From Oceanibaculum nanhaiense (GTDB lineage: Bacteria > Pseudomonadota > Alphaproteobacteria > Oceanibaculales > Oceanibaculaceae), in NCBI RefSeq assembly GCF_002148795.1, contig NZ_MPOB01000009.1:62001-126000 (forward strand): a DNA stretch of 64,000 bases. Direction: 5' to 3'. A program made the translations under genes and the position numbers. The notes beneath the pieces were generated by a model, which did no database searches, was not told the origin of the DNA, and saw nothing but the letters and a program-made list of their open reading frames with translations. Of the stretch, positions 1-64,000 are shown one piece after another; the stretch's first letter is position 1, and the number at the start of each line of letters is the position of its first letter.

Positions 1-1
1 C

Positions 2-1741
2 GAGAACGTGCCGGAGGCCTATCGCGGCCTCGACCGCTACAAGGCGCGCGAGAAGATCGTCGCCGATATCGAGGCGCTGGGCCTGTTGGTCGAGATCGAG
101 GACCACCCGCACACCGTGCCGCATGGCGACCGCTCCGGCGTCGCCATCGAGCCCTGGCTGACCGACCAGTGGTTCTGCGATGCCGCCACGCTGGCCAAGC
201 CGGCGTTGGAGGCGGTGGAGACCGGCAAGACCGAGTTCGTGCCCAAGCAGTGGGAAAAGACCTATTACGAGTGGATGCGCAACATCCAGCCCTGGTGCGT
301 GTCGCGTCAGCTCTGGTGGGGCCATCAGATCCCCGCCTGGTACGGGCCGGATGGCAAATATTTCGTCGAGGAAACCGAGAAAGAAGCTGCCGCCGCCGCC
401 GATGCGCATTATGGCAAGCCGGTAGAACTGACCCGCGATCCCGACGTGCTCGACACCTGGTTTTCCTCGGCGCTGTGGCCGTTCTCCACGCTGGGCTGGC
501 CGGAGGAGACGCCGGAGCTGAAGCGGTACTATCCCGGTGACGTACTGGTCACGGGCCTCGACATCATCTTCTTCTGGGTCGCCCGCATGATGATGGCCGG
601 TATCCATTTCGAACAGGATATCCCCTTCAGGACGGTCTATATCCACGCCCTGGTGCGCGACGAGCGCGGCCAGAAGATGTCGAAGTCGAAGGGCAATGTC
701 ATTGACCCGCTGGACCTGATCGACCGGTTCGGCGCCGATGCGCTGCGCTTTACCCTGACGGCGCAGGCCGGGCAGGGGCGCGACATCAAGCTGGCCGAGA
801 GCCGGGTCGAGGGCTATCGCAACTTCGCCACCAAGCTGTGGAACGCAGCGCGCTATTGTGAGATGAACGGGGCACAGCCGGTCGCCGGATTCGATCCCGC
901 CACGGCGAAGCAGCGGGTCAACCGCTGGATCGCCGGCGAGGTGGTGCGAACGGCGAAGAAGATTTCACAGGCCTTTGAAACCTATCGCTTTAACGACGCA
1001 GCCGGGGCGGCTTACCAGTTCGTCTGGGGCAGTTTCTGCGACTGGTATCTGGAATTCACCAAGCCGATCCTGCTGGGCGAGGACGAGGCCGCCAAGGCCG
1101 AAACCCGCGCCATGACCGGCTGGGCGCTGGACCAGATCCTGCTGATGCTGCATCCGATGATGCCCTACATCACCGAGGAGCTGTGGAACGCGCTTGCCGA
1201 GAAGCGGGGCGGGCTGCTGATTTCCGCTGCTTTCCCAGAACTGCCGGACAGCCTGATCGATGCGGAGGCGGATGCCGAGATGGAATGGCTGGTCCGTCTG
1301 ATCAGCGATATCCGCTCGGTGCGCAGCGACATGAATGTGCCGCCCGCCGCCAAGGCGCCGCTGCAGGTGAAGGGCGCCAGCGCCGCCACCCTGGCGCGCT
1401 TCGACTCGCATAACGACATCATCCTGCGCATGGCCCGACTCTCCGGGGTCGAGACGGTGGATGACACCGCCAAGGGCGCGGTGCAGATCGTCCTCGACGA
1501 GGCCACGCTGGCCTTGCCGCTGGCCGACCTGATCGACGTTTCGGTGGAAAAGCAGCGCCTGACCAAGGAGATCGACAAGGTCGAGGTGGAGATCAAGAAG
1601 ATCGCCGCCAAGCTGGCGAACGAGAATTTCGTCGCCAAGGCGCCGCCCGAGGTGGTCGAGGAAAACCAGGAGCGCAAGGCCGACGCCGAGGCCACCCGTG
1701 ACAAGCTGTCGGCGGCCCTGCAGCGGCTGGCGGCGGTGTAG
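2..1741 (+). CDS. valS: Valyl-tRNA synthetase, C-terminal part (runs off left edge)
   Basis: This class I synthetase charges tRNA-Val in the cytoplasm. The reading frame is open from base 2, so the GTG at 8 is an internal valine codon and not a start. About 300 N-terminal residues, including the HIGH motif, lie outside the window. The visible 579 residues contain the end of the catalytic domain with KMSKS encoded at 674-688, the anticodon-binding domain, and a C-terminal charged coiled-coil arm (about the last 65 residues, rich in Lys and Glu) typical of ValRS. It converges on uvrA with a gap of only 5 bases and no visible terminator. Confidence 0.97.
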   Translation, partial: ENVPEAYRGLDRYKAREKIVADIEALGLLVEIEDHPHTVPHGDRSGVAIEPWLTDQWFCDAATLAKPALEAVETGKTEFVPKQWEKTYYEWMRNIQPWCVSRQLWWGHQIPAWYGPDGKYFVEETEKEAAAAADAHYGKPVELTRDPDVLDTWFSSALWPFSTLGWPEETPELKRYYPGDVLVTGLDIIFFWVARMMMAGIHFEQDIPFRTVYIHALVRDERGQKMSKSKGNVIDPLDLIDRFGADALRFTLTAQAGQGRDIKLAESRVEGYRNFATKLWNAARYCEMNGAQPVAGFDPATAKQRVNRWIAGEVVRTAKKISQAFETYRFNDAAGAAYQFVWGSFCDWYLEFTKPILLGEDEAAKAETRAMTGWALDQILLMLHPMMPYITEELWNALAEKRGGLLISAAFPELPDSLIDAEADAEMEWLVRLISDIRSVRSDMNVPPAAKAPLQVKGASAATLARFDSHNDIILRMARLSGVETVDDTAKGAVQIVLDEATLALPLADLIDVSVEKQRLTKEIDKVEVEIKKIAAKLANENFVAKAPPEVVEENQERKADAEATRDKLSAALQRLAAV

Positions 1742-1746
1742 GCCCG

Positions 1747-4596
1747 TTACGCCAGCTTTTTCTCCAGCGCCCGGCTGAGATAGGGCTTCAGGTAGCGTCC
1801 GGTGTGGCTGCGCGGGTTTTCGGCCACTTCCTCGGGCGTGCCGATGGCGACGATCTCGCCGCCGCCGGTGCCGCCCTCTGGGCCAAGATCAATGACCCAG
1901 TCGGCGGTCTTGATGACCTCCAGATTATGCTCGATCACCAGTACCGTGTTGCCCTGCTCGACCAGCGCGTGCAGCACTTCCAGCAGCTTCTTCACATCCT
2001 CGAAATGCAGGCCGGTGGTGGGCTCGTCGAGGATGTAGAGGGTGCGGCCGGTGGCCCGGCGCGACAACTCCTTGGCCAGCTTCACGCGCTGCGCTTCGCC
2101 GCCAGACAGGGTGGTGGCCTGCTGCCCGACATGGACATAGCCGAGCCCGACCCGTTCCAGCGTTTCCATCTTGTCGCGGATCGAGGGGACGGCCTGGAAG
2201 AATTGCGCCGCATCCTCCACCGTCATGTCCAGCACATCGGCGATGGATTTGCCCTTGAAGTGGATTTCCAGCGTCTCGCGGTTGTAGCGCTTGCCCTTGC
2301 AGACGTCGCACTGGACATAGACATCGGGCAGGAAGTGCATCTCGATCTTGATGACGCCATCGCCCTGGCAGGCTTCGCAGCGCCCGCCCTTCACATTGAA
2401 GGAGAAGCGGCCGGGCGCATAGCCCCGCGCCTTCGCTTCCGGCAATCCGGCGAACCAGTCGCGGATCGGCGTGAAGGCGCCGGTATAGGTGGCGGGGTTG
2501 GAGCGCGGCGTGCGGCCGATCGGCGACTGGTCGATGTCGATTACCTTGTCGATCAGCTCGATCCCCTCGATGCGGTCATGCGGAGCGGCATGCTCGCGCG
2601 CATTGTGCAGCCGCCTGGCCAGCGCCTTGTACAGCGTGTCGATGATCAGGGTCGATTTGCCGCCGCCTGACACGCCGGTCACGCAGGCGAAGGTGCCGAG
2701 CGGGATATCGACCGAGACATTCTGCAGATTGTTGCCGGTAGCGCCGGCCAGCCGCAGAATATGGCCCTTCTTGCCCTTGCGGCGCTTTGTTGGCACCGGC
2801 ACCTCGCGCATGCCGGTCAGGTACTGGCCGGTGATGCTTGCCGGATTCTGCATCACCTCTTCGGGCGTGCCGCAGGCGACGACCTTGCCGCCATGCGCGC
2901 CGGCGCCCGGCCCCATATCGACCAGATAATCGGCGGCGCGGATCGAATCCTCGTCATGCTCGACCACGATTACCGTGTTGCCGATATCGCGCAGCCGGCG
3001 CAGCGTGCCAAGCAGCCGGTCATTGTCGCGCTGATGCAGGCCGATGGACGGCTCGTCCAGCACGTACAGCACGCCGGTCAGGCCGGAACCGATCTGCGAG
3101 GCAAGCCGGATGCGCTGGCTTTCGCCGCCCGACAGCGTCGCCGAGGCGCGCGACAGGGTGAGATACTCAAGCCCGACATTCATCAGGAAGCCGAGCCGCT
3201 CATTGATCTCCTTCAGGATGCGCAGCGCGATCTCATTCTGCTTGTCGGTCAGCTTATCGGAGAGGCTGCCGAACCAGTCATGCGCCTCGGCAACGGAGAA
3301 TTCCGCTACTTCCGAGATGTTCAGCCGGTCGAGCTTTACCGCCAGTGCCTCGGGTTTCAGGCGCTGGCCGCCGCAGGTCTCGCAGGGGCTGACACCCTGG
3401 AACTTGCCCAACTCCTCGCGCACCCAGGCGCTGTCGGTCTCGCGGAAACGCCGGGCCAGATTGGTGACGATGCCCTCGAAGGGCTTGTTCGTGGTGTATT
3501 TGCGCAATCCATCGTCGAAGGTCATTTCGACCGCATCCGCCCCGGTGCCGAACAGGATGCCCTGGCGCACCGCCTCCGGCAGGTCGCGGAACGGCGTGTT
3601 CATCTTCACGTCGTAATGCTTCGCCAGGCTTTTCAGCGTCTGCTTGTAATATTGCGAGGTCGAATTGGCCCAGGGGGCTATGGCGCCCTCAGCCAGGCTC
3701 AGCGTGTCGTTCGGCACCACCAGATCAGCATCGAAATACATCTTGGTGCCCAGCCCGTCGCAGGCCGGGCAGGCGCCGAACGGGTTGTTGAAAGAGAACA
3801 GCCGCGGCTCGATCTCATCGATGGTGAAGCCGCTGACCGGGCAGGCGAACTTGGCGGAGAACACCGTCCGCTCGCCGCCATCGGCATTCTCCGCGATGGC
3901 CAGGCCGTCGGCCAGTTCCAGCGCGGTCTCCAGCGAATCGGCGAGCCGCGTCGCCAGGCCCTCGCGCACCACCAGGCGGTCGATCAGCACCTCGATATCG
4001 TGCTTGCGCTTCTTGTCCAGCGCCGGCGCCTCGTCGATCTCGTACAGTTCGCCATCGATCTTCACCCGGGTGAAGCCGCGCTTCTGCAGTTCCTGCAATT
4101 CCTTGCGGTATTCGCCCTTGCGGCCGCGCACGATGGGGGCCAGCAGATACAGCCGCGTGCCTTCCGGCATCGCCACGATGCGATCGACCATCTGGCTGAT
4201 CGTCTGGCTTTCGATCGGCAGGCCGGTGGCGGGCGAGTAGGGGATGCCGACACGCGCGAACAGCAGGCGCATGTAATCGTAGATCTCGGTGACCGTGCCG
4301 ACGGTGGAGCGCGGATTCTTCGAGGTTGTCTTCTGTTCGATGGAGATCGCCGGCGACAGCCCCTCGATCAGGTCCACGTCCGGCTTGCCCATCAGTTCCA
4401 GGAACTGGCGGGCATAGGCCGAGAGGCTCTCGACATAGCGGCGCTGTCCCTCGGCATAGATCGTGTCGAAGGCCAGCGATGACTTGCCGGAGCCGGACAG
4501 GCCGGTGATGACCGTCAGGCTGTTGCGCGGCAGATCGACATCGACACTTTTCAGATTGTGCTCGCGGGCACCGCGAACGCGAATGGTCTCTTGCAT
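1747..4596 (-). CDS. uvrA: UvrABC excinuclease subunit A
   Basis: UvrA is the damage-recognising ATPase of nucleotide excision repair and works with UvrB as an A2B2 complex. The 949 residues match the usual length. Two ABC modules are present: the first Walker A is GLSGSGKSS near residue 32 and the second is GVSGGGKST near residue 640. Both signature motifs are seen (LSGGESQ and LSGGEAQ), as are the CxxC zinc pairs CPAC, CETC, CEAC and CDVC. The gene is divergent from ssb, and the shared 302-base intergenic region carries a LexA box, so SOS induction is expected. Confidence 0.98.
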
Positions 4597-4683
4597 GGGG
4601 CAAACCGTCTCGGGAGGTTGTGGCCAGAACTATATGGCGGGCGAATTGCTTTCTTGCCACCTTTCAATTGCTAGCCTACATTA

Positions 4684-4698
4684 GAACAAAAAAAGAAC
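4684..4698. promoter_or_regulatory. LexA (SOS) box between uvrA and ssb
   Basis: The bases read GAAC, seven A residues, then GAAC. On the other strand this is GTTC-N7-GTTC, the direct-repeat LexA operator of alphaproteobacteria. It is 88 bases upstream of the uvrA start and 201 bases upstream of the ssb start, so it probably acts mainly on uvrA and possibly on both. The rest of the 302-base region (4597-4898) is AT-rich and presumably holds both promoters; I see no gene in it. Confidence 0.8.
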
Positions 4699-4898
4699 AA
4701 AGAAAATTTGCGTCAGGAAACTTCAAGTGTATTTCTTGCGGGGTGAAGTTGGTACGGAACCGGAATGACTACCAGGTGGCATCTGAACGCCCTTTGCATG
4801 TAAAGTCGCTTCTTCCGGTGGTTGTTGGCACTGAGCTGGCGCCGCTTTGTCTATGATTTCGTTTGATTTGTATCGATTCTTGAGGTTTGGGGAAACAC

Positions 4899-5405
4899 AT
4901 GGCTGGGTCCGTCAATAAAGTCATTCTGATCGGTAATCTGGGGCGCGACCCGGAAATCCGGTCCATGCAGAACGGTCAGAAGGTGGCGAATCTGGCGCTC
5001 GCGACCTCGGAGAACTGGCGTGACAAGCAGAGCGGCGAGCGGCGCGAGCGCACCGAATGGCACCGGGTCGTGATTTTCAACGAGAACCTGATCGAGATCG
5101 CCGAGAAATATCTGCGCAAGGGCTCGAAGATCTATATCGAAGGCTCGCTGCAGACCCGCAAATGGCAGGACCAGAGTGGCCAGGAGAAATACACGACGGA
5201 GATCGTTCTGCAGCGCTATCGTGGCGAACTGACGATGCTCGATGGCCGGGCCGATGGCGGCAGCGGGTCGGGCGGTGGTTCTGGCGGTGGTTCTGGCGGC
5301 GGCTACGAATCGGCCCAGGACGATTATTCGGGCGGTGCGGCGAGTGGTCCGGCAGGCAGTCCCGCACGGGGCGGCAGCGATCTGGACGATGAGATTCCGT
5401 TCTGA
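4899..5405 (+). CDS. ssb: Single-stranded DNA-binding protein
   Basis: SSB coats single-stranded DNA in replication, recombination and repair. The 168-residue protein has an N-terminal OB fold (about residues 4-110, beginning [16 protein letters not shown]), a Gly/Ser-rich disordered linker and the acidic C-terminal tip DLDDEIPF that binds partner proteins. I chose the ATG at 4899, preceded by a purine-rich GGTTTGGGGA. An in-frame TTG at 4887 would add four residues that are not typical of the family. It is divergent from uvrA, which is a common alphaproteobacterial arrangement. Confidence 0.97.
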
Positions 5406-5433
5406 TAGGGGAAATCCCGTTCTGATAGGGGAA
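5397..5433. repeat. 20-bp-period duplication over the ssb stop codon
   Basis: The 17-mer CCGTTCTGATAGGGGAA occurs at 5397-5413 and again at 5417-5433. The first copy includes the last ssb codons and the TGA stop, and the second lies just downstream. It looks like a slippage duplication. The protein is unchanged because translation stops in the first copy. Confidence 0.9.
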
Positions 5434-5533
5434 GTGCCCTTATTTCGCCTGACCAACCCAAAAATTAACGCTCTCGAAAGTAATAGAGCCTAAAGTTGGC
5501 AGGCATTTAACATCACATCACAATAGACATTGC

Positions 5534-6616
5534 ATGGCTGGACTCCTCAAAGAGCGTCTGGGGCACTGGGTAAGTTTCTATCCGGAGCCTATCCTGCTCA
5601 TTGAGGGCGGGGTCGTTCGCGATTCGAATATTGCTTTATCCCGATTGATCGGAATCGACGACCCTGCATTCTGCCATGGCCAGCCTTTCGCGCGTGTCGT
5701 CAGTATCGATGCGCAGCGTAAGGAAGGAATTTCCTGGCTGTCGGGCAAGCTAAGCGGACCAGATGCCGACGTGCCCATCGAGGTGCTGCTGCTGCCGCTC
5801 CGTGCCGGAAAGGAAGCGCGCGAGCATATTGTCTATTTGCGCGACCGCCGGCCCTTGCTTGAACGCGAAGAGACCCTGCACAGAGCGAGATTGCAGGCGG
5901 AGACGGAGCGGAACACGGCCCGGCAGTTCCTGGCGCAGATGACGCATGAGCTGCGGACGCCCCTGAACGCCGTGATCGGCTTCAGCGAGATCATGGTCAA
6001 TCAGCTGTTCGGGCCGCTGGATGACCGGTATCGCGACTATGCCGAGGATATCATGCAGAGCGGCCGTCACCTGCTCGGCATCATCAACGATATTCTCGAC
6101 CTGTCGAAGATCGAGGCTGGCGAGATGACGCTCGACGAGCGCCAGGTCGATGTCGGACGGGTGGTGCAGTCCTCGATCCGGATTATCAGCGAGCGCGCAG
6201 CCTTGGGGCAGGTGAGCATACAGGTCGATCCGGCCTGTATTTTTCCTTTCGTTATCGGCGACGAAACCAAGCTGAAGCAGCTTTTTCTCAATCTCCTGTC
6301 AAACGCGGTGAAATTCACGCCGTCGGGCGGCCGCGTTCTGGTGCGCAGCGAGATCGATTCGCGCGGCTGGCTCGCCATCTCTGTCATCGATAGTGGCATC
6401 GGGATGAGTGCTGCCGACTCGAAGATCGCAATGATGCCGTTCAAGCAACTGCACGCCAAGACCGAGCATGACGATCGCGGCACCGGCCTCGGCCTGACGA
6501 TCAGCCAGGCCATCGCGGTGCTGCATAACGGCACGCTGGAACTGGTTAGCGAGGTTGGCAGAGGAACCAGGGTCACGCTGAAACTGCCCGCCGACAGGCT
6601 GATGGCCGTCTCCTGA
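5534..6616 (+). CDS. PAS-domain sensor histidine kinase (soluble, orphan)
   Basis: A two-component kinase of 360 residues. A PAS-like sensor domain covers about residues 15-105, followed by a short helical linker. The HisKA domain has the phospho-acceptor His138 in THELRTP. The HATPase domain shows the N box NLLSNAVKF, the G1 box DSGIGM and the G2 box GTGLGL. No transmembrane segment is present, so it should sense a cytoplasmic signal. There is no receiver domain and no response-regulator gene nearby, so its partner is unknown. The ATG at 5534 is the first start in the frame. Confidence 0.9.
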   Translation: MAGLLKERLGHWVSFYPEPILLIEGGVVRDSNIALSRLIGIDDPAFCHGQPFARVVSIDAQRKEGISWLSGKLSGPDADVPIEVLLLPLRAGKEAREHIVYLRDRRPLLEREETLHRARLQAETERNTARQFLAQMTHELRTPLNAVIGFSEIMVNQLFGPLDDRYRDYAEDIMQSGRHLLGIINDILDLSKIEAGEMTLDERQVDVGRVVQSSIRIISERAALGQVSIQVDPACIFPFVIGDETKLKQLFLNLLSNAVKFTPSGGRVLVRSEIDSRGWLAISVIDSGIGMSAADSKIAMMPFKQLHAKTEHDDRGTGLGLTISQAIAVLHNGTLELVSEVGRGTRVTLKLPADRLMAVS

Positions 6617-6674
6617 GGTGCGTCCGCGCCGATTGGCGTCTTTCGCCTCCCCCCGGCAACAGATATCAGCTGAT

Positions 6675-8030
6675 TCAGCTGAGACCGACGACCCCGTCGA
6701 GAATGGCGCCTTGCAGCTTTGCGCTGCCGATATCCGCGCCGATGAACCGGGCGTCGGTGAGATTGGCACCGGTGAGGTCGGCCTCGTCCAGCTTCGCCCG
6801 CGACAAATCGGCGCCGGCAAGATTGGCATACATCAGCCGGGCGCCACGCAGGTCGGCGCCCACCAGCCGCGCATTGCGCAGGTCCGTGCTGAGGGATCGC
6901 CCGGAACTGCCGACATCGGTCAGCGGCGACAAATCGGCGCCGGCCAGGATCGATTCGTTCAGATGCGCATGTTCCAGGCTTGCCCCGCGCAGATCGGCGT
7001 TGCGCAGGATGGCGGCGCGAAGGTCGGTGCGTGCCAGATTGGCGGTCGCCATCTCCACCCCGGTCAGATTGCAGCCGCGCAAGATGGCTTGTGCCATCGA
7101 AATGGCGGTCAGGCTGCGCCCGGCGAAGTCGCAGCGCGACAGGTCGATGCCGTCCAGCGTCAGCCGCTTGCCCTGGCGTGCCGCGCTCTTGACCCAGATC
7201 TCGTGCATGTCCAGAGCCGCTTCCAGGTCCAGATCGGAGGCTTCCGGCGTCTTCGGCAGGACCGCCCGGGCAAAAACCGGCGAGGAGAGGTGGTTGAGGT
7301 CGAGGATGGCGCCGGTCAGGTCGGCGCCGTCGAAATTGGCGTCGTGAATGCGGGCATTGGTGAGTACGGCGCCCTGGAAATCCGCGCCGGCTGCATTCAC
7401 CCCGTTCAGGTTCACACCGGTCATGATGGCGTTCCGGAAATTGCTCATCCGCAGATCGGCGTTGCGCAGATCCGCGTTGGACAGGTTTGCCTCGCTGAAA
7501 TCGGCGCGCAGCGTGAAGGAACCGCCGATTTTCGCATTGCTTAGGTTCGCCCCTTCGGCGTTGATGGCGGTCATGTCGGCATGGCCGTCGCCATGACTGA
7601 CCACCGTGGGAATCCGGTTGGCGGAGTAGCGCGCCAGGACGGCCTCGCGGATGTCGGCTTCCATCAGATTGGCGCCGATCAGGCTGGCGGCGCGGAAACA
7701 GGCCCCGCGCAAATCGGCGCGTGTCAGGTCGGCGCCGTTGAAGTTGCTGCGGCGCAGATCGGCGGCGTAGAAATTGGAGAATTGCAGCTTGCTCCGCCGG
7801 AACAGGCTGCCGGAAAGTGCGGCGCCGGTGAAATCCGATTCGCGCAGGTCACGCGCGCTGAAATCGGTGTTTTCGAGCCGGAAACCCGATAACAGGGCGC
7901 GACGGCCACCGGGGCGGCCGGACAGCAGCCTTTCGTGAAGTGCCAGGGCCTTGGCAAGATCGACGGGACGGAGACTCTTGAGCTGGGCTCCTTCACCATC
8001 CTGCGAGGCAATCAATTTCGTATCAGCCAT
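6675..8030 (-). CDS. Pentapeptide-repeat protein
   Basis: The 451 residues consist mostly of A(D/N)Lxx pentapeptide repeats, which fold into a right-handed quadrilateral beta-helix. Repeats run from about residue 50 to 245 and from about 300 to the end, with a non-repeat segment of about 55 residues between them (the region around PKTPEASDLDLEAALDMHE). The ATG at 8030 has AGGA 8 bases upstream. There is no signal peptide, so it is probably cytoplasmic. Function is unknown. Some pentapeptide proteins (Qnr, MfpA) mimic DNA and bind gyrase, and this gene is divergent from gyrA. That link is only positional, and the protein is about twice the size of Qnr. Confidence 0.88.
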   Translation of the reverse strand: MADTKLIASQDGEGAQLKSLRPVDLAKALALHERLLSGRPGGRRALLSGFRLENTDFSARDLRESDFTGAALSGSLFRRSKLQFSNFYAADLRRSNFNGADLTRADLRGACFRAASLIGANLMEADIREAVLARYSANRIPTVVSHGDGHADMTAINAEGANLSNAKIGGSFTLRADFSEANLSNADLRNADLRMSNFRNAIMTGVNLNGVNAAGADFQGAVLTNARIHDANFDGADLTGAILDLNHLSSPVFARAVLPKTPEASDLDLEAALDMHEIWVKSAARQGKRLTLDGIDLSRCDFAGRSLTAISMAQAILRGCNLTGVEMATANLARTDLRAAILRNADLRGASLEHAHLNESILAGADLSPLTDVGSSGRSLSTDLRNARLVGADLRGARLMYANLAGADLSRAKLDEADLTGANLTDARFIGADIGSAKLQGAILDGVVGLS

Positions 8031-8312
8031 CAGTTTAATCCTGCCGCGCTTTTTGACAGGGCGTGCGGCACTGGTTCGCCCTGGATTTCGCTGAGCCTAC
8101 TAAAATCATAGGCGCTAATCTTTAAGGCTCTCTTAAGAATGCACGCGGCGAGGCGATGCCGGCTTCGCAAGCCCGTCAGCGGCGTTGTTCGCATTCGCGA
8201 AACATGCTAGAAACCTTGCTCAAACAACAATATCTTGGGGTAAGCCAAGATTGCGCCTCATAATGACGCGCCGCTAAGCCACCATCGCCCGCAACGGAAA
8301 GTTCCCTTCGCC

Positions 8313-11115
<2,803 letters not shown>

Positions 11116-11123
<8 letters not shown>

Positions 11124-11652
11124 GCATCTGACCGGGGTCTATCCGGGCACCTTCGACCCAATCACCCATGGCCATCTGGACATCATCAAGCGGGCCTCGA
11201 AGATGGTCGATCATCTGATCATCGGGGTCGCCCAGAATGCCGGCAAGGGGCCGCTGTTCAGCATTGGCGAGCGACTTGACCTTGTTCGGGGCGAGATCGC
11301 CGCGCTGAATGACACGGGGGAGTACGGCCATATCGAGGCGCGGTCGTTCAGCAATCTGCTGATGCATTTCTGCCAGGCGGCGAATGCCTCGCTGATCATC
11401 CGCGGGCTGCGCGCCGTCTCGGATTTCGAATATGAATTCCAGATGGCCGGCATGAATGCCCGCCTCGACCCGAAGATCGAGACCGTGTTCCTGATGGCCT
11501 CGGAACGCCACCATTTTATCTCCTCGCGCTTCGTGAAGGAGATTGGTGCTCTGGGCGGCGATATCAGTTCCTTCGTGCCGCCCCGCATTGCCGAGCGCGT
11601 TATGCACCGCTTCGCCAAGGACAACACGCCGGAAGTCGAGACCCGCGCCTGA
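11116..11652 (+). CDS. coaD: Phosphopantetheine adenylyltransferase
   Basis: CoaD transfers AMP from ATP to 4'-phosphopantetheine, the fourth step of coenzyme A synthesis. The 178-residue protein has the nucleotidyltransferase signature [14 protein letters not shown] near the N-terminus and the SSRFVKEIG motif typical of the family. The ATG at 11116 lies inside the gyrA end (ATGAATAA), so the two are probably co-transcribed and translationally coupled. The C-terminus is about 10 residues longer than in E. coli. Confidence 0.96.
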
Positions 11653-11751
11653 ATTCAATTGCCCATATAGGGTGCATACAGGGATTGACCGGGCGGGCAA
11701 GCTTGCCTAGGTTGCCGGCACCCGAACGCACCTTGGTGCGTATCGTGCAAA

Positions 11752-11827
11752 GAGTCCTTAGCTCAGCCGGTAGAGCAACTGACTTTTAATCAGTAGGTCG
11801 TGGGTTCGAGTCCCACAGGACTCACCA
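11752..11827 (+). tRNA. tRNA-Lys (anticodon TTT)
   Basis: A 76-base cloverleaf with acceptor stem GAGTCCT paired with AGGACTC, anticodon loop CTTTTAA (anticodon TTT), T-loop GTTCGAG and an encoded 3' CCA at 11825-11827. Confidence 0.97.
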
Positions 11828-11862
11828 ATTTCCGCCAGCGCGATGACCGTTTCCGCTAAGGT

Positions 11863-12510
11863 ATGGTCATGCTGCTGCGGCTCCTTTCCCTTCTGCTGCT
11901 TCTGGCTGGCTGCGCTTCCGGCGACAGCGTGCCGGCCGATATTGCCGCGCGCGACGGACCGCCGGCCCGGACCCTTCATGTCATCAGCAATGGCTGGCAT
12001 GCCGGCATCATCCTGGCACGCTCTGACCTGCCGGTGGGGCTGCTGCCCGAGGCGGCGGATTTTCCCGCTGCCGCCTGGCTGGAGTTTGGCTGGGGCGACC
12101 GCGAATATTACCCCAATCCGCGCCCCACGATGGGGATGGCGCTGGCCGCCGGGCTGACGCCGACGCCAGCGGTATTGCATATCGCCGGCCGTGCGGCACT
12201 GCCGGAGGCGGGCGGGAAGCTGGAAATCCTGCGCTTTCGCATCAGCGAGGCGGGGCTGCGCCGCTTGGTGGAACGCATCGATGCCGCCATGGAGCGCCCC
12301 GCCGGTCAGGATCGTGCGGCCAGCCTTGCCCCCGGCCTTTACGAGACCAGCCTGTTCTACCCGGCGCGGGGGGAGTTCCACCTGTTCAACACCTGCAACA
12401 GCTGGGTCGCGCGCAAGCTGGCCTGGGCCGGCCTGCCGGTCAGCGATTCCGGGGTAACGATGGCCGAGGATCTGATGGTGCAGCTGAGACCGCTGGCTGT
12501 GCCGCGTTAG
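11863..12510 (+). CDS. DUF2459 lipoprotein (TIGR02117 family)
   Basis: A 215-residue protein of unknown function. It begins with a lipoprotein signal peptide (lipobox LLAGC, Cys17), so the mature protein should be anchored in a membrane facing the periplasm. The rest matches the DUF2459 pattern, with SNGWHAGIIL early and the Cys-containing FNTCNSWVARKL near the C-terminus. The family is known mainly from genomes, sometimes near urease genes. There are none here. It follows tRNA-Lys directly and overlaps the end of the convergent aminotransferase gene by 4 bases. Confidence 0.8.
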   Translation: MVMLLRLLSLLLLLAGCASGDSVPADIAARDGPPARTLHVISNGWHAGIILARSDLPVGLLPEAADFPAAAWLEFGWGDREYYPNPRPTMGMALAAGLTPTPAVLHIAGRAALPEAGGKLEILRFRISEAGLRRLVERIDAAMERPAGQDRAASLAPGLYETSLFYPARGEFHLFNTCNSWVARKLAWAGLPVSDSGVTMAEDLMVQLRPLAVPR

Positions 12511-13649
12511 CCGAGCACGGCATCGCGCAAAATCTCATACTCTTGTATGTGATTGTAGGGCGCCGCCGAGATTCTGACCCAGGGATTGCCGCCGAAATGA
12601 TGCACCGGAACCTCGATCCGGTGGTTCTCCCACAATTCGTCAAGGATCGTCTGCGCCGGTACATCGCGGAACCGGTCGGGCAGGCGGATCGTCGCCATGC
12701 TGCCGCGCAAGGGCGCCGGCGTGCCGATCCCGGTACCCCAGGCTTGCGCCAGCATCTCCGCCGCCTCCGTCGCCAAATCGCGGCAATAGGCGCGGATCGC
12801 GGGCAGTCCGCCGATGCTGTCGAAGAACGCGATTGTCGCGCCAACCGACAGCCAGGCGCTGGCGTCGCGCGTGCCGGTCCAGGAGAATTCCTCGGCGAAG
12901 CCCTTCCTGAACGGATGCGAGATGGTGGTGGGGTGGATTCCAGCCTGCCGGTCCGGCGCCACCCACAGGAAGGCGCAGCCTTTCGGCGCGCACAGCCATT
13001 TATGGCAGTTGCCGGTGTAGAAATCGGCGCCGATGGCCGGTACGTCGAGATCCAGCATACCCGGCGCATGCGCGCCATCCACCAGCACCAGTCGCCTCTC
13101 GCTCTTGCAGGCGGCGATCAGTTCCTGCAGGGGCTGGATCGTTGCGGTGGGGGAGGTGATATGGTCCAGGATCACCAGCCGCGTCCGGTCGCTCAGCTTT
13201 GCCTTAACCGCCGCGACGATGGAGTCCGTGCCTTCCAGCGGAAACGGCACCTCGGCGATCTTTATCGTGGCACCGGTCTTTTCCTCAATGAAATGAACGG
13301 TCTGCTTCACGGCGTTATAGCCATGGCTGGTCACCAAAATTTCATCGCCCTTTGCGAAGTCCAGGCTGCGCAGCACCGCATTCACACCGCCGGTCGCATT
13401 CTCGACAAAACCGAGATCGGCGGGATCGGCGCGCAGAAACCGCGCCAGATCGGCCCGCGCTTTCTCCAGCGCCTCCGGCAGCACCCGCCGCATGAAGTTG
13501 ACGGGATTTTCCTCCATCAGGTCCTGCCAGCGCCGCTGCTCGGCCAGCACGGCTTTCGGCGTGGCGCCGTAGGAGCCATGATTCAGGAAAATGATATCGT
13601 CGCGCAGGTTCCAGTGGTGCCGCACGGCTTGGCCAAGGCTTGCCGCCAT
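12507..13649 (-). CDS. Class V aminotransferase (isopenicillin N epimerase-like)
   Basis: A PLP enzyme of the aspartate aminotransferase fold, 380 residues. The PLP-binding lysine is Lys217 in GNCHKWLCAPKG, and the cofactor-contacting DxxH is at Asp191-His194 (VDGAHAPG). The pattern is that of the CefD/isopenicillin N epimerase-like branch, not a true cysteine desulfurase: the long loop with the catalytic Cys is not evident. The substrate is unknown. The gene is monocistronic and divergent from the dehalogenase-like gene, with an 87-base gap. Confidence 0.82.
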   Translation of the reverse strand: MAASLGQAVRHHWNLRDDIIFLNHGSYGATPKAVLAEQRRWQDLMEENPVNFMRRVLPEALEKARADLARFLRADPADLGFVENATGGVNAVLRSLDFAKGDEILVTSHGYNAVKQTVHFIEEKTGATIKIAEVPFPLEGTDSIVAAVKAKLSDRTRLVILDHITSPTATIQPLQELIAACKSERRLVLVDGAHAPGMLDLDVPAIGADFYTGNCHKWLCAPKGCAFLWVAPDRQAGIHPTTISHPFRKGFAEEFSWTGTRDASAWLSVGATIAFFDSIGGLPAIRAYCRDLATEAAEMLAQAWGTGIGTPAPLRGSMATIRLPDRFRDVPAQTILDELWENHRIEVPVHHFGGNPWVRISAAPYNHIQEYEILRDAVLG

Positions 13650-13736
13650 CTCTCATCCCCTCTGCAGACCGGTTCAGGCTCGTGTATGCTGCCGGAGCGG
13701 GATGGCGCGACGCCAGCAATATATTGTGGGGGTGAC

Positions 13737-14615
13737 ATGTTCGAAGGGTTCACGCAGCACCGGATCGAAACCAGTGGGGCGGAGATCAATCTGCGCACCG
13801 GCGGGCAGGGGCCGGCGCTGCTGCTGCTGCACGGTTATCCGCAGACCCATGCGATGTGGCACCAGATCGCCCCGGCGCTGGCGGAGCGCTTCACGGTGGT
13901 CGCCCCGGACCTGCGCGGCTATGGCGATTCCTCCAAGCCGAAGACGGATGAGCGGCATGCACCCTATGCCAAGCGCGCCATGGCGCAGGACATGGCCGAG
14001 GTGATGACAGCGCTGGGCGTCGAGGAGTTCATGGTGGCCGGGCATGACCGTGGCGGCCGGGTGGCGCACCGGCTGGCGATCGACCATGCTGACCGGGTAA
14101 CAAAACTGGCGGTGCTGGACATCGCCCCCACGCATGAAATGTACAGGGCGACCGATATGGAGTTCGCCACCGCCTATTATCACTGGTTCTTCCTGATCCA
14201 GCCCTATGATCTGCCGGAACGCATGATCGGTGCCGATCCCGGCACTTTCCTGGAGCGCAAGATGGGCCATTGGGGGCGCGACGGGGCGGCCTTCACGCCG
14301 GAGGCGATGGCGGAATACAAGCGCTGCTTCTCCGATCCGGCGACGATCCATGCCAGCTGCGAGGATTACCGCGCGGCGGCGACCATCGATCTGGAGCATG
14401 ACGAAGCCGATATGCACCGGAAGTTGAGCTGCCGGGTGCTGGCGCTGTGGGGCGAGAAGGGCTTCGTCGGCCGCAAGTACGATGTTCTGGACGTCTGGCG
14501 GAAGCGGGCGCTTCATGTCGAGGGGCATGGTATTCCCAGCGGCCATTTCCTGGCCGAGGAAGCCCCGCAAGAAACCCTGGACGCCCTTATGGCGTTCTTT
14601 TCCCGACCCGATTGA
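13737..14615 (+). CDS. Alpha/beta hydrolase, fluoroacetate/haloacetate dehalogenase-like
   Basis: A 292-residue alpha/beta hydrolase. It shows the fluoroacetate dehalogenase pattern: HGYPQ oxyanion region, ADLRGYG-like PDLRGYGDSSKP, nucleophile Asp in GHDRGGR with the two carboxylate-binding arginines, the acid Asp in LDIAPT, the His-Trp pair in YYHWFF that binds halide in known enzymes, and the catalytic His in GHFLAEEAP. The frame is open upstream to 12543, but the family begins at the ATG at 13737, which has GGGGG just upstream. Activity on haloacids is inferred from the motifs; the natural substrate could differ. Confidence 0.85.
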   Translation: MFEGFTQHRIETSGAEINLRTGGQGPALLLLHGYPQTHAMWHQIAPALAERFTVVAPDLRGYGDSSKPKTDERHAPYAKRAMAQDMAEVMTALGVEEFMVAGHDRGGRVAHRLAIDHADRVTKLAVLDIAPTHEMYRATDMEFATAYYHWFFLIQPYDLPERMIGADPGTFLERKMGHWGRDGAAFTPEAMAEYKRCFSDPATIHASCEDYRAAATIDLEHDEADMHRKLSCRVLALWGEKGFVGRKYDVLDVWRKRALHVEGHGIPSGHFLAEEAPQETLDALMAFFSRPD

Positions 14616-14634
14616 TCTTTTTCGAGCGAACCTC

Positions 14635-15441
14635 ATGAGCACCGAGCCGACCGGCATGCCCGACACCGATCCACGAACCAGCCCACGAACCAGCCAGGAG
14701 GAGGCCGCGCCGCGCCAGAAGCGCAGCCTTCGCCTGACGATGACCAGCCGGCTGCGCGCCTATTTCTTCGCCGGTGTGCTGATCACCGCCCCTATCGGGC
14801 TGACCATCTATCTCGCCTGGCTGCTGATCGACTTCATCGACAAGCAGGTCATGCCGCTGATTCCCGTGCGCTACAATCCGGAGACCTATCTGCCGTTCTC
14901 CGTGCCCGGTATTGGTCTCGCACTGCTGCTGGTCACGATCACCCTGATCGGCGCGCTGACGGCCGGTTTTGTTGGCCGGCTGATCCTGCGGGTGGGCGAA
15001 GCCGTCGTGAATCAGCTGCCGGTGGTACGCAGCGTCTATGGCGCGGTGAAGCAGATCATGGAGGCGGTGCTGGCGCAGCAGTCCAACGCCTTCCGCCAGG
15101 TCGTGCTGGTGGAGTATCCGCGCAAGGATTGCTGGGTGATCGGCTTTGTCAGCGGCGCCACCACCGGCGAGGTGCAGGCGCGCACCGAGGCTCAGGTCAT
15201 CAACGTTTTTATCCCGACCACCCCGAACCCAACCTCCGGTTTCCTGCTGTTCGTGCCGGGCGAGGACCTTGTGTATCTCGACATGAGCATCGAGCAGGGC
15301 ATCAAGATGGTGGTTTCGGGCGGCATCGTGGCGCCGGCCTGGTCGGAAGGGCAGGGGCGTAAAGTCAAAGCCCGCCCGCGCAAGCAACTGCCGGAGCCAG
15401 TCAGTGACGAAGCCGCTGCCGCTCAGCCGGAGCGTAGATAG
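14635..15441 (+). CDS. DUF502 membrane protein
   Basis: A 268-residue inner-membrane protein of the DUF502 family. Two hydrophobic segments are seen at about residues 43-65 (YFFAGVLITAPIGLTIYLAW) and 85-108. They are followed by a soluble domain with the family motifs LPVVRSVYGAVKQ and PTTPNPTSGFL. The first 40 residues are polar and disordered. The ATG at 14635 is 19 bases after the hydrolase stop. The role is unknown. The 3' end overlaps the end of convergent recG by 19 bases. Confidence 0.88.
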   Translation: MSTEPTGMPDTDPRTSPRTSQEEAAPRQKRSLRLTMTSRLRAYFFAGVLITAPIGLTIYLAWLLIDFIDKQVMPLIPVRYNPETYLPFSVPGIGLALLLVTITLIGALTAGFVGRLILRVGEAVVNQLPVVRSVYGAVKQIMEAVLAQQSNAFRQVVLVEYPRKDCWVIGFVSGATTGEVQARTEAQVINVFIPTTPNPTSGFLLFVPGEDLVYLDMSIEQGIKMVVSGGIVAPAWSEGQGRKVKARPRKQLPEPVSDEAAAAQPERR

Positions 15442-17504
15442 CGCGCTGCCGCGTCGCGCTCGAACAGGTAGAGCAGCACGCGCAGGCGCTGGCCGCGCTC
15501 GCCCTGCAGGTCAGGATCGCGGTCAAGTACCAGCCGGGCATCGTCGCGGGCGGCCTGCAGCAGCTCGCCATGGGCGGCGAGGTCAGCCAGGCGGAAGGTC
15601 GGCATGCCGCTCTGCTTGGTGCCCAGCAGATCGCCGGCGCCGCGCAGTTTCAGATCCTCTTCGGCGATGACGAAGCCGTCTTCCGTTTCGCGCAGGATTT
15701 TCAGCCGCGCCGTGGCGGTCTCGCTGAGCGGCTTCTGGTACAGCAGAATGCAGGTCGAGGGCTTGTCGCCGCGCCCGATGCGACCGCGCAGCTGATGCAG
15801 CTGGGCAAGGCCGAAACGCTCGGCATGCTCGATCACCATGATTGTGGCCGCCGGCACGTCCACGCCGACCTCGATGACGGTGGTGGAGACCAGCAGATCG
15901 ATGCCGCCCTCGGCGAAGCCCTCCATCACGCGGTCCTTGTCGGCCCCCTTCATGCGGCCATGCACCAGCCCGGCGCGCGCACCGAAGCGTTGGGCGAGGG
16001 CGGCATGGCGCTCCTCGGCGGCGGCAACGTCCAGCGCTTCCGATTCGGCGACCAGCGGGCAGACCCAATAGACCTTGTTGCCGGCGTTCAGCGCCCGTTC
16101 GACTGCCGCCGTTACCTCTTCCAGGGCCTCGGTCGGCTTGGCGATGGTGACGATGGGCTTGCGGCCCGCCGGCTTCTCGGTGAGGCGCGACACGTCGAGA
16201 TCGCCATAGGCGGTCAGCGTCAGGGTGCGCGGGATCGGCGTCGCGGTCATCACCAGCACATCGACGCCGCGTCCCTTGCCGGACAGAGCGATGCGCTGAT
16301 GCACGCCGAACCGGTGCTGCTCGTCGATCACCGCCAGCATCAGATCCCGGAAGACGACATCCTCCTGGATCAGCGCATGGGTGCCGACAACGATGCCGGT
16401 CTCGCCCGAGGCCAGGCCGGCCAGGATCGCTTCGCGGTTCCGGCCCTTCTCGCGGCCGGTCAGCAGCGCCACCTTCACACCGGCAGGGGCGGCCAGCCGC
16501 TGGATGGTCGCCAGATGCTGGCGTGCCAGAATCTCCGTCGGCGCCAGCAAGGCTGCCTGGCCGCCGGCCTCGATGGCGGCCAGCATCGCCAGCAGCGCCA
16601 CCACTGTCTTGCCGCTGCCGACATCGCCCTGAAGCAGCCGCAGCATGCGCTTGTCGCTGTCCATATCCGCGGATATCTCGGCCAGTGACATTCGCTGGGC
16701 GTTGGTGAGAGAGAAGGGCAGGGCGCCCTCGGCCAGCGCACGGAGCCGCCCGTCACCCCGGATCACCCGGCCGGACTGGCGCTTCTGATGGGCGCGGATC
16801 AGCGCCAGCGCCAGCTGGTTGGCCAGCAGCTCGTCAAAGGCGAGACGCTGCCGCGCCGGGGTCAGCGGCAGCAGGTCGGCTTCGGATTGCGGCGCATGCA
16901 CGCTCTCCAGCGCCTCGCGGAAGGACGGCCAGCGCTGCCGGGCGAGCCAGGCGGCATCCTGCCATTCGGGCAGCTCCGGCAGCCGGTCGAGTGCACCGCG
17001 CACCGCCTTGCGCAGCGTCTTCAGCATCAGACCGGCGGTCAGCGGATAGACCGCCTCCACCCCGGCGATCTCGCCGGCTTCCTCCGGTTTCGCGATATAG
17101 TCCGGATGCGCCATCTGCGCGCGGTCCTGGAAGAATTCCACCCGGCCGCTGACCACACGGGTTTCGCCGACCGGCAGCTGCTTGACCAGGAAGTCGCCCC
17201 GGGCGTGGAAGAACACCAGATCGATATCGCCGCTGGCATCGCGGCAGATCACGCGATAGGGCCGGCGTGGCGTGGGCGAGGGGATGTGCCCCTCGATGCG
17301 GACGGTCAGGGTCGCGATGCGGCCCGGTTCCGCCTCGGCAATGCGCGGCGTGTAGGAGCGGTCAACAATGCCGCTGGGCAGGTGCCAGAGCATATCGACC
17401 ACATGCGGGCCGATGGCGCCCTGCACCAGCTTGCCAAGGCGCGGGCCAAGTCCGGGCAGGGTGGTGACATCGGCGAAAAGCGGGAACAGAATCTGGGGAC
17501 GCAC
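15423..17504 (-). CDS. recG: ATP-dependent DNA helicase RecG
   Basis: RecG remodels stalled replication forks and branched DNA. The 693-residue protein has an N-terminal wedge/OB domain (about residues 10-240) and two RecA-like helicase domains. Walker A is GDVGSGKT and the DExH box is DEQHRFGV. Motif VI is in QLRGRIGRG, and a C-terminal RecG domain follows. Length matches the family. It is divergent from sdhE-mfd, a common alphaproteobacterial arrangement. Confidence 0.97.
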   Translation of the reverse strand: MRPQILFPLFADVTTLPGLGPRLGKLVQGAIGPHVVDMLWHLPSGIVDRSYTPRIAEAEPGRIATLTVRIEGHIPSPTPRRPYRVICRDASGDIDLVFFHARGDFLVKQLPVGETRVVSGRVEFFQDRAQMAHPDYIAKPEEAGEIAGVEAVYPLTAGLMLKTLRKAVRGALDRLPELPEWQDAAWLARQRWPSFREALESVHAPQSEADLLPLTPARQRLAFDELLANQLALALIRAHQKRQSGRVIRGDGRLRALAEGALPFSLTNAQRMSLAEISADMDSDKRMLRLLQGDVGSGKTVVALLAMLAAIEAGGQAALLAPTEILARQHLATIQRLAAPAGVKVALLTGREKGRNREAILAGLASGETGIVVGTHALIQEDVVFRDLMLAVIDEQHRFGVHQRIALSGKGRGVDVLVMTATPIPRTLTLTAYGDLDVSRLTEKPAGRKPIVTIAKPTEALEEVTAAVERALNAGNKVYWVCPLVAESEALDVAAAEERHAALAQRFGARAGLVHGRMKGADKDRVMEGFAEGGIDLLVSTTVIEVGVDVPAATIMVIEHAERFGLAQLHQLRGRIGRGDKPSTCILLYQKPLSETATARLKILRETEDGFVIAEEDLKLRGAGDLLGTKQSGMPTFRLADLAAHGELLQAARDDARLVLDRDPDLQGERGQRLRVLLYLFERDAAARYLRSG

Positions 17505-17600
17505 GCAACCGGCCTGGCTGTTGGTGGATGAAATGCCATTGAACGGCTGACAGAGCCGCTCCTCAAGTCTATATCCTAGGCTTCGAGAAGGAGGACACCA

Positions 17601-17909
17601 ATGTCGGATCGCCCCTCATCCGGGACCGAACCCCAATCAGAGCCGTTGGAAACCCGCCGCCGGCGCCTGCTGTACCGCAGCTGGTATTGCGGCATCAAGG
17701 AAATGGATCTGCTGCTGGGCAGTTTCGCCAAGCAGCATCTCGATTCCATGACCGAGGCGCAGCTCGACAGCTATGAGGCATTGCTCGGCATGAACAATGA
17801 TCCGGCGCTGTATGGCTGGATCATGGGCCTGTCCGAGCCGCCGCCTGGCATGAATTCCGATGTTCTGGAGATGCTGCGTAACTTTAAATTTGTCGATTCA
17901 CGGTCTTGA
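17601..17909 (+). CDS. sdhE: FAD assembly factor SdhE
   Basis: SdhE (Sdh5, DUF339) helps covalent attachment of FAD to the flavoprotein of succinate dehydrogenase. The 102-residue protein has the typical five-helix pattern, including KEMDLLLGSFA and the C-terminal LYGWIMG. The start at 17601 follows a strong Shine-Dalgarno (AGGAGG). In the conserved RGxxE motif the Arg is replaced by Cys (WYCGIKEMD, TGC codon), which is unusual. The stop overlaps the TTG start of mfd. Confidence 0.93.
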   Translation: MSDRPSSGTEPQSEPLETRRRRLLYRSWYCGIKEMDLLLGSFAKQHLDSMTEAQLDSYEALLGMNNDPALYGWIMGLSEPPPGMNSDVLEMLRNFKFVDSRS

Positions 17910-20900
17910 AATCACTTAAACAAACACTGAACGCCCCCGGCCGTACTGCGCTGTTCGGGGCGCCTGCAGGGTATGACGCACTGATCCTGTCCCGCCTGGC
18001 GCGGGAGGCGGGAGGGGACGGCATTCTGCATGTTGCCGTCGATGATGCGCGCATGGCCACGCTTGCCGAGGCTCTGGCTTTCTTCGCGCCCGATTGCGAG
18101 GTGCTGCAGCTGCCGGCCTGGGACTGCCTGCCCTATGACCGGACCTCGCCGAATGGCGAGATCCTGAGCAGCCGGGTGGACAGCCTGACTCGCCTGCTGC
18201 TGCCCGCCGAAAAGAAGGGCGGCCGCATCCTGCTGACCACGGTGAGTTCGGTGCTGCAGAAGCTGCCGGCGCGCGCCAGCTTCGAGGGGGCGGTGCTCTC
18301 GGTCGAGGTTGGCCAGCGGGTGCAGCTGGACGATCTGATCGGCTTTTTCCAACGCAACGGTTATATCCGCGCCGATACGGTGCGTGAGCCGGGTGAATAT
18401 GCGGTGCGCGGCGGTATTCTCGATGTCTATCCCGCCGGCGCCCCGGAGCCGCTGCGCATCGACCTGTTCGGCGACGAGGTGGATGGCATCCGCAGCTTCG
18501 ATGCGGTCACCCAGCGCACCGTCGGCAAGGAAAAGCGCATCCTGTTCAAGCCGGTCGGGGAAATCTTCCTGGACGAGGCCTCGATCCAGCGCTTCCGTCA
18601 CGGCTACCGCCAGGCCTTCGGGGCGGAAACCGGCGGCGATCCGCTCTATGAGGCGATCAGCGCCGGCCGCCGCCATGTCGGTATGGAGCATTGGCTGCCG
18701 CTGTTCCATGACCGGCTGGAAACCCTGTTCGATTATATGCCCGGTGCCGCGGTCAGTTTCGACCATCAGGCGCAGGAAGCGCTGGATGCGCGCCTGGGGC
18801 TGATCGACGAATATTACGAGGCGCGGCGCGGCATGCTGCGCGCCGGCGGCGAGGACGGGCAGGTCTATAAGCCGCTGCCGCCCGGCCATCTTTATCTGAT
18901 GGGCGCGGCGCTGCCGAAGCTGTTGGCGGTGCGCGCCTCGATCCAGCTTTCGCCCTTCATGGCGCCGGAAGCGGAGAAGGACGAGACCGGCCGCGCCATT
19001 CTCGATGCCGGCGGCCGGCTTGGTCCGGATTTCGCGGAGGCTCGCGCTAGGCCCGACCTGAACCTCTATGACGCCGTGCGCGATACCATCAAGGCGGAGC
19101 AGGGCAGCGGGCGCCGGATCGCCATCGCCGCCGTCAGCGCCGGCTCGCGCGACCGTCTGTCGGCGCTGCTGCGCGAGCATGGCATCGACGGGCTGCATCC
19201 GGTGGAGGGCTGGCGCGAGCTGGAAAAGCTGGAGCGCGGCGCCGTCGCGCTGGCGGTCATCGGGCTGGACCGGGGCTTCGCCGCCGAAGGCGTCACGGTC
19301 ATCGCCGAGCAGGACATTCTGGGCGAGCGCCTGTCGCGGCCGGCCAGGCGCAAGCGCAAGGCGGACGCCTTCATCGCCGAGGCCTCGGCCCTGACCGAGG
19401 GCGATCTGGTCGTGCATATGGAGCACGGTATCGGCCGCTATGACGGGCTGGTGACGCTGGAGGTCGGTGGCGCGCCGCACGACTGCCTGCGGCTGATCTA
19501 TGCCGGCAACGACAAGCTGTTCGTGCCGGTGGAGAATATCGACACGCTGTCGCGCTATGGCTCGGAGGATGCGGCCGCACAGCTCGACAAGCTTGGCGGC
19601 GTCGGCTGGCAGGCACGCAAGGCGCGGGTGAAGCAGCGCATTCGCGAGATTGCCGAAAAGCTGATCCGTGTTGCCGCCGAACGCGAGCTGCGCAAGGGCG
19701 AGCCGGCACGCCCGGCCGAGGGGCTGTTCGACGAATTCTGCGCGCGCTTCCCCTATTCGGAGACCGACGACCAGCTGCGCGCCATCGAGGAAGTGCTGGC
19801 GGATATGGCCTCGGGCCGGCCGATGGACCGGCTGGTCTGCGGCGATGTCGGCTTCGGCAAGACCGAGGTGGCGCTGCGCGCCGCCTTCGTCGCCGTGATG
19901 GCCGGTATGCAGGTTGCCGTGGCGGTGCCCACCACGCTGCTGGCGCGCCAGCATTTCAAGACCTTCAGGGAGCGTTTCCAGGGCCTGCCGGTCCGGGTCG
20001 AGCAGCTGTCGCGGATGGTCACGGCGAAGGACGCGAAGGACGCCAAGGCGGGCCTCGCCGACGGGTCCGTCGATATCGTCGTCGGTACCCACGCGCTGCT
20101 GGCGAAAAGCGTGTCCTTCAAGCGGCTGGGGCTGCTGATCGTCGATGAGGAACAGCATTTCGGCGTGGCGCAGAAGGAGCGGATGAAGGAAATCCGCGCC
20201 AACATCCATGTGCTGACGCTGACCGCGACGCCGATCCCGCGCACGCTGCAGATGGCGCTGGCCGGCGTGCGCGAGATGAGCATCATCGCCACCCCGCCGG
20301 TGGACCGGCTGGCGGTGCGCACCTTCGTCATGCCCTATGACAGCGTGATCATCCGTGAGGCGATCATGCGCGAGCATTATCGCGGCGGCAAAAGCTTCTA
20401 TGTCTGCCCGCGCCTGGACGATCTGGCGAAGGTGTCGGAACGGCTGCGCAACCTGGTGCCGGAATGCAAGCTGGCGGTGGCGCATGGCCAGATGCCGGCC
20501 AGCGAGCTGGAAGAGGTGATGACACGCTTCACCGACGGCGCCTTCGATATCCTGCTCTCGACCAATATCGTCGAATCCGGCCTGGATATTGCCTCGGCCA
20601 ACACGCTGATCATCCACCGGGCGGACATGTTCGGGCTGGCCCAGCTCTATCAGCTGCGCGGCCGGGTCGGCCGTTCCAAGACCCGTGCCTACGCTTATAT
20701 GACACTGCATCCGCAGATGAAGCTGACGCCGAACGCGGTGAAGCGGCTGGAGGTGATGCAGACGCTGGATACGCTGGGGGCGGGGTTCTCGCTGGCCTCC
20801 TACGATCTCGATATCCGCGGCGCCGGCAACATGCTGGGCGAGGAACAGTCCGGCCATATCAAGGAGGTTGGCGTCGAGCTGTACCAGCATCTGCTGGAGG

Positions 20901-21400
20901 AGGCGATTGCCGAACTGCGCAGCGGTGCGGACGCGGCCGCCGCCGAGGAGGAATGGACGCCGCAGATCGCCATCGGCATGCCGGTGCTGATCCCGGAGGC
21001 CTATGTCGCCGATCTGTCGGTCCGGCTCGGCCTCTACCGGCGCATTGCCACGCTGCTGGATCGGCAGGAGATCGACAGCTTCGCCGCCGAGATGATCGAC
21101 CGCTTCGGCCCGCTACCCGAAGAGGTGGAGAATCTGCTGCAGATCGTCGCCATCAAGCGGCTGTGCCGGCAGGCCGGTATCGACAAGGTGGATGCCGGGC
21201 CGAAGGGCGCCGTGCTGTCCTTCCGCAACAATCATTTCGCCAATCCGGGCGGCCTTGTGCAGTTCATCTCCAGGCAGGCCGGCAGCGTGCAGCTGCGCCC
21301 CGATCACAAGCTGGTCTGCAAGCGCCCCTGGGGGCAGGCGGACAAGCGCGTCGTCGGGCTCAACCATCTGCTGGGCGAGCTGGCGAAGATCGCCGCATAA
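17906..21400 (+). CDS. mfd: Transcription-repair coupling factor
   Basis: Mfd removes RNA polymerase stalled at lesions and recruits UvrA. The 1164 residues include an N-terminal UvrB-like module, the RNA polymerase-interacting domain (around GDLVVHMEHGIGRYDG), a RecG-like translocase with Walker A GDVGFGKT and DEEQ box (DEEQHFGV), and a C-terminal TRCF domain. The best start is the TTG at 17906, inside the sdhE stop (TTGA), suggesting translational coupling. It ends just before a strong hairpin shared with ydfG. Confidence 0.97.
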   Translation: MKSLKQTLNAPGRTALFGAPAGYDALILSRLAREAGGDGILHVAVDDARMATLAEALAFFAPDCEVLQLPAWDCLPYDRTSPNGEILSSRVDSLTRLLLPAEKKGGRILLTTVSSVLQKLPARASFEGAVLSVEVGQRVQLDDLIGFFQRNGYIRADTVREPGEYAVRGGILDVYPAGAPEPLRIDLFGDEVDGIRSFDAVTQRTVGKEKRILFKPVGEIFLDEASIQRFRHGYRQAFGAETGGDPLYEAISAGRRHVGMEHWLPLFHDRLETLFDYMPGAAVSFDHQAQEALDARLGLIDEYYEARRGMLRAGGEDGQVYKPLPPGHLYLMGAALPKLLAVRASIQLSPFMAPEAEKDETGRAILDAGGRLGPDFAEARARPDLNLYDAVRDTIKAEQGSGRRIAIAAVSAGSRDRLSALLREHGIDGLHPVEGWRELEKLERGAVALAVIGLDRGFAAEGVTVIAEQDILGERLSRPARRKRKADAFIAEASALTEGDLVVHMEHGIGRYDGLVTLEVGGAPHDCLRLIYAGNDKLFVPVENIDTLSRYGSEDAAAQLDKLGGVGWQARKARVKQRIREIAEKLIRVAAERELRKGEPARPAEGLFDEFCARFPYSETDDQLRAIEEVLADMASGRPMDRLVCGDVGFGKTEVALRAAFVAVMAGMQVAVAVPTTLLARQHFKTFRERFQGLPVRVEQLSRMVTAKDAKDAKAGLADGSVDIVVGTHALLAKSVSFKRLGLLIVDEEQHFGVAQKERMKEIRANIHVLTLTATPIPRTLQMALAGVREMSIIATPPVDRLAVRTFVMPYDSVIIREAIMREHYRGGKSFYVCPRLDDLAKVSERLRNLVPECKLAVAHGQMPASELEEVMTRFTDGAFDILLSTNIVESGLDIASANTLIIHRADMFGLAQLYQLRGRVGRSKTRAYAYMTLHPQMKLTPNAVKRLEVMQTLDTLGAGFSLASYDLDIRGAGNMLGEEQSGHIKEVGVELYQHLLEEAIAELRSGADAAAAEEEWTPQIAIGMPVLIPEAYVADLSVRLGLYRRIATLLDRQEIDSFAAEMIDRFGPLPEEVENLLQIVAIKRLCRQAGIDKVDAGPKGAVLSFRNNHFANPGGLVQFISRQAGSVQLRPDHKLVCKRPWGQADKRVVGLNHLLGELAKIAA

Positions 21401-21426
21401 AAAAGCCCCCGCCAGAAGGCGGGGGC
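21399..21426 (-). terminator. Intrinsic terminator between mfd and ydfG
   Basis: A 9-bp perfect GC stem (GCCCCCGCC at 21405-21413 and GGCGGGGGC at 21418-21426) has a 4-base loop. On the minus strand it is followed by six U residues (21404-21399), so it is a canonical terminator for the minus-strand ydfG. On the plus strand the following tract (TTCCTGTT) is weaker, but it can probably also end mfd transcripts. Confidence 0.9.
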
Positions 21427-21447
21427 TTCCTGTTCGGTCCCAGCCGC

Positions 21448-22200
21448 TTACTTGCGGACCACGTTGAACGGGCTGAAGGCCTGGCAGGCGGCCATCAGCT
21501 CGATGCGGTTGATGTTCACATTGGCCGGGAAGGTGGCGGTGAAGTAGATCACCTCGGCGACATTGTCCGGGGTGATCGGATCGGTGCCCTTGTAGACATC
21601 CTTCGCCTTGTCGGCATCACCCTTGAAGCGGACCATCGAGAACTCGCTTTCGGCGAGGCCGGGCTCGACATCGGTGACGCGGATGTTCTGGGCCACCAGA
21701 TCGGCGCGCAGATTCAGCGAGAACTGCTTCACGAAGGCTTTGGTGGCGCCATAGACATTGCCGCCCGGATAGGGATAGCTGCCGGCGACGGAGCCGAGAT
21801 TGATGACATGGCCCTTGCCGCGCTCCACCATGCCGGTCAGCAGCGCCTGGGTGCAGTAGAGCAGGCCCTTGATGTTGGTGTCGATCATCGTCTCCCAGTC
21901 GCTCATGGCGACCAGATGGGCCGGCTCCAGACCCAGGGCGAGGCCGGCATTATTCACCAGCACATCGACATTCTTGAAATTGTCGGGCAGGGCGGCGACA
22001 GCGGCGCGCACTGCTTTCTCGTCGCGGACATCCAGCGGAATGATATGGACATCGGTGTCCAGTTCCTTCTGCAGCGCCTCAAGGCGCTCCTGCCGGCGGC
22101 CGGTCAGGATCAGCTTGTGCTTGTCCTTGGCAAAGCGGCGCGCCGTGGCGGCGCCGAATCCGGCCGTGGCGCCGGTGATGAAGACGGTTAGCTGGGACAT
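21448..22200 (-). CDS. ydfG: YdfG-type short-chain dehydrogenase (3-hydroxy acid/serine dehydrogenase)
   Basis: A 250-residue NADP-dependent SDR, close to E. coli YdfG over its full length. YdfG oxidises L-allo-threonine, serine and 3-hydroxy acids. Seen here are the cofactor motif TGATAGFG, NNAGLALG, the catalytic Ser in GSVAGSYP and the YGATK motif. The start at 22200 has AGAGG upstream; an upstream in-frame ATG at 22224 would add eight residues. It is downstream of mazG on the same strand (36 bases). Confidence 0.92.
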   Translation of the reverse strand: MSQLTVFITGATAGFGAATARRFAKDKHKLILTGRRQERLEALQKELDTDVHIIPLDVRDEKAVRAAVAALPDNFKNVDVLVNNAGLALGLEPAHLVAMSDWETMIDTNIKGLLYCTQALLTGMVERGKGHVINLGSVAGSYPYPGGNVYGATKAFVKQFSLNLRADLVAQNIRVTDVEPGLAESEFSMVRFKGDADKAKDVYKGTDPITPDNVAEVIYFTATFPANVNINRIELMAACQAFSPFNVVRK

Positions 22201-22236
22201 GATTGAAACCTCTATTTTAGTCAACAGTTCAGGTGG

Positions 22237-23052
22237 TTAGGCGGATTTCTTGAGTTTCTCTCCGGCTTTGGCGCGCTGCCAGAGCGCTTCCATCTCCGCG
22301 AGGCTGGCCTGATCGGGCGTGCGCCCTTCGGCGGCCAGGGCCGATTCGATGAACTGAAAGCGCCGTTCGAACTTGGCATTGCAGTCGCGCAAGGCAAGCT
22401 CCGGATCGACCTTCAGATGGCGGGCGAGGTTGGTGAGCGCGAAGATCAGATCGCCCATCTCCTCATGAATATTCGCGGAATCGCGGCGCTCGGCGGCCAG
22501 CTCTTCCTTCAGTTCGGCCAGCTCTTCCTCGATCTTGGCGATGACCTGCGCGGTTTCCGGCCAGTCGAAGCCGACCCGCGCGGCGCGCTTCTGCAGCTTT
22601 TCGGCGCGCATCAGCGCCGGCAGGGCAAGGCCGACATCGTCGAGAATGCTGGCTGTTCTGCCTTTCGCCTCGGCCTTGCGGGCGCGCTCGGCGGCCTTCA
22701 GCTCTTCCCAGCTCAGCTTGACCGCCTCGGCAGTGTCGGCCGTGCCATCGGTGAACACATGCGGATGGCGCTCGACCAGCTTGTCGGAGATCGCGGTCGC
22801 CACGGCGTCGAAATCGAAATGCCCGTCTTCCTTTGCCATCTCAGCATGGAATACGACCTGGAGGAGGAGGTCGCCCAGCTCGTCGCGCAGCTGGCCCATA
22901 TCGCCCTGGCGGATCGCATCGTCCACCTCATAGGCTTCTTCGATGGTGTAGGGCGCTATGCTGGCGAAATCCTGCGCGCGGTCCCACGGGCAGCCGTCCG
23001 GCGCGCGGAGGCGCGCCATGATCCCGAGAAGCCTGTCGATCGGTGCGGTCAT
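22237..23052 (-). CDS. mazG: Nucleoside triphosphate pyrophosphohydrolase MazG
   Basis: MazG hydrolyses NTPs to NMP and pyrophosphate. The 271-residue protein has two MazG repeats. The first includes CPWDRAQDFASI, EEAYE and the ExxD metal motif DELGDLLLQVVFHA. The second includes EELAELKEEL and HEEMGDLIFALTNLARHL. The ATG at 23052 gives the usual N-terminus (MTAPIDRLLGIMARLR). Upstream in-frame codons encode an atypical extension. Confidence 0.95.
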   Translation of the reverse strand: MTAPIDRLLGIMARLRAPDGCPWDRAQDFASIAPYTIEEAYEVDDAIRQGDMGQLRDELGDLLLQVVFHAEMAKEDGHFDFDAVATAISDKLVERHPHVFTDGTADTAEAVKLSWEELKAAERARKAEAKGRTASILDDVGLALPALMRAEKLQKRAARVGFDWPETAQVIAKIEEELAELKEELAAERRDSANIHEEMGDLIFALTNLARHLKVDPELALRDCNAKFERRFQFIESALAAEGRTPDQASLAEMEALWQRAKAGEKLKKSA

Positions 23053-23190
23053 GAGATGCGGAATAAGCTGTATGGTTACCGGAGCGGGAGAGTAGCGAGA
23101 ATGGGCAGGGGATGAAACCCCGGATGGTGATCGCCGTGTGGCGATTGCAGCGTCCAATTATCGCATAATGTATATTATGGTAAATATTGA

Positions 23191-23988
23191 TCAGGCAAGG
23201 GCCAGGGTTACGATCAGTTCGGACTCATTATCCTCGGTGAAGCCGCTGCGGCACCCCGTCAGCGTCAGCCCGGCGGCTGTTGCCAGGGTTTCGATATCCT
23301 GCCTGTCGAGGATTGCATACTGCATGGCAGCGCTTTCCTCGCGAAGAATCGCCCCGGATTCATCCAGCAGCGCGAATGTCAGCGCCGTAATATGGACGGC
23401 ACCATTCTCCACCACCCGGTTCTCTGTGGTGTGGTATGCCAGCCTGCCGCTAAACCCCTGAGCCTCGGATTTCAGCACCAGGCTGCCGCGCTGGGCATCG
23501 ATCTCGCTCTGCGGGACCGGACGGCGCAGCAGATCGGCGTCCGGCAGATGCAGCACGGCCTGACCGTCCGGCGTCAGATGATCGGCGATGCGCTGCAGAA
23601 AGCTGCGCCGTCCGTCCGGATCCAGTACATAGCTCAGGCCGTAATAGCCGACGATGATGCGTTCGAACCGGCAGCCAAAGGCGAAATTCTCCATCCGCTG
23701 GGCGCACAGTAACGGCCGTCCGAGATCGGTATTACCGCCATAATGGGTCTGGGCCTGCTGCAGGAGCTCCACCGAGGCATCGAAGCCGACAAGCAGCCGT
23801 CCCGGTGCCCCCAGCGCCGGAAACAGCCTTCCGCTGCCGCAGGCGGCTTCCAGAACGCTGCCGGTGCCGGCGGTGAAGTCGCGATAGAACTCCGCCTCGC
23901 CGATCAGGTTCGAAGCGCGCCCGAACAGCAGATCGTAGAACCCGACCCGCAGATTATGGCCGCTGAAAAATGCCGCTCCGTCAGTCAT
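23191..23988 (-). CDS. Class I SAM-dependent methyltransferase
   Basis: A 265-residue protein with a Rossmann-like methyltransferase fold. Motif I is VLEAACGSGRLFPAL with the acidic residue of motif II in GFDASVELL. The motif IV region is RIIVGYYGLSYVLD. The substrate cannot be read from the sequence. It is 138 bases from the mazG start on the same strand, so it may be independent. It is divergent from the esterase gene. Confidence 0.85.
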   Translation of the reverse strand: MTDGAAFFSGHNLRVGFYDLLFGRASNLIGEAEFYRDFTAGTGSVLEAACGSGRLFPALGAPGRLLVGFDASVELLQQAQTHYGGNTDLGRPLLCAQRMENFAFGCRFERIIVGYYGLSYVLDPDGRRSFLQRIADHLTPDGQAVLHLPDADLLRRPVPQSEIDAQRGSLVLKSEAQGFSGRLAYHTTENRVVENGAVHITALTFALLDESGAILREESAAMQYAILDRQDIETLATAAGLTLTGCRSGFTEDNESELIVTLALA

Positions 23989-24046
23989 GCGCGCAGCTTA
24001 TGCGATCAGGCCTCGACTTGCGCAAAAATCGACCGAATTCAGACTA

Positions 24047-24931
24047 ATGTCTGTTCTTGTTCTCGCACGCGCGCTGAAATTCACGGCAATCCCTGCTCTG
24101 GTCGCCTCGCTGCTGTCCGGTTGCTCCGGCCTGGCAACGCTGAACGCGGCGTTGCTGTCGCAGGATTATCCGGTTGCGGCGGATATTGCTTATGGGCCGG
24201 ATCCCCGGCACCGGCTGGATGTACACAGGCCGGAGGACGGTTCGGGACACCCGGTGGTTGTCTTTTTCTACGGCGGCGGCTGGAAGAATGGCGACCGCGG
24301 CGATTACCGGTTCGTTGCCGAGGCGCTGGTGAAGCGCGGCTATGTCGTCGTGATTCCGGATTACCGGGTCTATCCGGCGGTGCGGTTCCCTTCCTTCATC
24401 GAGGATGGCGCCAGGGCTGTCGCCTGGGCGCGCGAGAATGTTGGGCGCTATGGCGGCGACCCTGAGCGGATATATCTCGGCGGTCACTCGGCCGGGGCGC
24501 ATCTGGGCGCGATGCTGGCGCTGAACCGGCACTACCTGCAGGCTGAAGGTCTCGATACGGATATCGTCAAGGGCTTCTTCGGCCTGGCCGGGCCCTATGC
24601 GTTCGACCCGACAGAATACAGATCGACCCGCAATATCTTCGCCACGGCGGAAAACCGGGAGAGCACCCAGCCGGTCGCGTTCGTGACCGGCCGCGCGCCG
24701 CCCATGCTGCTGCTGCACGGCGCCGGTGACGGCACGGTCTATCCGGTGAACTCAAAGGAACTGGCAAAGGCCTTGCGCGAGAAGAACGTGCCGGTCCGTC
24801 ATGTCGAATATCCCGATACCGGCCATATCGCCATCTTGCTGGCCTTCTATCCGGAACTGGCCGGGTCGTTGCCGCTGATCGATGATGTCACCCGCGCCCT
24901 GCAGGATTTCGAGGCCGGGACGTTCCGTTAA
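24047..24931 (+). CDS. Alpha/beta-hydrolase lipoprotein esterase
   Basis: A 294-residue serine hydrolase of the carboxylesterase/kynurenine formamidase-like group. It has a lipoprotein signal (lipobox LLSGC), the oxyanion-hole segment FFYGGGWKNGD, the nucleophile elbow GGHSAGAHLG, the acid Asp near LHGAGDGTVYP and the catalytic His in DTGHIAI. The ATG at 24047 gives a good signal peptide. It is probably a membrane-anchored periplasmic esterase of unknown substrate. It overlaps the end of the convergent MBL gene by 4 bases. Confidence 0.85.
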   Translation: MSVLVLARALKFTAIPALVASLLSGCSGLATLNAALLSQDYPVAADIAYGPDPRHRLDVHRPEDGSGHPVVVFFYGGGWKNGDRGDYRFVAEALVKRGYVVVIPDYRVYPAVRFPSFIEDGARAVAWARENVGRYGGDPERIYLGGHSAGAHLGAMLALNRHYLQAEGLDTDIVKGFFGLAGPYAFDPTEYRSTRNIFATAENRESTQPVAFVTGRAPPMLLLHGAGDGTVYPVNSKELAKALREKNVPVRHVEYPDTGHIAILLAFYPELAGSLPLIDDVTRALQDFEAGTFR

Positions 24932-25704
24932 CCCTCAATCACCAATCCGTCATAGCCAGGCTCCACGCCGGGCGGACAGGCCACGCGCAAGGCCTCGTAA
25001 TCGGCGTGGTGGTTCATGTGGTGCAGCACCGCCCTGCCCGGTTTCACCCGCGCTACCCATTCCATCGTGCGCTCGAAATGCGCATGGGTCGGGTGCGGCT
25101 CGAAGCGCAGGCAATCGACGATCCAGACATCGACGCCGGTCAGCAGGTCGAGGGCCTCGTCGGACAGGAAAGCCACATCCGTCGAGTAGGCAGCGCTCAT
25201 TTTATTCGGCATATCGAACCGAAAACCCGTTGAAACAGAATAGCCATGGTCCTGTTCGAAGGATGTCACGCGGATGCTGCCAACCTGGAACGGCCCATCG
25301 ATCACATGCGGTGTCAGGCAGGGTTTGTAGAAGTAGTCCTTCTCGATGGGCTTGAAGACATAGCTGAAGCGCTTCCCGATGGCGTCCAGGGTGGCCGCAT
25401 CGGCATGGCAGTCGATCCAGCGCCCGGTCAGCAGGTTCAGCCCCCTCACCTCGTCGATGCCGTGCACATGGTCGGCATGGGCATGGGTATAGAGTATGGC
25501 CGTAACGTCCTGCACATTGGCATCGACCAGCTGGTCGTGCAGGTCCGGTGGGGTATCGACCAGCAGGGTAGTTTCCCCGTGCTGGACGAGGATGGAGGCG
25601 CGCCGGCGGCGGTTCTTGGGGTTGGCGGGATCGCAGTTTCCCCAGTTTCCGCCGATCATCGGCACGCCGGTCGAGGAGCCGCAGCCGAGGATGGTAATGC
25701 GCAT
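24928..25704 (-). CDS. MBL-fold phosphodiesterase (PhnP-like)
   Basis: A 258-residue metallo-beta-lactamase-fold hydrolase. It begins with MRITILGCGSSTGVPMIGG and has the metal motif THAHADHVHGID, with a further ligand-type Asp/His in the LSDEALDLL and HHMNHHADY regions. This matches the PhnP-like cyclic phosphodiesterase/tRNase Z-related group commonly found after tatD in alphaproteobacteria. It is the last gene of the tmk-holB-metG-tatD operon, 9 bases after tatD. Confidence 0.9.
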   Translation of the reverse strand: MRITILGCGSSTGVPMIGGNWGNCDPANPKNRRRRASILVQHGETTLLVDTPPDLHDQLVDANVQDVTAILYTHAHADHVHGIDEVRGLNLLTGRWIDCHADAATLDAIGKRFSYVFKPIEKDYFYKPCLTPHVIDGPFQVGSIRVTSFEQDHGYSVSTGFRFDMPNKMSAAYSTDVAFLSDEALDLLTGVDVWIVDCLRFEPHPTHAHFERTMEWVARVKPGRAVLHHMNHHADYEALRVACPPGVEPGYDGLVIEG

Positions 25705-25713
25705 GGTAGCGCC

Positions 25714-26508
25714 TTAACCTGAAATCTGGGCCGGCGCCGGCACCTTGTTGAAAAGATGCAGGAAATTCTCGGTCGTCCGGGTCTCGATCTCGGTCATGCC
25801 AACCCCTTTCAGCTCCGCCACCACCTTCGCCGTATGGGCGACAAAGGCCGGTTCGTTGCGCTTTCCCCGGTGCGGCACCGGCGCAAGATAGGGAGAATCG
25901 GTCTCGACCAGGATCCGGTCCAGCGGTAGTGCCTTCACCGTCTCGCGCAGTTCCTCCGCCTTCTTGAAGGTGACGATGCCGGACAGTGAAATATACAATC
26001 CTAGTTTCAGGCACTCCTCCGCCAGCCAGGCCGAGGAGCTGAAACAATGGATCAGGCCGGGGTAGTTCCCCCGCCCCATCTCGTCCTTCAGGATCGCCAC
26101 CGTATCCTCGTCCGCGTCGCGCGTGTGGACCACCAGCGGCAGGCCGGTTTCCCGCGCGGCACGGATATGGGACCGGAAGCTGCGCTGCTGGGCCTCCCGC
26201 GCGCTGTGCTCGTAGAAATAGTCGAGGCCGGTTTCGCCGATGCCGACGACCTTCGGGTGGCGCGCCGCCTCGACCAGCCGGGCGGTATCGATTTCCGGCT
26301 GGCTGTCCGCCTCATGCGGGTGGATGCCGACGGTGCAATAGATGTCGTCATACCGTTCGGCGATAGCGCGGACGCGCTCGAACTCAGTGATCTTGGTGCA
26401 GATCGTCACCATCCGCCCGATGCCGGCGGCCCGGGCACGCTCGACGACCGCGTCCAGTTCCTCGGCGAAATCCGGAAAATCGAGATGGCAGTGGCTGTCG
26501 ACCAGCAT
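25714..26508 (-). CDS. tatD: TatD-family metal-dependent DNase
   Basis: A 264-residue TIM-barrel hydrolase. It has the N-terminal metal motif DSHCHLDF, the Glu ligand in GETGLDYFY, histidines in VVHTRDAD and HCFSS, and the late Asp in VETDSPYLAPVPHRGK. TatD enzymes are 3'-5' exonucleases linked to DNA repair and quality control. The start overlaps the metG stop (ATGA at 26505-26508 on the minus strand), so translation is probably coupled. Confidence 0.95.
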   Translation of the reverse strand: MLVDSHCHLDFPDFAEELDAVVERARAAGIGRMVTICTKITEFERVRAIAERYDDIYCTVGIHPHEADSQPEIDTARLVEAARHPKVVGIGETGLDYFYEHSAREAQQRSFRSHIRAARETGLPLVVHTRDADEDTVAILKDEMGRGNYPGLIHCFSSSAWLAEECLKLGLYISLSGIVTFKKAEELRETVKALPLDRILVETDSPYLAPVPHRGKRNEPAFVAHTAKVVAELKGVGMTEIETRTTENFLHLFNKVPAPAQISG

Positions 26509-28085
26509 CAGGCTTCCCCTTTCGCTGCATCCTCTTCCACCCAGCGCGGGAACACCGCTGCCGGGGCCGGCAACGCGGTGCCGGGCTTCAGCCGCCCGGC
26601 GGCGCCAAGGCTGGCGAAGCTGCGGGCCTCTTCCGGCAATGCCAGCAGATCAAGCATCCGGGCGGCAGCGGCGGGTGTTGCGGGCTGCGCCAGAATGGCG
26701 GCCTGGCGGATCAGCTCGGCGGTAACGTAAAGCACCGTCTCCATCCGCTTCGGGTCGGTCTTCTTCAGCGCCCAGGGGGCCTCGCCGGCGAAATAGCGGT
26801 TGGCCTCGCCGATCAGCGCCCAGACCTCGGCCAGCATGTTGTGGATTTCGTAATTCTCCATCGCCGCGCGCGCGCCGGCCAGCAGACCATCGGCCTGGGC
26901 CAGGATCGCTGTGTCTGCATCGCTGAAATCGCCCGGTTCCGGTACCACGCCGCCGCAATTCTTCGCGATCATCGACAGCGAGCGCTGCGCCAGATTGCCG
27001 AAATCATTGGCGAGGTCGGCATTGATGCGGTTCACCAGAGCCTCGTGGCTGTAGCTGCCATCCTGGCCGAACGGCACCTCGCGGCAGAAGAAATAGCGGA
27101 TCTGATCGACGCCATAGGTATCGGCCATGGCGATCGGGTCGATGACATTGCCGACCGATTTAGACATCTTCTCGCCGCGGTTGGTGAGGAAGCCGTGGCC
27201 GAATACGCGCTTCGGCAAAGGCAGGTCGGCGGACATCAGGAAGGCCGGCCAGTAGATGGCGTGGAAGCGCACGATATCCTTGCCGATCACATGCGCGTCG
27301 GCCGGCCAGAATTTTTGGAAAGCCTCGCCCTCGCGGTCGGGATAGCCCAGCCCGGTGATGTAGTTGGTCAGCGCATCGACCCAGACATACATGACATGCT
27401 TCGGATCGCCCGGCACCGGCACGCCCCAGTCGAAGGTGGTGCGCGAGACCGAGAGGTCCTTCAGGCCGGCCTTCACGAAGCTCGTCACCTCGTTGCGCCG
27501 CCCATCGGGCTGGATGAAGCCGGGATTGGCCTCATAATAGGCCAGAAGCCGGTCCTGATAGGCCGACAGCCTGAAGAAGTAGCTCTCCTCCTCGACCCAT
27601 TCGACCGGCGAACCTGTCGGTGCGAGGCGCGTGCCGTCCGGCTGTTTGGTCAGCTCGTCCTCGCCGAAATAGGCCTCGTCGCGCACCGAGTACCAGCCGC
27701 CATATTTGCCGAGATAGATGTCGCCGGCCGCCTGCATGCGGCCCCACAGCTCCTGCACGGAGGCGTAGTGCCGGGGTTCCGTCGTGCGGATGAAATCGTC
27801 GTTCGAGATGTTCAGGTGCCGCACCATGTTCTGAAACTTGGGCGCCATCTCATCGGCCAGCTGGCGCGGCGTGATGCCCAGCTTTTCCGCCGTCTGCTGC
27901 ATCTTCTGGCCGTGCTCGTCGGTGCCGGTCAGGAACATCACCTCATAGCCGTCCAGCCGCTTGAAGCGCGCGATCACGTCACTGGCGATCGCCTCATAGG
28001 CGTGGCCGATATGTGGCGCGCCATTCGGGTAGGAAATGGCCGTGGTGATATAAAAGGTCTTCGGCGCGGACCCCGACATGCTCAT
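26508..28085 (-). CDS. metG: Methionyl-tRNA synthetase
   Basis: This enzyme charges initiator and elongator tRNA-Met. The 525 residues correspond to the short form without a C-terminal EMAP-like tRNA-binding domain. The HIGH motif appears as PHIGHAYE and the KMSKS motif as [14 protein letters not shown], followed by an alpha-helical anticodon-binding domain. Start is at 28085, or 28079 for the second Met. It lies between holB and tatD in one operon. Confidence 0.96.
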
Positions 28086-28114
28086 CTGTACTCCAGCGAA
28101 AGTTCAGGCCCCCT

Positions 28115-28140
28115 TAGGGCGCTCCCCCTAGGGCGCTCCC
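28115..28140. repeat. 14-bp-period duplication over the holB stop codon
   Basis: The 12-mer TAGGGCGCTCCC occurs at 28115-28126 and 28129-28140. The second copy spans the last codons and the TAG stop of holB (minus strand), and the first lies just beyond the stop. This is a small tandem duplication without effect on the protein. Confidence 0.85.
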
Positions 28141-29246
28141 TGCAGCGCCAGGAAGGCGCCGATCACCACCTGCTTGCGATCCAGGTTGATGGCATCGGTG
28201 CGGGCCGTCAGATGCCGCACTTTCTCCCATAGCTCCAGCCAGCGATCAAGGCTGTGCAGCGTTGCCAGCCGCCGCAGGGCCGCTTCTTCCTCCACAAGGA
28301 CAGGCTGCGGCATCTGTCCCAGCCCCCTGGCGCGGGCCAGGCGCGCGATCCAGTCGGCCAGCAGCGACATTGCGGTCTGGAACGCGGCCTCGGTCCCGGC
28401 ACGCTCGAACCGGCCGGCAAAGGCATGCAGCTTGCGCGCCTCCAGATCGGGCAAGGCGGCGAGCAGCCCGACCAGATCGCGATACAGCGCCATGCCGCCC
28501 GCCGCATGCAGCGCCAGCGCGCCTCCGATGCTGCCTTCCGCCAGCCGTGTTAGCAGCAGCCGGTTCTCGCCTGATTCCTCAGGCAGGTAATGCGCCAGCA
28601 GTCGGTCCATATCCGCCTCGCCCAAGGGCGACAGCCGCAGCAGCCGGCAGCGCGAACGGATGGTCGGCAGCAGCCGGCCGGGACTGTGGCTGACCAGCAG
28701 CAGCAGCGCGTTTGCCGGCGGTTCCTCCAATATCTTCAGGATCGCGTTGGCGGCGTTGCGGTTCATCTCATCGACACTGTCGATCACCACCACGCGCCAG
28801 CCCTTGCCGGATGCCGTCTTGTGCAGGAAACCGGCGACGCGCCGAGCATCCTCGACGACGATCTCGCTGCGTTCCTTCTTGGTGCGTTCGTTGATGCCGC
28901 GTTCCACGCTCAGCAGATCGGGGTGGCTGGCCGCCGCGACCTGCCGGAACACGGTGCTGGCGGGATCGACTTCAAGATTGCCAGAGGGCAGATTGTCGGC
29001 CGCCGGCGCATCACCGAACAGGGAAGGACCGTCGTCCGATTCGCCGCCGATACCGCCATTCAGGGCGAAGCGGGCGATGCGGTAGGCGAAACTCGCCTTG
29101 CCGATCCCGGGCGGGCCGGCGATCAGCCAGGCATGCGGCAGTTTCCCGCTCTGACAGGCGGACAGGAAGGTCGCCTCCGCCGCCTCCTGTCCCACCAGCA
29201 GCGGGTTGGCGCGGGGCTCAGGCCAGGCTTGATCTTCCGTGCTCAC
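28128..29246 (-). CDS. holB: DNA polymerase III subunit delta'
   Basis: The delta' subunit is part of the clamp loader. The 372-residue protein has a AAA+ fold with a P-loop-like GPPGIGKASF, a sensor-type region (VVVIDSVDEMNRNAANAILKILEEPP, the SRC-type segment TIRSRCRLLRL) and a helical collar domain at the C-terminus. It overlaps tmk by 4 bases, as usual for this operon. The zinc-binding cysteines of the E. coli protein are absent. Confidence 0.94.
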   Translation of the reverse strand: MSTEDQAWPEPRANPLLVGQEAAEATFLSACQSGKLPHAWLIAGPPGIGKASFAYRIARFALNGGIGGESDDGPSLFGDAPAADNLPSGNLEVDPASTVFRQVAAASHPDLLSVERGINERTKKERSEIVVEDARRVAGFLHKTASGKGWRVVVIDSVDEMNRNAANAILKILEEPPANALLLLVSHSPGRLLPTIRSRCRLLRLSPLGEADMDRLLAHYLPEESGENRLLLTRLAEGSIGGALALHAAGGMALYRDLVGLLAALPDLEARKLHAFAGRFERAGTEAAFQTAMSLLADWIARLARARGLGQMPQPVLVEEEAALRRLATLHSLDRWLELWEKVRHLTARTDAINLDRKQVVIGAFLALQGAP

Positions 29247-29917
29247 GATCTCTCCAGCCCTAAACGGGTGGCGACGGCGTCGCGGATCGCGGTGGCGACC
29301 GTCTCGATATCCGCCGTGGCGTCGATCACCACGCAGCGCTCCGGTTCGTGCCGGGCGATATCCAGGAAACCCTCGCGCAGCCGGCGGTGAAAGTCGAGAC
29401 CCATGCGCTCGAACCGGTCTTCACCGGAACCAGGCGCTTGGGAGCCGCGCGCGCTTGCGCGGGCCAGCCCGGCTTCCACCGGCATGTCGAGGATTAGCGT
29501 CAGGTCCGGCTTCATGCCGGCGATGGCAATCTGTTGCAGCTGTTCCACCGGCTGCCGCCCCAACCCGTGCGCATAGCCCTGATAGGCCATGGTCGAATCG
29601 GAAAACCGGTCGCAGACGATCCAGCGCCCGGCTTCCAGCGCGGGGCGGATGCGCTGTTCGACATGCATGCGCCGCGCCGCCGTCATCAGCAGCGCCTCGG
29701 CCATGGCGTCCCAGCGGTCGATGCTGCCATTGACGATGAGAGTGCGGATCGCCTCGGCCCCCGGCGCGCCACCCGGTTCCCGCGTGGTCTCGGCGGGGAT
29801 GCCGCGCGCGGCCAGCCAATCAGCCAGCCGGCCGATCTGGGTCGATTTTCCGGCTCCTTCTCCGCCTTCCAGCGTGATGAAGCGGCCGCGTATCGTTTTG
29901 CCGCTGCTCTCGCTCAT
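29243..29917 (-). CDS. tmk: Thymidylate kinase
   Basis: Tmk phosphorylates dTMP to dTDP. The 224-residue protein has the P-loop LEGGEGAGKSTQ, the DRF-type motif CDRFSDSTMAYQGYAHG and a LID region with RASARG. It is the second gene of the apparent operon beginning with the D,D-carboxypeptidase; the gap is only 6 bases. Confidence 0.96.
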   Translation of the reverse strand: MSESSGKTIRGRFITLEGGEGAGKSTQIGRLADWLAARGIPAETTREPGGAPGAEAIRTLIVNGSIDRWDAMAEALLMTAARRMHVEQRIRPALEAGRWIVCDRFSDSTMAYQGYAHGLGRQPVEQLQQIAIAGMKPDLTLILDMPVEAGLARASARGSQAPGSGEDRFERMGLDFHRRLREGFLDIARHEPERCVVIDATADIETVATAIRDAVATRLGLERS

Positions 29918-29923
29918 GCGCCG

Positions 29924-31078
29924 TCAGCGCGGGCCGAACGCCAGATGCTGGGCTGCTGCCAGCATCCGGCCGAACAGGCCCAGTTCCTCCACATCGGCGC
30001 CGGCCTGCAGCGGATAGTCCATGGTGGCTCCGTTGGGCAGGGCGACGCGCAGCGTGGCGATCCGGTCGCCCTGTTTCACTGGGGCCGCGACCGGCCCGTC
30101 ATAGACGGCGCTGACCACCATGCTGCGGCGTGCCGCCTTCGGCACGGTGATGACGATATCCTCGGCTGATACCAGCGGAACGGTATGGGTGTCGCCCATC
30201 CAGATTTCCGCCTGTTCCACCGTCTCGCCGGCCTTGAACAGGCTCAGCGCCTCGAATTCGCGGAACGCCCAATCCATCAGCCGGCCGGATTCCTGCGAGC
30301 GCGCGTTCATGCTGGGCAGGCCGTTCACCACCAGGATGATGCGCCGGCCGTCCCGCTTGGCCGAGGCGGTGAGGCCGTAGCCCGAGGCCTCGGTATGGCC
30401 GGTCTTCAGCCCGTCCGCCCCCGGCATGGTGTAGAGCAGCGGATTCCGGTTGCCCTGGCGGATCTCATTATAGGTGAAGCTTGTTTCCGCATAGTAATGA
30501 TAATACTCGGGAAAATCGGCAATGATGCGCTCCGCCAGGACCGCAAGCTCGCGCGCCGTCATGACGTGGTCCTCGTCGGGCCAGCCGGTCGCGTTGCGGA
30601 AGACGCTTTTCTCCAGACCGATCTTGCGCGCCGTCTCGGTCATCATCTCGGCGAAGGCTTCTTCGGAACCGGCAATGCCTTCCGCCACCACGATGCAGGC
30701 GTCATTGCCCGACTGCACGATGATGCCGCGCAGCAGATCCTCGACGGAGACCCGGCTGCCCACCTCGACAAACATCTTGGAGCCGCCCTTGCGCCACGCC
30801 TTTTCGCTGACCAGGAACTCGTCTTCCAGCGTCAGCCGCCCGTCTTTCAGCCGCTGGAAGATCATGTAGGCCGTCATCAGCTTGCTCATGGAGGCCGGCG
30901 GCATCAGCGAGTCGGCATCCTTGTCGAGCAGGACCGTTCCGGTCTGGGCATCGAGGATATAAGCCTGTTTGGCCGGGGTCTCGATCTCCTGCGCGCCGAC
31001 CGACAGCGGGGCCAGCAGGACAGCCCCGACGATCGCGGCTCCTACCATGGCAGGGCGGAACGTGCTGTAACCGATCAT
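29924..31078 (-). CDS. D-alanyl-D-alanine carboxypeptidase (PBP5/6 family)
   Basis: A periplasmic low-molecular-weight penicillin-binding protein that trims pentapeptide side chains of peptidoglycan. The 384 residues start with a Sec signal peptide (cleavage after VGAQ or nearby). Peptidase S11 motifs are present: SMSK, SGN and KTGHT, with the C-terminal PBP5-type beta domain after residue 270. The ATG at 31078 has GGGTGA upstream, while an upstream TTG would add four residues. The order Dac-tmk-holB-metG is common in alphaproteobacteria. Confidence 0.93.
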   Translation of the reverse strand: MIGYSTFRPAMVGAAIVGAVLLAPLSVGAQEIETPAKQAYILDAQTGTVLLDKDADSLMPPASMSKLMTAYMIFQRLKDGRLTLEDEFLVSEKAWRKGGSKMFVEVGSRVSVEDLLRGIIVQSGNDACIVVAEGIAGSEEAFAEMMTETARKIGLEKSVFRNATGWPDEDHVMTARELAVLAERIIADFPEYYHYYAETSFTYNEIRQGNRNPLLYTMPGADGLKTGHTEASGYGLTASAKRDGRRIILVVNGLPSMNARSQESGRLMDWAFREFEALSLFKAGETVEQAEIWMGDTHTVPLVSAEDIVITVPKAARRSMVVSAVYDGPVAAPVKQGDRIATLRVALPNGATMDYPLQAGADVEELGLFGRMLAAAQHLAFGPR

Positions 31079-31193
31079 GAAGTCACCCAACTTACTCTGC
31101 GTTCAAAGGCTGCACTCGCATACCGCATCCTGCGGTACAAGATGGCCGAAATTTGGGCGCCCGGCGACTGAAGTCACACGATTGCGGCGGGTT

Positions 31194-32213
31194 TTAATCC
31201 ACCACCACGCGCGCCCCGGGATAGCCGGAACCGATCACCTGCTCCAGTATCGCATCGGCATCCGTGACCGAGGCCACCGGCCCCAGGCGTACCCGGTAGA
31301 ATGTCTGGCCATCGACCCGTGTCTCGGAAATCTGCGACGGGGCGATCCGGCGCAGCGCGCCGCTGAGCCGCAGCGCATTATTATGGTCGGAGAAGGCACC
31401 CGCCTGGATATAGATCCGCGTCTGTTCCACCGGCACGGTGTCGATCCTGCCGTCATTGCTCTGCGGCGCGCGGGCGGCCTGGGTGGCGCCCGCCTGGGTC
31501 GTCGCCGGGTTTATCACAGCAATCGGCGGCGGCGCCGGCGCGCGGCTGACGCCGCCGCTGGCGGAAGGTGCTGGTGGCAATGTCTCGGCACTGACCGAGG
31601 CGACCGGAGACGGCCGAACGGCCGGGCCCACCGATGCGCCCGGCTGCTGTGCGTCGGCGGTGGCGATCAGCGTGCCCTGTTTCGCCGCCTCGGCGAGGCG
31701 CTGGCTCTCCGCCGGCAGGATTTCGACCTTCACCTTGGCGGTTCCGCGCTGTTCGATGCCCAGAAGCTGCGCGCTGCGGCGCGACAGGTCGATGATCCGG
31801 CCATGCGCAAACGGACCGCGGTCGTTGACCCGGACCACCAGAGACCGGCCATTCTCCAGATTGGTGACCCGCACCAGGCTGGGCATCGGCAGGGTGCGGT
31901 GCGCGGCGGTCAGGTCGTTCTCGTCGTAGATTTCGCCATTGGCGGTCAGCTTGCCGTGGAAGCCGGGGCCATACCAGGAGGCGATGCCCGTCTCGGTGTA
32001 GCTGTAATCGACCGTCGGATAGTACCAGACGCCCCTTATCTCGTAAGGATCGCCAATCTTGTAATAGCCCTGGGCCTTGGCGGAAGGCTGCTGGATGGCT
32101 TTCGCTGTCTGCGCCGCGAACTGCGCTTCCGCGCAGGCCGCCAGGGCGAATGGCAGGAACATGGCCAGAGCGGCAAGACGGAGGCGAGGACGTGCGGTCA
32201 ATTGCCGATTCAT
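31194..32213 (-). CDS. rlpA: Septal ring lytic transglycosylase RlpA
   Basis: RlpA cleaves denuded glycan strands at the septum. The 339-residue lipoprotein has a lipobox (FALAAC, Cys27), a double-psi beta-barrel domain (about residues 75-165, with ASWYGPGFHGKLTANGE and VRVNDRGPF), a low-complexity Ala/Pro linker and a C-terminal SPOR domain (about residues 260-339) for binding denuded peptidoglycan. It lies between the carboxypeptidase and mltB on the same strand. Confidence 0.94.
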   Translation of the reverse strand: MNRQLTARPRLRLAALAMFLPFALAACAEAQFAAQTAKAIQQPSAKAQGYYKIGDPYEIRGVWYYPTVDYSYTETGIASWYGPGFHGKLTANGEIYDENDLTAAHRTLPMPSLVRVTNLENGRSLVVRVNDRGPFAHGRIIDLSRRSAQLLGIEQRGTAKVKVEILPAESQRLAEAAKQGTLIATADAQQPGASVGPAVRPSPVASVSAETLPPAPSASGGVSRAPAPPPIAVINPATTQAGATQAARAPQSNDGRIDTVPVEQTRIYIQAGAFSDHNNALRLSGALRRIAPSQISETRVDGQTFYRVRLGPVASVTDADAILEQVIGSGYPGARVVVD

Positions 32214-32255
32214 TATCTGGTGGCCAGTCTGAAGTCCGAAACAGTATCTGGTAGC

Positions 32256-33335
32256 TTACCGACCTGCCTCTTCCTTGCCAAGGGCATCTGCGAGCGTTCC
32301 TGCCGCAACCGCGAAATAGGTCGAGCGGTTCCATTTCAGAATCGCCTCGAAATTATCATAGACCATGTAGGCCGGCCCGCCGGTGCCGCCCGGCAGCACG
32401 ATCTGCGCCGGCAGGTCGCGCGCCGGCAGGTCGCCGCCATCGGCGCGGCGTACGCCCATCTCCTGCCAGGCCGAAATCGGCCGCTTTACCTTCTTTCCCG
32501 CCAGGCTGGCGTCGAAGCCCGCCGGCAGGGTAACCGCCCGGCCCCAGGTCTGGTCGCTCTTCCAGCCGACCCGGGACAGGTAATTAGCGATGGAGGCGAA
32601 GACGTCGGGCAGCGTGGTCCAGATGTCGCGCTTGCCGTCGCCGGTATAGTCGATGGCATAGGCGCGGAAGCTGGACGGCATGAACTGGTTCTGGCCCATC
32701 GCACCGGCCCAGGAGCCCAGCATCCGCTCGGCATCGATATGGCCTTCATCGATGATCTGCAGCGCGTCCATCAGCTCCTTACGGAAGAAGGCGCTGCGCC
32801 TGCCATCATGCGCCAGGGTGGCGAGTGCCGGGATCACCTTGAAGCCGCCGGTGACGCGGCCGAAATCGGTCTCGATACCCCACAGCGCGACAATCTGCCG
32901 GGCCGGCACGCCGAACTGCCCCTCGATGCGGGTCAGGAGTTCCCGGTGCTCCGCCATCATGCGGCGGCCCCGATCGATGCGCGATTGCGGCACCACCCGG
33001 TCGAGATATTGCTGGAAGGTCAGGGTGAATTCCGGCTGCCGGCGGTCCAGTTCGATGACGCGCGGGATCGGCTGGATATCGGTCAGCGCCGCCTGCACCG
33101 TGGCGTCGGAGATGCCTTTCTGCTTCGCCTCGGCGCGCACGCCCTCGATCCAGGCATCGAAGGGCTGATCGGCAGCATGGGCTCCTGCCCCGCCCCCAAG
33201 CGCCAGCCCAAAGGCCAGCAGAGCCGCGCGCGCCAGATTGCGCCCCCTGCTATTGCGCCCCCTGCCCTTGCTGGCTTCCCCATCGGTCTGTGGGCCGGAG
33301 AGGATCGCGGGGCGGGAACGGAGGCTCGGGACCAT
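32256..33335 (-). CDS. mltB: Lytic murein transglycosylase B
   Basis: MltB cleaves peptidoglycan to anhydromuropeptides. The 359-residue protein has a signal peptide with a long basic n-region (cleavage after AHA), an SLT_2 domain with the catalytic Glu in WGIETDFGR, and the family motif SWAGAMGQNQFMPSSF. I prefer the ATG at 33335 because AGAAGG lies 7 bases upstream. The ATG at 33353 would add six residues and has no Shine-Dalgarno. It is 42 bases upstream of rlpA, so the two are likely co-transcribed. Confidence 0.92.
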   Translation of the reverse strand: MVPSLRSRPAILSGPQTDGEASKGRGRNSRGRNLARAALLAFGLALGGGAGAHAADQPFDAWIEGVRAEAKQKGISDATVQAALTDIQPIPRVIELDRRQPEFTLTFQQYLDRVVPQSRIDRGRRMMAEHRELLTRIEGQFGVPARQIVALWGIETDFGRVTGGFKVIPALATLAHDGRRSAFFRKELMDALQIIDEGHIDAERMLGSWAGAMGQNQFMPSSFRAYAIDYTGDGKRDIWTTLPDVFASIANYLSRVGWKSDQTWGRAVTLPAGFDASLAGKKVKRPISAWQEMGVRRADGGDLPARDLPAQIVLPGGTGGPAYMVYDNFEAILKWNRSTYFAVAAGTLADALGKEEAGR

Positions 33336-33448
33336 GGCGCTGCCTTCTGTCATAGGGGGCTGTTAAAGCGTCGATTAAGCATGTCTGGCCTTCAGCATGT
33401 GGCACAGGCCCGGGCGCTTGGCAACAGCCAGCCAGCGCCGGAAGCGCT

Positions 33449-33470
33449 GTGGCGGTAGAGTGGCGGTAGA
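33449..33470. repeat. Perfect 11-bp tandem repeat
   Basis: GTGGCGGTAGA is repeated twice without a gap in the non-coding region between mltB and tRNA-Ser. A partial third copy (GCGGTAGA) is found near 33484. No function is evident. Confidence 0.85.
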
Positions 33471-33577
33471 AAGGTAGTGCCAGCGGTAGAACGCTACCGG
33501 AGACGCAAGAGATTGGACCCTGCGTCCCGCTGTGCTAGAACGCGCTCGCCTGCCATAATCTGGCAAGTCAGCAAAAA

Positions 33578-33667
33578 GGATGGGTGGCCGAGCGGTTTAA
33601 GGCACCGGTCTTGAAAACCGGCGTGGGTGAGAGCCCACCGTGGGTTCGAATCCCACCCCATCCGCCA
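33578..33667 (+). tRNA. tRNA-Ser (anticodon TGA)
   Basis: A 90-base class II tRNA with acceptor GGATGGG paired with CCCATCC, anticodon loop CTTGAAA (TGA), a long variable arm (GTGGGTGAGAGCCCAC), T-loop GTTCGAA and encoded CCA at 33665-33667. Confidence 0.97.
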
Positions 33668-33791
33668 GTTGCCGTCTACAATGCGGTATAGTCGCCGACT
33701 GCCGCCGCATCACCACCAAGTAGTATACGCACCCCGCCAATCCCCGCCGTTTATACGCCATAGCCCGACGTCTCGGCACCTGTGACGCCGT

Positions 33792-34364
33792 TCACGCCCG
33801 ATGGTTGCCAAATTTTGCTGTAGCAGCAGAAATCCACTCGCGGCGAAGGATGGCGTATTGCATGGTGTTTTCGTAGATCGGATTGCCGTCCTCGTCCCTG
33901 GTGAACGAGATGAACTCGACGAACACACCTTCCCGGCGCATGCCCAGCTTTTCGCAGAGGCGCTGCGAGGGCGTGTTGTGCTCCTCGACATAGGCATAAA
34001 CCCGGCGATATCCCTTTACCCGAAACAAGTGGTCGAGCAGGGCCTTTGCGGCTTCGAACGCATATCCTTGGCCACCGAACTGGGGATTGAGGTTCCAGCC
34101 GACCGAGGTAGTCCCGTCTTCCTCCTCTCCTGCCCCGCCGCCGAACAGATCGCCGATGACCTGACCGGTCTGTTTCAGGCAGATCGCCACGGAGCCCTCG
34201 TCGAGGGCGCGCTTTTTGACCTCGGCCTCCGCCTCGGCAAGGTCTGCGAGCTTCAGCGAGAGGAAGCAGGTGGCGGTCGGTGCGCGCAGATATGCGAAGA
34301 GGTCCGCTGCATCGCCCTCCCGGAAGGGCCTGAGGATCAAGCGCTCGGTTTCAATGATCTGCAT
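33792..34364 (-). CDS. GNAT N-acetyltransferase (RimJ/RimL type)
   Basis: A 190-residue protein of the acetyltransferase_3 group. It opens with IIETERLILRPFREGDA, has the acetyl-CoA-binding region NPQFGGQGYAFEAAKALLDH, and ends with the characteristic VEEHNTPSQRLCEKLGMRREG. Start at 34364 (MQIIETERL) has AGGA upstream; the longer frame adds 14 atypical residues. Substrate unknown. Confidence 0.88.
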   Translation of the reverse strand: MQIIETERLILRPFREGDAADLFAYLRAPTATCFLSLKLADLAEAEAEVKKRALDEGSVAICLKQTGQVIGDLFGGGAGEEEDGTTSVGWNLNPQFGGQGYAFEAAKALLDHLFRVKGYRRVYAYVEEHNTPSQRLCEKLGMRREGVFVEFISFTRDEDGNPIYENTMQYAILRREWISAATAKFGNHRA

Positions 34365-34437
34365 GCCGATATCCTGGAAAAAGACTGTCAATGGTGCGAA
34401 CGGCAAAGGCCGCGATACCCGGCGAGGGTGAAGGACG

Positions 34438-34980
34438 CTACAGCCCGCCTGGAAGCTTGTCGCGCATCATGTCTTTCCGGTCCAGCCTGCGACCATCGAC
34501 GATGAAGGTGCCGTCGCCGACGGCATGGATCGTCCGCTTTTCCTTCCGGCTGCTGTCGAAATAGGCGGCGATGCCTTCGAGCATGACGATGCTGTGCCGG
34601 TCGATGATGTCCACCACCCGGCATTCGATGTTGGCGAGGCACTGGCTGATGAGCGGCGCCCGGACATGCCTGGCTTTGACCGGAGTGAGGCCGAATTTAT
34701 CGAACTTGTCCGTGTCGCGGCCGGAGCACGTCCCCACGCCGATGGCGATATCGATCATGTCCACCGTGGGCACTGCGATCACGCATTCCCGCGTTTCCTG
34801 CAGCGCGGCATAGGAATGGTTCCACGGCCCGGTGGTGATGGCAAAGCTGGCGGAGAAACCCGTTACCATGGTCCAGGTGATGGTCATGACATTGTCTTTG
34901 CGACCGTCATTCGTCGTCACCAGAACAAGTGGGCCTGGCTCTATCAGGGTGAATGCCCTGCCGAGTGGCAGCGTTTTCAT
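34438..34980 (-). CDS. Flavin reductase-like FMN-binding protein
   Basis: A 180-residue protein of the flavin reductase/flavoredoxin fold (split barrel). The typical start is a strand pattern PGPLVLVTTNDGRKDNVMTITW followed by the FMN-binding region SASFAITTGPWNHSYA and a segment with GTCSGRDTDKFDKFGLTP. It probably binds FMN. The electron partner is unknown. The start at 34980 (MKTLPLGRAF) has GGAG upstream. It is divergent from the MoxR gene. Confidence 0.82.
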   Translation of the reverse strand: MKTLPLGRAFTLIEPGPLVLVTTNDGRKDNVMTITWTMVTGFSASFAITTGPWNHSYAALQETRECVIAVPTVDMIDIAIGVGTCSGRDTDKFDKFGLTPVKARHVRAPLISQCLANIECRVVDIIDRHSIVMLEGIAAYFDSSRKEKRTIHAVGDGTFIVDGRRLDRKDMMRDKLPGGL

Positions 34981-35119
34981 GTCCGTCTCCATCCTGCAGG
35001 GGGCGATCGAAGTATTATAGCGCAGGCGCCATGGCGGGTACGTTCGGCCAGTCAGCATCTGCCATGCACCCTGCCACGCCCTCTTTTGCCTTGCCGCGTC
35101 TGCGTGCTAGATAATCGGC

Positions 35120-36082
35120 ATGACACAGATATCCGCTCCCGCTGGCGCTTCGGGTGCCGCTCCGGCCGCCCTGCCCGCCTCGATCGACGAGACCGTTTCC
35201 CTACTCGCCAGGGGCGATTACGTCGCCGACCGCAGCCTCGCCACTGCGCTCTATCTGGCGCTGAAGCTGGGCCGCCCGCTGTTCCTGGAGGGCGAAGCCG
35301 GCGTCGGCAAGACCGAGATTGCCAAGGTGCTGGCGTCGGCGTTGGGCCGCGACCTGATCCGGCTGCAATGCTATGAGGGGCTGGATGTCGGTTCCGCCGT
35401 CTATGAGTGGAACTATCTGCGGCAGATGGTGGAGATCCGGGTCGCCGAGGCGGCCGGCGGCGCCGACCGCGAGACGCTGGCCAGCGACATCTTCCAGGAC
35501 CGCTTCCTGATCCGCCGGCCCCTGCTGCGCGCGCTGGAGCCGCATGCCGGCGGCGCGCCGGTGCTGCTGATCGACGAGCTGGACCGCACCGACGAGCCGT
35601 TCGAGGCCTATCTGCTGGAGGTGCTGTCCGATTTCCAGGTGACGATCCCGGAGCTGGGCACGATAAAGGCGGCCACGCCGCCGCTGGTCATCGTCACTTC
35701 CAACCGCACGCGCGAGATCCACGACGCGCTGAAGCGGCGCTGCTTCTATTACTGGGTGGATTATCCCAATGCCCAGCGCGAGCTGGATATCCTGAAGGTG
35801 AAAGCGCCGACCGCACCGGAAGCGCTGAGCCGGCAGGTGGTCGGCTTCGTGCAGGAGTTGCGCAAGCTGGACCTGTTCAAGCAGCCGGGCGTGGCCGAAA
35901 CCATCGACTGGACGCATGCGCTGGTGCAGCTCGACCAGCTCAGCCTCGATCCCGAGACGGTGAACAACACGCTGGGCGTGCTGTTGAAATACCAGGACGA
36001 CATCGCCCGCATTCAGGGCAGCGAGGCCAACCGCATCCTGACCCAGATCAAGAGCGAGCTGGCCGCGCACGGCGCGGTCTAG
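35120..36082 (+). CDS. MoxR-family AAA+ ATPase (CoxD-like)
   Basis: A 320-residue AAA+ ATPase with Walker A GEAGVGKT (residues 58-65), Walker B VLLIDELDR and the sensor region IVTSNRTREIHDALKRRC. In carboxydotrophs CoxD, of this family, helps assemble the Cu-Mo centre of CO dehydrogenase, working with the VWA protein CoxE. Here it is followed by a CoxE-like gene (10 bases) and XdhC-type genes, so a chaperone role for a molybdenum hydroxylase is likely. The client enzyme is not in the window. Confidence 0.88.
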   Translation: MTQISAPAGASGAAPAALPASIDETVSLLARGDYVADRSLATALYLALKLGRPLFLEGEAGVGKTEIAKVLASALGRDLIRLQCYEGLDVGSAVYEWNYLRQMVEIRVAEAAGGADRETLASDIFQDRFLIRRPLLRALEPHAGGAPVLLIDELDRTDEPFEAYLLEVLSDFQVTIPELGTIKAATPPLVIVTSNRTREIHDALKRRCFYYWVDYPNAQRELDILKVKAPTAPEALSRQVVGFVQELRKLDLFKQPGVAETIDWTHALVQLDQLSLDPETVNNTLGVLLKYQDDIARIQGSEANRILTQIKSELAAHGAV

Positions 36083-36092
36083 GGCCAGGCCG

Positions 36093-37343
36093 ATGGACGG
36101 CGCCCCGCAAAAGGATGATCCGCATGACGGCGGCAAGCTGGTCGCCAACATCATGCATTTCGCCCGCGCCCTGCGCACCGCGGGCCTGCCCATCGGCCCC
36201 GGCAAGGTGCTGGACGCGATATCGGCGGTGCGCGCCGTCGGCATCGGGCGGCGCGACGATTTCTACTGGGCGCTGCACGCCGTCTTCGTGAACCGGCAGG
36301 ACCAGCGCGAGATATTCGACCAGGCCTTCCATGTGTTCTGGCGCAATCCCCGCCTGCTGGAACGCATGATGCAGCTGGTGCTGCCGCAGTTGCAGCTCGA
36401 CCAGCCGCAGCCGCAGGGAGAGGAGATGAACCGCCGCCTTGCCGAGGCGCTGATGCAGGGCAATGAGGCGGTGCTGGCCGATGAGGCCGACGAGGAAAAG
36501 CTGGAGATCGACGCGGCCTTTACCGCCTCCGACAAGGAGATGCTGCAGTCGATGGATTTCGAGAAGATGAGCGGCGATGAGGTGCGGCAGGCGCAATCCA
36601 TGCTGCGCCGTCTGGCCCTGCCCATCGCGGAGATGCGCACGCGGCGCTTCGCCCCCGCCTCCGCCGGCGGTGCGGTCGATCTGCGCGCCACCCTGCGCGG
36701 CGCGCTGCGCAGCGGCGGCGATGTCATTCCACTGGAGCTGAAGAAGCGCCGCACCCGGCCGCCGGCGCTGATTATCCTGTGCGACATTTCCGGCTCGATG
36801 AGCCGCTATTCCCGCATGCTGCTGCATTTCATGCATGCGCTGACCAATGACCGCGACCGGGTGCACACCTTTCTGTTCGGCACGCGGCTGACCAATGTGA
36901 CGCGCTATCTGCGCAAACGCGATGTGGACGAGGCGCTGTCGAAGGTTGGCGAGGCGGTCGGCGACTGGTCGGGCGGGACGCGCATCGGCGCCTGCATCGA
37001 GGGGTTCAATCGGCTGTGGTCGCGCCGTGTGCTGGGCCAGGGGGCCGTAGTGCTGCTGATCACCGACGGGCTGGACCGCGATGCCGGCGATGGCGTGGCG
37101 GAGGAGGTCGAACGGCTGCGCCGGTCCTGCCAGCGGCTGATCTGGCTGAACCCGCTGTTGCGCTTCGATGGTTTCGCGCCCAAATCTCTAGGGGTCCGGG
37201 CGATCCTGCCGCATGTTGACGAGTTCCGCCCGGTGCATAATCTGGACAGCCTTGGCGCTCTGGCCGAGGCGTTGAGCAGGCCCGAGGCAAGGCGCGGCGC
37301 CGGTATGGCGCCCTGGCTCCGGCGCATGGAGGAAGTGGCATGA
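36093..37343 (+). CDS. VWA-domain protein (CoxE-like)
   Basis: A 416-residue protein. The N-terminal half is alpha-helical (VANIMHFARALRTAGLPIGPGKVLD is typical of CoxE-like proteins), and the C-terminal von Willebrand A domain has the metal-ion site DISGSMS (Asp231). MoxR ATPases act with VWA partners as chaperones. The gene is in the CoxD-like/XdhC operon and its stop overlaps the next start (ATGA). Confidence 0.88.
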   Translation: MDGAPQKDDPHDGGKLVANIMHFARALRTAGLPIGPGKVLDAISAVRAVGIGRRDDFYWALHAVFVNRQDQREIFDQAFHVFWRNPRLLERMMQLVLPQLQLDQPQPQGEEMNRRLAEALMQGNEAVLADEADEEKLEIDAAFTASDKEMLQSMDFEKMSGDEVRQAQSMLRRLALPIAEMRTRRFAPASAGGAVDLRATLRGALRSGGDVIPLELKKRRTRPPALIILCDISGSMSRYSRMLLHFMHALTNDRDRVHTFLFGTRLTNVTRYLRKRDVDEALSKVGEAVGDWSGGTRIGACIEGFNRLWSRRVLGQGAVVLLITDGLDRDAGDGVAEEVERLRRSCQRLIWLNPLLRFDGFAPKSLGVRAILPHVDEFRPVHNLDSLGALAEALSRPEARRGAGMAPWLRRMEEVA

Positions 37344-37663
37344 ACAATCCCGCGGAAGATATTCTGGAACAGGCGGCGCAGTGGCGGGCCTCCGGCAAGC
37401 AGGTGGCGCTGGCCACCGTCGTCAGCACCTGGGGCTCCTCCCCGCGTCCGGTTGGTAGCCAGCTTGCGGTGGACGAGGACCGGCGGATGATCGGCTCGGT
37501 CTCCGGCGGCTGCATTGAGGGCGCCGTGGTGCATGAGGCGCTGCAGGTCATGCAGGAAGGTGCGCCGAAGCTGCTGGATTTCGGCGTCACCAACGAGCAG
37601 GCCTGGGAAGTCGGCCTGGCCTGCGGCGGCAAGGTGCAGGTCTTCGTCGAGCGGGTGGACTGA
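37340..37663 (+). CDS. XdhC/CoxI family protein, N-terminal domain only
   Basis: A 107-residue protein corresponding to the XdhC_CoxI domain (VVSTWGSSPRPVGSQLAVDEDRRMIGSVSGGCIEGAV, given here only as the positions around residues 23-58; key motif SGGCIE). XdhC proteins bind molybdenum cofactor and hand it, after sulfuration, to xanthine dehydrogenase-type enzymes. Here the two XdhC domains are separate genes: the Rossmann half follows one base after the stop. Both are probably translated as a complex. Confidence 0.87.
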   Translation: MNNPAEDILEQAAQWRASGKQVALATVVSTWGSSPRPVGSQLAVDEDRRMIGSVSGGCIEGAVVHEALQVMQEGAPKLLDFGVTNEQAWEVGLACGGKVQVFVERVD

Positions 37664-37664
37664 G

Positions 37665-38387
37665 ATGCAGCCGCCGATCCTGAAACGCCTGCTCGAGGAA
37701 CGTGCGGCACAGCGGCCGGTGGCGCTGGTTACGCGGATCGAGGACGGGCTGCAATGCATTGTCATGCCGCGCGAACGGCTGGGCGACCTGGCGTTGAACG
37801 AGGATGAGCTGGAACGGGTTCGCGCCAGCCTCGCCGAAGACCGCAGCGGCATGATCGAGGGCGGCTATTTCGTGCATGTCCACAATCCGCCGCTGCGCCT
37901 TATCCTGGTCGGCGCGGTGCATATCGCGCAAGCGCTGGCGCCGATGGCGGCGATTGCCGGCTACCGGGTGCTGATCGTCGATCCGCGGCGCGCCTTCGCC
38001 ACCGACGAGCGCTTCCCCGGCATCACGCTGGATGACCGCTGGCCGGACGAGGCGCTGGAGGATCTGCAGCCGAACCGGCGCACCGCCGTTGTGACCCTCA
38101 CCCATGACCCGAAGCTGGACGACCCGGCGCTGATGGTCGCGCTGAAGTCGGACGCCTTCTACATCGGTTGCCTGGGCAGTCGAAAGACGCATGCCAGCCG
38201 TTTGGAAAGACTAACAGAAGCCGGTTTCGGTTCGGCCGACTTCCAGCGCATCCACGGGCCACTCGGTCTCGATATCGGTGCCATCACGCCGGCGGAAATC
38301 GCGATCTCCGCGCTGGCCGAGATCACCCAGGTGCTGCGCCGCAAGACGGAGAGCGAGACCCCCAAAGACACGAACAGGGCCGCATGA
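37665..38387 (+). CDS. XdhC family protein, Rossmann-type C-terminal domain
   Basis: A 240-residue protein with the XdhC C-terminal nucleotide-binding domain (GAVHIAQALAPMA, then VLIVDPR and YIGCLGSRKTH). It presumably acts with the preceding small XdhC domain protein in molybdenum-cofactor insertion. The ATG at 37665 is 1 base after the previous stop. The end overlaps the next gene by 4 bases (ATGA). Confidence 0.87.
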   Translation: MQPPILKRLLEERAAQRPVALVTRIEDGLQCIVMPRERLGDLALNEDELERVRASLAEDRSGMIEGGYFVHVHNPPLRLILVGAVHIAQALAPMAAIAGYRVLIVDPRRAFATDERFPGITLDDRWPDEALEDLQPNRRTAVVTLTHDPKLDDPALMVALKSDAFYIGCLGSRKTHASRLERLTEAGFGSADFQRIHGPLGLDIGAITPAEIAISALAEITQVLRRKTESETPKDTNRAA

Positions 38388-40006
38388 TCTTCGGCGACAC
38401 GCCGCTGGACGAGGCCGAGGGCGCCATCCTGGCGCACAGCCGCCGGCTATCCGGCAAGGCGCTGAAGAAGGGCCGCGTGCTGACGGCGGAGGATATCACG
38501 GCGCTGCGCGAGGCTGGCGTCGAGACGGTAATCGCCGCGCGGCTGGAACAAGGCGACGTGCCGGAGGACGAGGCGGCTGCCTGTCTCGCTGCCGCGATGG
38601 CTGGCGATGGAATCGATACTGCCGCCCCCTTCACCGGCCGCTGCAATCTCATCGCCGCCGCCGATGGTGTGCTGTCCTACGATCCTGCGGCGCTGGATGC
38701 GGTGAACCTGATCGACGAGGCGCTGACGGTCGCCCTGCTGCCGCCTTATGAGGTGGTGGAAAAGGGCCAGATGGTCGGCACGGTGAAGATCATCCCCTTC
38801 GCCGCCCCCGAAGCGGCCCTGAAACACTGCGAATCGCTGGCCGGCAGGGTGCGTGTCGCCGCCTTTCGGCCGGTCCGCGCCGGGCTGGTGCAGACCGCCC
38901 TGCCCGCCACCAAGCAAAGCGTGCTGGACAATACCGCGCGGATCACGGCGGCCCGGCTGGAACGCATGGGCGCCAGCCTGGGCGAGGAGGCGCGCTGCCC
39001 CCACGATACCGCCGCGGTCGCTACCGCGATCCGCGCGCAGATCGCCGCCGGTCACGAGATGGTGCTGCTGTTCGGCGCCTCCGCCGTGGTGGACCGGCGC
39101 GACGTGCTGCCCGCCGGCATTGTCGAGGCCGGCGGCACGGTCGATCATTTCGGCATGCCGGTCGATCCCGGTAATCTGCTGTTGCTGGGCCATGTTGGCG
39201 ACACGCCGGTCATCGGCATGCCGGGCTGCGCGCGTTCGCCGAAGCTGAACGGGTTCGACTGGGTGCTGCAACGCCTCGTCGCCGGGCTGCCGGTGACGCG
39301 TACGGACATCATGCGCATGGGCGCCGGCGGGCTGCTGAAGGAGATCGCCAGTCGTCCCCGCCCCCGTGAAGCGGATGCCCGTGAGGCGGATGACAGACAA
39401 CCGGCCACGCGCAAGGCGCCGCGCATCGCCGCGCTGATTCTCGCCGCCGGTCAGTCGCGCCGGATGGGCGAGATCAACAAGCTGCTGGCCGAGATCGATG
39501 GCAAGCCCATGGTCGCGCGCGTGGTGGAGATCATCCGCGACTCCAAGGCCGGCCCCCTTACCGTGGTCACCGGCCATGAGGCAGCGCGTGTGAAGGCGGC
39601 ACTGCCCGGCGATCTCGCCTTTGTGGACAATCAGGATTATGCGGCTGGGCTCAGCGCCTCGCTGAAGGCCGGGATCGCCGCCCTGCCTGCCGATATTGAC
39701 GGGGTAGTGGTCTGTCTTGGCGACATGCCGCGGATATCACCGGCGATGATCGACCGGCTGATCGCGGCCTTCGACCCGGTAGAGGGACGTGAGATCTGTG
39801 TACCGACCTATAAGGGGAAACGGGGCAACCCGGTGCTGTGGGGCAAGCGCTTCCTGCCGGAAATGGCGGCGCTGGCCGGCGATGTCGGCGCGAAGCACCT
39901 GATCGGCGAACATGCCGATCTGGTGGTTGAGGTCGAGATGGATGAGGATGGCGTGCTGATTGACATCGACACGCCGGACGCGCTTACACGCTACCGGCGC
40001 GGATGA
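38384..40006 (+). CDS. Molybdopterin-binding / MocA-like cytidylyltransferase fusion
   Basis: A 540-residue two-domain protein. The N-terminal part (about residues 1-330) is a MoeA/MoaB-like molybdopterin-binding domain, with GASAVVDRRDVLPAGI and PGCARSPKLNGFD. The C-terminal part (about 345-540) is an NTP transferase with ILAAGQSRRMG and the MocA-type GLSASLKAGI. MocA makes the CMP form of the cofactor (MCD) used by xanthine/CO dehydrogenase-type enzymes. This fits its place at the end of the CoxDE-XdhC operon. The frame continues upstream, but the ATGA overlap marks the start at 38384. Confidence 0.87.
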   Translation: MIFGDTPLDEAEGAILAHSRRLSGKALKKGRVLTAEDITALREAGVETVIAARLEQGDVPEDEAAACLAAAMAGDGIDTAAPFTGRCNLIAAADGVLSYDPAALDAVNLIDEALTVALLPPYEVVEKGQMVGTVKIIPFAAPEAALKHCESLAGRVRVAAFRPVRAGLVQTALPATKQSVLDNTARITAARLERMGASLGEEARCPHDTAAVATAIRAQIAAGHEMVLLFGASAVVDRRDVLPAGIVEAGGTVDHFGMPVDPGNLLLLGHVGDTPVIGMPGCARSPKLNGFDWVLQRLVAGLPVTRTDIMRMGAGGLLKEIASRPRPREADAREADDRQPATRKAPRIAALILAAGQSRRMGEINKLLAEIDGKPMVARVVEIIRDSKAGPLTVVTGHEAARVKAALPGDLAFVDNQDYAAGLSASLKAGIAALPADIDGVVVCLGDMPRISPAMIDRLIAAFDPVEGREICVPTYKGKRGNPVLWGKRFLPEMAALAGDVGAKHLIGEHADLVVEVEMDEDGVLIDIDTPDALTRYRRG

Positions 40007-40022
40007 ATAGCCAGATCCGAAG

Positions 40023-40484
40023 TCAGCTGTTGATGTCGAGCAGCGACTGGTTCAGCTGCAGGCCGGTCTGAACGGTGCGCAGATTGGCCTCGAACTGGCG
40101 CTGGCTGGTGATCTGCTGCACTACCTCATTCGCCGGATCGACGTTCGGCAGAAAGCTCAGACCCTCCTGCCCGGTCTCACCCGTCTGCTGCGTCCCAGCC
40201 TGCTCTTCCGGCGCATTTTCCTGCAGCACGGGAATCGAGGCCGGCGAGATCGGCCGGGTGGTCGACTGGACACCGCCGCCTTCCTGGCTCTGATCGATGG
40301 CGCGAAGCGGCTGAAAGCCCCGCTCTTCCTCGGGCTGGGCATTATTCTGCTGTGGCCGCGCGGTCTCTTCCGGCGCCACACCGCGGCTCTGGATGTTCGC
40401 AACATTGTTGGCGCTGACATTGAAGCGGTTGGTTGCCGCCGCAGCGCCCGACAAGGCCGATCCGATACCGTCGATAAAACTCAT
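40023..40484 (-). CDS. Small flagellar-rod-like protein (FlgC-like ends)
   Basis: A 153-residue protein with the N-terminal rod motif (SALSGAAAATNRFNVSANNVANIQS) and the C-terminal FlgC-type end (LPNVDPANEVVQQITSQRQFEANL, then TGLQLNQSLLDI). The middle is Gln/Glu-rich and disordered instead of the usual rod core. No other flagellar gene is in the window. It may be a divergent rod or hook-associated component, or a repurposed protein. AGGTGA precedes the ATG at 40484. Confidence 0.75.
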   Translation of the reverse strand: MSFIDGIGSALSGAAAATNRFNVSANNVANIQSRGVAPEETARPQQNNAQPEEERGFQPLRAIDQSQEGGGVQSTTRPISPASIPVLQENAPEEQAGTQQTGETGQEGLSFLPNVDPANEVVQQITSQRQFEANLRTVQTGLQLNQSLLDINS

Positions 40485-40589
40485 GGTGTCACCTGTGAAT
40501 TACGATACGTCGTTTCACAAACGCTAAAGTATGGCGGAATCGTCCCGAGGGCAAGTCTGGCCGCCATTTTCACGCAAATGTGAGCGGAT

Positions 40590-41501
40590 CTAGCGCCGCA
40601 GCATCACCACCGAGAGGCCGGCAAGCACGAGCATGAGTGCGGCGATTTCGGCAACACCGATGGGTTCGCCCAGCACCAGGGCGCTGGACAGCACGCCGAC
40701 CACCGGAATCGCCAGGGTGCCGATGGCGGCGATGCTGGCCGGGAACAGCGCGACAATGCGGAACCAGGCCCAGTGGCAGAAGATCATCGGAATCAGCGCG
40801 GCATAGAGCGCCGCCCACAGCACATCGCCGCGCAAGCCGGCAAAATCGGGGGCCGGATCGATCAGCAGCGCCCCGAGGAAGATCGGCAGGCCACCCAGCG
40901 TCAACTGCCAGCCGGTCAATGCCACGGTGCCCAGTTGCCAGCTGTGTCGCTTGGTGACGATGGTACCCATGGCCCAGCTGAGTGCGGCCCCCAGCATCAG
41001 CAGGGAGCCGACCGGGGCGGCGCCCAGCTTGGCCATCTCCGGCCCGATCAGCACGGACAGGCCGCCGATGCCAAGGACAAGGCCGATGAACTTGCGCAGC
41101 GTGAAGGCCTCCTTCAGCACCAGGCTGGCCAGGATCGAGGCCCAGATCGGCATAGTGAAGGCGATGATTGCCCCCCTGCCCGCCTGCACTTGCAGCAGTC
41201 CATAGGCGGAGAACAGATGCCAGCCGGTGACGTTCAGCAGGCTGGCCAGCAGCAGCGGCTTCAGGTCGGCCGGGTCGATGCGGATTTTCTGGTGTTTCGC
41301 CAGCGCGAAGGCCAGCAGCGAGAAACCGCCGACGAACAGGCAGATGGTGCGGAAGGTGAAAGGCGCGATGCCGGTCAGGGCCAGCTTCATGGCCGGCCAG
41401 TTCACGCCCCAGAACAGCGTCAGCAGCACCAGCAGCACAAAACCGCTCGCCGGCAGGGGAGATGCCGTCGGCGGGGCGGTGATAATCCGCGATTCTGTCA
41501 A
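40590..41501 (-). CDS. EamA/DMT-family transporter
   Basis: A 303-residue inner-membrane protein with about ten hydrophobic helices arranged as two EamA repeats (first beginning LLTLFWGVNWPAMKLAL, second with LMLGAALSWAMGTIVTKR). The substrate is unknown; relatives export amino acids or other small metabolites. Confidence 0.88.
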   Translation of the reverse strand: MTESRIITAPPTASPLPASGFVLLVLLTLFWGVNWPAMKLALTGIAPFTFRTICLFVGGFSLLAFALAKHQKIRIDPADLKPLLLASLLNVTGWHLFSAYGLLQVQAGRGAIIAFTMPIWASILASLVLKEAFTLRKFIGLVLGIGGLSVLIGPEMAKLGAAPVGSLLMLGAALSWAMGTIVTKRHSWQLGTVALTGWQLTLGGLPIFLGALLIDPAPDFAGLRGDVLWAALYAALIPMIFCHWAWFRIVALFPASIAAIGTLAIPVVGVLSSALVLGEPIGVAEIAALMLVLAGLSVVMLRR

Positions 41502-41611
41502 GGGTAGGCTCCGGAAAGAGCAGCAGCTTCCTCAGCAATAGAAATGCTGGGCGCGCATGGCAAGACATTGGCGGCGCGCATCTGCCATGTCAGTCCAGCC
41601 TGGAAGCCAGA

Positions 41612-42358
41612 TCAGGCGGCGATGTTGATCTGCGAGACGATGCCGTCAATGGCCTGTGCCGCCTGGGCATAGGCGCCGGCGGCGCGGCCGGCCTGCTGCA
41701 CCGACTGGCCTTCGCCCGTACCAGCTGTGCCACCTTCCGTTGCCGCTTGCTGTTCCTCGGCGCGCTGTTCGCGCAGCTCTGCCTGGGCTTTCAGCCGGGT
41801 CTGGTCGGCCTGGGCGGCGACGGCACGGTCCTGGGGGGATGGCTCGGCAGGCGCCAGGGCGGCGCGCTTCACCACCTCCATCTTCTGGATGGTTGCCTCC
41901 GGATCGCCAGAGACCGGTGAGACGTCGATCGAGACCTCGCCGCCAATGGCGTAGCGGTTGCCATCCGGGCCGTTTTCGTACTCATAGGATGGGGAGCTTG
42001 CATAGGCGCCGCCGGCGGCAGCATGTGCCTGCTCGTGTGCGCGTACCTTGCGGTCGGTCTGCTTCAGCTCATCGACCTGCGCCCGCTCCTCTTCGGTGAG
42101 GCCAGACGGGTCGGTGGATTCCTCTTCCCCCTCCTGTTCCGCATTGCTTGCGTTGGTGAAGGTCTGGAGGTCAATCAACCGGCCATTGCCGGCCTGAGCG
42201 GCCTGGTCTTGCGAGGCGGTGGTGGATGCCGTGTTGTCGGTCGGCGTCTGCGGCGCTGGCACTTTCGCTTCCGGCGCTGAGACGACAGAAAGCGCCCTGG
42301 ACGAAATTGTCGCCCCGGGCGCTGTGTAGCTGGTCGTTCCGGCAAGTGTCGCAATCAT
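41612..42358 (-). CDS. SprA-related putative metalloprotease
   Basis: A 248-residue protein. The core (about residues 85-190) matches the SprA-related/CJM1_0395-type family, with LKQTDRKVRAHEQAHAAAGG, where HEQAH resembles a zinc-protease HExxH, and YAIGGEVSIDVSPVSGDPEATI. The first 80 residues and the C-terminus are low-complexity Ala/Gln/Glu-rich. No clear signal peptide. Start is uncertain: the ATG at 42358, or a GTG at 42367 with a purine-rich stretch upstream. Protease activity is not demonstrated for most relatives. Confidence 0.75.
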   Translation of the reverse strand: MIATLAGTTSYTAPGATISSRALSVVSAPEAKVPAPQTPTDNTASTTASQDQAAQAGNGRLIDLQTFTNASNAEQEGEEESTDPSGLTEEERAQVDELKQTDRKVRAHEQAHAAAGGAYASSPSYEYENGPDGNRYAIGGEVSIDVSPVSGDPEATIQKMEVVKRAALAPAEPSPQDRAVAAQADQTRLKAQAELREQRAEEQQAATEGGTAGTGEGQSVQQAGRAAGAYAQAAQAIDGIVSQINIAA

Positions 42359-42451
42359 TGCGATCACAGTCTCTTTCCGCCGCTCGTTGGCGGAAAAGAA
42401 TATGCTTGTGAAGGCGGCCTGTCAAAAAGGCCGGCCGCCTTCTCCGTAGTC

Positions 42452-42658
42452 CTAGACGCTGATGTCCAGCGTGGTGCCACGGCCGGACTCCGCCGGAGCG
42501 GCTGGCTGCTGTCCGCCCTGCTGGCCGGCACCGCGGGCAGTCTCGCCGGCGGCCTGAAGATTGGCGGCACCCCCCTGGGCGGGAACCTGCTGCTGCTGTT
42601 CGGGGCGCATGCCCGTAATGGCGAGCGACTGGACGCCGGCGGCGCTTCCTACATTCAT
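42452..42658 (-). CDS. Small Gln/Ala-rich hypothetical protein
   Basis: A 68-residue protein with a good Shine-Dalgarno (GAGGGA) 6 bases before the ATG at 42658. It is rich in Gln, Ala and Gly and ends GTTLDISV, an end reminiscent of small putative motility proteins (YjfB-like). I do not recognise it firmly. It lies upstream of the SprA-like gene on the same strand (93-base gap), so the two may be co-transcribed. Confidence 0.6.
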   Translation of the reverse strand: MNVGSAAGVQSLAITGMRPEQQQQVPAQGGAANLQAAGETARGAGQQGGQQPAAPAESGRGTTLDISV

Positions 42659-42887
42659 AGCGATTCCCTCGTTTGATTGGCGTTTGATTGGTGGCGATGA
42701 GAGGGAATATAGGGCGATATTCCTAACAAAGAATGAACGGCCAGCAGGGCGCGGCAATGGCGGGTTTATTGTCGTGCTGTCCTGACTGGATTAAAACTGT
42801 CTGGAACGATTGCATTCTGCGTGGCGTTATCCCAACCGTTGCGCAGCTTTCATTTCCGTCTCGCACCCAGCAAGGAGCACAAGCCAG

Positions 42888-43175
42888 ATGTCGAGCGAAA
42901 ACCTTCACGCCCCGCGCGAACGTCTCAGCAAGGAAACCCTGACGATGCATCATGCCATCGTTTCGGTGATTGAAGAGCTGGAGGCGGTCGACTGGTACCG
43001 CCAGCGCGCCGATGATTGCGAGGATGAGAGCCTGAAGGAAATCCTGCTGCACAATATGCGCGAGGAGATCGAGCACGCCTGTATGGCGCTGGAATGGCTG
43101 CGCCGCAACAATGAGCACTTCGCGAAATATATGGACGAATTCCTCTACAAGAAGGGTGAGATCAACGAGCATTGA
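42888..43175 (+). CDS. Encapsulated-ferritin (EncFtn) family protein
   Basis: A 95-residue ferritin-like protein closely resembling Rhodospirillum rubrum EncFtn. Shared features are HxAIVSVxEELEAVDWY with the ferroxidase-site Glu, and the second helix ending xEEIEHAxMxLEWLRRN, where Glu and His are the known iron ligands. EncFtn forms an annular decamer that oxidises Fe(II) inside an encapsulin shell. Here the protein ends shortly after the second helix (EINEH) without a C-terminal cargo-loading tail, and no encapsulin gene is nearby. The ATG at 42888 has AAGGAG upstream. Confidence 0.88.
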   Translation: MSSENLHAPRERLSKETLTMHHAIVSVIEELEAVDWYRQRADDCEDESLKEILLHNMREEIEHACMALEWLRRNNEHFAKYMDEFLYKKGEINEH

Positions 43176-43320
43176 TCGCCCGCGGCGCCATCTGTTCAGA
43201 ATTTATTCGGCGCGCATAGTGAACAAATTCGTCATCCTGTAATAAAACCGCAAACCCTCGTGACTATAGTCCTCTCGGATTTTGGATATCCGCAAGGATT
43301 GTAGCAAACGGGGGTTTTGC

Positions 43321-43797
43321 ATGTCTCTTTTCCGTAAAATGGTACTGGCAATGTCGCTGGGCGTGCTCGTTGCAGGCTGCGCCACTGCCGACTCGCACAA
43401 GATGTCGTCGCCTTACGACAAGCCGGGCTTCACCACGATGGTGGAGGATGGCCGTCTCTGGGTGTTCAAGACCGGCTCCAAGGAGCTGGCGGATTTCCAG
43501 AAGAAGGGTGAGCCGGCCAAGCAGGTGACCCGCATCGCGGCGGGTCCGAACCGCATGACGGTGAAGTCCACCGACAGCGCGACCATTGACGCCTATATCG
43601 TCAAGAAGGCCGGCTTCGAGACGAAGATCGAAGATGGCCGCCTCTGGGTGTTCAAGTCCGGCTCCAAGGAGTGGGAAGCCTTCTCCAAGCATGGCGAACC
43701 GGCGAAGCAGGTGACGCGTATTGCCGCCGGCCCCGGCGGGATGACCATCAAGTCGAGCGACTCCAAGGTCATCGACGAGTATCTGGCGGCGAAGTAA
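43321..43797 (+). CDS. Lipoprotein with two tandem 62-residue repeats
   Basis: A 158-residue protein of unknown function. It has a lipoprotein signal (lipobox LVAGC, Cys20). The mature part is two homologous repeats of about 62 residues (about 36-96 and 97-158), each containing EDGRLWVF, GSKE, GEPAKQVTRIAAGP and MT(V/I)KS. The repeats are nearly identical at their centre (GEPAKQVTRIAAGP). The ATG at 43321 gives the correct signal peptide. A terminator follows directly, so it is monocistronic. Confidence 0.85.
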   Translation: MSLFRKMVLAMSLGVLVAGCATADSHKMSSPYDKPGFTTMVEDGRLWVFKTGSKELADFQKKGEPAKQVTRIAAGPNRMTVKSTDSATIDAYIVKKAGFETKIEDGRLWVFKSGSKEWEAFSKHGEPAKQVTRIAAGPGGMTIKSSDSKVIDEYLAAK

Positions 43798-43821
43798 GCC
43801 TTCCCGACTGGGATTACGGAA

Positions 43822-43847
43822 CGGGCGCCCTCAGGGCGCCCGTTTTT
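43822..43847 (+). terminator. Intrinsic terminator after the repeat lipoprotein
   Basis: A perfect 9-bp stem (CGGGCGCCC at 43822-43830 and GGGCGCCCG at 43834-43842) with a 3-base loop is followed by TTTTT. Confidence 0.92.
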
Positions 43848-43966
43848 GTTTGCGCCGTTTTCGTTGTGCGCTGCTGTCATGCAGCCCTGCGCCTCACGCG
43901 GTTGCCTGGGCCGGAAGGGCTGTTAAGCTGCCTGCAATTTTAACAACTAAAAAAGACAGCCCCTTC

Positions 43967-44506
43967 ATGACAGCTTCCGACAGCAATCCGGCCGGCAACT
44001 GGCCGGAGCAGATATTCGAGGTGCTGAAACGCGCCGAAATCCGCCAGGTCGGCTATGTGCCCGATGCCGGCCACAGCCGGCTGATCAAGCTGTGCCAGGC
44101 CGACCCGCAGATGCACACGGTTTCCCTGACCACTGAGGAGGAAGGTATCGCGCTTGCCGCCGGTGCCTGGCTCGGCGGGCAGCGGGCCGCCCTGCTGATG
44201 CAGAGCAGCGGCGTTGGCAATTGCGTGAACATGCTCTCGCTGGCGAAATCCTGCCGCTTTCCGCTGCTGACGCTGGTGACGATGCGCGGCGAGTGGGCGG
44301 AGTTCAACCCCTGGCAGCTGCCGATGAGCCAGGCCACGCCGCACTCCTTCGAGATGATGGGCGCACTGGTCTATCGCGCGGACAAGCCGGAAGAAGTCGC
44401 GGAGACCGTCGAGGCCGCCGCCGACATTGCCTTCAATGGCGACAGCGTCGCCGCCGTGCTGCTGGGGCAGCGCCTGATCGGCCGCAAGCAATGGGTGAAG
44501 AAATGA
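43967..44506 (+). CDS. TPP-dependent decarboxylase, alpha-type subunit (ComD/phosphonopyruvate decarboxylase-like)
   Basis: A 179-residue protein equivalent to the TPP-binding PYR domain of sulfopyruvate or phosphonopyruvate decarboxylases. It has a Glu in the TTEEEGIALAAGAWLG segment (the residue that activates TPP) and MQSSGVGNCVNML. Its partner, the PP domain, is the next gene, overlapping by 4 bases (ATGA), as in the ComDE enzyme of coenzyme M synthesis and sulfolactate metabolism. The substrate is uncertain. Confidence 0.82.
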   Translation: MTASDSNPAGNWPEQIFEVLKRAEIRQVGYVPDAGHSRLIKLCQADPQMHTVSLTTEEEGIALAAGAWLGGQRAALLMQSSGVGNCVNMLSLAKSCRFPLLTLVTMRGEWAEFNPWQLPMSQATPHSFEMMGALVYRADKPEEVAETVEAAADIAFNGDSVAAVLLGQRLIGRKQWVKK

Positions 44507-45084
44507 GCCGCTCCAACAAGCTGGACCGCCGCGCGGTCGCCAAGGCCCTGCTGGACGGGCGCGACAATAATCTCCTCGTCGTTACTGGCCTCGGCTCGAC
44601 CACCTATGACGCCTTCGCCGCTGGCGATCACGATCTGAATTTCTATCTCTGGGGTGCCATGGGCGGTGCCGCCATCATGGGGCTGGGCATTGCACTGGCC
44701 CAGCCGGACCGGAAGGTGCTGGTCATCACCGGCGATGGCGAGATGCTGATGGGCATGGGGTCTTTGGCCACCATCGGTGTGCAGCATCCGGCCAACCTCT
44801 CCATCGTCGCCTTCGACAATGCGCATTACGGCGAGACCGGCATGCAGGCCAGCCACACCGGCAAGGGTGTCGATCTGGTCGGCGTGGCGGCGGCCTGCGG
44901 CATTCCCGACTGCCGTGACGTGAACGATATGGACGGCGTGGCCGAGCTGAAGACCCGCATCCGCCAGGGCGGCGGCACGCTGTTTGCCCGCGTCGGCATT
45001 TCCGCCGAGGAGACGCCGCGCGCCCTGCCAACCCGGGATGGCGTCGAGCTGAAGCTGCGCTTCCGCAAGGCGTTGGGGGTCTAG
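44503..45084 (+). CDS. TPP-dependent decarboxylase, beta-type subunit (ComE-like)
   Basis: A 193-residue protein forming the PP (pyrophosphate-binding) half of a TPP enzyme. The motif GDGEMLMGMGSLATIGVQ with the downstream Asn (DNAHYGETG) is the TPP/Mg site. LYLWGAMGGAAIMGLGIA-like residues precede it (here FYLWGAMGG). It should form a heteromer with the preceding subunit to decarboxylate a 2-oxo acid such as sulfopyruvate or phosphonopyruvate. It is followed 2 bases later by an M20 peptidase gene. Confidence 0.82.
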   Translation: MSRSNKLDRRAVAKALLDGRDNNLLVVTGLGSTTYDAFAAGDHDLNFYLWGAMGGAAIMGLGIALAQPDRKVLVITGDGEMLMGMGSLATIGVQHPANLSIVAFDNAHYGETGMQASHTGKGVDLVGVAAACGIPDCRDVNDMDGVAELKTRIRQGGGTLFARVGISAEETPRALPTRDGVELKLRFRKALGV

Positions 45085-45086
45085 GG

Positions 45087-46226
45087 ATGACATCCGCCTC
45101 CAACCTGTTCAATGCCGAGGAGATCCTCGACGGTATCTGCGGTTGGGTGCGGATCGAAAGCCCGACCTACGAGCCGGACCGGGTGAACCGCATGATGGAC
45201 GAGGCCGAGGGGGCGATGCGCGCCCTCGGCGCCGCCATCGAGCGGATTCCCGGCACCGATGGTTATGCCGATGTGGTGAAGGCTACCCTGCCCTTCGGCG
45301 ACGATCCGGACGCGCCCGGCATCCTGGTGCTGGGCCATCTCGACACGGTGCATCCGGGCGGCACCATCGACGGGCCGCTGAAACTGCGCCGCGAGGGCGA
45401 TAAGGTTTATGGCCCCGGCATCTACGACATGAAGGGCGGGATGTACCTCGCCTATTACGCGTTGCGGCAGCTGCTGAAGGCCGGGCAGAAGCCGGCCCTG
45501 CCGATCACCTTCCTGTTCATCTCCGACGAGGAGGTCGGCAGCCCCTCGACCCGTGCGCTGATCGAGGCCGAGGCGAAGCGCAGCCGTTGCGTATTGGTGC
45601 CGGAACCCTCACGCCAGGGCAATGTGGTCACCGGCCGTCATGCCTTCCTGCGCTACAGGCTGCACATGCATGGCAAGCCGGCGCATGCCGGCGCCGATAA
45701 CCGTGCCGGGCGCAGCGCTATCCGCGCCATGGCCCGGCTGATCGACCGGCTGGAAGGATTGTCCGATTTCGAGCGCGGCATCACCTATTCCGTCGGCGTG
45801 GTGCGCGGTGGCCAGTGGGTGAACGTCATTCCCATCGAATGTACGGCGGAAGTGCTCTGCGTCGCCCCGACCGAAGAAGCCTTCGCCGAGGTGCAGGCGA
45901 CCATGGCCGCACTCCAGCCGGACGATCCCGAGGTGACGCTGGTGGTCGAGCCGGGGCCAGTGCGGCCGCTGTTCCGCGCCAGCGAGGGCACCATGGCGCT
46001 GTACGAGATGGCGCGCCAGCTGTCCGAGGCGGAGGGGATTGAGCTGACCCACGGCCAGTTCGGCGGCGGCAGCGACGGTAATTTCACCGGCGCGCTGGGC
46101 GTACCGACGCTGGATGGTCTGGGCGTTCGCGGCGGCGGCCCGCATACCCATGGTGAGCATCTGCTGGTCTCCTCGCTGGAACCGCGCGCCCGGCTGCTGG
46201 CTGGCCTGTTCGAGTCGATCCGCTAG
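45087..46226 (+). CDS. M20 family metallopeptidase (carboxypeptidase G2-like)
   Basis: A 379-residue zinc hydrolase. The metal-binding motif GHLDTVHP, the Asp in GPGIYDMKGG, the catalytic Glu in ISDEEVGS, the ligand in EPSRQG and the C-terminal His in HTHGEH match CPG2-type enzymes. It has a dimerisation lid (HGKPAHAGADNRAGRSA). It cleaves an amide bond to release an acyl group or glutamate. Linkage to the decarboxylase pair suggests the product is a 2-oxo or amino acid precursor, but this is inference. Confidence 0.87.
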   Translation: MTSASNLFNAEEILDGICGWVRIESPTYEPDRVNRMMDEAEGAMRALGAAIERIPGTDGYADVVKATLPFGDDPDAPGILVLGHLDTVHPGGTIDGPLKLRREGDKVYGPGIYDMKGGMYLAYYALRQLLKAGQKPALPITFLFISDEEVGSPSTRALIEAEAKRSRCVLVPEPSRQGNVVTGRHAFLRYRLHMHGKPAHAGADNRAGRSAIRAMARLIDRLEGLSDFERGITYSVGVVRGGQWVNVIPIECTAEVLCVAPTEEAFAEVQATMAALQPDDPEVTLVVEPGPVRPLFRASEGTMALYEMARQLSEAEGIELTHGQFGGGSDGNFTGALGVPTLDGLGVRGGGPHTHGEHLLVSSLEPRARLLAGLFESIR

Positions 46227-46228
46227 TG

Positions 46229-47122
46229 TTAGTCGCCTGACGCGGCGCGCAGCCGCGCCCGGTAGATCGAATAGAGGCCGGCGGCCACGATCAGGCTGGC
46301 GCCGGCCACCGTCCAGCCGTCCGGCAGATCGTTGAACACCAGCCAGCCCAGGAAGGTCACCAGTACCAGCTGGGTATAGGTGAAGGGCTGCAAGGCCGAG
46401 GCCGGTGCCAGGGTGAAGGCCTTCATGAACACGGTGTGGCCCGCCGCGCCCAATATGCCGATCAGCAGCAGCAGGAACCAGCCGAGCGGCGTCGGCGCGG
46501 TCCAGTGGAACGGTACGACCATGCTGGTCATGGCGAGGCCGATCACCGCCGTCCACAGCGCCGTGGTCGGGGCCGGATCGTAGCGGCCGACGATGCGCAG
46601 CATGATCTGATAGACGGCCCACATGGCGGTACCAATCAGCGTCAGGATGGTGCCGGTGCTCATACTCTCGAAGCCCGGCCGGACGATGATAAGAACGCCG
46701 ACGAACCCCACCGTGACCGCCGACCAGCGCCGCCACCCGACCTTTTCCCCCAGGAACGGCACGGACAGCGCCACCACCATCAGCGGCGCGCTGGCGGCGA
46801 TGGCCTGCACATCGGCCAGCGGCAGGTACTTCAGCGCGGCGACGAAGAACCCCATCTCGATGACCAGTAGCGCCGCCCGCGCCCCCTGCAGCAACGGCCG
46901 CTGCGAGCGCCAGGTAAGCCCACCATGCCGTCTGTAGGATAGTGCCAGCGCGATCGGCACGAAGATCAGGAAGCGGACCCAGAGGATCTGCGCGATGCTG
47001 TGGCTCTGCCCCAGCACCTTGTTCAGCGTATCGACGCAGGCGAACATGAAGACACCGAGCAGCACGATGGCGATGCCGGCCTTCAGCGCTTTTGCTTCCT
47101 CATCAGCGCTCATCAGGGCCAT
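46229..47122 (-). CDS. EamA/DMT-family transporter
   Basis: A 297-residue inner-membrane protein with about ten hydrophobic helices in two EamA repeats (first with GVFMFACVDTLNKVL, second with LTLIGTAMWAVYQIMLR). It converges on the peptidase gene with a 2-base gap. Substrate unknown. Confidence 0.88.
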   Translation of the reverse strand: MALMSADEEAKALKAGIAIVLLGVFMFACVDTLNKVLGQSHSIAQILWVRFLIFVPIALALSYRRHGGLTWRSQRPLLQGARAALLVIEMGFFVAALKYLPLADVQAIAASAPLMVVALSVPFLGEKVGWRRWSAVTVGFVGVLIIVRPGFESMSTGTILTLIGTAMWAVYQIMLRIVGRYDPAPTTALWTAVIGLAMTSMVVPFHWTAPTPLGWFLLLLIGILGAAGHTVFMKAFTLAPASALQPFTYTQLVLVTFLGWLVFNDLPDGWTVAGASLIVAAGLYSIYRARLRAASGD

Positions 47123-47131
47123 GCAGGCGCC

Positions 47132-47524
47132 CTATTCCCAGCGATTCGCGTTTTCGTCGAAACCGCCGCTCTTCGCCTTTACCACGCAGAATCGGTGACC
47201 GGTCGGGGCAGCCATCACCACCCAGCCCTTGATCTCGGCGATCTTCTTCGCCCCCAGCCTTTCCAGCCGGGCAACCTCCGCCGGGATATCGTCGGCTTCG
47301 ATATCGAGGTGCACGCGGCTTGGGTGATCGACCTTCTGCACCTCGATATCCATTTCACCCAATGACTTGCCAGGCGGCATTTCCAGCTTGATGTAGCCGG
47401 CATCCTCGGTTGCCTTGTCCCGCCGCCGCGGCAGGCCGAGCGCCTGGCTCCAGAAATCTGACGCCCCGTCGAGATCCTCGCCGAGACAGTCGATGATGAA
47501 ACCGGCCAGCCTGCTGCGGTGCAT
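47132..47524 (-). CDS. VOC-family (glyoxalase-like) protein
   Basis: A 130-residue protein with two beta-alpha-beta-beta-beta modules of the vicinal oxygen chelate fold (FIIDCLGEDLDGASDFWSQALGL at the start and RVHLDIEADDIPAEVARLERLGAK in the second half). These proteins bind metal and act as isomerases, dioxygenases or resistance proteins. The ligand is unknown. It is just upstream of the EamA transporter on the same strand, with a 9-base gap, so the two are probably co-transcribed. Confidence 0.85.
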   Translation of the reverse strand: MHRSRLAGFIIDCLGEDLDGASDFWSQALGLPRRRDKATEDAGYIKLEMPPGKSLGEMDIEVQKVDHPSRVHLDIEADDIPAEVARLERLGAKKIAEIKGWVVMAAPTGHRFCVVKAKSGGFDENANRWE

Positions 47525-47546
47525 TGGGAGGGCTCCTTTGAAAGAC

Positions 47547-48299
47547 CTAGCCGCGACCGATGAAAGGCATCTTGGTCGCCATCACGGTAATGAACTGCAC
47601 ATTGGCGTCCAGCGGCAGGCTGGCCATATAGGCGACCGAGCTTCCGACATGGGCAACATCCATGCGCGGCTCGACCATCATGGTGCCGTTTGGCTGCGGC
47701 ACGCCCTTGGTCATGCGGTCGGTCATCTCGGTCGCGGCGTTGCCGATATCGATCTGGCCGCAGGCGATGTCGTATTGCCGGCCATCCAGCGAGGTGGATT
47801 TGGTCAGGCCGGTCACCGCATGCTTCGTCGCCGTGTAGGGCGAGGAGAAGGGCCGCGGGACATGCGCCGAGATCGAGCCGTTATTGACGATCCGGCCACC
47901 GCGCGGCGACTGGTCCTTCATGATCCGGAAGGCCTCCTGGGTGCACAGGAAGGTGCCGGTCAGATTGGCATCCACGACATTCTTCCACTGCTCGTAGCTG
48001 AGATCTTCCAGCGGAATGGCGGGCGCGCCCATGCCGGCATTGTTGAACAGGAAATCGAGCCGCCCGTATTTCGCCTTCACCGCGGCGAACAGGGCCTTCA
48101 CCGAGGCCGGATCGCCAACATCCGTCTGCACAACCAACGCCTCGCTGCCGAGTTCGACGATCTGGGCGGCGGTCGCCTCCAGCGGTTCCTTACGGCGGCC
48201 GGCCAGGCCGACCACGAAGCCGTCTTTCGCCAGCGCCAGTGCCGCCGCGCGGCCGACACCGCTGCCCGCCCCGGTCACTATCGCGACTTTTGTCGTCAT
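47547..48299 (-). CDS. Short-chain dehydrogenase/reductase
   Basis: A 250-residue classical SDR with the NAD(P) motif [17 protein letters not shown], catalytic Ser in [10 protein letters not shown] and YTATK. It is divergent from the acyl-CoA operon and may act on a hydroxyacyl-CoA or an alcohol in the same pathway. That is only positional. Confidence 0.9.
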
Positions 48300-48507
48300 G
48301 TTTCCTCTCCTTTGGATGAATTCGGCCAGTGCCGATGTGCTGTGCCGTTATGAGCGCCATTCTGGCCATGTCTGGGCAGAGGGCAAGCCATGTTCCGGGA
48401 GGTCAGCCATTCGCCTTGACACTGTCCATGCAGGTGAACAGTATCGACACAAATATGAACAAAGAGCGCGCCAGCCTGAACCGGCGCGCCGACAGGAGGA
48501 AACGCCC

Positions 48508-49728
48508 ATGGGCCCGCTGCACGGCGTGCGCATTCTCGACCTGACATCGGTGATGATGGGGCCCTATGCGACCCAGCTGCTGGGCGACATGGGCGCGGAG
48601 GTGCTGAAGGTCGAAAGCCCGGATGGCGATATCGTGCGGCAGATCGGCCCTGGCCGCTCGCCCGGCATGGGCGGGATGTTCCTGCAGCTGAACCGCAGCA
48701 AGCGCAGCATCGTTCTCGACCTGAAGAAACCTTCCGGCAAGGCGGCGCTGATGCGGATCGCCGCCTCCTGCGATGTGCTGATGTATAATCTGCGCCCGCA
48801 GGTGATGCAGCGCCTCGGCCTCGGCTATGAGGAGATCGCGAAGGCGCGGCCCGATATCGTCTATGCCGGGCTGTTCGGCTATGGCCAGGACGGACCCTAT
48901 GGCGCCCTGCCCGCCTATGACGATCTGATCCAGGGCGCCAGCGCCATCCCCTCATTGATCGCCCAGGCCGGCGACGGCACGCCGCGCTATGTGCCGCTGA
49001 CCATGGCCGACCGGGTCGTCGGGCTGCATGCGGTGAATGCGGTGCTGGCCGCCCTGTTCCACCGGCAAAAGACAGGCCAGGGCCAGCGCATCGACATCCC
49101 GATGTTCGAGACCATGGCGAGTTTCGTGCTGGGCGACCATCTGGGCGGGCTGACCTACGACCCGCCGCTGGACAAGGGCGGTTATCCGCGCCTGCTGTCG
49201 AAGCACCGCGCGCCCTACCGCACCAGCGACGGGCATATCTGTGCGCTGATCTATAACGACAAGCACTGGCGCAATTTCTTCGCCGCCATCGGCCAGCCGG
49301 AGAAGGCCAGCGACCCGCGCTACGCCAATCATGGCAGCCGCATCCGCCATATCGACGCGATCTATGAGGAAGCGGCGGCGGTCTTCGCCACCCGCAGCAC
49401 TGCGGAATGGAAGAATCTGCTGGATGAGGCGGATATCCCGGTGATGCCGCTGCACACGCTGGAAAGCCTGTTGGAGGACCCGCATCTGGCGGCCTGCGGG
49501 TTCTTCCGGCCGGTCGAGCATCCCAGCGAGGGGGCCATCCGCACCATGCGGGTGCCCAGCCGCTGGACCGCAACCCAACCGGATCCGCAGATCCCCGCCC
49601 CGCGCCTGGGCGAGCAGACCCGCGCCATCCTGCGCGAAGCCGGCCTGAGTGACACGGATATCGACGAGCTACTGACAGACGGCGCCGCGATCGCCGCATC
49701 CGAACCGGAAGAAATGGAGACACGCTGA
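48508..49728 (+). CDS. CaiB/BaiF family III CoA transferase
   Basis: A 406-residue formyl-CoA transferase-type enzyme that moves CoA between acids. It has the N-terminal GVRILDLTSVMMGPYATQLLGDMGAEVLKVE region with the Asp nucleophile region PAYDDLIQGAS (Asp in YDD). The frame is open upstream, but the true start is the ATG at 48508, preceded by AGGAGG. It is the first gene of the acyl-CoA operon and overlaps the dehydrogenase gene by one base (TGATG). Confidence 0.9.
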   Translation: MGPLHGVRILDLTSVMMGPYATQLLGDMGAEVLKVESPDGDIVRQIGPGRSPGMGGMFLQLNRSKRSIVLDLKKPSGKAALMRIAASCDVLMYNLRPQVMQRLGLGYEEIAKARPDIVYAGLFGYGQDGPYGALPAYDDLIQGASAIPSLIAQAGDGTPRYVPLTMADRVVGLHAVNAVLAALFHRQKTGQGQRIDIPMFETMASFVLGDHLGGLTYDPPLDKGGYPRLLSKHRAPYRTSDGHICALIYNDKHWRNFFAAIGQPEKASDPRYANHGSRIRHIDAIYEEAAAVFATRSTAEWKNLLDEADIPVMPLHTLESLLEDPHLAACGFFRPVEHPSEGAIRTMRVPSRWTATQPDPQIPAPRLGEQTRAILREAGLSDTDIDELLTDGAAIAASEPEEMETR

Positions 49729-50894
49729 TGGATTTCGCCCTCACCCCCGATCAGGAAATTGTCCGCGAGGCGATCACCCGTATCTGCGCCGGGTTCAATG
49801 ATGATTACTGGCGCGAGAAGGACAAGAGCGGCGATTTCCCGACCGAGTTCTACGACGCCATGGTGAAGGATGGCTGGCTCGGCATCTGCATCCCGGAGGA
49901 ATATGGCGGCTCCGGTCTCGGCGTCAGCGAGGCCACGGTGATGATGCGGGCGATTGCCGAATCCGGGGCCGGCATGAGCGGCGCCTCGGCGGTCCACATC
50001 AATGTGTTCGGCCTCAACCCCGTGCTGGTCTTCGGCACCGAGGAGCAGAAGCACCGCATGCTCACGCCGATGCTGCAGGGCAAGGAGAAGTGCTGCTTCG
50101 CCGTTACCGAACCGAACACCGGCCTGAACACGACGCAGCTGAAGACCCGCGCCGAACGCAAGGGCGACCGATATGTGGTGAACGGCAACAAGGTGTGGAT
50201 ATCGACTGCGCAGGAGGCCCACAAGATCCTACTGCTGGCCCGCACCACCCCGCTGGAGGAGGTCAGCAAGCCCACCCACGGCCTCAGCCTGTTCTATACC
50301 GATCTCGACCGCAGCCGGATCGAGATCCGCGAGATCGAGAAGATGGGCCGCCACGCCGTCGATTCGAACGCGCTGTTCATCGACGATTTCGAGATTCCGG
50401 TCGAGGACCGCATCGGCGAGGAAGGCCGGGGCTTCGAATACATCCTGCACGGCATGAATCCGGAGCGTGTGCTGATCGCCGCCGAGGCCATCGGGCTGGG
50501 CATGCTGGCGCTGCAACGGGCGACACAATATGCCAAGGAGCGCATCGTGTTCAACCGCCCCATCGGCCAGAACCAGGGCATCCAGCATCCGCTGGCGGCG
50601 AACTGGATGGAGCTGGAATCGGCCTGGATGATGGTGCTGAAGGCGGCCTGGGAATATGACAAGGGCCTGCCCTGCGGGGCCGCCGCAAACGCCGCCAAGT
50701 ACCTGGCCGGTGAGGCCGGCTTCAATGCCTGTCAGCAGGCGATCATGACCCATGGCGGCATGGGCTATGCCAAGGAATATCATGTGGAGCGCTATCTGCG
50801 CGAAGTGATGATCCCGCGCATCGCGCCGGTCAGCCCGCAACTCGTGCTCAGCTACATTGCCGAGCGTGTGCTGGGCCTCCCCAAATCCTACTGA
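49728..50894 (+). CDS. Acyl-CoA dehydrogenase (helix-G glutamate type)
   Basis: A 388-residue FAD enzyme that oxidises acyl-CoA to trans-enoyl-CoA. It has the FAD/substrate motifs CFAVTEPNTGLNTTQLKT and KVWISTAQEA. The usual C-terminal catalytic Glu of medium-chain enzymes is replaced by the PRIAPVSPQ segment. However, Glu246 in NPERVLIAAE sits at the position of the helix-G base of isovaleryl-CoA dehydrogenase. This suggests a branched or bulky acyl substrate. Confidence 0.9.
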   Translation: MDFALTPDQEIVREAITRICAGFNDDYWREKDKSGDFPTEFYDAMVKDGWLGICIPEEYGGSGLGVSEATVMMRAIAESGAGMSGASAVHINVFGLNPVLVFGTEEQKHRMLTPMLQGKEKCCFAVTEPNTGLNTTQLKTRAERKGDRYVVNGNKVWISTAQEAHKILLLARTTPLEEVSKPTHGLSLFYTDLDRSRIEIREIEKMGRHAVDSNALFIDDFEIPVEDRIGEEGRGFEYILHGMNPERVLIAAEAIGLGMLALQRATQYAKERIVFNRPIGQNQGIQHPLAANWMELESAWMMVLKAAWEYDKGLPCGAAANAAKYLAGEAGFNACQQAIMTHGGMGYAKEYHVERYLREVMIPRIAPVSPQLVLSYIAERVLGLPKSY

Positions 50895-50899
50895 GCACG

Positions 50900-52171
50900 A
50901 TGAAGCCGGTCTTTGCCGACAATTTCGACATCGCCGCCCATGTCCGGGCCGGCGACCGGGTGATCTTCGGGCAGGCGTCGGCGGAGCCGCTGACCCTGAC
51001 CCGGGCGCTGGTCGCGCGGAAGGCGGGGATCGGCCCTTTCTCGGTCTTTCTCGGCGCCTGTTATTCCGACTGCTTCGCCCCGGAGACGACGGACGGCATC
51101 GCGGTCTCCGCCTATGGCGCGGTCGGCATCGCTGCAAAATTGGCGAAGGCGGGCCGGCTGGAGGTGCTGCCCTGGCATTACAGCGCGCTGAACCGCGCCT
51201 ATGCGGAGGGAGCGCTGAAGGCCGATGTCGTGCTGCTGCAACTCTCGGTCGATCCGAAGACCGGCCGTTACGGGCTTGGTTTCTCGAACGATTATGCGGT
51301 TCTGGCGGCCCGCCACGCCCGCACGGTGATTGCCGAGGTGAACCCGGCAACCCCCTGGACCCACGATGCCGGATTGCCTTCGGAGATCGTACCGGACGTG
51401 CTGGTGGAGGCCGCCTGTCCGCCGCTGGACATTCCGCAACCGCCCATCGACGAGACGTCCCTGGCCATCGCCCGGCATGTCGTGGAGATGATTCCCGATG
51501 GCGCGACGCTGCAATTCGGCGTCGGCAGCCTGCCGGAGGCGGTGATGGCGGCGCTCACCGGCCACCGCGATCTCGGCATCCATTCCGGCAGCATGGGCGA
51601 CCGGCTGGTCGATCTGGTCGAGTGCGGCGCCGTCACCAACGCGCGCAAAAGCCTGGATGCCGGGCGCAGCGTTGCCGGCGTGCTGCTGGGCACGTCCCGG
51701 CTGCGCGATTTCGTGCATGACAATAAGGATTTCTCCCTGCGGCCCGCCGCCCATACCCATGGGCAGGATGTGCTGGCGCGGCAGCGCGGCTTCATCGCGG
51801 TGAATTCCGCCATCGAGGTCGATCTCACCGGCCAGGTGAACGCGGAAGTGGCGAACGGACGCTATGTCGGGGCGGTTGGCGGCCAGGTCGATTTCGTGCG
51901 CGGCGCGAACGAAGCCGAGGGCGGGCGCGCCATTATCGCCCTGCCCGCCACGGCCAGGGGCGGAACGGTCAGCCGCATCGTGGCGAGCGTTGCCAACGTC
52001 ACCACACCGCGCAGTGATGTCGATGCCATCGTCACCGAATATGGCGTGGCCGCCCTGCGTGGTTGTACGCTGGCCGAGCGGGCGCAGCGGCTGATCGCGG
52101 TTGCGGCACCGCCTTTCCGCGAGGAACTCTCTCGCCGCCTGTACGAACAAAACCGGGGGACAAATGCCTGA
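50900..52171 (+). CDS. Acetyl-CoA hydrolase/transferase family (Cat1/RipA-like) CoA transferase
   Basis: A 423-residue CoA transferase of the Cat1/4-hydroxybutyrate CoA-transferase family. It has the catalytic Glu in [13 protein letters not shown] and the glycine-rich [10 protein letters not shown] and [13 protein letters not shown] regions. In Yersinia and Salmonella, RipA of this family is the itaconate CoA transferase. It is followed by an AMACR-like gene, with an 8-base overlap. Confidence 0.88.
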
Positions 52172-53345
52172 AACCGACCGTAAAGGCCCGCTGGCCGGGC
52201 TGCGTATCCTCGAGTTCGCCGGCATCGGCCCGGCCCCGTTCTGCGCCATGCTGCTGGCCGATATGGGGGCGGAGGTGGTGCGCCTCGACCGGCTGGAGCC
52301 GAGTGGTCTCGGTATTCCGAAGCCGGCCCGGTTCGAGCTGATGAATCGCGGCCGGCGTTCCGTCGCCATCGATCTGAAACAGCCGGAGGGCGTGGCCTGC
52401 GCGCTCGATCTCGTCGGAAAGGCCGACGCGCTGATCGAGGGGTTCCGGCCCGGCACGATGGAGCGCCTGGGGCTGGGGCCGGATGTGTGCCTCGCCCGCA
52501 ACCCGAAGCTGGTCTATGGCCGGCTGACCGGCTGGGGCCAGGACGGGCCGCTGGCGCACAGCGCTGGCCATGACATGAACTATATCGCGCTTGCCGGCAT
52601 GCTGGCCGGCATCGGGCGCGAGGGCGCACCGCCGACGCCGCCGCTCAATCTGGTAGGCGATTTCGGCGGCGGCGGCATGCTGCTGGCCTTCGGTCTGGTC
52701 TGCGCGCTGCTGGAGGCGCAACGCTCCGGCCAGGGTCAGGTGGTCGATGCCGCCATGGTCGATGGCGCGGCGCTGCTCGGCACCATGTTCTTCGGGCTGC
52801 GCGCCGCCGGCATTCATCGGGAGGAACGCGGCCGCAACCTGCTGGATTCCGGCGCACCGCATTATGAGGTCTATGAGTGCGCCGACGGGAAGTACGTCGC
52901 TGTCGCGCCCATCGAGGCGAAGTTCCGCCGCGAGCTGCTGCAGCGCATCGGCTTCGATCCCGCAGTCTTCCCGGATGTCGAGGACAGCACGACCTGGCCA
53001 GAAGCGAAGAAACTGCTGGCCGACCGCTTCGCCGGTAAGAGCCGCGCCGACTGGTGCGCCCTGCTGGAAGGCACTGATTCCTGCTTCGCGCCGGTACTCG
53101 GTCTCAATGAAGCGCCGGAGCACCCGCATAACAGGGCGCGCGATGCCTTCCCCATCATCGGCGGTATCGCCCAGCCGGCCCCTGCCCCGCGCTTCAGCCG
53201 CACCGCACCGCCCCTGCCCACAGCACCGGTTGCCGCCGGCGCCGATAGTCGTGCTGTGCTGGAAGGTTGGGGGCTGGACGCCACGCGCATCGATGCGCTG
53301 TTTGCCTGCGGCGCGGTCGGCAGCCCTGACGAACAATCCCGCTAG
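52164..53345 (+). CDS. Alpha-methylacyl-CoA racemase-like CaiB family protein
   Basis: A 393-residue CaiB-type protein. It has [13 protein letters not shown] and GDFGGGG, matching the His and Asp of alpha-methylacyl-CoA racemase (which epimerises 2-methylacyl-CoA). This argues for a methyl-branched acyl substrate in the operon. The frame is open upstream, but the ATG at 52164 ([18 protein letters not shown]) with a GGGGGA upstream is the start. Confidence 0.9.
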
Positions 53346-53362
53346 CGAAAAGGAAACCAGCA

Positions 53363-53827
53363 ATGGCCGGGCTTTATTTCGAGGAGTTCTCCGTCGGACA
53401 GGAGTTCCATCACCCGCTGTCGCGCACCGTGACCGAGATGGACAACACCATGTTCAGTCTGCTGACGATGAACCCGCAGCCGCTGCATCTGGACGCGCAT
53501 TTCGCCGCCCAGACGGAATGGGGCGAGCGGCTGTTCAACAGCATGTACACGCTGGGCATCCTGGTCGGCATGACGGTATATGACACCACGCTGGGCACCA
53601 CCGTCGCCAATCTGGGAATGACCGATGTGCGCTTTCCGAAGCCGGTCTTCCATGGTGACACGCTGAAGGCCCATACGAAGGTCGTCTCGCTGCGCGACAG
53701 CAAGTCCCGGCCGGAAGTCGGGCTGGTCGAGTTCGAGCATTGGGCGACCAACCAGAAGGACGAAACCGTGGCGGTCTGCCGCCGCACCGCGATGATGCGG
53801 CGCAAGCCCGCCGCCCAGGAGAAATAA
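53363..53827 (+). CDS. MaoC-family hydratase
   Basis: A 154-residue hot-dog hydratase. The hydratase-type motif is LTMNPQPLHLDAHFA, keeping the Asn and the His; the second part has GTTVANLGMTDVRFPKPVFHGDTL. Such enzymes hydrate enoyl-CoA, including itaconyl-CoA or mesaconyl-CoA (RipB/Ich and Mcd relatives). It is 3 bases upstream of the CitE-like lyase gene, which fits hydration followed by C-C cleavage. Confidence 0.9.
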   Translation: MAGLYFEEFSVGQEFHHPLSRTVTEMDNTMFSLLTMNPQPLHLDAHFAAQTEWGERLFNSMYTLGILVGMTVYDTTLGTTVANLGMTDVRFPKPVFHGDTLKAHTKVVSLRDSKSRPEVGLVEFEHWATNQKDETVAVCRRTAMMRRKPAAQEK

Positions 53828-53830
53828 GAG

Positions 53831-54697
53831 ATGAAGATTCGGTCCCTGCTTTTCGTACCCGGCGACAGCGAGCGCAAGTTCCAGCGCGCCCTGACCTCGG
53901 CCGCCGATGCGCTGATCCTCGATCTGGAGGATTCCGTGGCCGCCGACCAGAAGGAAGGCGCACGCCATACCGTGCGCGCCTCGCTGGACAGTGACCGCAA
54001 CGGCAAGAAGCTGTTCGTCCGGGTGAATGCGCTGGATACCGGTCTGACGCTGGGCGATCTTGCCGCCGTTGTGCCGGGCCGGCCGGATGGCATCATGCTG
54101 CCGAAATGCCAGAATGGCGAGGATGCGAACCGGGTCGCGCTCTATCTCGATGCCTTCGAGAGTGCCGCCGGCATGCCGCTCGGCACCATCAAGCTGCTGC
54201 CGATCGGCACGGAGACGGCGGCCTCGATCTTCGGTCTCGGCAGCTACAAGGGCGCGACTTCGCGCCTGTGGGGGCTGATGTGGGGTGCGGAAGATCTGGC
54301 GGCGACGCTGGGCTCCACCGCCAACCGCGATGCGCAGGGCTTCACCGAACCCTACCGCATGGCGCGCAATTTGTGCCTCGCCGGGGCCGCCGGCGCCGAT
54401 CTGGTGCCGGTCGATACGGTCTATACCGACATCGACAATCTGGAAGGGTTGGCGGTGGAATGCGCCGAGGCGCGGCGCGACGGCTTCCTCGCCAAGGCGG
54501 TCATCCATCCCAAGCATATCGACGCGGTGAACGCGGCCTTCACGCCGAAGCCGGAGGAGATCGACTGGGCGCGCAAGGTTGTGGCCGCCTTCAAGCAGGA
54601 TGGGGCGCTGGGGGTCATCAAGATCGACGGCAAGATGATCGACAAGCCGCATCTGGTCAGCGCCGAGCGCATCCTCAGCCTCGCCGGCACCGCGTGA
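53831..54697 (+). CDS. CitE-like CoA ester lyase
   Basis: A 288-residue TIM-barrel HpcH/HpaI-type lyase of the CitE-like group (malyl-/citramalyl-CoA lyase). It begins MKIRSLLFVPGDSERKFQRAL, has the metal-binding acid LILDLEDSVA, and includes KCQNGEDANRV, GTETAASIFGL and a second metal-ligand region LMWGAEDLAATLG. It cleaves a 3-hydroxyacyl-CoA such as citramalyl-CoA into two acyl products. In rip loci the equivalent is (S)-citramalyl-CoA lyase. Confidence 0.92.
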   Translation: MKIRSLLFVPGDSERKFQRALTSAADALILDLEDSVAADQKEGARHTVRASLDSDRNGKKLFVRVNALDTGLTLGDLAAVVPGRPDGIMLPKCQNGEDANRVALYLDAFESAAGMPLGTIKLLPIGTETAASIFGLGSYKGATSRLWGLMWGAEDLAATLGSTANRDAQGFTEPYRMARNLCLAGAAGADLVPVDTVYTDIDNLEGLAVECAEARRDGFLAKAVIHPKHIDAVNAAFTPKPEEIDWARKVVAAFKQDGALGVIKIDGKMIDKPHLVSAERILSLAGTA

Positions 54698-54707
54698 TTA
54701 TTCGCCT

Positions 54708-55439
54708 ATGACCGTAAGACAGGCCGCCAACGTCCTTGATTTGCTGGAGTTCTTCGCCCGGCGCGGCCAGCCCGCGACCCTGGCGGAGGTGTCAGCGGCG
54801 TTTGGCTGGCCGCGGTCATCCACCTTCAATATCCTGACGACGCTGGCGGAGCGCGGCTTTCTCTACGAGCCGCGTCCGCGCGCCGGCTATTACCCGAGCC
54901 CGCGCTGGATGGCGCTGGCCCAGCAGATCGCGGCGGCGGAGCCACTGCCGGATTTCGCCCGCCCGCTGATCGAGACGCTGTCGGATGAGACCGGTGAGAC
55001 GGCGGCCATCGTCGCGCCGGCCGGCACGCAGACCGTGTTCCTGGACGTGGTCGAATCGCCGGCCTCGATCCGCTATTTCGCGCAGGCAGGCCATCGGCTG
55101 CCGATCCATGCCAGTTCCTCCGGCCGGGCGATCCTCGCGCAATGCCCGAAGAAGGAAAGGCTGGCACTCTATCGCCGCATTGATTTCCAGCGCCACAGCG
55201 ACACCACGCCGCTGACGCCCGATGATGTCGAGACGAAGCTGGCCGAGGAGATGGCGCGCGGCTGGCACAGCAGCTTCGCCGAATTCAGCCCGGACCTCGC
55301 TGGTGTCGCCCTGCCCCTGCCGGTCGGCGAACGGCGGCTGTCCATCGTGATTGCCGGACCGATGTTCCGTATGCAGGACCGGATGGCGGAGATTGCGGCG
55401 ATGGTCAGTGACGCAGTCCGAACAATGGCGATTGGATAA
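54708..55439 (+). CDS. IclR-family transcriptional regulator
   Basis: A 243-residue regulator with an N-terminal winged helix (TLAEVSAAFGWPRSSTFNILTTL) and a C-terminal ligand-binding domain with SSGRAILAQ. It is 10 bases after the lyase gene and probably controls the acyl-CoA operon, with an acid or its CoA ester as ligand. Confidence 0.92.
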   Translation: MTVRQAANVLDLLEFFARRGQPATLAEVSAAFGWPRSSTFNILTTLAERGFLYEPRPRAGYYPSPRWMALAQQIAAAEPLPDFARPLIETLSDETGETAAIVAPAGTQTVFLDVVESPASIRYFAQAGHRLPIHASSSGRAILAQCPKKERLALYRRIDFQRHSDTTPLTPDDVETKLAEEMARGWHSSFAEFSPDLAGVALPLPVGERRLSIVIAGPMFRMQDRMAEIAAMVSDAVRTMAIG

Positions 55440-55485
55440 AATCCGATATATCGGGTTGCCGGAGCGCGACATGCCTGTATCATTC

Positions 55486-55516
55486 TTGACAATCCGTGCT
55501 ATTCCATTGGTATTGT
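55486..55516 (+). promoter_or_regulatory. Possible sigma-70 promoter of the RiPP precursor
   Basis: A perfect -35 hexamer TTGACA is at 55486-55491. A -10-like TATTGT is at 55511-55516 with a long 19-base spacer (a GGTATT at 17 bases is an alternative). The region 55440-55629 between iclR and the precursor is AT-rich compared with the flanks and holds no gene. Confidence 0.4.
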
Positions 55517-55629
55517 TTGATTTGGCGCGGAAGTAATGACAGTTTTTTGTCTGAGAAAGCGCCCGAAAGGGCCGGGACAAAAGAATTTGCGGATGCAGTA
55601 TTTTTCAAATGCCGAAAGGACAGCTCGGA

Positions 55630-56217
55630 ATGTCGGATAATCATAGCCATCGAGTGAGCAGTTTTATCCCACCCGTCTTCAGCCGGTTCGTCGGGGATGA
55701 AGATTTGAGCGCCGCCGGCGATCGTCCGTCGCCATGCTTTTATTCCCGGATCAGCGACGAGGATCTTTCCGCTGCCAGCGCGCCGCCGCCGTGCGGCGGC
55801 TTTCCCTGCCGGATCAGCGACGAGGACCTCTCCGCTGCCAGCGCGGCGCCAATGCCCTGCGCGTTCAGCCGTATCAGCGATGAGGACCTCTCCGCTGCCG
55901 GTAGCGCGGCACGACCGCCTGTTGGACCCTGCGTAACCTCCTGCTGGGTTGGCTCCGATGAAGACCTCTCCGCTGCCGGTAGCGCGGCACGGCCGCCTGT
56001 CGGACCCTGCGTAACCTCCTGCTGGGTTGGCTCCGATGAAGACCTCTCCGCTGCCGGTCTTTCCGCTGCCGGGACGGCCAAGTGCCGGCCATTGGGCTGC
56101 GTAATCGGCGACGAGGATATTTCTTCTGCCGGTATGGTTCGGCCGACGCCCAATTGCTCATGCTATGTGAGCGACGCCGATGAGGAATTGCTGGCTGATT
56201 CCGGTCAGTCGCATTAA
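55630..56217 (+). CDS. Putative multicore RiPP (TOMM) precursor protein
   Basis: A 195-residue protein with no known family. An N-terminal 21-residue segment is followed by seven copies of an eight-residue motif, (S/G)-DEDLSAA in six copies and GDEDISSA in the seventh, at residues 22, 42, 63, 83, 109, 135 and 160, plus a degenerate eighth at 181. All 12 cysteines (36, 55, 60, 77, 101, 105, 127, 131, 152, 157, 176, 178) lie in the 11- to 18-residue segments between copies, usually after Pro or Gly. Each segment ends in Ser/Cys-x-Ile/Val. The ATG at 55630 has AAAGGA upstream; one at 55609 has none. The motif resembles the D/E-rich end of Nif11-type leaders. Context (SagB, YcaO) suggests several cores with thiazole or thiazoline rings. 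Confidence 0.85.
   Translation: MSDNHSHRVSSFIPPVFSRFVGDEDLSAAGDRPSPCFYSRISDEDLSAASAPPPCGGFPCRISDEDLSAASAAPMPCAFSRISDEDLSAAGSAARPPVGPCVTSCWVGSDEDLSAAGSAARPPVGPCVTSCWVGSDEDLSAAGLSAAGTAKCRPLGCVIGDEDISSAGMVRPTPNCSCYVSDADEELLADSGQSH
55693..56193 (+). repeat. Array of eight DEDLSAA-type motifs in the precursor
   Basis: The 24-base coding units start at 55693, 55753, 55816, 55876, 55954, 56032, 56107 and a degenerate one at 56170. Spacings are 60, 63, 60, 78, 78, 75 and 63 bases. They are coding, not a CRISPR: the frame is kept and the units differ by synonymous changes (AGCGACGAG, AGCGATGAG, TCCGATGAA). Confidence 0.9.
55903..56058 (+). repeat. Near-identical 78-bp tandem duplication in the precursor
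   Basis: Bases 55903-55980 and 55981-56058 differ at only two positions (CGA/CGG and GTT/GTC), both synonymous. Each unit encodes one core segment (SAARPPVGPCVTSCWVG) plus the next DEDLSAAG motif, so the fourth and fifth cores are identical. This looks like a recent duplication, probably by unequal crossover. Confidence 0.95.
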
Positions 56218-56233
56218 TTCTGGCCTTCCAATG

Positions 56234-56273
56234 CGCGCCTGCCGGCTGCAAACCGGCGGGCGCGTCTTTGTTT
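56234..56273 (+). terminator. Intrinsic terminator between precursor and sagB-like gene
   Basis: A 12-bp stem (CGCGCCTGCCGG at 56234-56245 and CCGGCGGGCGCG at 56253-56264, one G-U wobble) with a 7-base loop is followed by TCTTTGTTT. It sits 16 bases after the precursor stop. Partial read-through would give much more precursor than enzyme mRNA. Confidence 0.82.
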
Positions 56274-56307
56274 CAGCTTTCCGGATCGCGGTAAAACGGG
56301 GCTCCTT

Positions 56308-57717
56308 GTGACGCATTTCCCCTGTGCCCCTTCCGAATCAATGTCGATTGTCGATGAATTCGGCTACCGGCTGCCGGTGTCGGTGGCATCCGCTACCGTC
56401 GATGCGGGTAATGGAAATCTGATCCTGTCGTTCCGTGACGGCACCGGGCTTTCTCTCGCCGGTCATGGCCGGCATGACGCGGAACTGCTGAACGCCCTGC
56501 TCGGGAATGGGGCAACGCACGCGCAACTCATGGCATTGGCCGGCGACGAGACCGACCAGTATGTCCCGGGATTTCTACGTTCCCTGGCCTTGCGGCAAGC
56601 GCTGGAATGGTTCTTCGGCCCGCCTGAGCAGCCGCTCTGCCACCTGCAAAGCTACAGCGGCACCTATTGCCCTATGCTGATAGCCCTGCCGGACGATGTG
56701 TTGCGCATGCCGCTTTCCCGCTTTGTCAGCCTGCGGCGGCATGGCGATGCCGCGATTCTCGATAATCCGGAAGTTCACGCGCGGCTGACCGTCGCACCGG
56801 CGGGCATAAAACTGCTGGATGGTTTGTTCGACCCCGTCGCCGGGCAGGAGACGAACAATCCGTTCCGTGGCTTTCTGGCCTGTGCCGGATTTCTTGAGTC
56901 GCCGCAGCCGGAACCGGCCGCGCGGGCGGCATGGGAATTTCACGATCTGCAGTTTCACGATGCGACTCGGCAGGCACTGGGGCTGAGACCCATTGCTAAG
57001 CACGACCGGTTGGCCGGGACTTACCCGAAGCCATCGCCGGAAAAGCCGGTGATGTCATCGAACCGTATCGTCCTGCCGGCACCAGCCGACCGGTCATCTC
57101 CGCCATTCGCGCATGTGCTGGCGGCGCGCCGCTCGATTCGCCGTCCGGCTTCCCAGCCCTTGCGGCTTGACGATCTCTCCACCCTGCTGTGGCAGTGCTT
57201 CCGCGCGGCAGATGTGCCGGGTCGTCCCGATGTCCGGCTCTGGCGCCCGGTCCCTGCGGGGGGCGCCATTCATGGGCTTGAGTATTATCTCGGTATCCGG
57301 CGCTGTGACGGGCTGGAAAGCGGGTTCTACCATTATCGGGAACAGGAGCATGCGCTGTATAGGCTGCCCTCGCGCCCGGTTCTTGAGGAGCGGTTATATC
57401 GCACGGCTGCGGGCGCCATGGGCGAAACCGGGACGCCGCCGGATTGCGTCGTCGTCATGGCCAGCCGTCACCCGCTGCTTGCCCGGGAGTATGAGGGCAT
57501 CGCCTATCGGCTGGCGCAGCTGCAGGCGGGGGCGGCGATGCAGACACTCTATCTTGTCGCGACTGCGCTCGGGCTGGCACCCTGCGCCAATGGTACCGGC
57601 GATTCGGCCTTGTTCGAGGCTCTGACCGGCCTGTCACCCTTCGAGGAAACCGCCATCGCCGAGTTTGCCCTGAGTGGCGGGCCGGAAGCGGATGAGGAAA
57701 ACAAGGAAAGCCGATGA
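56308..57717 (+). CDS. SagB-type peptide dehydrogenase
   Basis: A 469-residue protein. The N-terminal 230 residues are a SagB-family extension. The C-terminal 220 residues form a nitroreductase-like FMN domain (ARRSIRRPASQPLRLDDLSTLLWQC is described here by residues 271-296; then GFYHYREQEHALYRL and YEGIAYRLAQLQAGAAMQTL). Such enzymes oxidise thiazolines/oxazolines to azoles in TOMM peptides. Start: the GTG at 56308 has ACGGGG nearby; an ATG at 56341 has no Shine-Dalgarno. The stop overlaps the acetyltransferase start (ATGA). Confidence 0.88.
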   Translation: MTHFPCAPSESMSIVDEFGYRLPVSVASATVDAGNGNLILSFRDGTGLSLAGHGRHDAELLNALLGNGATHAQLMALAGDETDQYVPGFLRSLALRQALEWFFGPPEQPLCHLQSYSGTYCPMLIALPDDVLRMPLSRFVSLRRHGDAAILDNPEVHARLTVAPAGIKLLDGLFDPVAGQETNNPFRGFLACAGFLESPQPEPAARAAWEFHDLQFHDATRQALGLRPIAKHDRLAGTYPKPSPEKPVMSSNRIVLPAPADRSSPPFAHVLAARRSIRRPASQPLRLDDLSTLLWQCFRAADVPGRPDVRLWRPVPAGGAIHGLEYYLGIRRCDGLESGFYHYREQEHALYRLPSRPVLEERLYRTAAGAMGETGTPPDCVVVMASRHPLLAREYEGIAYRLAQLQAGAAMQTLYLVATALGLAPCANGTGDSALFEALTGLSPFEETAIAEFALSGGPEADEENKESR

Positions 57718-58637
57718 CGTCTATTGTCCTCGAACCCTATGGCAAGGATCACGAAGCCGGCCTGCGGCAGCAACTCGACGCGGCGGGTATCGTCAACCGG
57801 CAGGATGGCGTCGGCTATTTCTGGCGGCAGCTGATCGACGAGCCCTATCGCCGGAACAGCGCGGTGATTGTTGCCCGGCAAGGTGAGATGATCGTCGGCA
57901 TCGCTGTCGTGATGTGCCGGGCCTATGGCCGGCCGGAAGGGCGCTGTTCGATGATCATCGTCTTCGAAGATTGGCGCCGCCAGGGCATCGGCACCCGGTT
58001 GAAGGAAGCCGCGGACCGGCACATGGCCGAGGCCGGTATCCCGGCGCATTACGCCATGCTCTATGAAGGCCAGGAGGATGCCCTGCCCTTCCTGGAAGCC
58101 ACCGGCTTTCGCGAAGTGTGCAAGGATATCGTCATTGCCTGGAATGGTGGGGATTACAGCTACACCCCGGTCGAGGGCGTCCATTGCCGGGAATATCGCG
58201 GCGGTGATCCCGTGCTGAATGCCAAGATCGCCGAATTCCAGAACAAGGCCTTCGTGCGCGAGACCATGGTGCCGCACCTGACTGCCGACAGCATCGAAGG
58301 GATTCTGAGCGGCGACGGCCACTGGATGATGGTCGCTGTGGAAGTCGCAACGGATGAGGTGGTCGGTGTGACTGAATGCACGGACAACGCCCTGTTCCCC
58401 AGCATATCTGTGGCGCGGCGCTATTGGGCGAAGGGGCTGGCGGAATGGATCGGCGGCCTGTCGCTGGACCGCTATATAGCGGCGGGAATCGACAAACCCT
58501 GGACCATTGCCCGCCCGGAAAACCGCGCCTCGATCGCCTATCTGAAGCGCATGAACTGGCACCCGGTCAGCCACAGCACGACTTACGTATCTCCTACCGG
58601 CGCGCCTGTTCCCGAGGTGCTTACAGAAAGAAGTTGA
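57714..58637 (+). CDS. Tandem-domain GNAT acetyltransferase
   Basis: A 307-residue protein with two GNAT-like halves. The first (about residues 1-145) has the acetyl-CoA motif EDWRRQGIGTRLKEAADR. The second (about 150-307) has the degenerate RRYWAKGLAEWIGGLSLDRY and the end NRASIAYLKRMNWHPV. This two-domain layout resembles mycothiol synthase. Overlap with sagB suggests a role in peptide tailoring, for example N-acetylation as in goadsporin synthesis, but no function is shown. It overlaps the ycaO end by 17 bases, converging. Confidence 0.8.
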   Translation: MTSIVLEPYGKDHEAGLRQQLDAAGIVNRQDGVGYFWRQLIDEPYRRNSAVIVARQGEMIVGIAVVMCRAYGRPEGRCSMIIVFEDWRRQGIGTRLKEAADRHMAEAGIPAHYAMLYEGQEDALPFLEATGFREVCKDIVIAWNGGDYSYTPVEGVHCREYRGGDPVLNAKIAEFQNKAFVRETMVPHLTADSIEGILSGDGHWMMVAVEVATDEVVGVTECTDNALFPSISVARRYWAKGLAEWIGGLSLDRYIAAGIDKPWTIARPENRASIAYLKRMNWHPVSHSTTYVSPTGAPVPEVLTERS

Positions 58638-60923
58638 TCGGGTTGAGCGCGGTTTCCGCCAAGGGGGCGTCGAGAATGCCCTGGCGGACCGGTGCTTCGA
58701 ACAGCCTGTCGGCGCCGCGCCGGTTCCAGAAATGGCACAGGCCGGGAATTGCGACCTTCACGCAGGCCAGCGGTACGTCCCGGCGGTCATAATCCAGCAC
58801 CACAGTATCGTGCCCGGCGGCGGCCAGCCGTTCGACACAGAAACTGACCGCCTCGACAATCGAGACATCCTCCGGTCGCGGCAGGTCCCAGGAGCGGCCA
58901 GGCTGGCGCGTATCGGCCCGGAGATAGGGGTGCTGATCGATCACCGCCGTCTCGAACCAGTCCCGGGCATCGTCGAAGGAAGTCTTTTTCCCTCTGGCGT
59001 TGCCGTGTTCAGCGCATTGAAATAGATGCCCTGGTTCAATTCGGTAAGGGCTCGCGTCGCGGCAATGGCCGGATCGAGATGGGCACCGAATCCGATCGAG
59101 ATGCGGCTGCCATCCTGCGCCTGCGATGCGATCGCCGCCATCACCGGAATGCCGAGATCGGTGGTGAGGTCCAGCACCTCGACGCGCAGGCCGTCGCGGC
59201 GCGCGTAATCCTCCATTGCCTGCAGAAACGCCGAATCCACGCCCTCCAGCCGGGCGGCCGGACGATTATGCAGCCGGTTGTACCACCAGATGGCAATGGC
59301 ATCGCGTTCGATGACTTCCAGCAGGCCTTGCAGGATCGCCTCCTCGCGGGTGCCGCCGGACGCACAGCCATTGGAATCAGCGATGCAGAAAGCGTGATCC
59401 TCCGACACTTCCCGCGCGGCATAGTCGAAATAGCAGAACCGTGTCGGTAGCCAGCGCGGCGCATCCTGAGTCAGCGACCAGGCTGGCGACCATTCGATGG
59501 TGCTGCCCTCGTTGAACGGCTGTGGCACCTTGTGCATCGGCCCGGCCTGCTTGTTCAGGCTATCGCGGTTGGCATACTGGTGCGCACTGAAGCCGAGCAA
59601 TGCCTGCGGGTGGACAGCCTCCTCCCCCAGCGTGTCCAGGTGCGCGAGGCGGCGCGGCTCGCTGCCGGTCCAGCCGCAGGCATAGCGCTCCACCGCTTCG
59701 GCAAGACAGCTGATCCGGGCCTGCGTCGGGTTGATCCCCTTGCCGCCGGCCGAGCCGGGCTTGCCAAGCCCGCGATTCTGCCTTGGGTCGACCGATTCGC
59801 GGTTGGCCTGTGCCGCCACCGCAACATGAAGCCCCGGTGCAAGTTCGTGATCATCGATCCGGGCGACGATGCCGGTCAGCGGGCTGACGATAGGGTGCAG
59901 CTTTGCCAATGCTTCGGCGGGGGACAAGGCGCGCCAACCGCTTTCGCCTTTCCCGATGGCTTGTGCCGGGTTCAGCCTGATCGGCGGCGCTTCGGTAACA
60001 GCCGGCGATTCGCCGTCCCCGCAAACGGGGCAATCCTGGAAGTGCGGGGCAGCGTGCGAGCCGAGCGCCAGGCTGGCGCTGTCCAGCGTGACCAGATGCC
60101 CGGCAAGGCGGCTGGCATCCCCCATCGCGATATCGCCAATCTCGGTCGCGGCCAGGCCGAAGGCCAGCGACAGCGATCCCGGCGTCCAGCCCAGTGCCGG
60201 GCGCAACCCGCCGGGCAGGGCCGGAATCAGGGAATCGCCTGGCCGGTGCGCCATCAGCCGGCGGGCAAGGCAGAAATAGCAGGCTTGGGTGGAATCCGGC
60301 GCGGCTGGATTTTCGAAAATCGGGCCGATCCAGGCCTGCATCCCACCCGGCTTCAGCGGGATCCAGCGCCGTGCGCGGCCTTCCGTGCTGCCGGCGAAGC
60401 GGGCCAGACTTTCCTGGAGATAGTCATCGACCAGCACGAGCAACAGATCGGCGGCATCGGGCGCGGTTGTGGAAATGCCGCTGCCGGAAAGCATACCGGT
60501 CAGGCGTTCGGCTGCCGGCGTGCCGGCGCTTTCGCCGCTGCCCAGCGGCAAGACGCCGACCGACAGGCCTTGCAGGGTACGCATGGCGCTGTCCGGCGCC
60601 TGGCCCCGGGCGCTCCAATAGGCGTGCAACGGGCGCATTCCCATCAGATCGGACGGCGCTGGAACCGGCACGATATAGGATTTCGCCAGCATGTGTTTCA
60701 GGCAGTCCCGGACCGTATCGGCGTCCACGGATCGCGCGAGGGAGTCGACGATCTGCGCCGCCGTCAGCCGGCCGTCGAGAAGCGGCAGCAAGGCAATATA
60801 GAGCCCGCCGGTCAGCCGGTAGCTCTGGGTCTCCGACAGCAGCAGCAGGCGCTCCTCATCCTGGCGGTGGACGGCGAAATGCGGCGCGATGGCCAGATAG
60901 GCCTCTTCCGGCAGGACAGACAT
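58621..60923 (-). CDS. Fused YcaO cyclodehydratase, frame broken by a -1 shift
   Basis: TOMM cyclodehydratase (leader-binding/E1-like plus YcaO) that uses ATP to make azolines from Cys, Ser or Thr. The 646-residue zero-frame part runs from the ATG at 60923 (the N-terminal frame is open to a TTG at 61016) through RRE-like LSETQSYRLTGGLY, zinc cysteines CYFC and CPVC, and the YcaO core (EAVERYACGW, EVIERDAIAIWWYNR). It then stops at 58941 after 14 unrelated residues. The missing C-terminus lies in the -1 frame (58986-58621) as KTSFDDARDWFETAV and on to VPLACVKVAIPGLCHFWNRRG. Full length would be 767 residues. It ends NPINFFL, not the usual PxPxP. Confidence 0.85.
58986..58992 (-). other. G GGA AAA heptamer at the ycaO frame break
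   Basis: On the minus strand the zero-frame codons GGA AAA (58991-58986) are preceded by G, giving G GGA AAA. This is the X XXY YYZ form of a -1 ribosomal slippery site. After slippage the next codons are AAG ACT TCC, and the conserved YcaO frame opens. An assembly error in the run of five A residues or a true mutation is an alternative. Confidence 0.6.
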
Positions 60924-61022
60924 GACTCCCCGATATTCTCTAGCTATTCCATATGGATCGCGCGGCTGCGCCAACGGACGGTCCGGTGGACTATAACGCG
61001 TAGAGCGATGCGACAAAGGGGG

Positions 61023-62435
61023 TTATCTGGCGTCCCAGCCGCCGCCGAGGGCGGTAACCAGCTGAATCGACGCGATGAGCTGCTCCGCGCGGATTTCCAG
61101 TGCCGTGCGCCGGCTGGTGTAGGTCTGGTTCTGCGCCACCGAGACTTCCAGGAAAGTCACCAGACCGGCGCGGTAGCGGTTGGTCACGACGCGTTCATTC
61201 TCCTCCGCCAGCTCGACCAGCCTTTGTTGCTGCACGGCCTTCTCGGAGAGGGTCTGAAGCGTGGCCAGCGCATCCTCCACCTCCTGCATGCCGGTGAGGA
61301 AAGTCTGGCGGTAGGCAGCCACCCGCTCGTCATATTGCGCGCGGCTTTGCTCGACCAGTGCGCTGCGCCGTCCGCTGTCGAACAGGGTCGCCGCCAGCGA
61401 CGGACCGACCGACCAGATGAATTGCGGTGCGCTGAGCAGGTCGATGAAGCGCCCCTCCTGCAGGACGCCCTGCGCGCTCAGGGTCAGGTCGGGGAACCAG
61501 GCGCCCTCGGCGACGCCGATATTGGCATTGGCCGCGGCGACCAGCCGCTCGGCGGCGGTGATGTCGGGGCGCCGGGCCAGCAGCGCTGCGGGCATCTGGG
61601 CTGGAATCGCGGGCGGCGGCGGCAGTGCATCGGTGCGCGCCACGGCGAAACCGGCGGGCGGGCGGCCCAGCAGAACGGCAATCGCGTTCTCATTCAGCAG
61701 GCGCTGCTGGAGAAGATCGGATTCCTGGGTCAGCAGCGATTGCAGCTGGACTTCCGACTGGATGACATCGGCCCGCGCGGCAAGGCCGGCACTGTACTGG
61801 TTGCGGGTCAGTTCCAGCGAGCGCGCATAGGCCTCACGGGTCAGTTCCAGCAGACCGAGATAGAGGTCGGTGGCGCGGATACGCAAGTAAGCCTGGGCCA
61901 CGGTCGATTGCATGCTGAGCCGCATCGCTTCCAGATCGGCGGCACTGCTGGCAATGCTGGCGCGGTCGGCTTCCATCTGCCGGCGCAGCTTGCCCCATAG
62001 ATCCGGCACCCAGCTGGCGGTCGCGCCGACCTGATAGGCGGTGCCGTCGCTGCTGCTGGAAAGGCTCGAACCGCCGCCATTATTCTCCCGCCCGCTGCGT
62101 TGTGCGCTGGCATTGCCCTGAACCTGCGGCAACGCACCGGCGCGGGAAACCCGCAACTGCGCCAGCGCCTGGCGGTAGCGGGCCTCGGCCTGTGCCACGG
62201 ACAGGTTCGATCCGGCTGTCGTGCGCATAAGACGGTCGAGTTCCGGGTCGCCATAGATCGCCCACCAGTCGCCCGATGGCGGCGCCTCCACGCTCGACAG
62301 GCTGCGCCAGCCCGCCTCATGCTTGTAGGCTGCCGAAATCGGTACTTCCGGCCGGCTGTAATCCGGTCCGACCGTACAGCCCGCCAGCACGGCCGAGGTC
62401 AGAAGGATCACCGGGAAAAAACCGTGGTGTTTCAT
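61023..62435 (-). CDS. TolC-family outer membrane efflux lipoprotein (NodT type)
   Basis: A 470-residue lipoprotein (lipobox VLAGC) with duplicated outer-membrane efflux (OEP) domains, beginning CTVGPDYSRPEVP and ending in the C-terminal helical repeat. It is the outer-membrane channel for the RND pump encoded just upstream (4-base overlap). The ATG at 62435 is preferred; an upstream frame adds 13 residues without a signal. The ycaO start follows about 100 bases downstream, or 7 bases from the alternative TTG, so the pump and cyclodehydratase may share a transcript. Confidence 0.92.
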   Translation of the reverse strand: MKHHGFFPVILLTSAVLAGCTVGPDYSRPEVPISAAYKHEAGWRSLSSVEAPPSGDWWAIYGDPELDRLMRTTAGSNLSVAQAEARYRQALAQLRVSRAGALPQVQGNASAQRSGRENNGGGSSLSSSSDGTAYQVGATASWVPDLWGKLRRQMEADRASIASSAADLEAMRLSMQSTVAQAYLRIRATDLYLGLLELTREAYARSLELTRNQYSAGLAARADVIQSEVQLQSLLTQESDLLQQRLLNENAIAVLLGRPPAGFAVARTDALPPPPAIPAQMPAALLARRPDITAAERLVAAANANIGVAEGAWFPDLTLSAQGVLQEGRFIDLLSAPQFIWSVGPSLAATLFDSGRRSALVEQSRAQYDERVAAYRQTFLTGMQEVEDALATLQTLSEKAVQQQRLVELAEENERVVTNRYRAGLVTFLEVSVAQNQTYTSRRTALEIRAEQLIASIQLVTALGGGWDAR

Positions 62436-64000
62436 GATGCAAATCCGGTGCGGGCGAAGCGGCGTAGGCTCCATTGCCGCAGGCGTTCGAAGTAGAGATA
62501 GACCACCGGGGTCGTGTACAGGGTCAGTATCTGGCTGACCGCCAGCCCGCCGATGATGGCGATGCCCAGCGGCTGGCGCATCTCTGCCCCCTCCCCCAGC
62601 CCGATGGCAAGCGGCACCGCGCCTAGCAGGCCGGCGAGGTTGGTCATCAGGATCGGGCGCAGTCGCAGCAAGGCGGCATGGTGGATGGCCTCTACCGGGC
62701 TGGCGCCGTCGCGGCGCTGCCGCTCCAGCGCGAAATCGACCATCAGGATGGCATTCTTCATCACGATACCAATCAGCAGGAACAGCCCCAGCAGAGCGAT
62801 CAGCGTGAATTCCGTATTGCTTGCGCGCAGCGCCAGCAGTGCCCCGATACCGGCCGATGGCAGCGTGGACAGGATGGTCAGCGGATGCAGCGTGCTTTCA
62901 TACAGCACGCCGAGCAGCAGATAGACCGCCAGCAACACGCCCGCGATAAGCAGCGGCTGGGCCTGTACGCTTTCCTGAAAGCCGCGTGACCGTCCGCCGG
63001 TGCGGGCCTGAACTTCGGTCGGCAGCAGGATGTCCGCCAGCATCCGGTCGATGGCTTCCTGCGCTTGCTGCGTGGTGACGCCGGGTGCCAGCGAATAGCC
63101 GATGCTGGCCGCCGCGAACTGCGAATCATGATAGATGCGGTCATCCGCCAGCCCGTAGCTGTAGCTGGTGAAGGCGGCCAGCGGCACGCGGTTGCCGTCA
63201 GCGGTGATCGCCTGCAACTGGTCCAGCACCGCCGGCTGCGCGGTATAGCCGGGCATCAGCTCCATCACCACGCGGTACTGGTTCTGATCGTCATAGAGTG
63301 TGGCGACCTGGCGCTGTGAGAAGGAATTGCTGAGGATGGCCGAAATCGCCTGGGTATCGACGTTGAGACGCCGCGCGGCCTCCCGGTCGATATCGAGGAT
63401 GACCTGCTGCGTGCCCTTGTCGCCTTCGGCCGAGACATCGACCAGCTCCGGCATCGCCTGCATCGCCTCCGAGGCCCGCCGCGCCCAGCGTTGCAGCAGC
63501 GCGATATCGTCGGCCATCAGCACCAGTTCGGAATCGCTCTGGTTGAAGGAAAAGCCAAGCCTGATGTCCTGATCGGCGAACAGGATCAGAATGCCGCCCG
63601 GGACCGGCGGCACCTTCCGGCGGATGCGGTCGATCACCTGCTGGGCGCTGAGGCCGTCGCGTTCGGCCAGGGGCTTCAGCTGCACGGTCAGGAAGGCATT
63701 GCTGACGCCGCCATTGTCGCCGCTGGTGCCGGCGACATCGCTGACCGCCGGATCGGCCAGCAGCAGGCGCCGGTACGCCTCGATCTTCGGCTGCATGACC
63801 TGAAAGGAAAAACCGTCATCGCCGCGCACGAATCCGCGTATCTGCGAGGTGCTCTGCTGCGGCAGCAGCCCTTTCGGTATGCTGATGTAGAGATAGACAT
63901 TCAGGCCGATCACCGCGCCCAGCATCAGCAGCACGACGACCCCATGCCGCAGCGTCCAGGCCAGGCTGTCGGCATAGAGCGAGCGCACATCGGCGAACAG
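62432..64000 (-). CDS. RND efflux transporter (MdtC-like), C-terminal part (runs off right edge)
   Basis: The visible 522 residues are the C-terminal half of an HAE1/MdtB-MdtC-type inner-membrane pump. They include a transmembrane helix near WTLRHGVVVLLMLGAVIGL, a periplasmic porter domain and the last transmembrane bundle, with GVLYESTLHPLTILSTLPSAG typical of MdtC. The frame is open to base 64000, so the start lies outside. It overlaps tolC by 4 bases. No membrane-fusion protein is visible here; it would be expected upstream. Possible role in export of the cluster product. Confidence 0.92.
   Translation of the reverse strand: MFADVRSLYADSLAWTLRHGVVVLLMLGAVIGLNVYLYISIPKGLLPQQSTSQIRGFVRGDDGFSFQVMQPKIEAYRRLLLADPAVSDVAGTSGDNGGVSNAFLTVQLKPLAERDGLSAQQVIDRIRRKVPPVPGGILILFADQDIRLGFSFNQSDSELVLMADDIALLQRWARRASEAMQAMPELVDVSAEGDKGTQQVILDIDREAARRLNVDTQAISAILSNSFSQRQVATLYDDQNQYRVVMELMPGYTAQPAVLDQLQAITADGNRVPLAAFTSYSYGLADDRIYHDSQFAAASIGYSLAPGVTTQQAQEAIDRMLADILLPTEVQARTGGRSRGFQESVQAQPLLIAGVLLAVYLLLGVLYESTLHPLTILSTLPSAGIGALLALRASNTEFTLIALLGLFLLIGIVMKNAILMVDFALERQRRDGASPVEAIHHAALLRLRPILMTNLAGLLGAVPLAIGLGEGAEMRQPLGIAIIGGLAVSQILTLYTTPVVYLYFERLRQWSLRRFARTGFAS

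What the first reader, a model, noticed from the sequence alone, without database searches (positions are those of the whole stretch)
55630..61016. Candidate new TOMM-class RiPP system with a multicore, repeat-built precursor
A YcaO cyclodehydratase, a SagB-type dehydrogenase and a GNAT acetyltransferase lie within 5.4 kb of a 195-residue protein built of DEDLSAA-type motifs alternating with short Cys-containing segments. All 12 cysteines are in the segments and none in the motifs or the first 21 residues. Known TOMM precursors usually have one leader and one core; multicore layouts with repeated recognition motifs are best known from cyanobactins. Here a mini-leader may precede every core. 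I cannot exclude that the family is already described.
Basis: partly seen in the sequence, partly recalled or inferred. Interest (0 to 1): 0.95.

Follow-up and report, generated by a model that had tools for sequence, protein, structure and literature searches.

The report
Beads-on-a-string precursor for ring-modified peptides
A bacterial gene encodes seven cysteine-bearing peptide segments in one chain, each preceded by a near copy of one short acidic tag; the tag likely docks the predicted ring-forming enzymes encoded next door, so one gene would yield several different modified peptides.

Summary
Window 55630-56217 encodes 195 residues with seven DEDLSAA-type motifs, and all 12 cysteines lie in the segments after them. 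Beside it are a SagB/ThcOx-type dehydrogenase, a GNAT protein and a fused wHTH/E1-like/YcaO cyclodehydratase whose nearest solved relatives are LynD and TruD of cyanobactin synthesis. In 5 of 7 units the repeat fits the L(X)4L leader motif that LynD-type enzymes bind, and it resembles 'motif 2' of NHLP/Nif11 leaders. Similar motif-plus-Cys modules occur as about 20 single-core stretches in one alphaproteobacterium with a related YcaO, as multicore genes in another (K_MB42), as 26 units in a same-genus protein, and as 7, 5 and 4 units in near-identical proteins. Five of nine more distant YcaO loci carry an NHLP leader with one core. Best reading: a LAP/TOMM-class polyprotein with one mini-leader per core. 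Modification, cleavage and product are untested. Caveats: the window's YcaO is split by a frameshift; in the same-genus genome the YcaO is unlinked and 25 of 26 units have (X)5; one genome has the module without YcaO. I found no description among the open-licence papers listed. New variant of a known kind.

The parts
55615..55620 (+). Shine-Dalgarno-like AAAGGA, 9 bases before ATG 55630
   Evidence: sequence
55630..56217 (+). repeat-built precursor, 195 aa, 7 units, 12 Cys
   Evidence: homologues P0002-P0005
55630..55695 (+). N-terminal 22 residues, no Cys
55696..55755 (+). unit 1: DEDLSAAG + segment DRPSPCFYSR (V(X)4L)
55756..55818 (+). unit 2: DEDLSAAS + segment with PPPC...PC (I(X)4L)
55819..55878 (+). 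unit 3: DEDLSAAS + segment with APMPC (I(X)4L)
55879..55956 (+). unit 4: DEDLSAAG + segment PPVGPCVTSCW (I(X)4L)
55957..56034 (+). unit 5: same 26 residues as unit 4; 3 nucleotide differences in 78, none changing the protein; V(X)5L spacing
   Evidence: tandem repeat of period 78 at 55878-56058, 97% matches
56035..56109 (+). unit 6: DEDLSAAGLSAAG + segment TAKCRPLGC; V(X)5L spacing
56110..56217 (+). unit 7: DEDISSAG + segment RPTPNCSC and C-terminal tail (V(X)4I)
56308..57717 (+). SagB-type dehydrogenase with ThcOx N-terminal domain
   Evidence: TIGR03605 E 7e-33, PF22767 E 4e-8; nearest solved CyaGox/ThcOx E 1e-33
57714..58637 (+). GNAT protein overlapping the SagB stop; role unknown
   Evidence: PF00583 E 3e-11; 59% identical to the GNAT beside the G003 precursor
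58941..60923 (-). LynD/TruD-like cyclodehydratase, main frame (listed from TTG 61016; ATG 60923 is the likely start, inferred from a GGGGAG before it and the alignment)
60672..60890 (-). N-terminal winged-helix (RRE-like) domain of the cyclodehydratase
   Evidence: PF21084 E 5e-9, residues 43-115; aligned with the LynD N-terminus
58624..58989 (-). C-terminal part of the YcaO protein in a second frame
58985..58992 (-). site of the frameshift that splits YcaO (G3A5 run on the minus strand)
   Evidence: downstream fold no better than shuffles (z +1.29)
61023..62474 (-). NodT-type outer-membrane efflux protein, about 100 bp upstream of YcaO on the same strand; possible export partner
   Evidence: TIGR01845 E 1e-114
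62432..64000 (-). RND pump, continuing beyond the window with a second pump and a membrane-fusion protein

Best explanation
The 195-residue protein is likely a RiPP polyprotein of the azole-forming (LAP/TOMM) class, in which each of seven units would pair its own enzyme-docking mini-leader, built around D-E-D-L-S-A-A, with a short Cys-containing core. Inferred steps: the N-terminal RRE-like domain of the LynD-like cyclodehydratase binds the motif of any unit; the YcaO domain turns that unit's Cys into thiazolines; the SagB/ThcOx-type enzyme oxidises them to thiazoles; the enzyme lets go and re-binds at another unit; a protease not found here cuts near the motif's AA(G/S) end, which resembles the end of NHLP/Nif11 leaders; the GNAT may acetylate freed peptides or protect the producer; export may use the adjacent RND system. 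Shown here: the anatomy, the enzymes' kinship, the recurrence of similar modules, and unit gain or loss between near-identical proteins. Not shown: binding, ring formation, cleavage, export, activity.
For: 1) Enzymes: fused wHTH + TIGR03882 + YcaO; nearest solved LynD/TruD/MusD; dehydrogenase nearest ThcOx. 2) Motif: phi(X)4[LIM] with two or more acidic residues occurs 154 times in 41 precursors against 16.1 in shuffles; (X)3 3 vs 9.1; (X)5 47 vs 24.5, 25 of them in G003. Window alone: 5, reached by 1 of 20000 shuffles. LynD and NHLP-YcaO use of L(X)4L: PMC12455567 passages. NHLP motif 2 ELSDEQLDAVAGG: PMC2887384 passages. 3) Module alone: 20 distinct '..DELxDEALD|core' stretches in the G383 loci fetched, 19 with a Cys after the motif, in a genome with a related YcaO. 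4) Module multiplied: K_MB42 multicore genes, one near its YcaO; 32 database relatives, each with at least two motifs; G003, 26 units and 58 Cys, beside SagB and GNAT. 5) Cross-detection: a profile of 17 K_MB42-type proteins finds the window (E 9e-4) and G003 (E 1e-5) proteins, weakly. 6) Tree: window, G003, Tistlia, L016 and K_MB42 YcaOs group (100/100), G383 next to them on a long branch; the nine others group apart (midpoint root). 7) P0002 and P0003 are 99% identical to the window protein where aligned, with units missing in frame.
Against: No chemistry was tested. The window's YcaO is frame-split. In G003 the YcaO lies on another contig (C2) than the precursor (C12), and 25 of 26 of its units have five residues between the hydrophobic residue and Leu, as have 2 of 7 window units. 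A second profile (A3, short and K_MB42-type proteins) did not find the window or G003 proteins at E<=0.05, so their kinship with that type rests on weak scores. G062 has motif-plus-Cys genes but no YcaO. Tistlia and L016 have the YcaO but no precursor was found. No protease family among the 15 proteins scanned around the locus. In pooled units a Cys often stands 4-5 residues before the motif anchor (31 Cys in the 12-residue motif windows, 58 in the rest), so the core/motif border is unsure. PMC12455567 reports that the NHLP enzyme also needs more than L(X)4L. Units of one protein, and proteins fetched by similarity, are not independent.
Confidence: 0.65

Rival explanations
1. Multicore TOMM with one working leader: only the N-terminal region and first motif recruit the cyclodehydratase, which then works along the chain, while the later DEDLSAA copies are protease or spacer signals, like RSII/RSIII around cyanobactin cores.
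For: In cyanobactins RSI directs heterocyclisation and each core is flanked by RSII and RSIII (PMC4663559 passages; that RSI is single is recalled). The motif end AA(G/S) sits where NHLP leaders are cut. Two of 7 window units and 25 of 26 G003 units depart from (X)4 spacing.
Against: In G383 and G062 a similar motif is the sole leader-like element before a single core, so it is probably more than a cut site; G062 has no YcaO, so this argument rests on G383.
Confidence: 0.22
2. The system is real elsewhere but decaying in this strain: the YcaO is a pseudogene, so the precursor is made but not modified here.
For: YcaO is split at a homopolymer run; L019, L016 and L017 orthologues are full-length; no fold signal for programmed frameshifting (z +1.29).
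Against: A draft-assembly indel would look the same (the K_MB42 YcaO is also in two frames); precursor, SagB and GNAT are open frames and near-identical relatives of the precursor exist.
Confidence: 0.15
3. The repeat protein is a Cys-rich metal-binding or structural protein that happens to lie beside the enzymes.
For: PxPCGxC segments in G003 could be metal ligands; in G003 the YcaO is unlinked.
Against: SagB and GNAT stay beside it in both species (51% and 59% identity); neither YcaO nor precursor was found in the other two genomes of the genus; a K_MB42 relative lies near YcaO; no Pfam or NCBIfam family over its cut-off matches.
Confidence: 0.06

Closest known systems
Cyanobactins (PatE/TruE-type precursors with LynD/TruD)
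   Same: Fused leader-binding YcaO enzyme, ThcOx-type oxidase, several cores per precursor, L(X)4L recognition
   Different: Passages describe 1-4 cores, RSI directing heterocyclisation and RSII/RSIII around each core (a single RSI is recalled); here an RSI-like motif precedes each of 7 (or 26) cores, and no PatA/PatG-like protease was found among the 15 proteins scanned
NHLP/Nif11 TOMM precursors (TIGR03793, TIGR03798)
   Same: Motif 2 ELSDEQLDAVAGG-like end before a variable core; related YcaO group in which 5 of 9 loci have NHLP leaders, four ending EEQLEAISAG-LCCCW and one EEQLEAVAAG-RCCC
   Different: No nitrile-hydratase-like leader recognised in the window protein (no NCBIfam match at E<=1); only the short motif is present, repeated
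Thiovarsolin VarA
   Same: YcaO system with a repeated precursor, from non-repeating to five repeats across relatives (PMC6511847 passages)
   Different: Thioamidation with TfuA; repeats are described as of the core, behind a predicted leader
Microviridin AMdnA (three cores)
   Same: One precursor with several cores, worked on distributively (PMC5934393 passages)
   Different: ATP-grasp chemistry; one conserved leader motif

Membership tests
TOMM / linear azol(in)e-containing peptide (LAP) | E1-like leader-binding protein plus YcaO cyclodehydratase | tested here: met
   TIGR03882 E 3e-23, PF02624 E 5e-75; gene split by a frameshift in this assembly
TOMM / linear azol(in)e-containing peptide (LAP) | precursor with heterocyclisable (Cys/Ser/Thr) core near the enzymes | tested here: met
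   12 Cys, all in segments after motifs
TOMM / linear azol(in)e-containing peptide (LAP) | azoline/azole in the product | not testable with these tools
   needs mass spectrometry
Cyanobactin | PatA/PatG-type proteases in the cluster | tested here: not met
   none among the 15 proteins scanned around the precursor; rest of the genome not tested
Cyanobactin | one RSI serving all cores (feature recalled) | tested here: not met
   seven RSI-like motifs
Cyanobactin | N-to-C macrocycle | not testable with these tools
   product unknown
NHLP precursor (TIGR03793) | nitrile-hydratase-like leader matching the model | tested here: not met
   no NCBIfam match at E<=1
NHLP precursor (TIGR03793) | L(X)4L / motif 2 before the core | tested here: met
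   5 of 7 window units phi(X)4[LI]; 2 of 7 (X)5
Thiovarsolin-type thioamidated RiPP | TfuA protein beside YcaO | tested here: not met
   none among the 15 proteins scanned with Pfam

The most novel reading that the evidence does not exclude
A 'mini-leader per core' RiPP architecture: an NHLP-like leader was whittled down to its L(X)4L docking motif, and the motif-plus-core module then multiplied, as dispersed single-core genes in some alphaproteobacteria and as fused polyproteins of up to 26 units in others, so that one cyclodehydratase docks independently at every bead and core repertoires change by in-frame gain and loss of units.
Probability: 0.48. Interest if true: 0.85.

Novelty: new variant of a known kind. 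Interest (0 to 1): 0.72.

Why it matters
RiPP enzymes normally read one leader for one or a few cores. If each core carries its own docking motif, modification no longer depends on distance from one leader, and one gene can encode dozens of peptides that evolve by unit exchange. It would give a natural test of distributive versus processive YcaO action, a ready scaffold for designed peptide arrays, and a route from globular NHLP leaders to minimal ones.

Tried and rejected
The G070 match (L012) to the precursor looks antisense to metabolic genes (named by eye) and was dropped as chance. A search with the 633-residue G003 protein found nothing at E<=0.01. Plasmid records held no relative of two repeat proteins; of 20 plasmid records with a YcaO relative the 15 shown were 29-36% identical. 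SPFH near YcaO in four loci is not specific, since 4 of 4 genomes of the genus have a homologue. Programmed -1 frameshifting in YcaO: the run looks slippery, but the downstream fold is no better than shuffles and three orthologues are full-length, so not favoured. AlphaFold2 of the YcaO with four rows gave pLDDT 41.5 and was not used. The phylum sample of 398 genomes hit only G000. The RND genes of the window and of L016/L036 look like different families (bit scores), so the shared neighbourhood may be chance. Precursor-type labels on the YcaO tree are not significant by the tool's own shuffles (163 of 200 as low). The Fisher value 0.008 uses only the 9 of 15 rows with a known precursor type, pools single-core with repeat types and leaves 6 rows out. 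Fisher for profile hit against YcaO is 1.2e-4, or 0.0026 without G376; it includes the window genome itself. Position entropies were made on anchors picked by the motif pattern (in three of the four proteins one anchor is a C-terminal DEEL that I do not count as a unit), so they are no test of conservation.
Full report
OBSERVATION. The precursor is 195 aa from ATG 55630. It has seven motifs (DEDLSAA six times, DEDISSA once), and its 12 Cys lie in the segments that follow them (number from residue 2). Units 4 and 5 are identical in 26 residues and differ at 3 of 78 bases.

ENZYMES. The YcaO protein has an N-terminal winged-helix domain (PF21084), a TIGR03882 leader-binding domain and a YcaO domain. 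Its nearest solved relatives are LynD (E 9e-104), TruD and MusD. The dehydrogenase is nearest CyaGox/ThcOx (E 1e-33). The GNAT has no solved relative at E<=0.01. The YcaO frame is broken at 58985-58992, while the L019, L016 and L017 orthologues are full-length. An RND system (outer-membrane protein, two pumps, fusion protein) lies upstream on the YcaO strand.

RELATIVES OF THE REPEAT PROTEIN. A protein search scored 7993 candidates and found four relatives. P0002 and P0003 are 99% identical where aligned but have 5 and 4 units; P0004 and P0005 are 79% and 76% identical and have 7 each, not counting a C-terminal DEEL. Of the four genomes of the genus held, G000 and G003 have the precursor and the same two have the YcaO. 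G003's protein has 633 aa, 26 motifs and 58 Cys, beside SagB and GNAT, but its YcaO is on another contig. In a sample of 385 genomes of the class no other genome had a credible match to the window protein (one match dropped).

RELATIVES OF THE YCAO. A scan of species genomes gave 4 loci: L015, a 99% copy that ends inside the gene; L016; L017, Tistlia consotensis; L018, uncultured alphaproteobacterium K_MB42. A profile of four YcaOs found 13 of 385 alphaproteobacterial genomes at E<=1e-80, G000 and G003 among them. Near K_MB42's YcaO is a multicore gene with an [LV]-x-D-E-A-L motif before each Cys segment. Searching with it gave 32 proteins, each with at least two such motifs and with Cys segments; one is named as from Acidiferrobacteraceae. 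Their gene neighbourhoods could not be seen. A profile of 17 proteins of this type, without window or G003 sequences, hit 4 of 385 genomes: G000 (E 9e-4), G003 (E 1e-5), K_MB42 (9 places on three contigs, two of them in one frame-broken gene) and G062. A phylum sample of 398 genomes gave only G000. A second profile (A3, 12 rows) did not find G000 or G003 at E<=0.05. G062 has tandem single-unit genes and no YcaO.

THE MODULE ALONE. G383, whose YcaO is next to the window's group in the tree though on a long branch, has 20 distinct stretches of the form ..DELxDEALD followed by a short core in the loci fetched, 19 with a Cys after the motif. Three of the 20 rows touch masked bases, one of them in its core. 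Here the motif is the only leader-like element before a single core. That each stretch is an expressed gene is not shown.

THE MOTIF. Passages of PMC12455567 state that the LynD RRE binds the PatE leader over an L(X)4L motif, that the Leu pair is shared with NHLP leaders and needed for modification there, that for short precursors the motif suffices, and that the NHLP enzyme MprC also needs a leader helix. Passages of PMC2887384 give motif 2 of NHLP as ELSDEQLDAVAGG. Counting phi(X)n[LIM] with two or more acidic residues in 41 precursors: n=4 154 against 16.1 in shuffles; n=3 3 against 9.1; n=5 47 against 24.5, of which 25 in G003. The units of one protein are not independent, and 32 of the 41 were fetched by similarity to one of them. 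Spacing by unit: window 5 of 7 (X)4 and 2 of 7 (X)5; G003 1 of 26 (X)4 and 25 of 26 (X)5. So G003 departs from the rule that the window mostly keeps; whether its enzyme differs in step is not known. In pooled units a Cys often stands just before the motif, so the border of core and motif is not settled.

PHYLOGENY. In a tree of 15 YcaOs (midpoint root), window, G003, Tistlia, L016 and K_MB42 group (100/100), G383 joins them (100/100), and nine other loci form the rest. Five of those nine carry an NHLP leader with a CCC-type core (TIGR03793 E 9e-20 for the one tested); no repeat or short precursor was seen there by the scan. For 6 of 15 no precursor was seen. The tree tool's shuffles do not make the labels significant.

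READING. The simplest account is that a leader end plus core became the unit of duplication. Each unit would dock the cyclodehydratase by itself. The alternative, one working leader and the rest as cut sites, is not excluded.

LITERATURE. Ten searches of the open-licence library showed no paper on this family among the rows listed; several lists were cut (for example 20 of 163 papers, 12 of 212,930), so this is no proof of absence, and subscription papers were not searched. Passages seen: cyanobactins with 1-4 cores, RSI for heterocyclisation, RSII/RSIII around cores, and a legend saying that multiple copies of core and recognition sequences may exist (PMC4663559); several cores in microviridin (PMC5934393); [quoted passage not shown] repeats in thiovarsolins (PMC6511847); a core finder for repeated leader-follower patterns in cyanobactins and plants (PMC10349150).

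Noticed in passing
window 58985-58992 (minus strand): YcaO frame broken at a G3A5 run that looks like a slippery heptamer; no downstream structure beyond shuffles.
   Followed up: partly
L019:5525-7639: DUF692/MNIO-like, DUF2063-like and DoxX-like genes in a row about 1.3 kb from the G003 YcaO (named by eye from the translations), resembling a bufferin-type cluster.
   Followed up: no
L064:8613-10796 and L065:9170-9986: Eleven short open frames in three groups in YcaO-less genome G062, each with an ELSDEALDR-like motif and a Cys core; modifying enzyme unknown.
   Followed up: partly
L037:10965-12404, L044:7211-8599: Open frames of 463-480 aa beside NHLP-type YcaO genes begin with a weak NHLP leader domain (TIGR03793 below cut-off) joined to an unidentified part.
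   Followed up: partly
L036/L018 (G376): K_MB42 has repeat-precursor matches at 9 places on three contigs but one YcaO locus, reminiscent of one-enzyme-many-precursor systems.
   Followed up: partly
L015: A contig filed under a 'Clostridia' MAG carries, in its second part (from about 5.2 kb, by eye), the window's RND-OMF-YcaO stretch, 99% identical in YcaO: it looks chimaeric.
   Followed up: no
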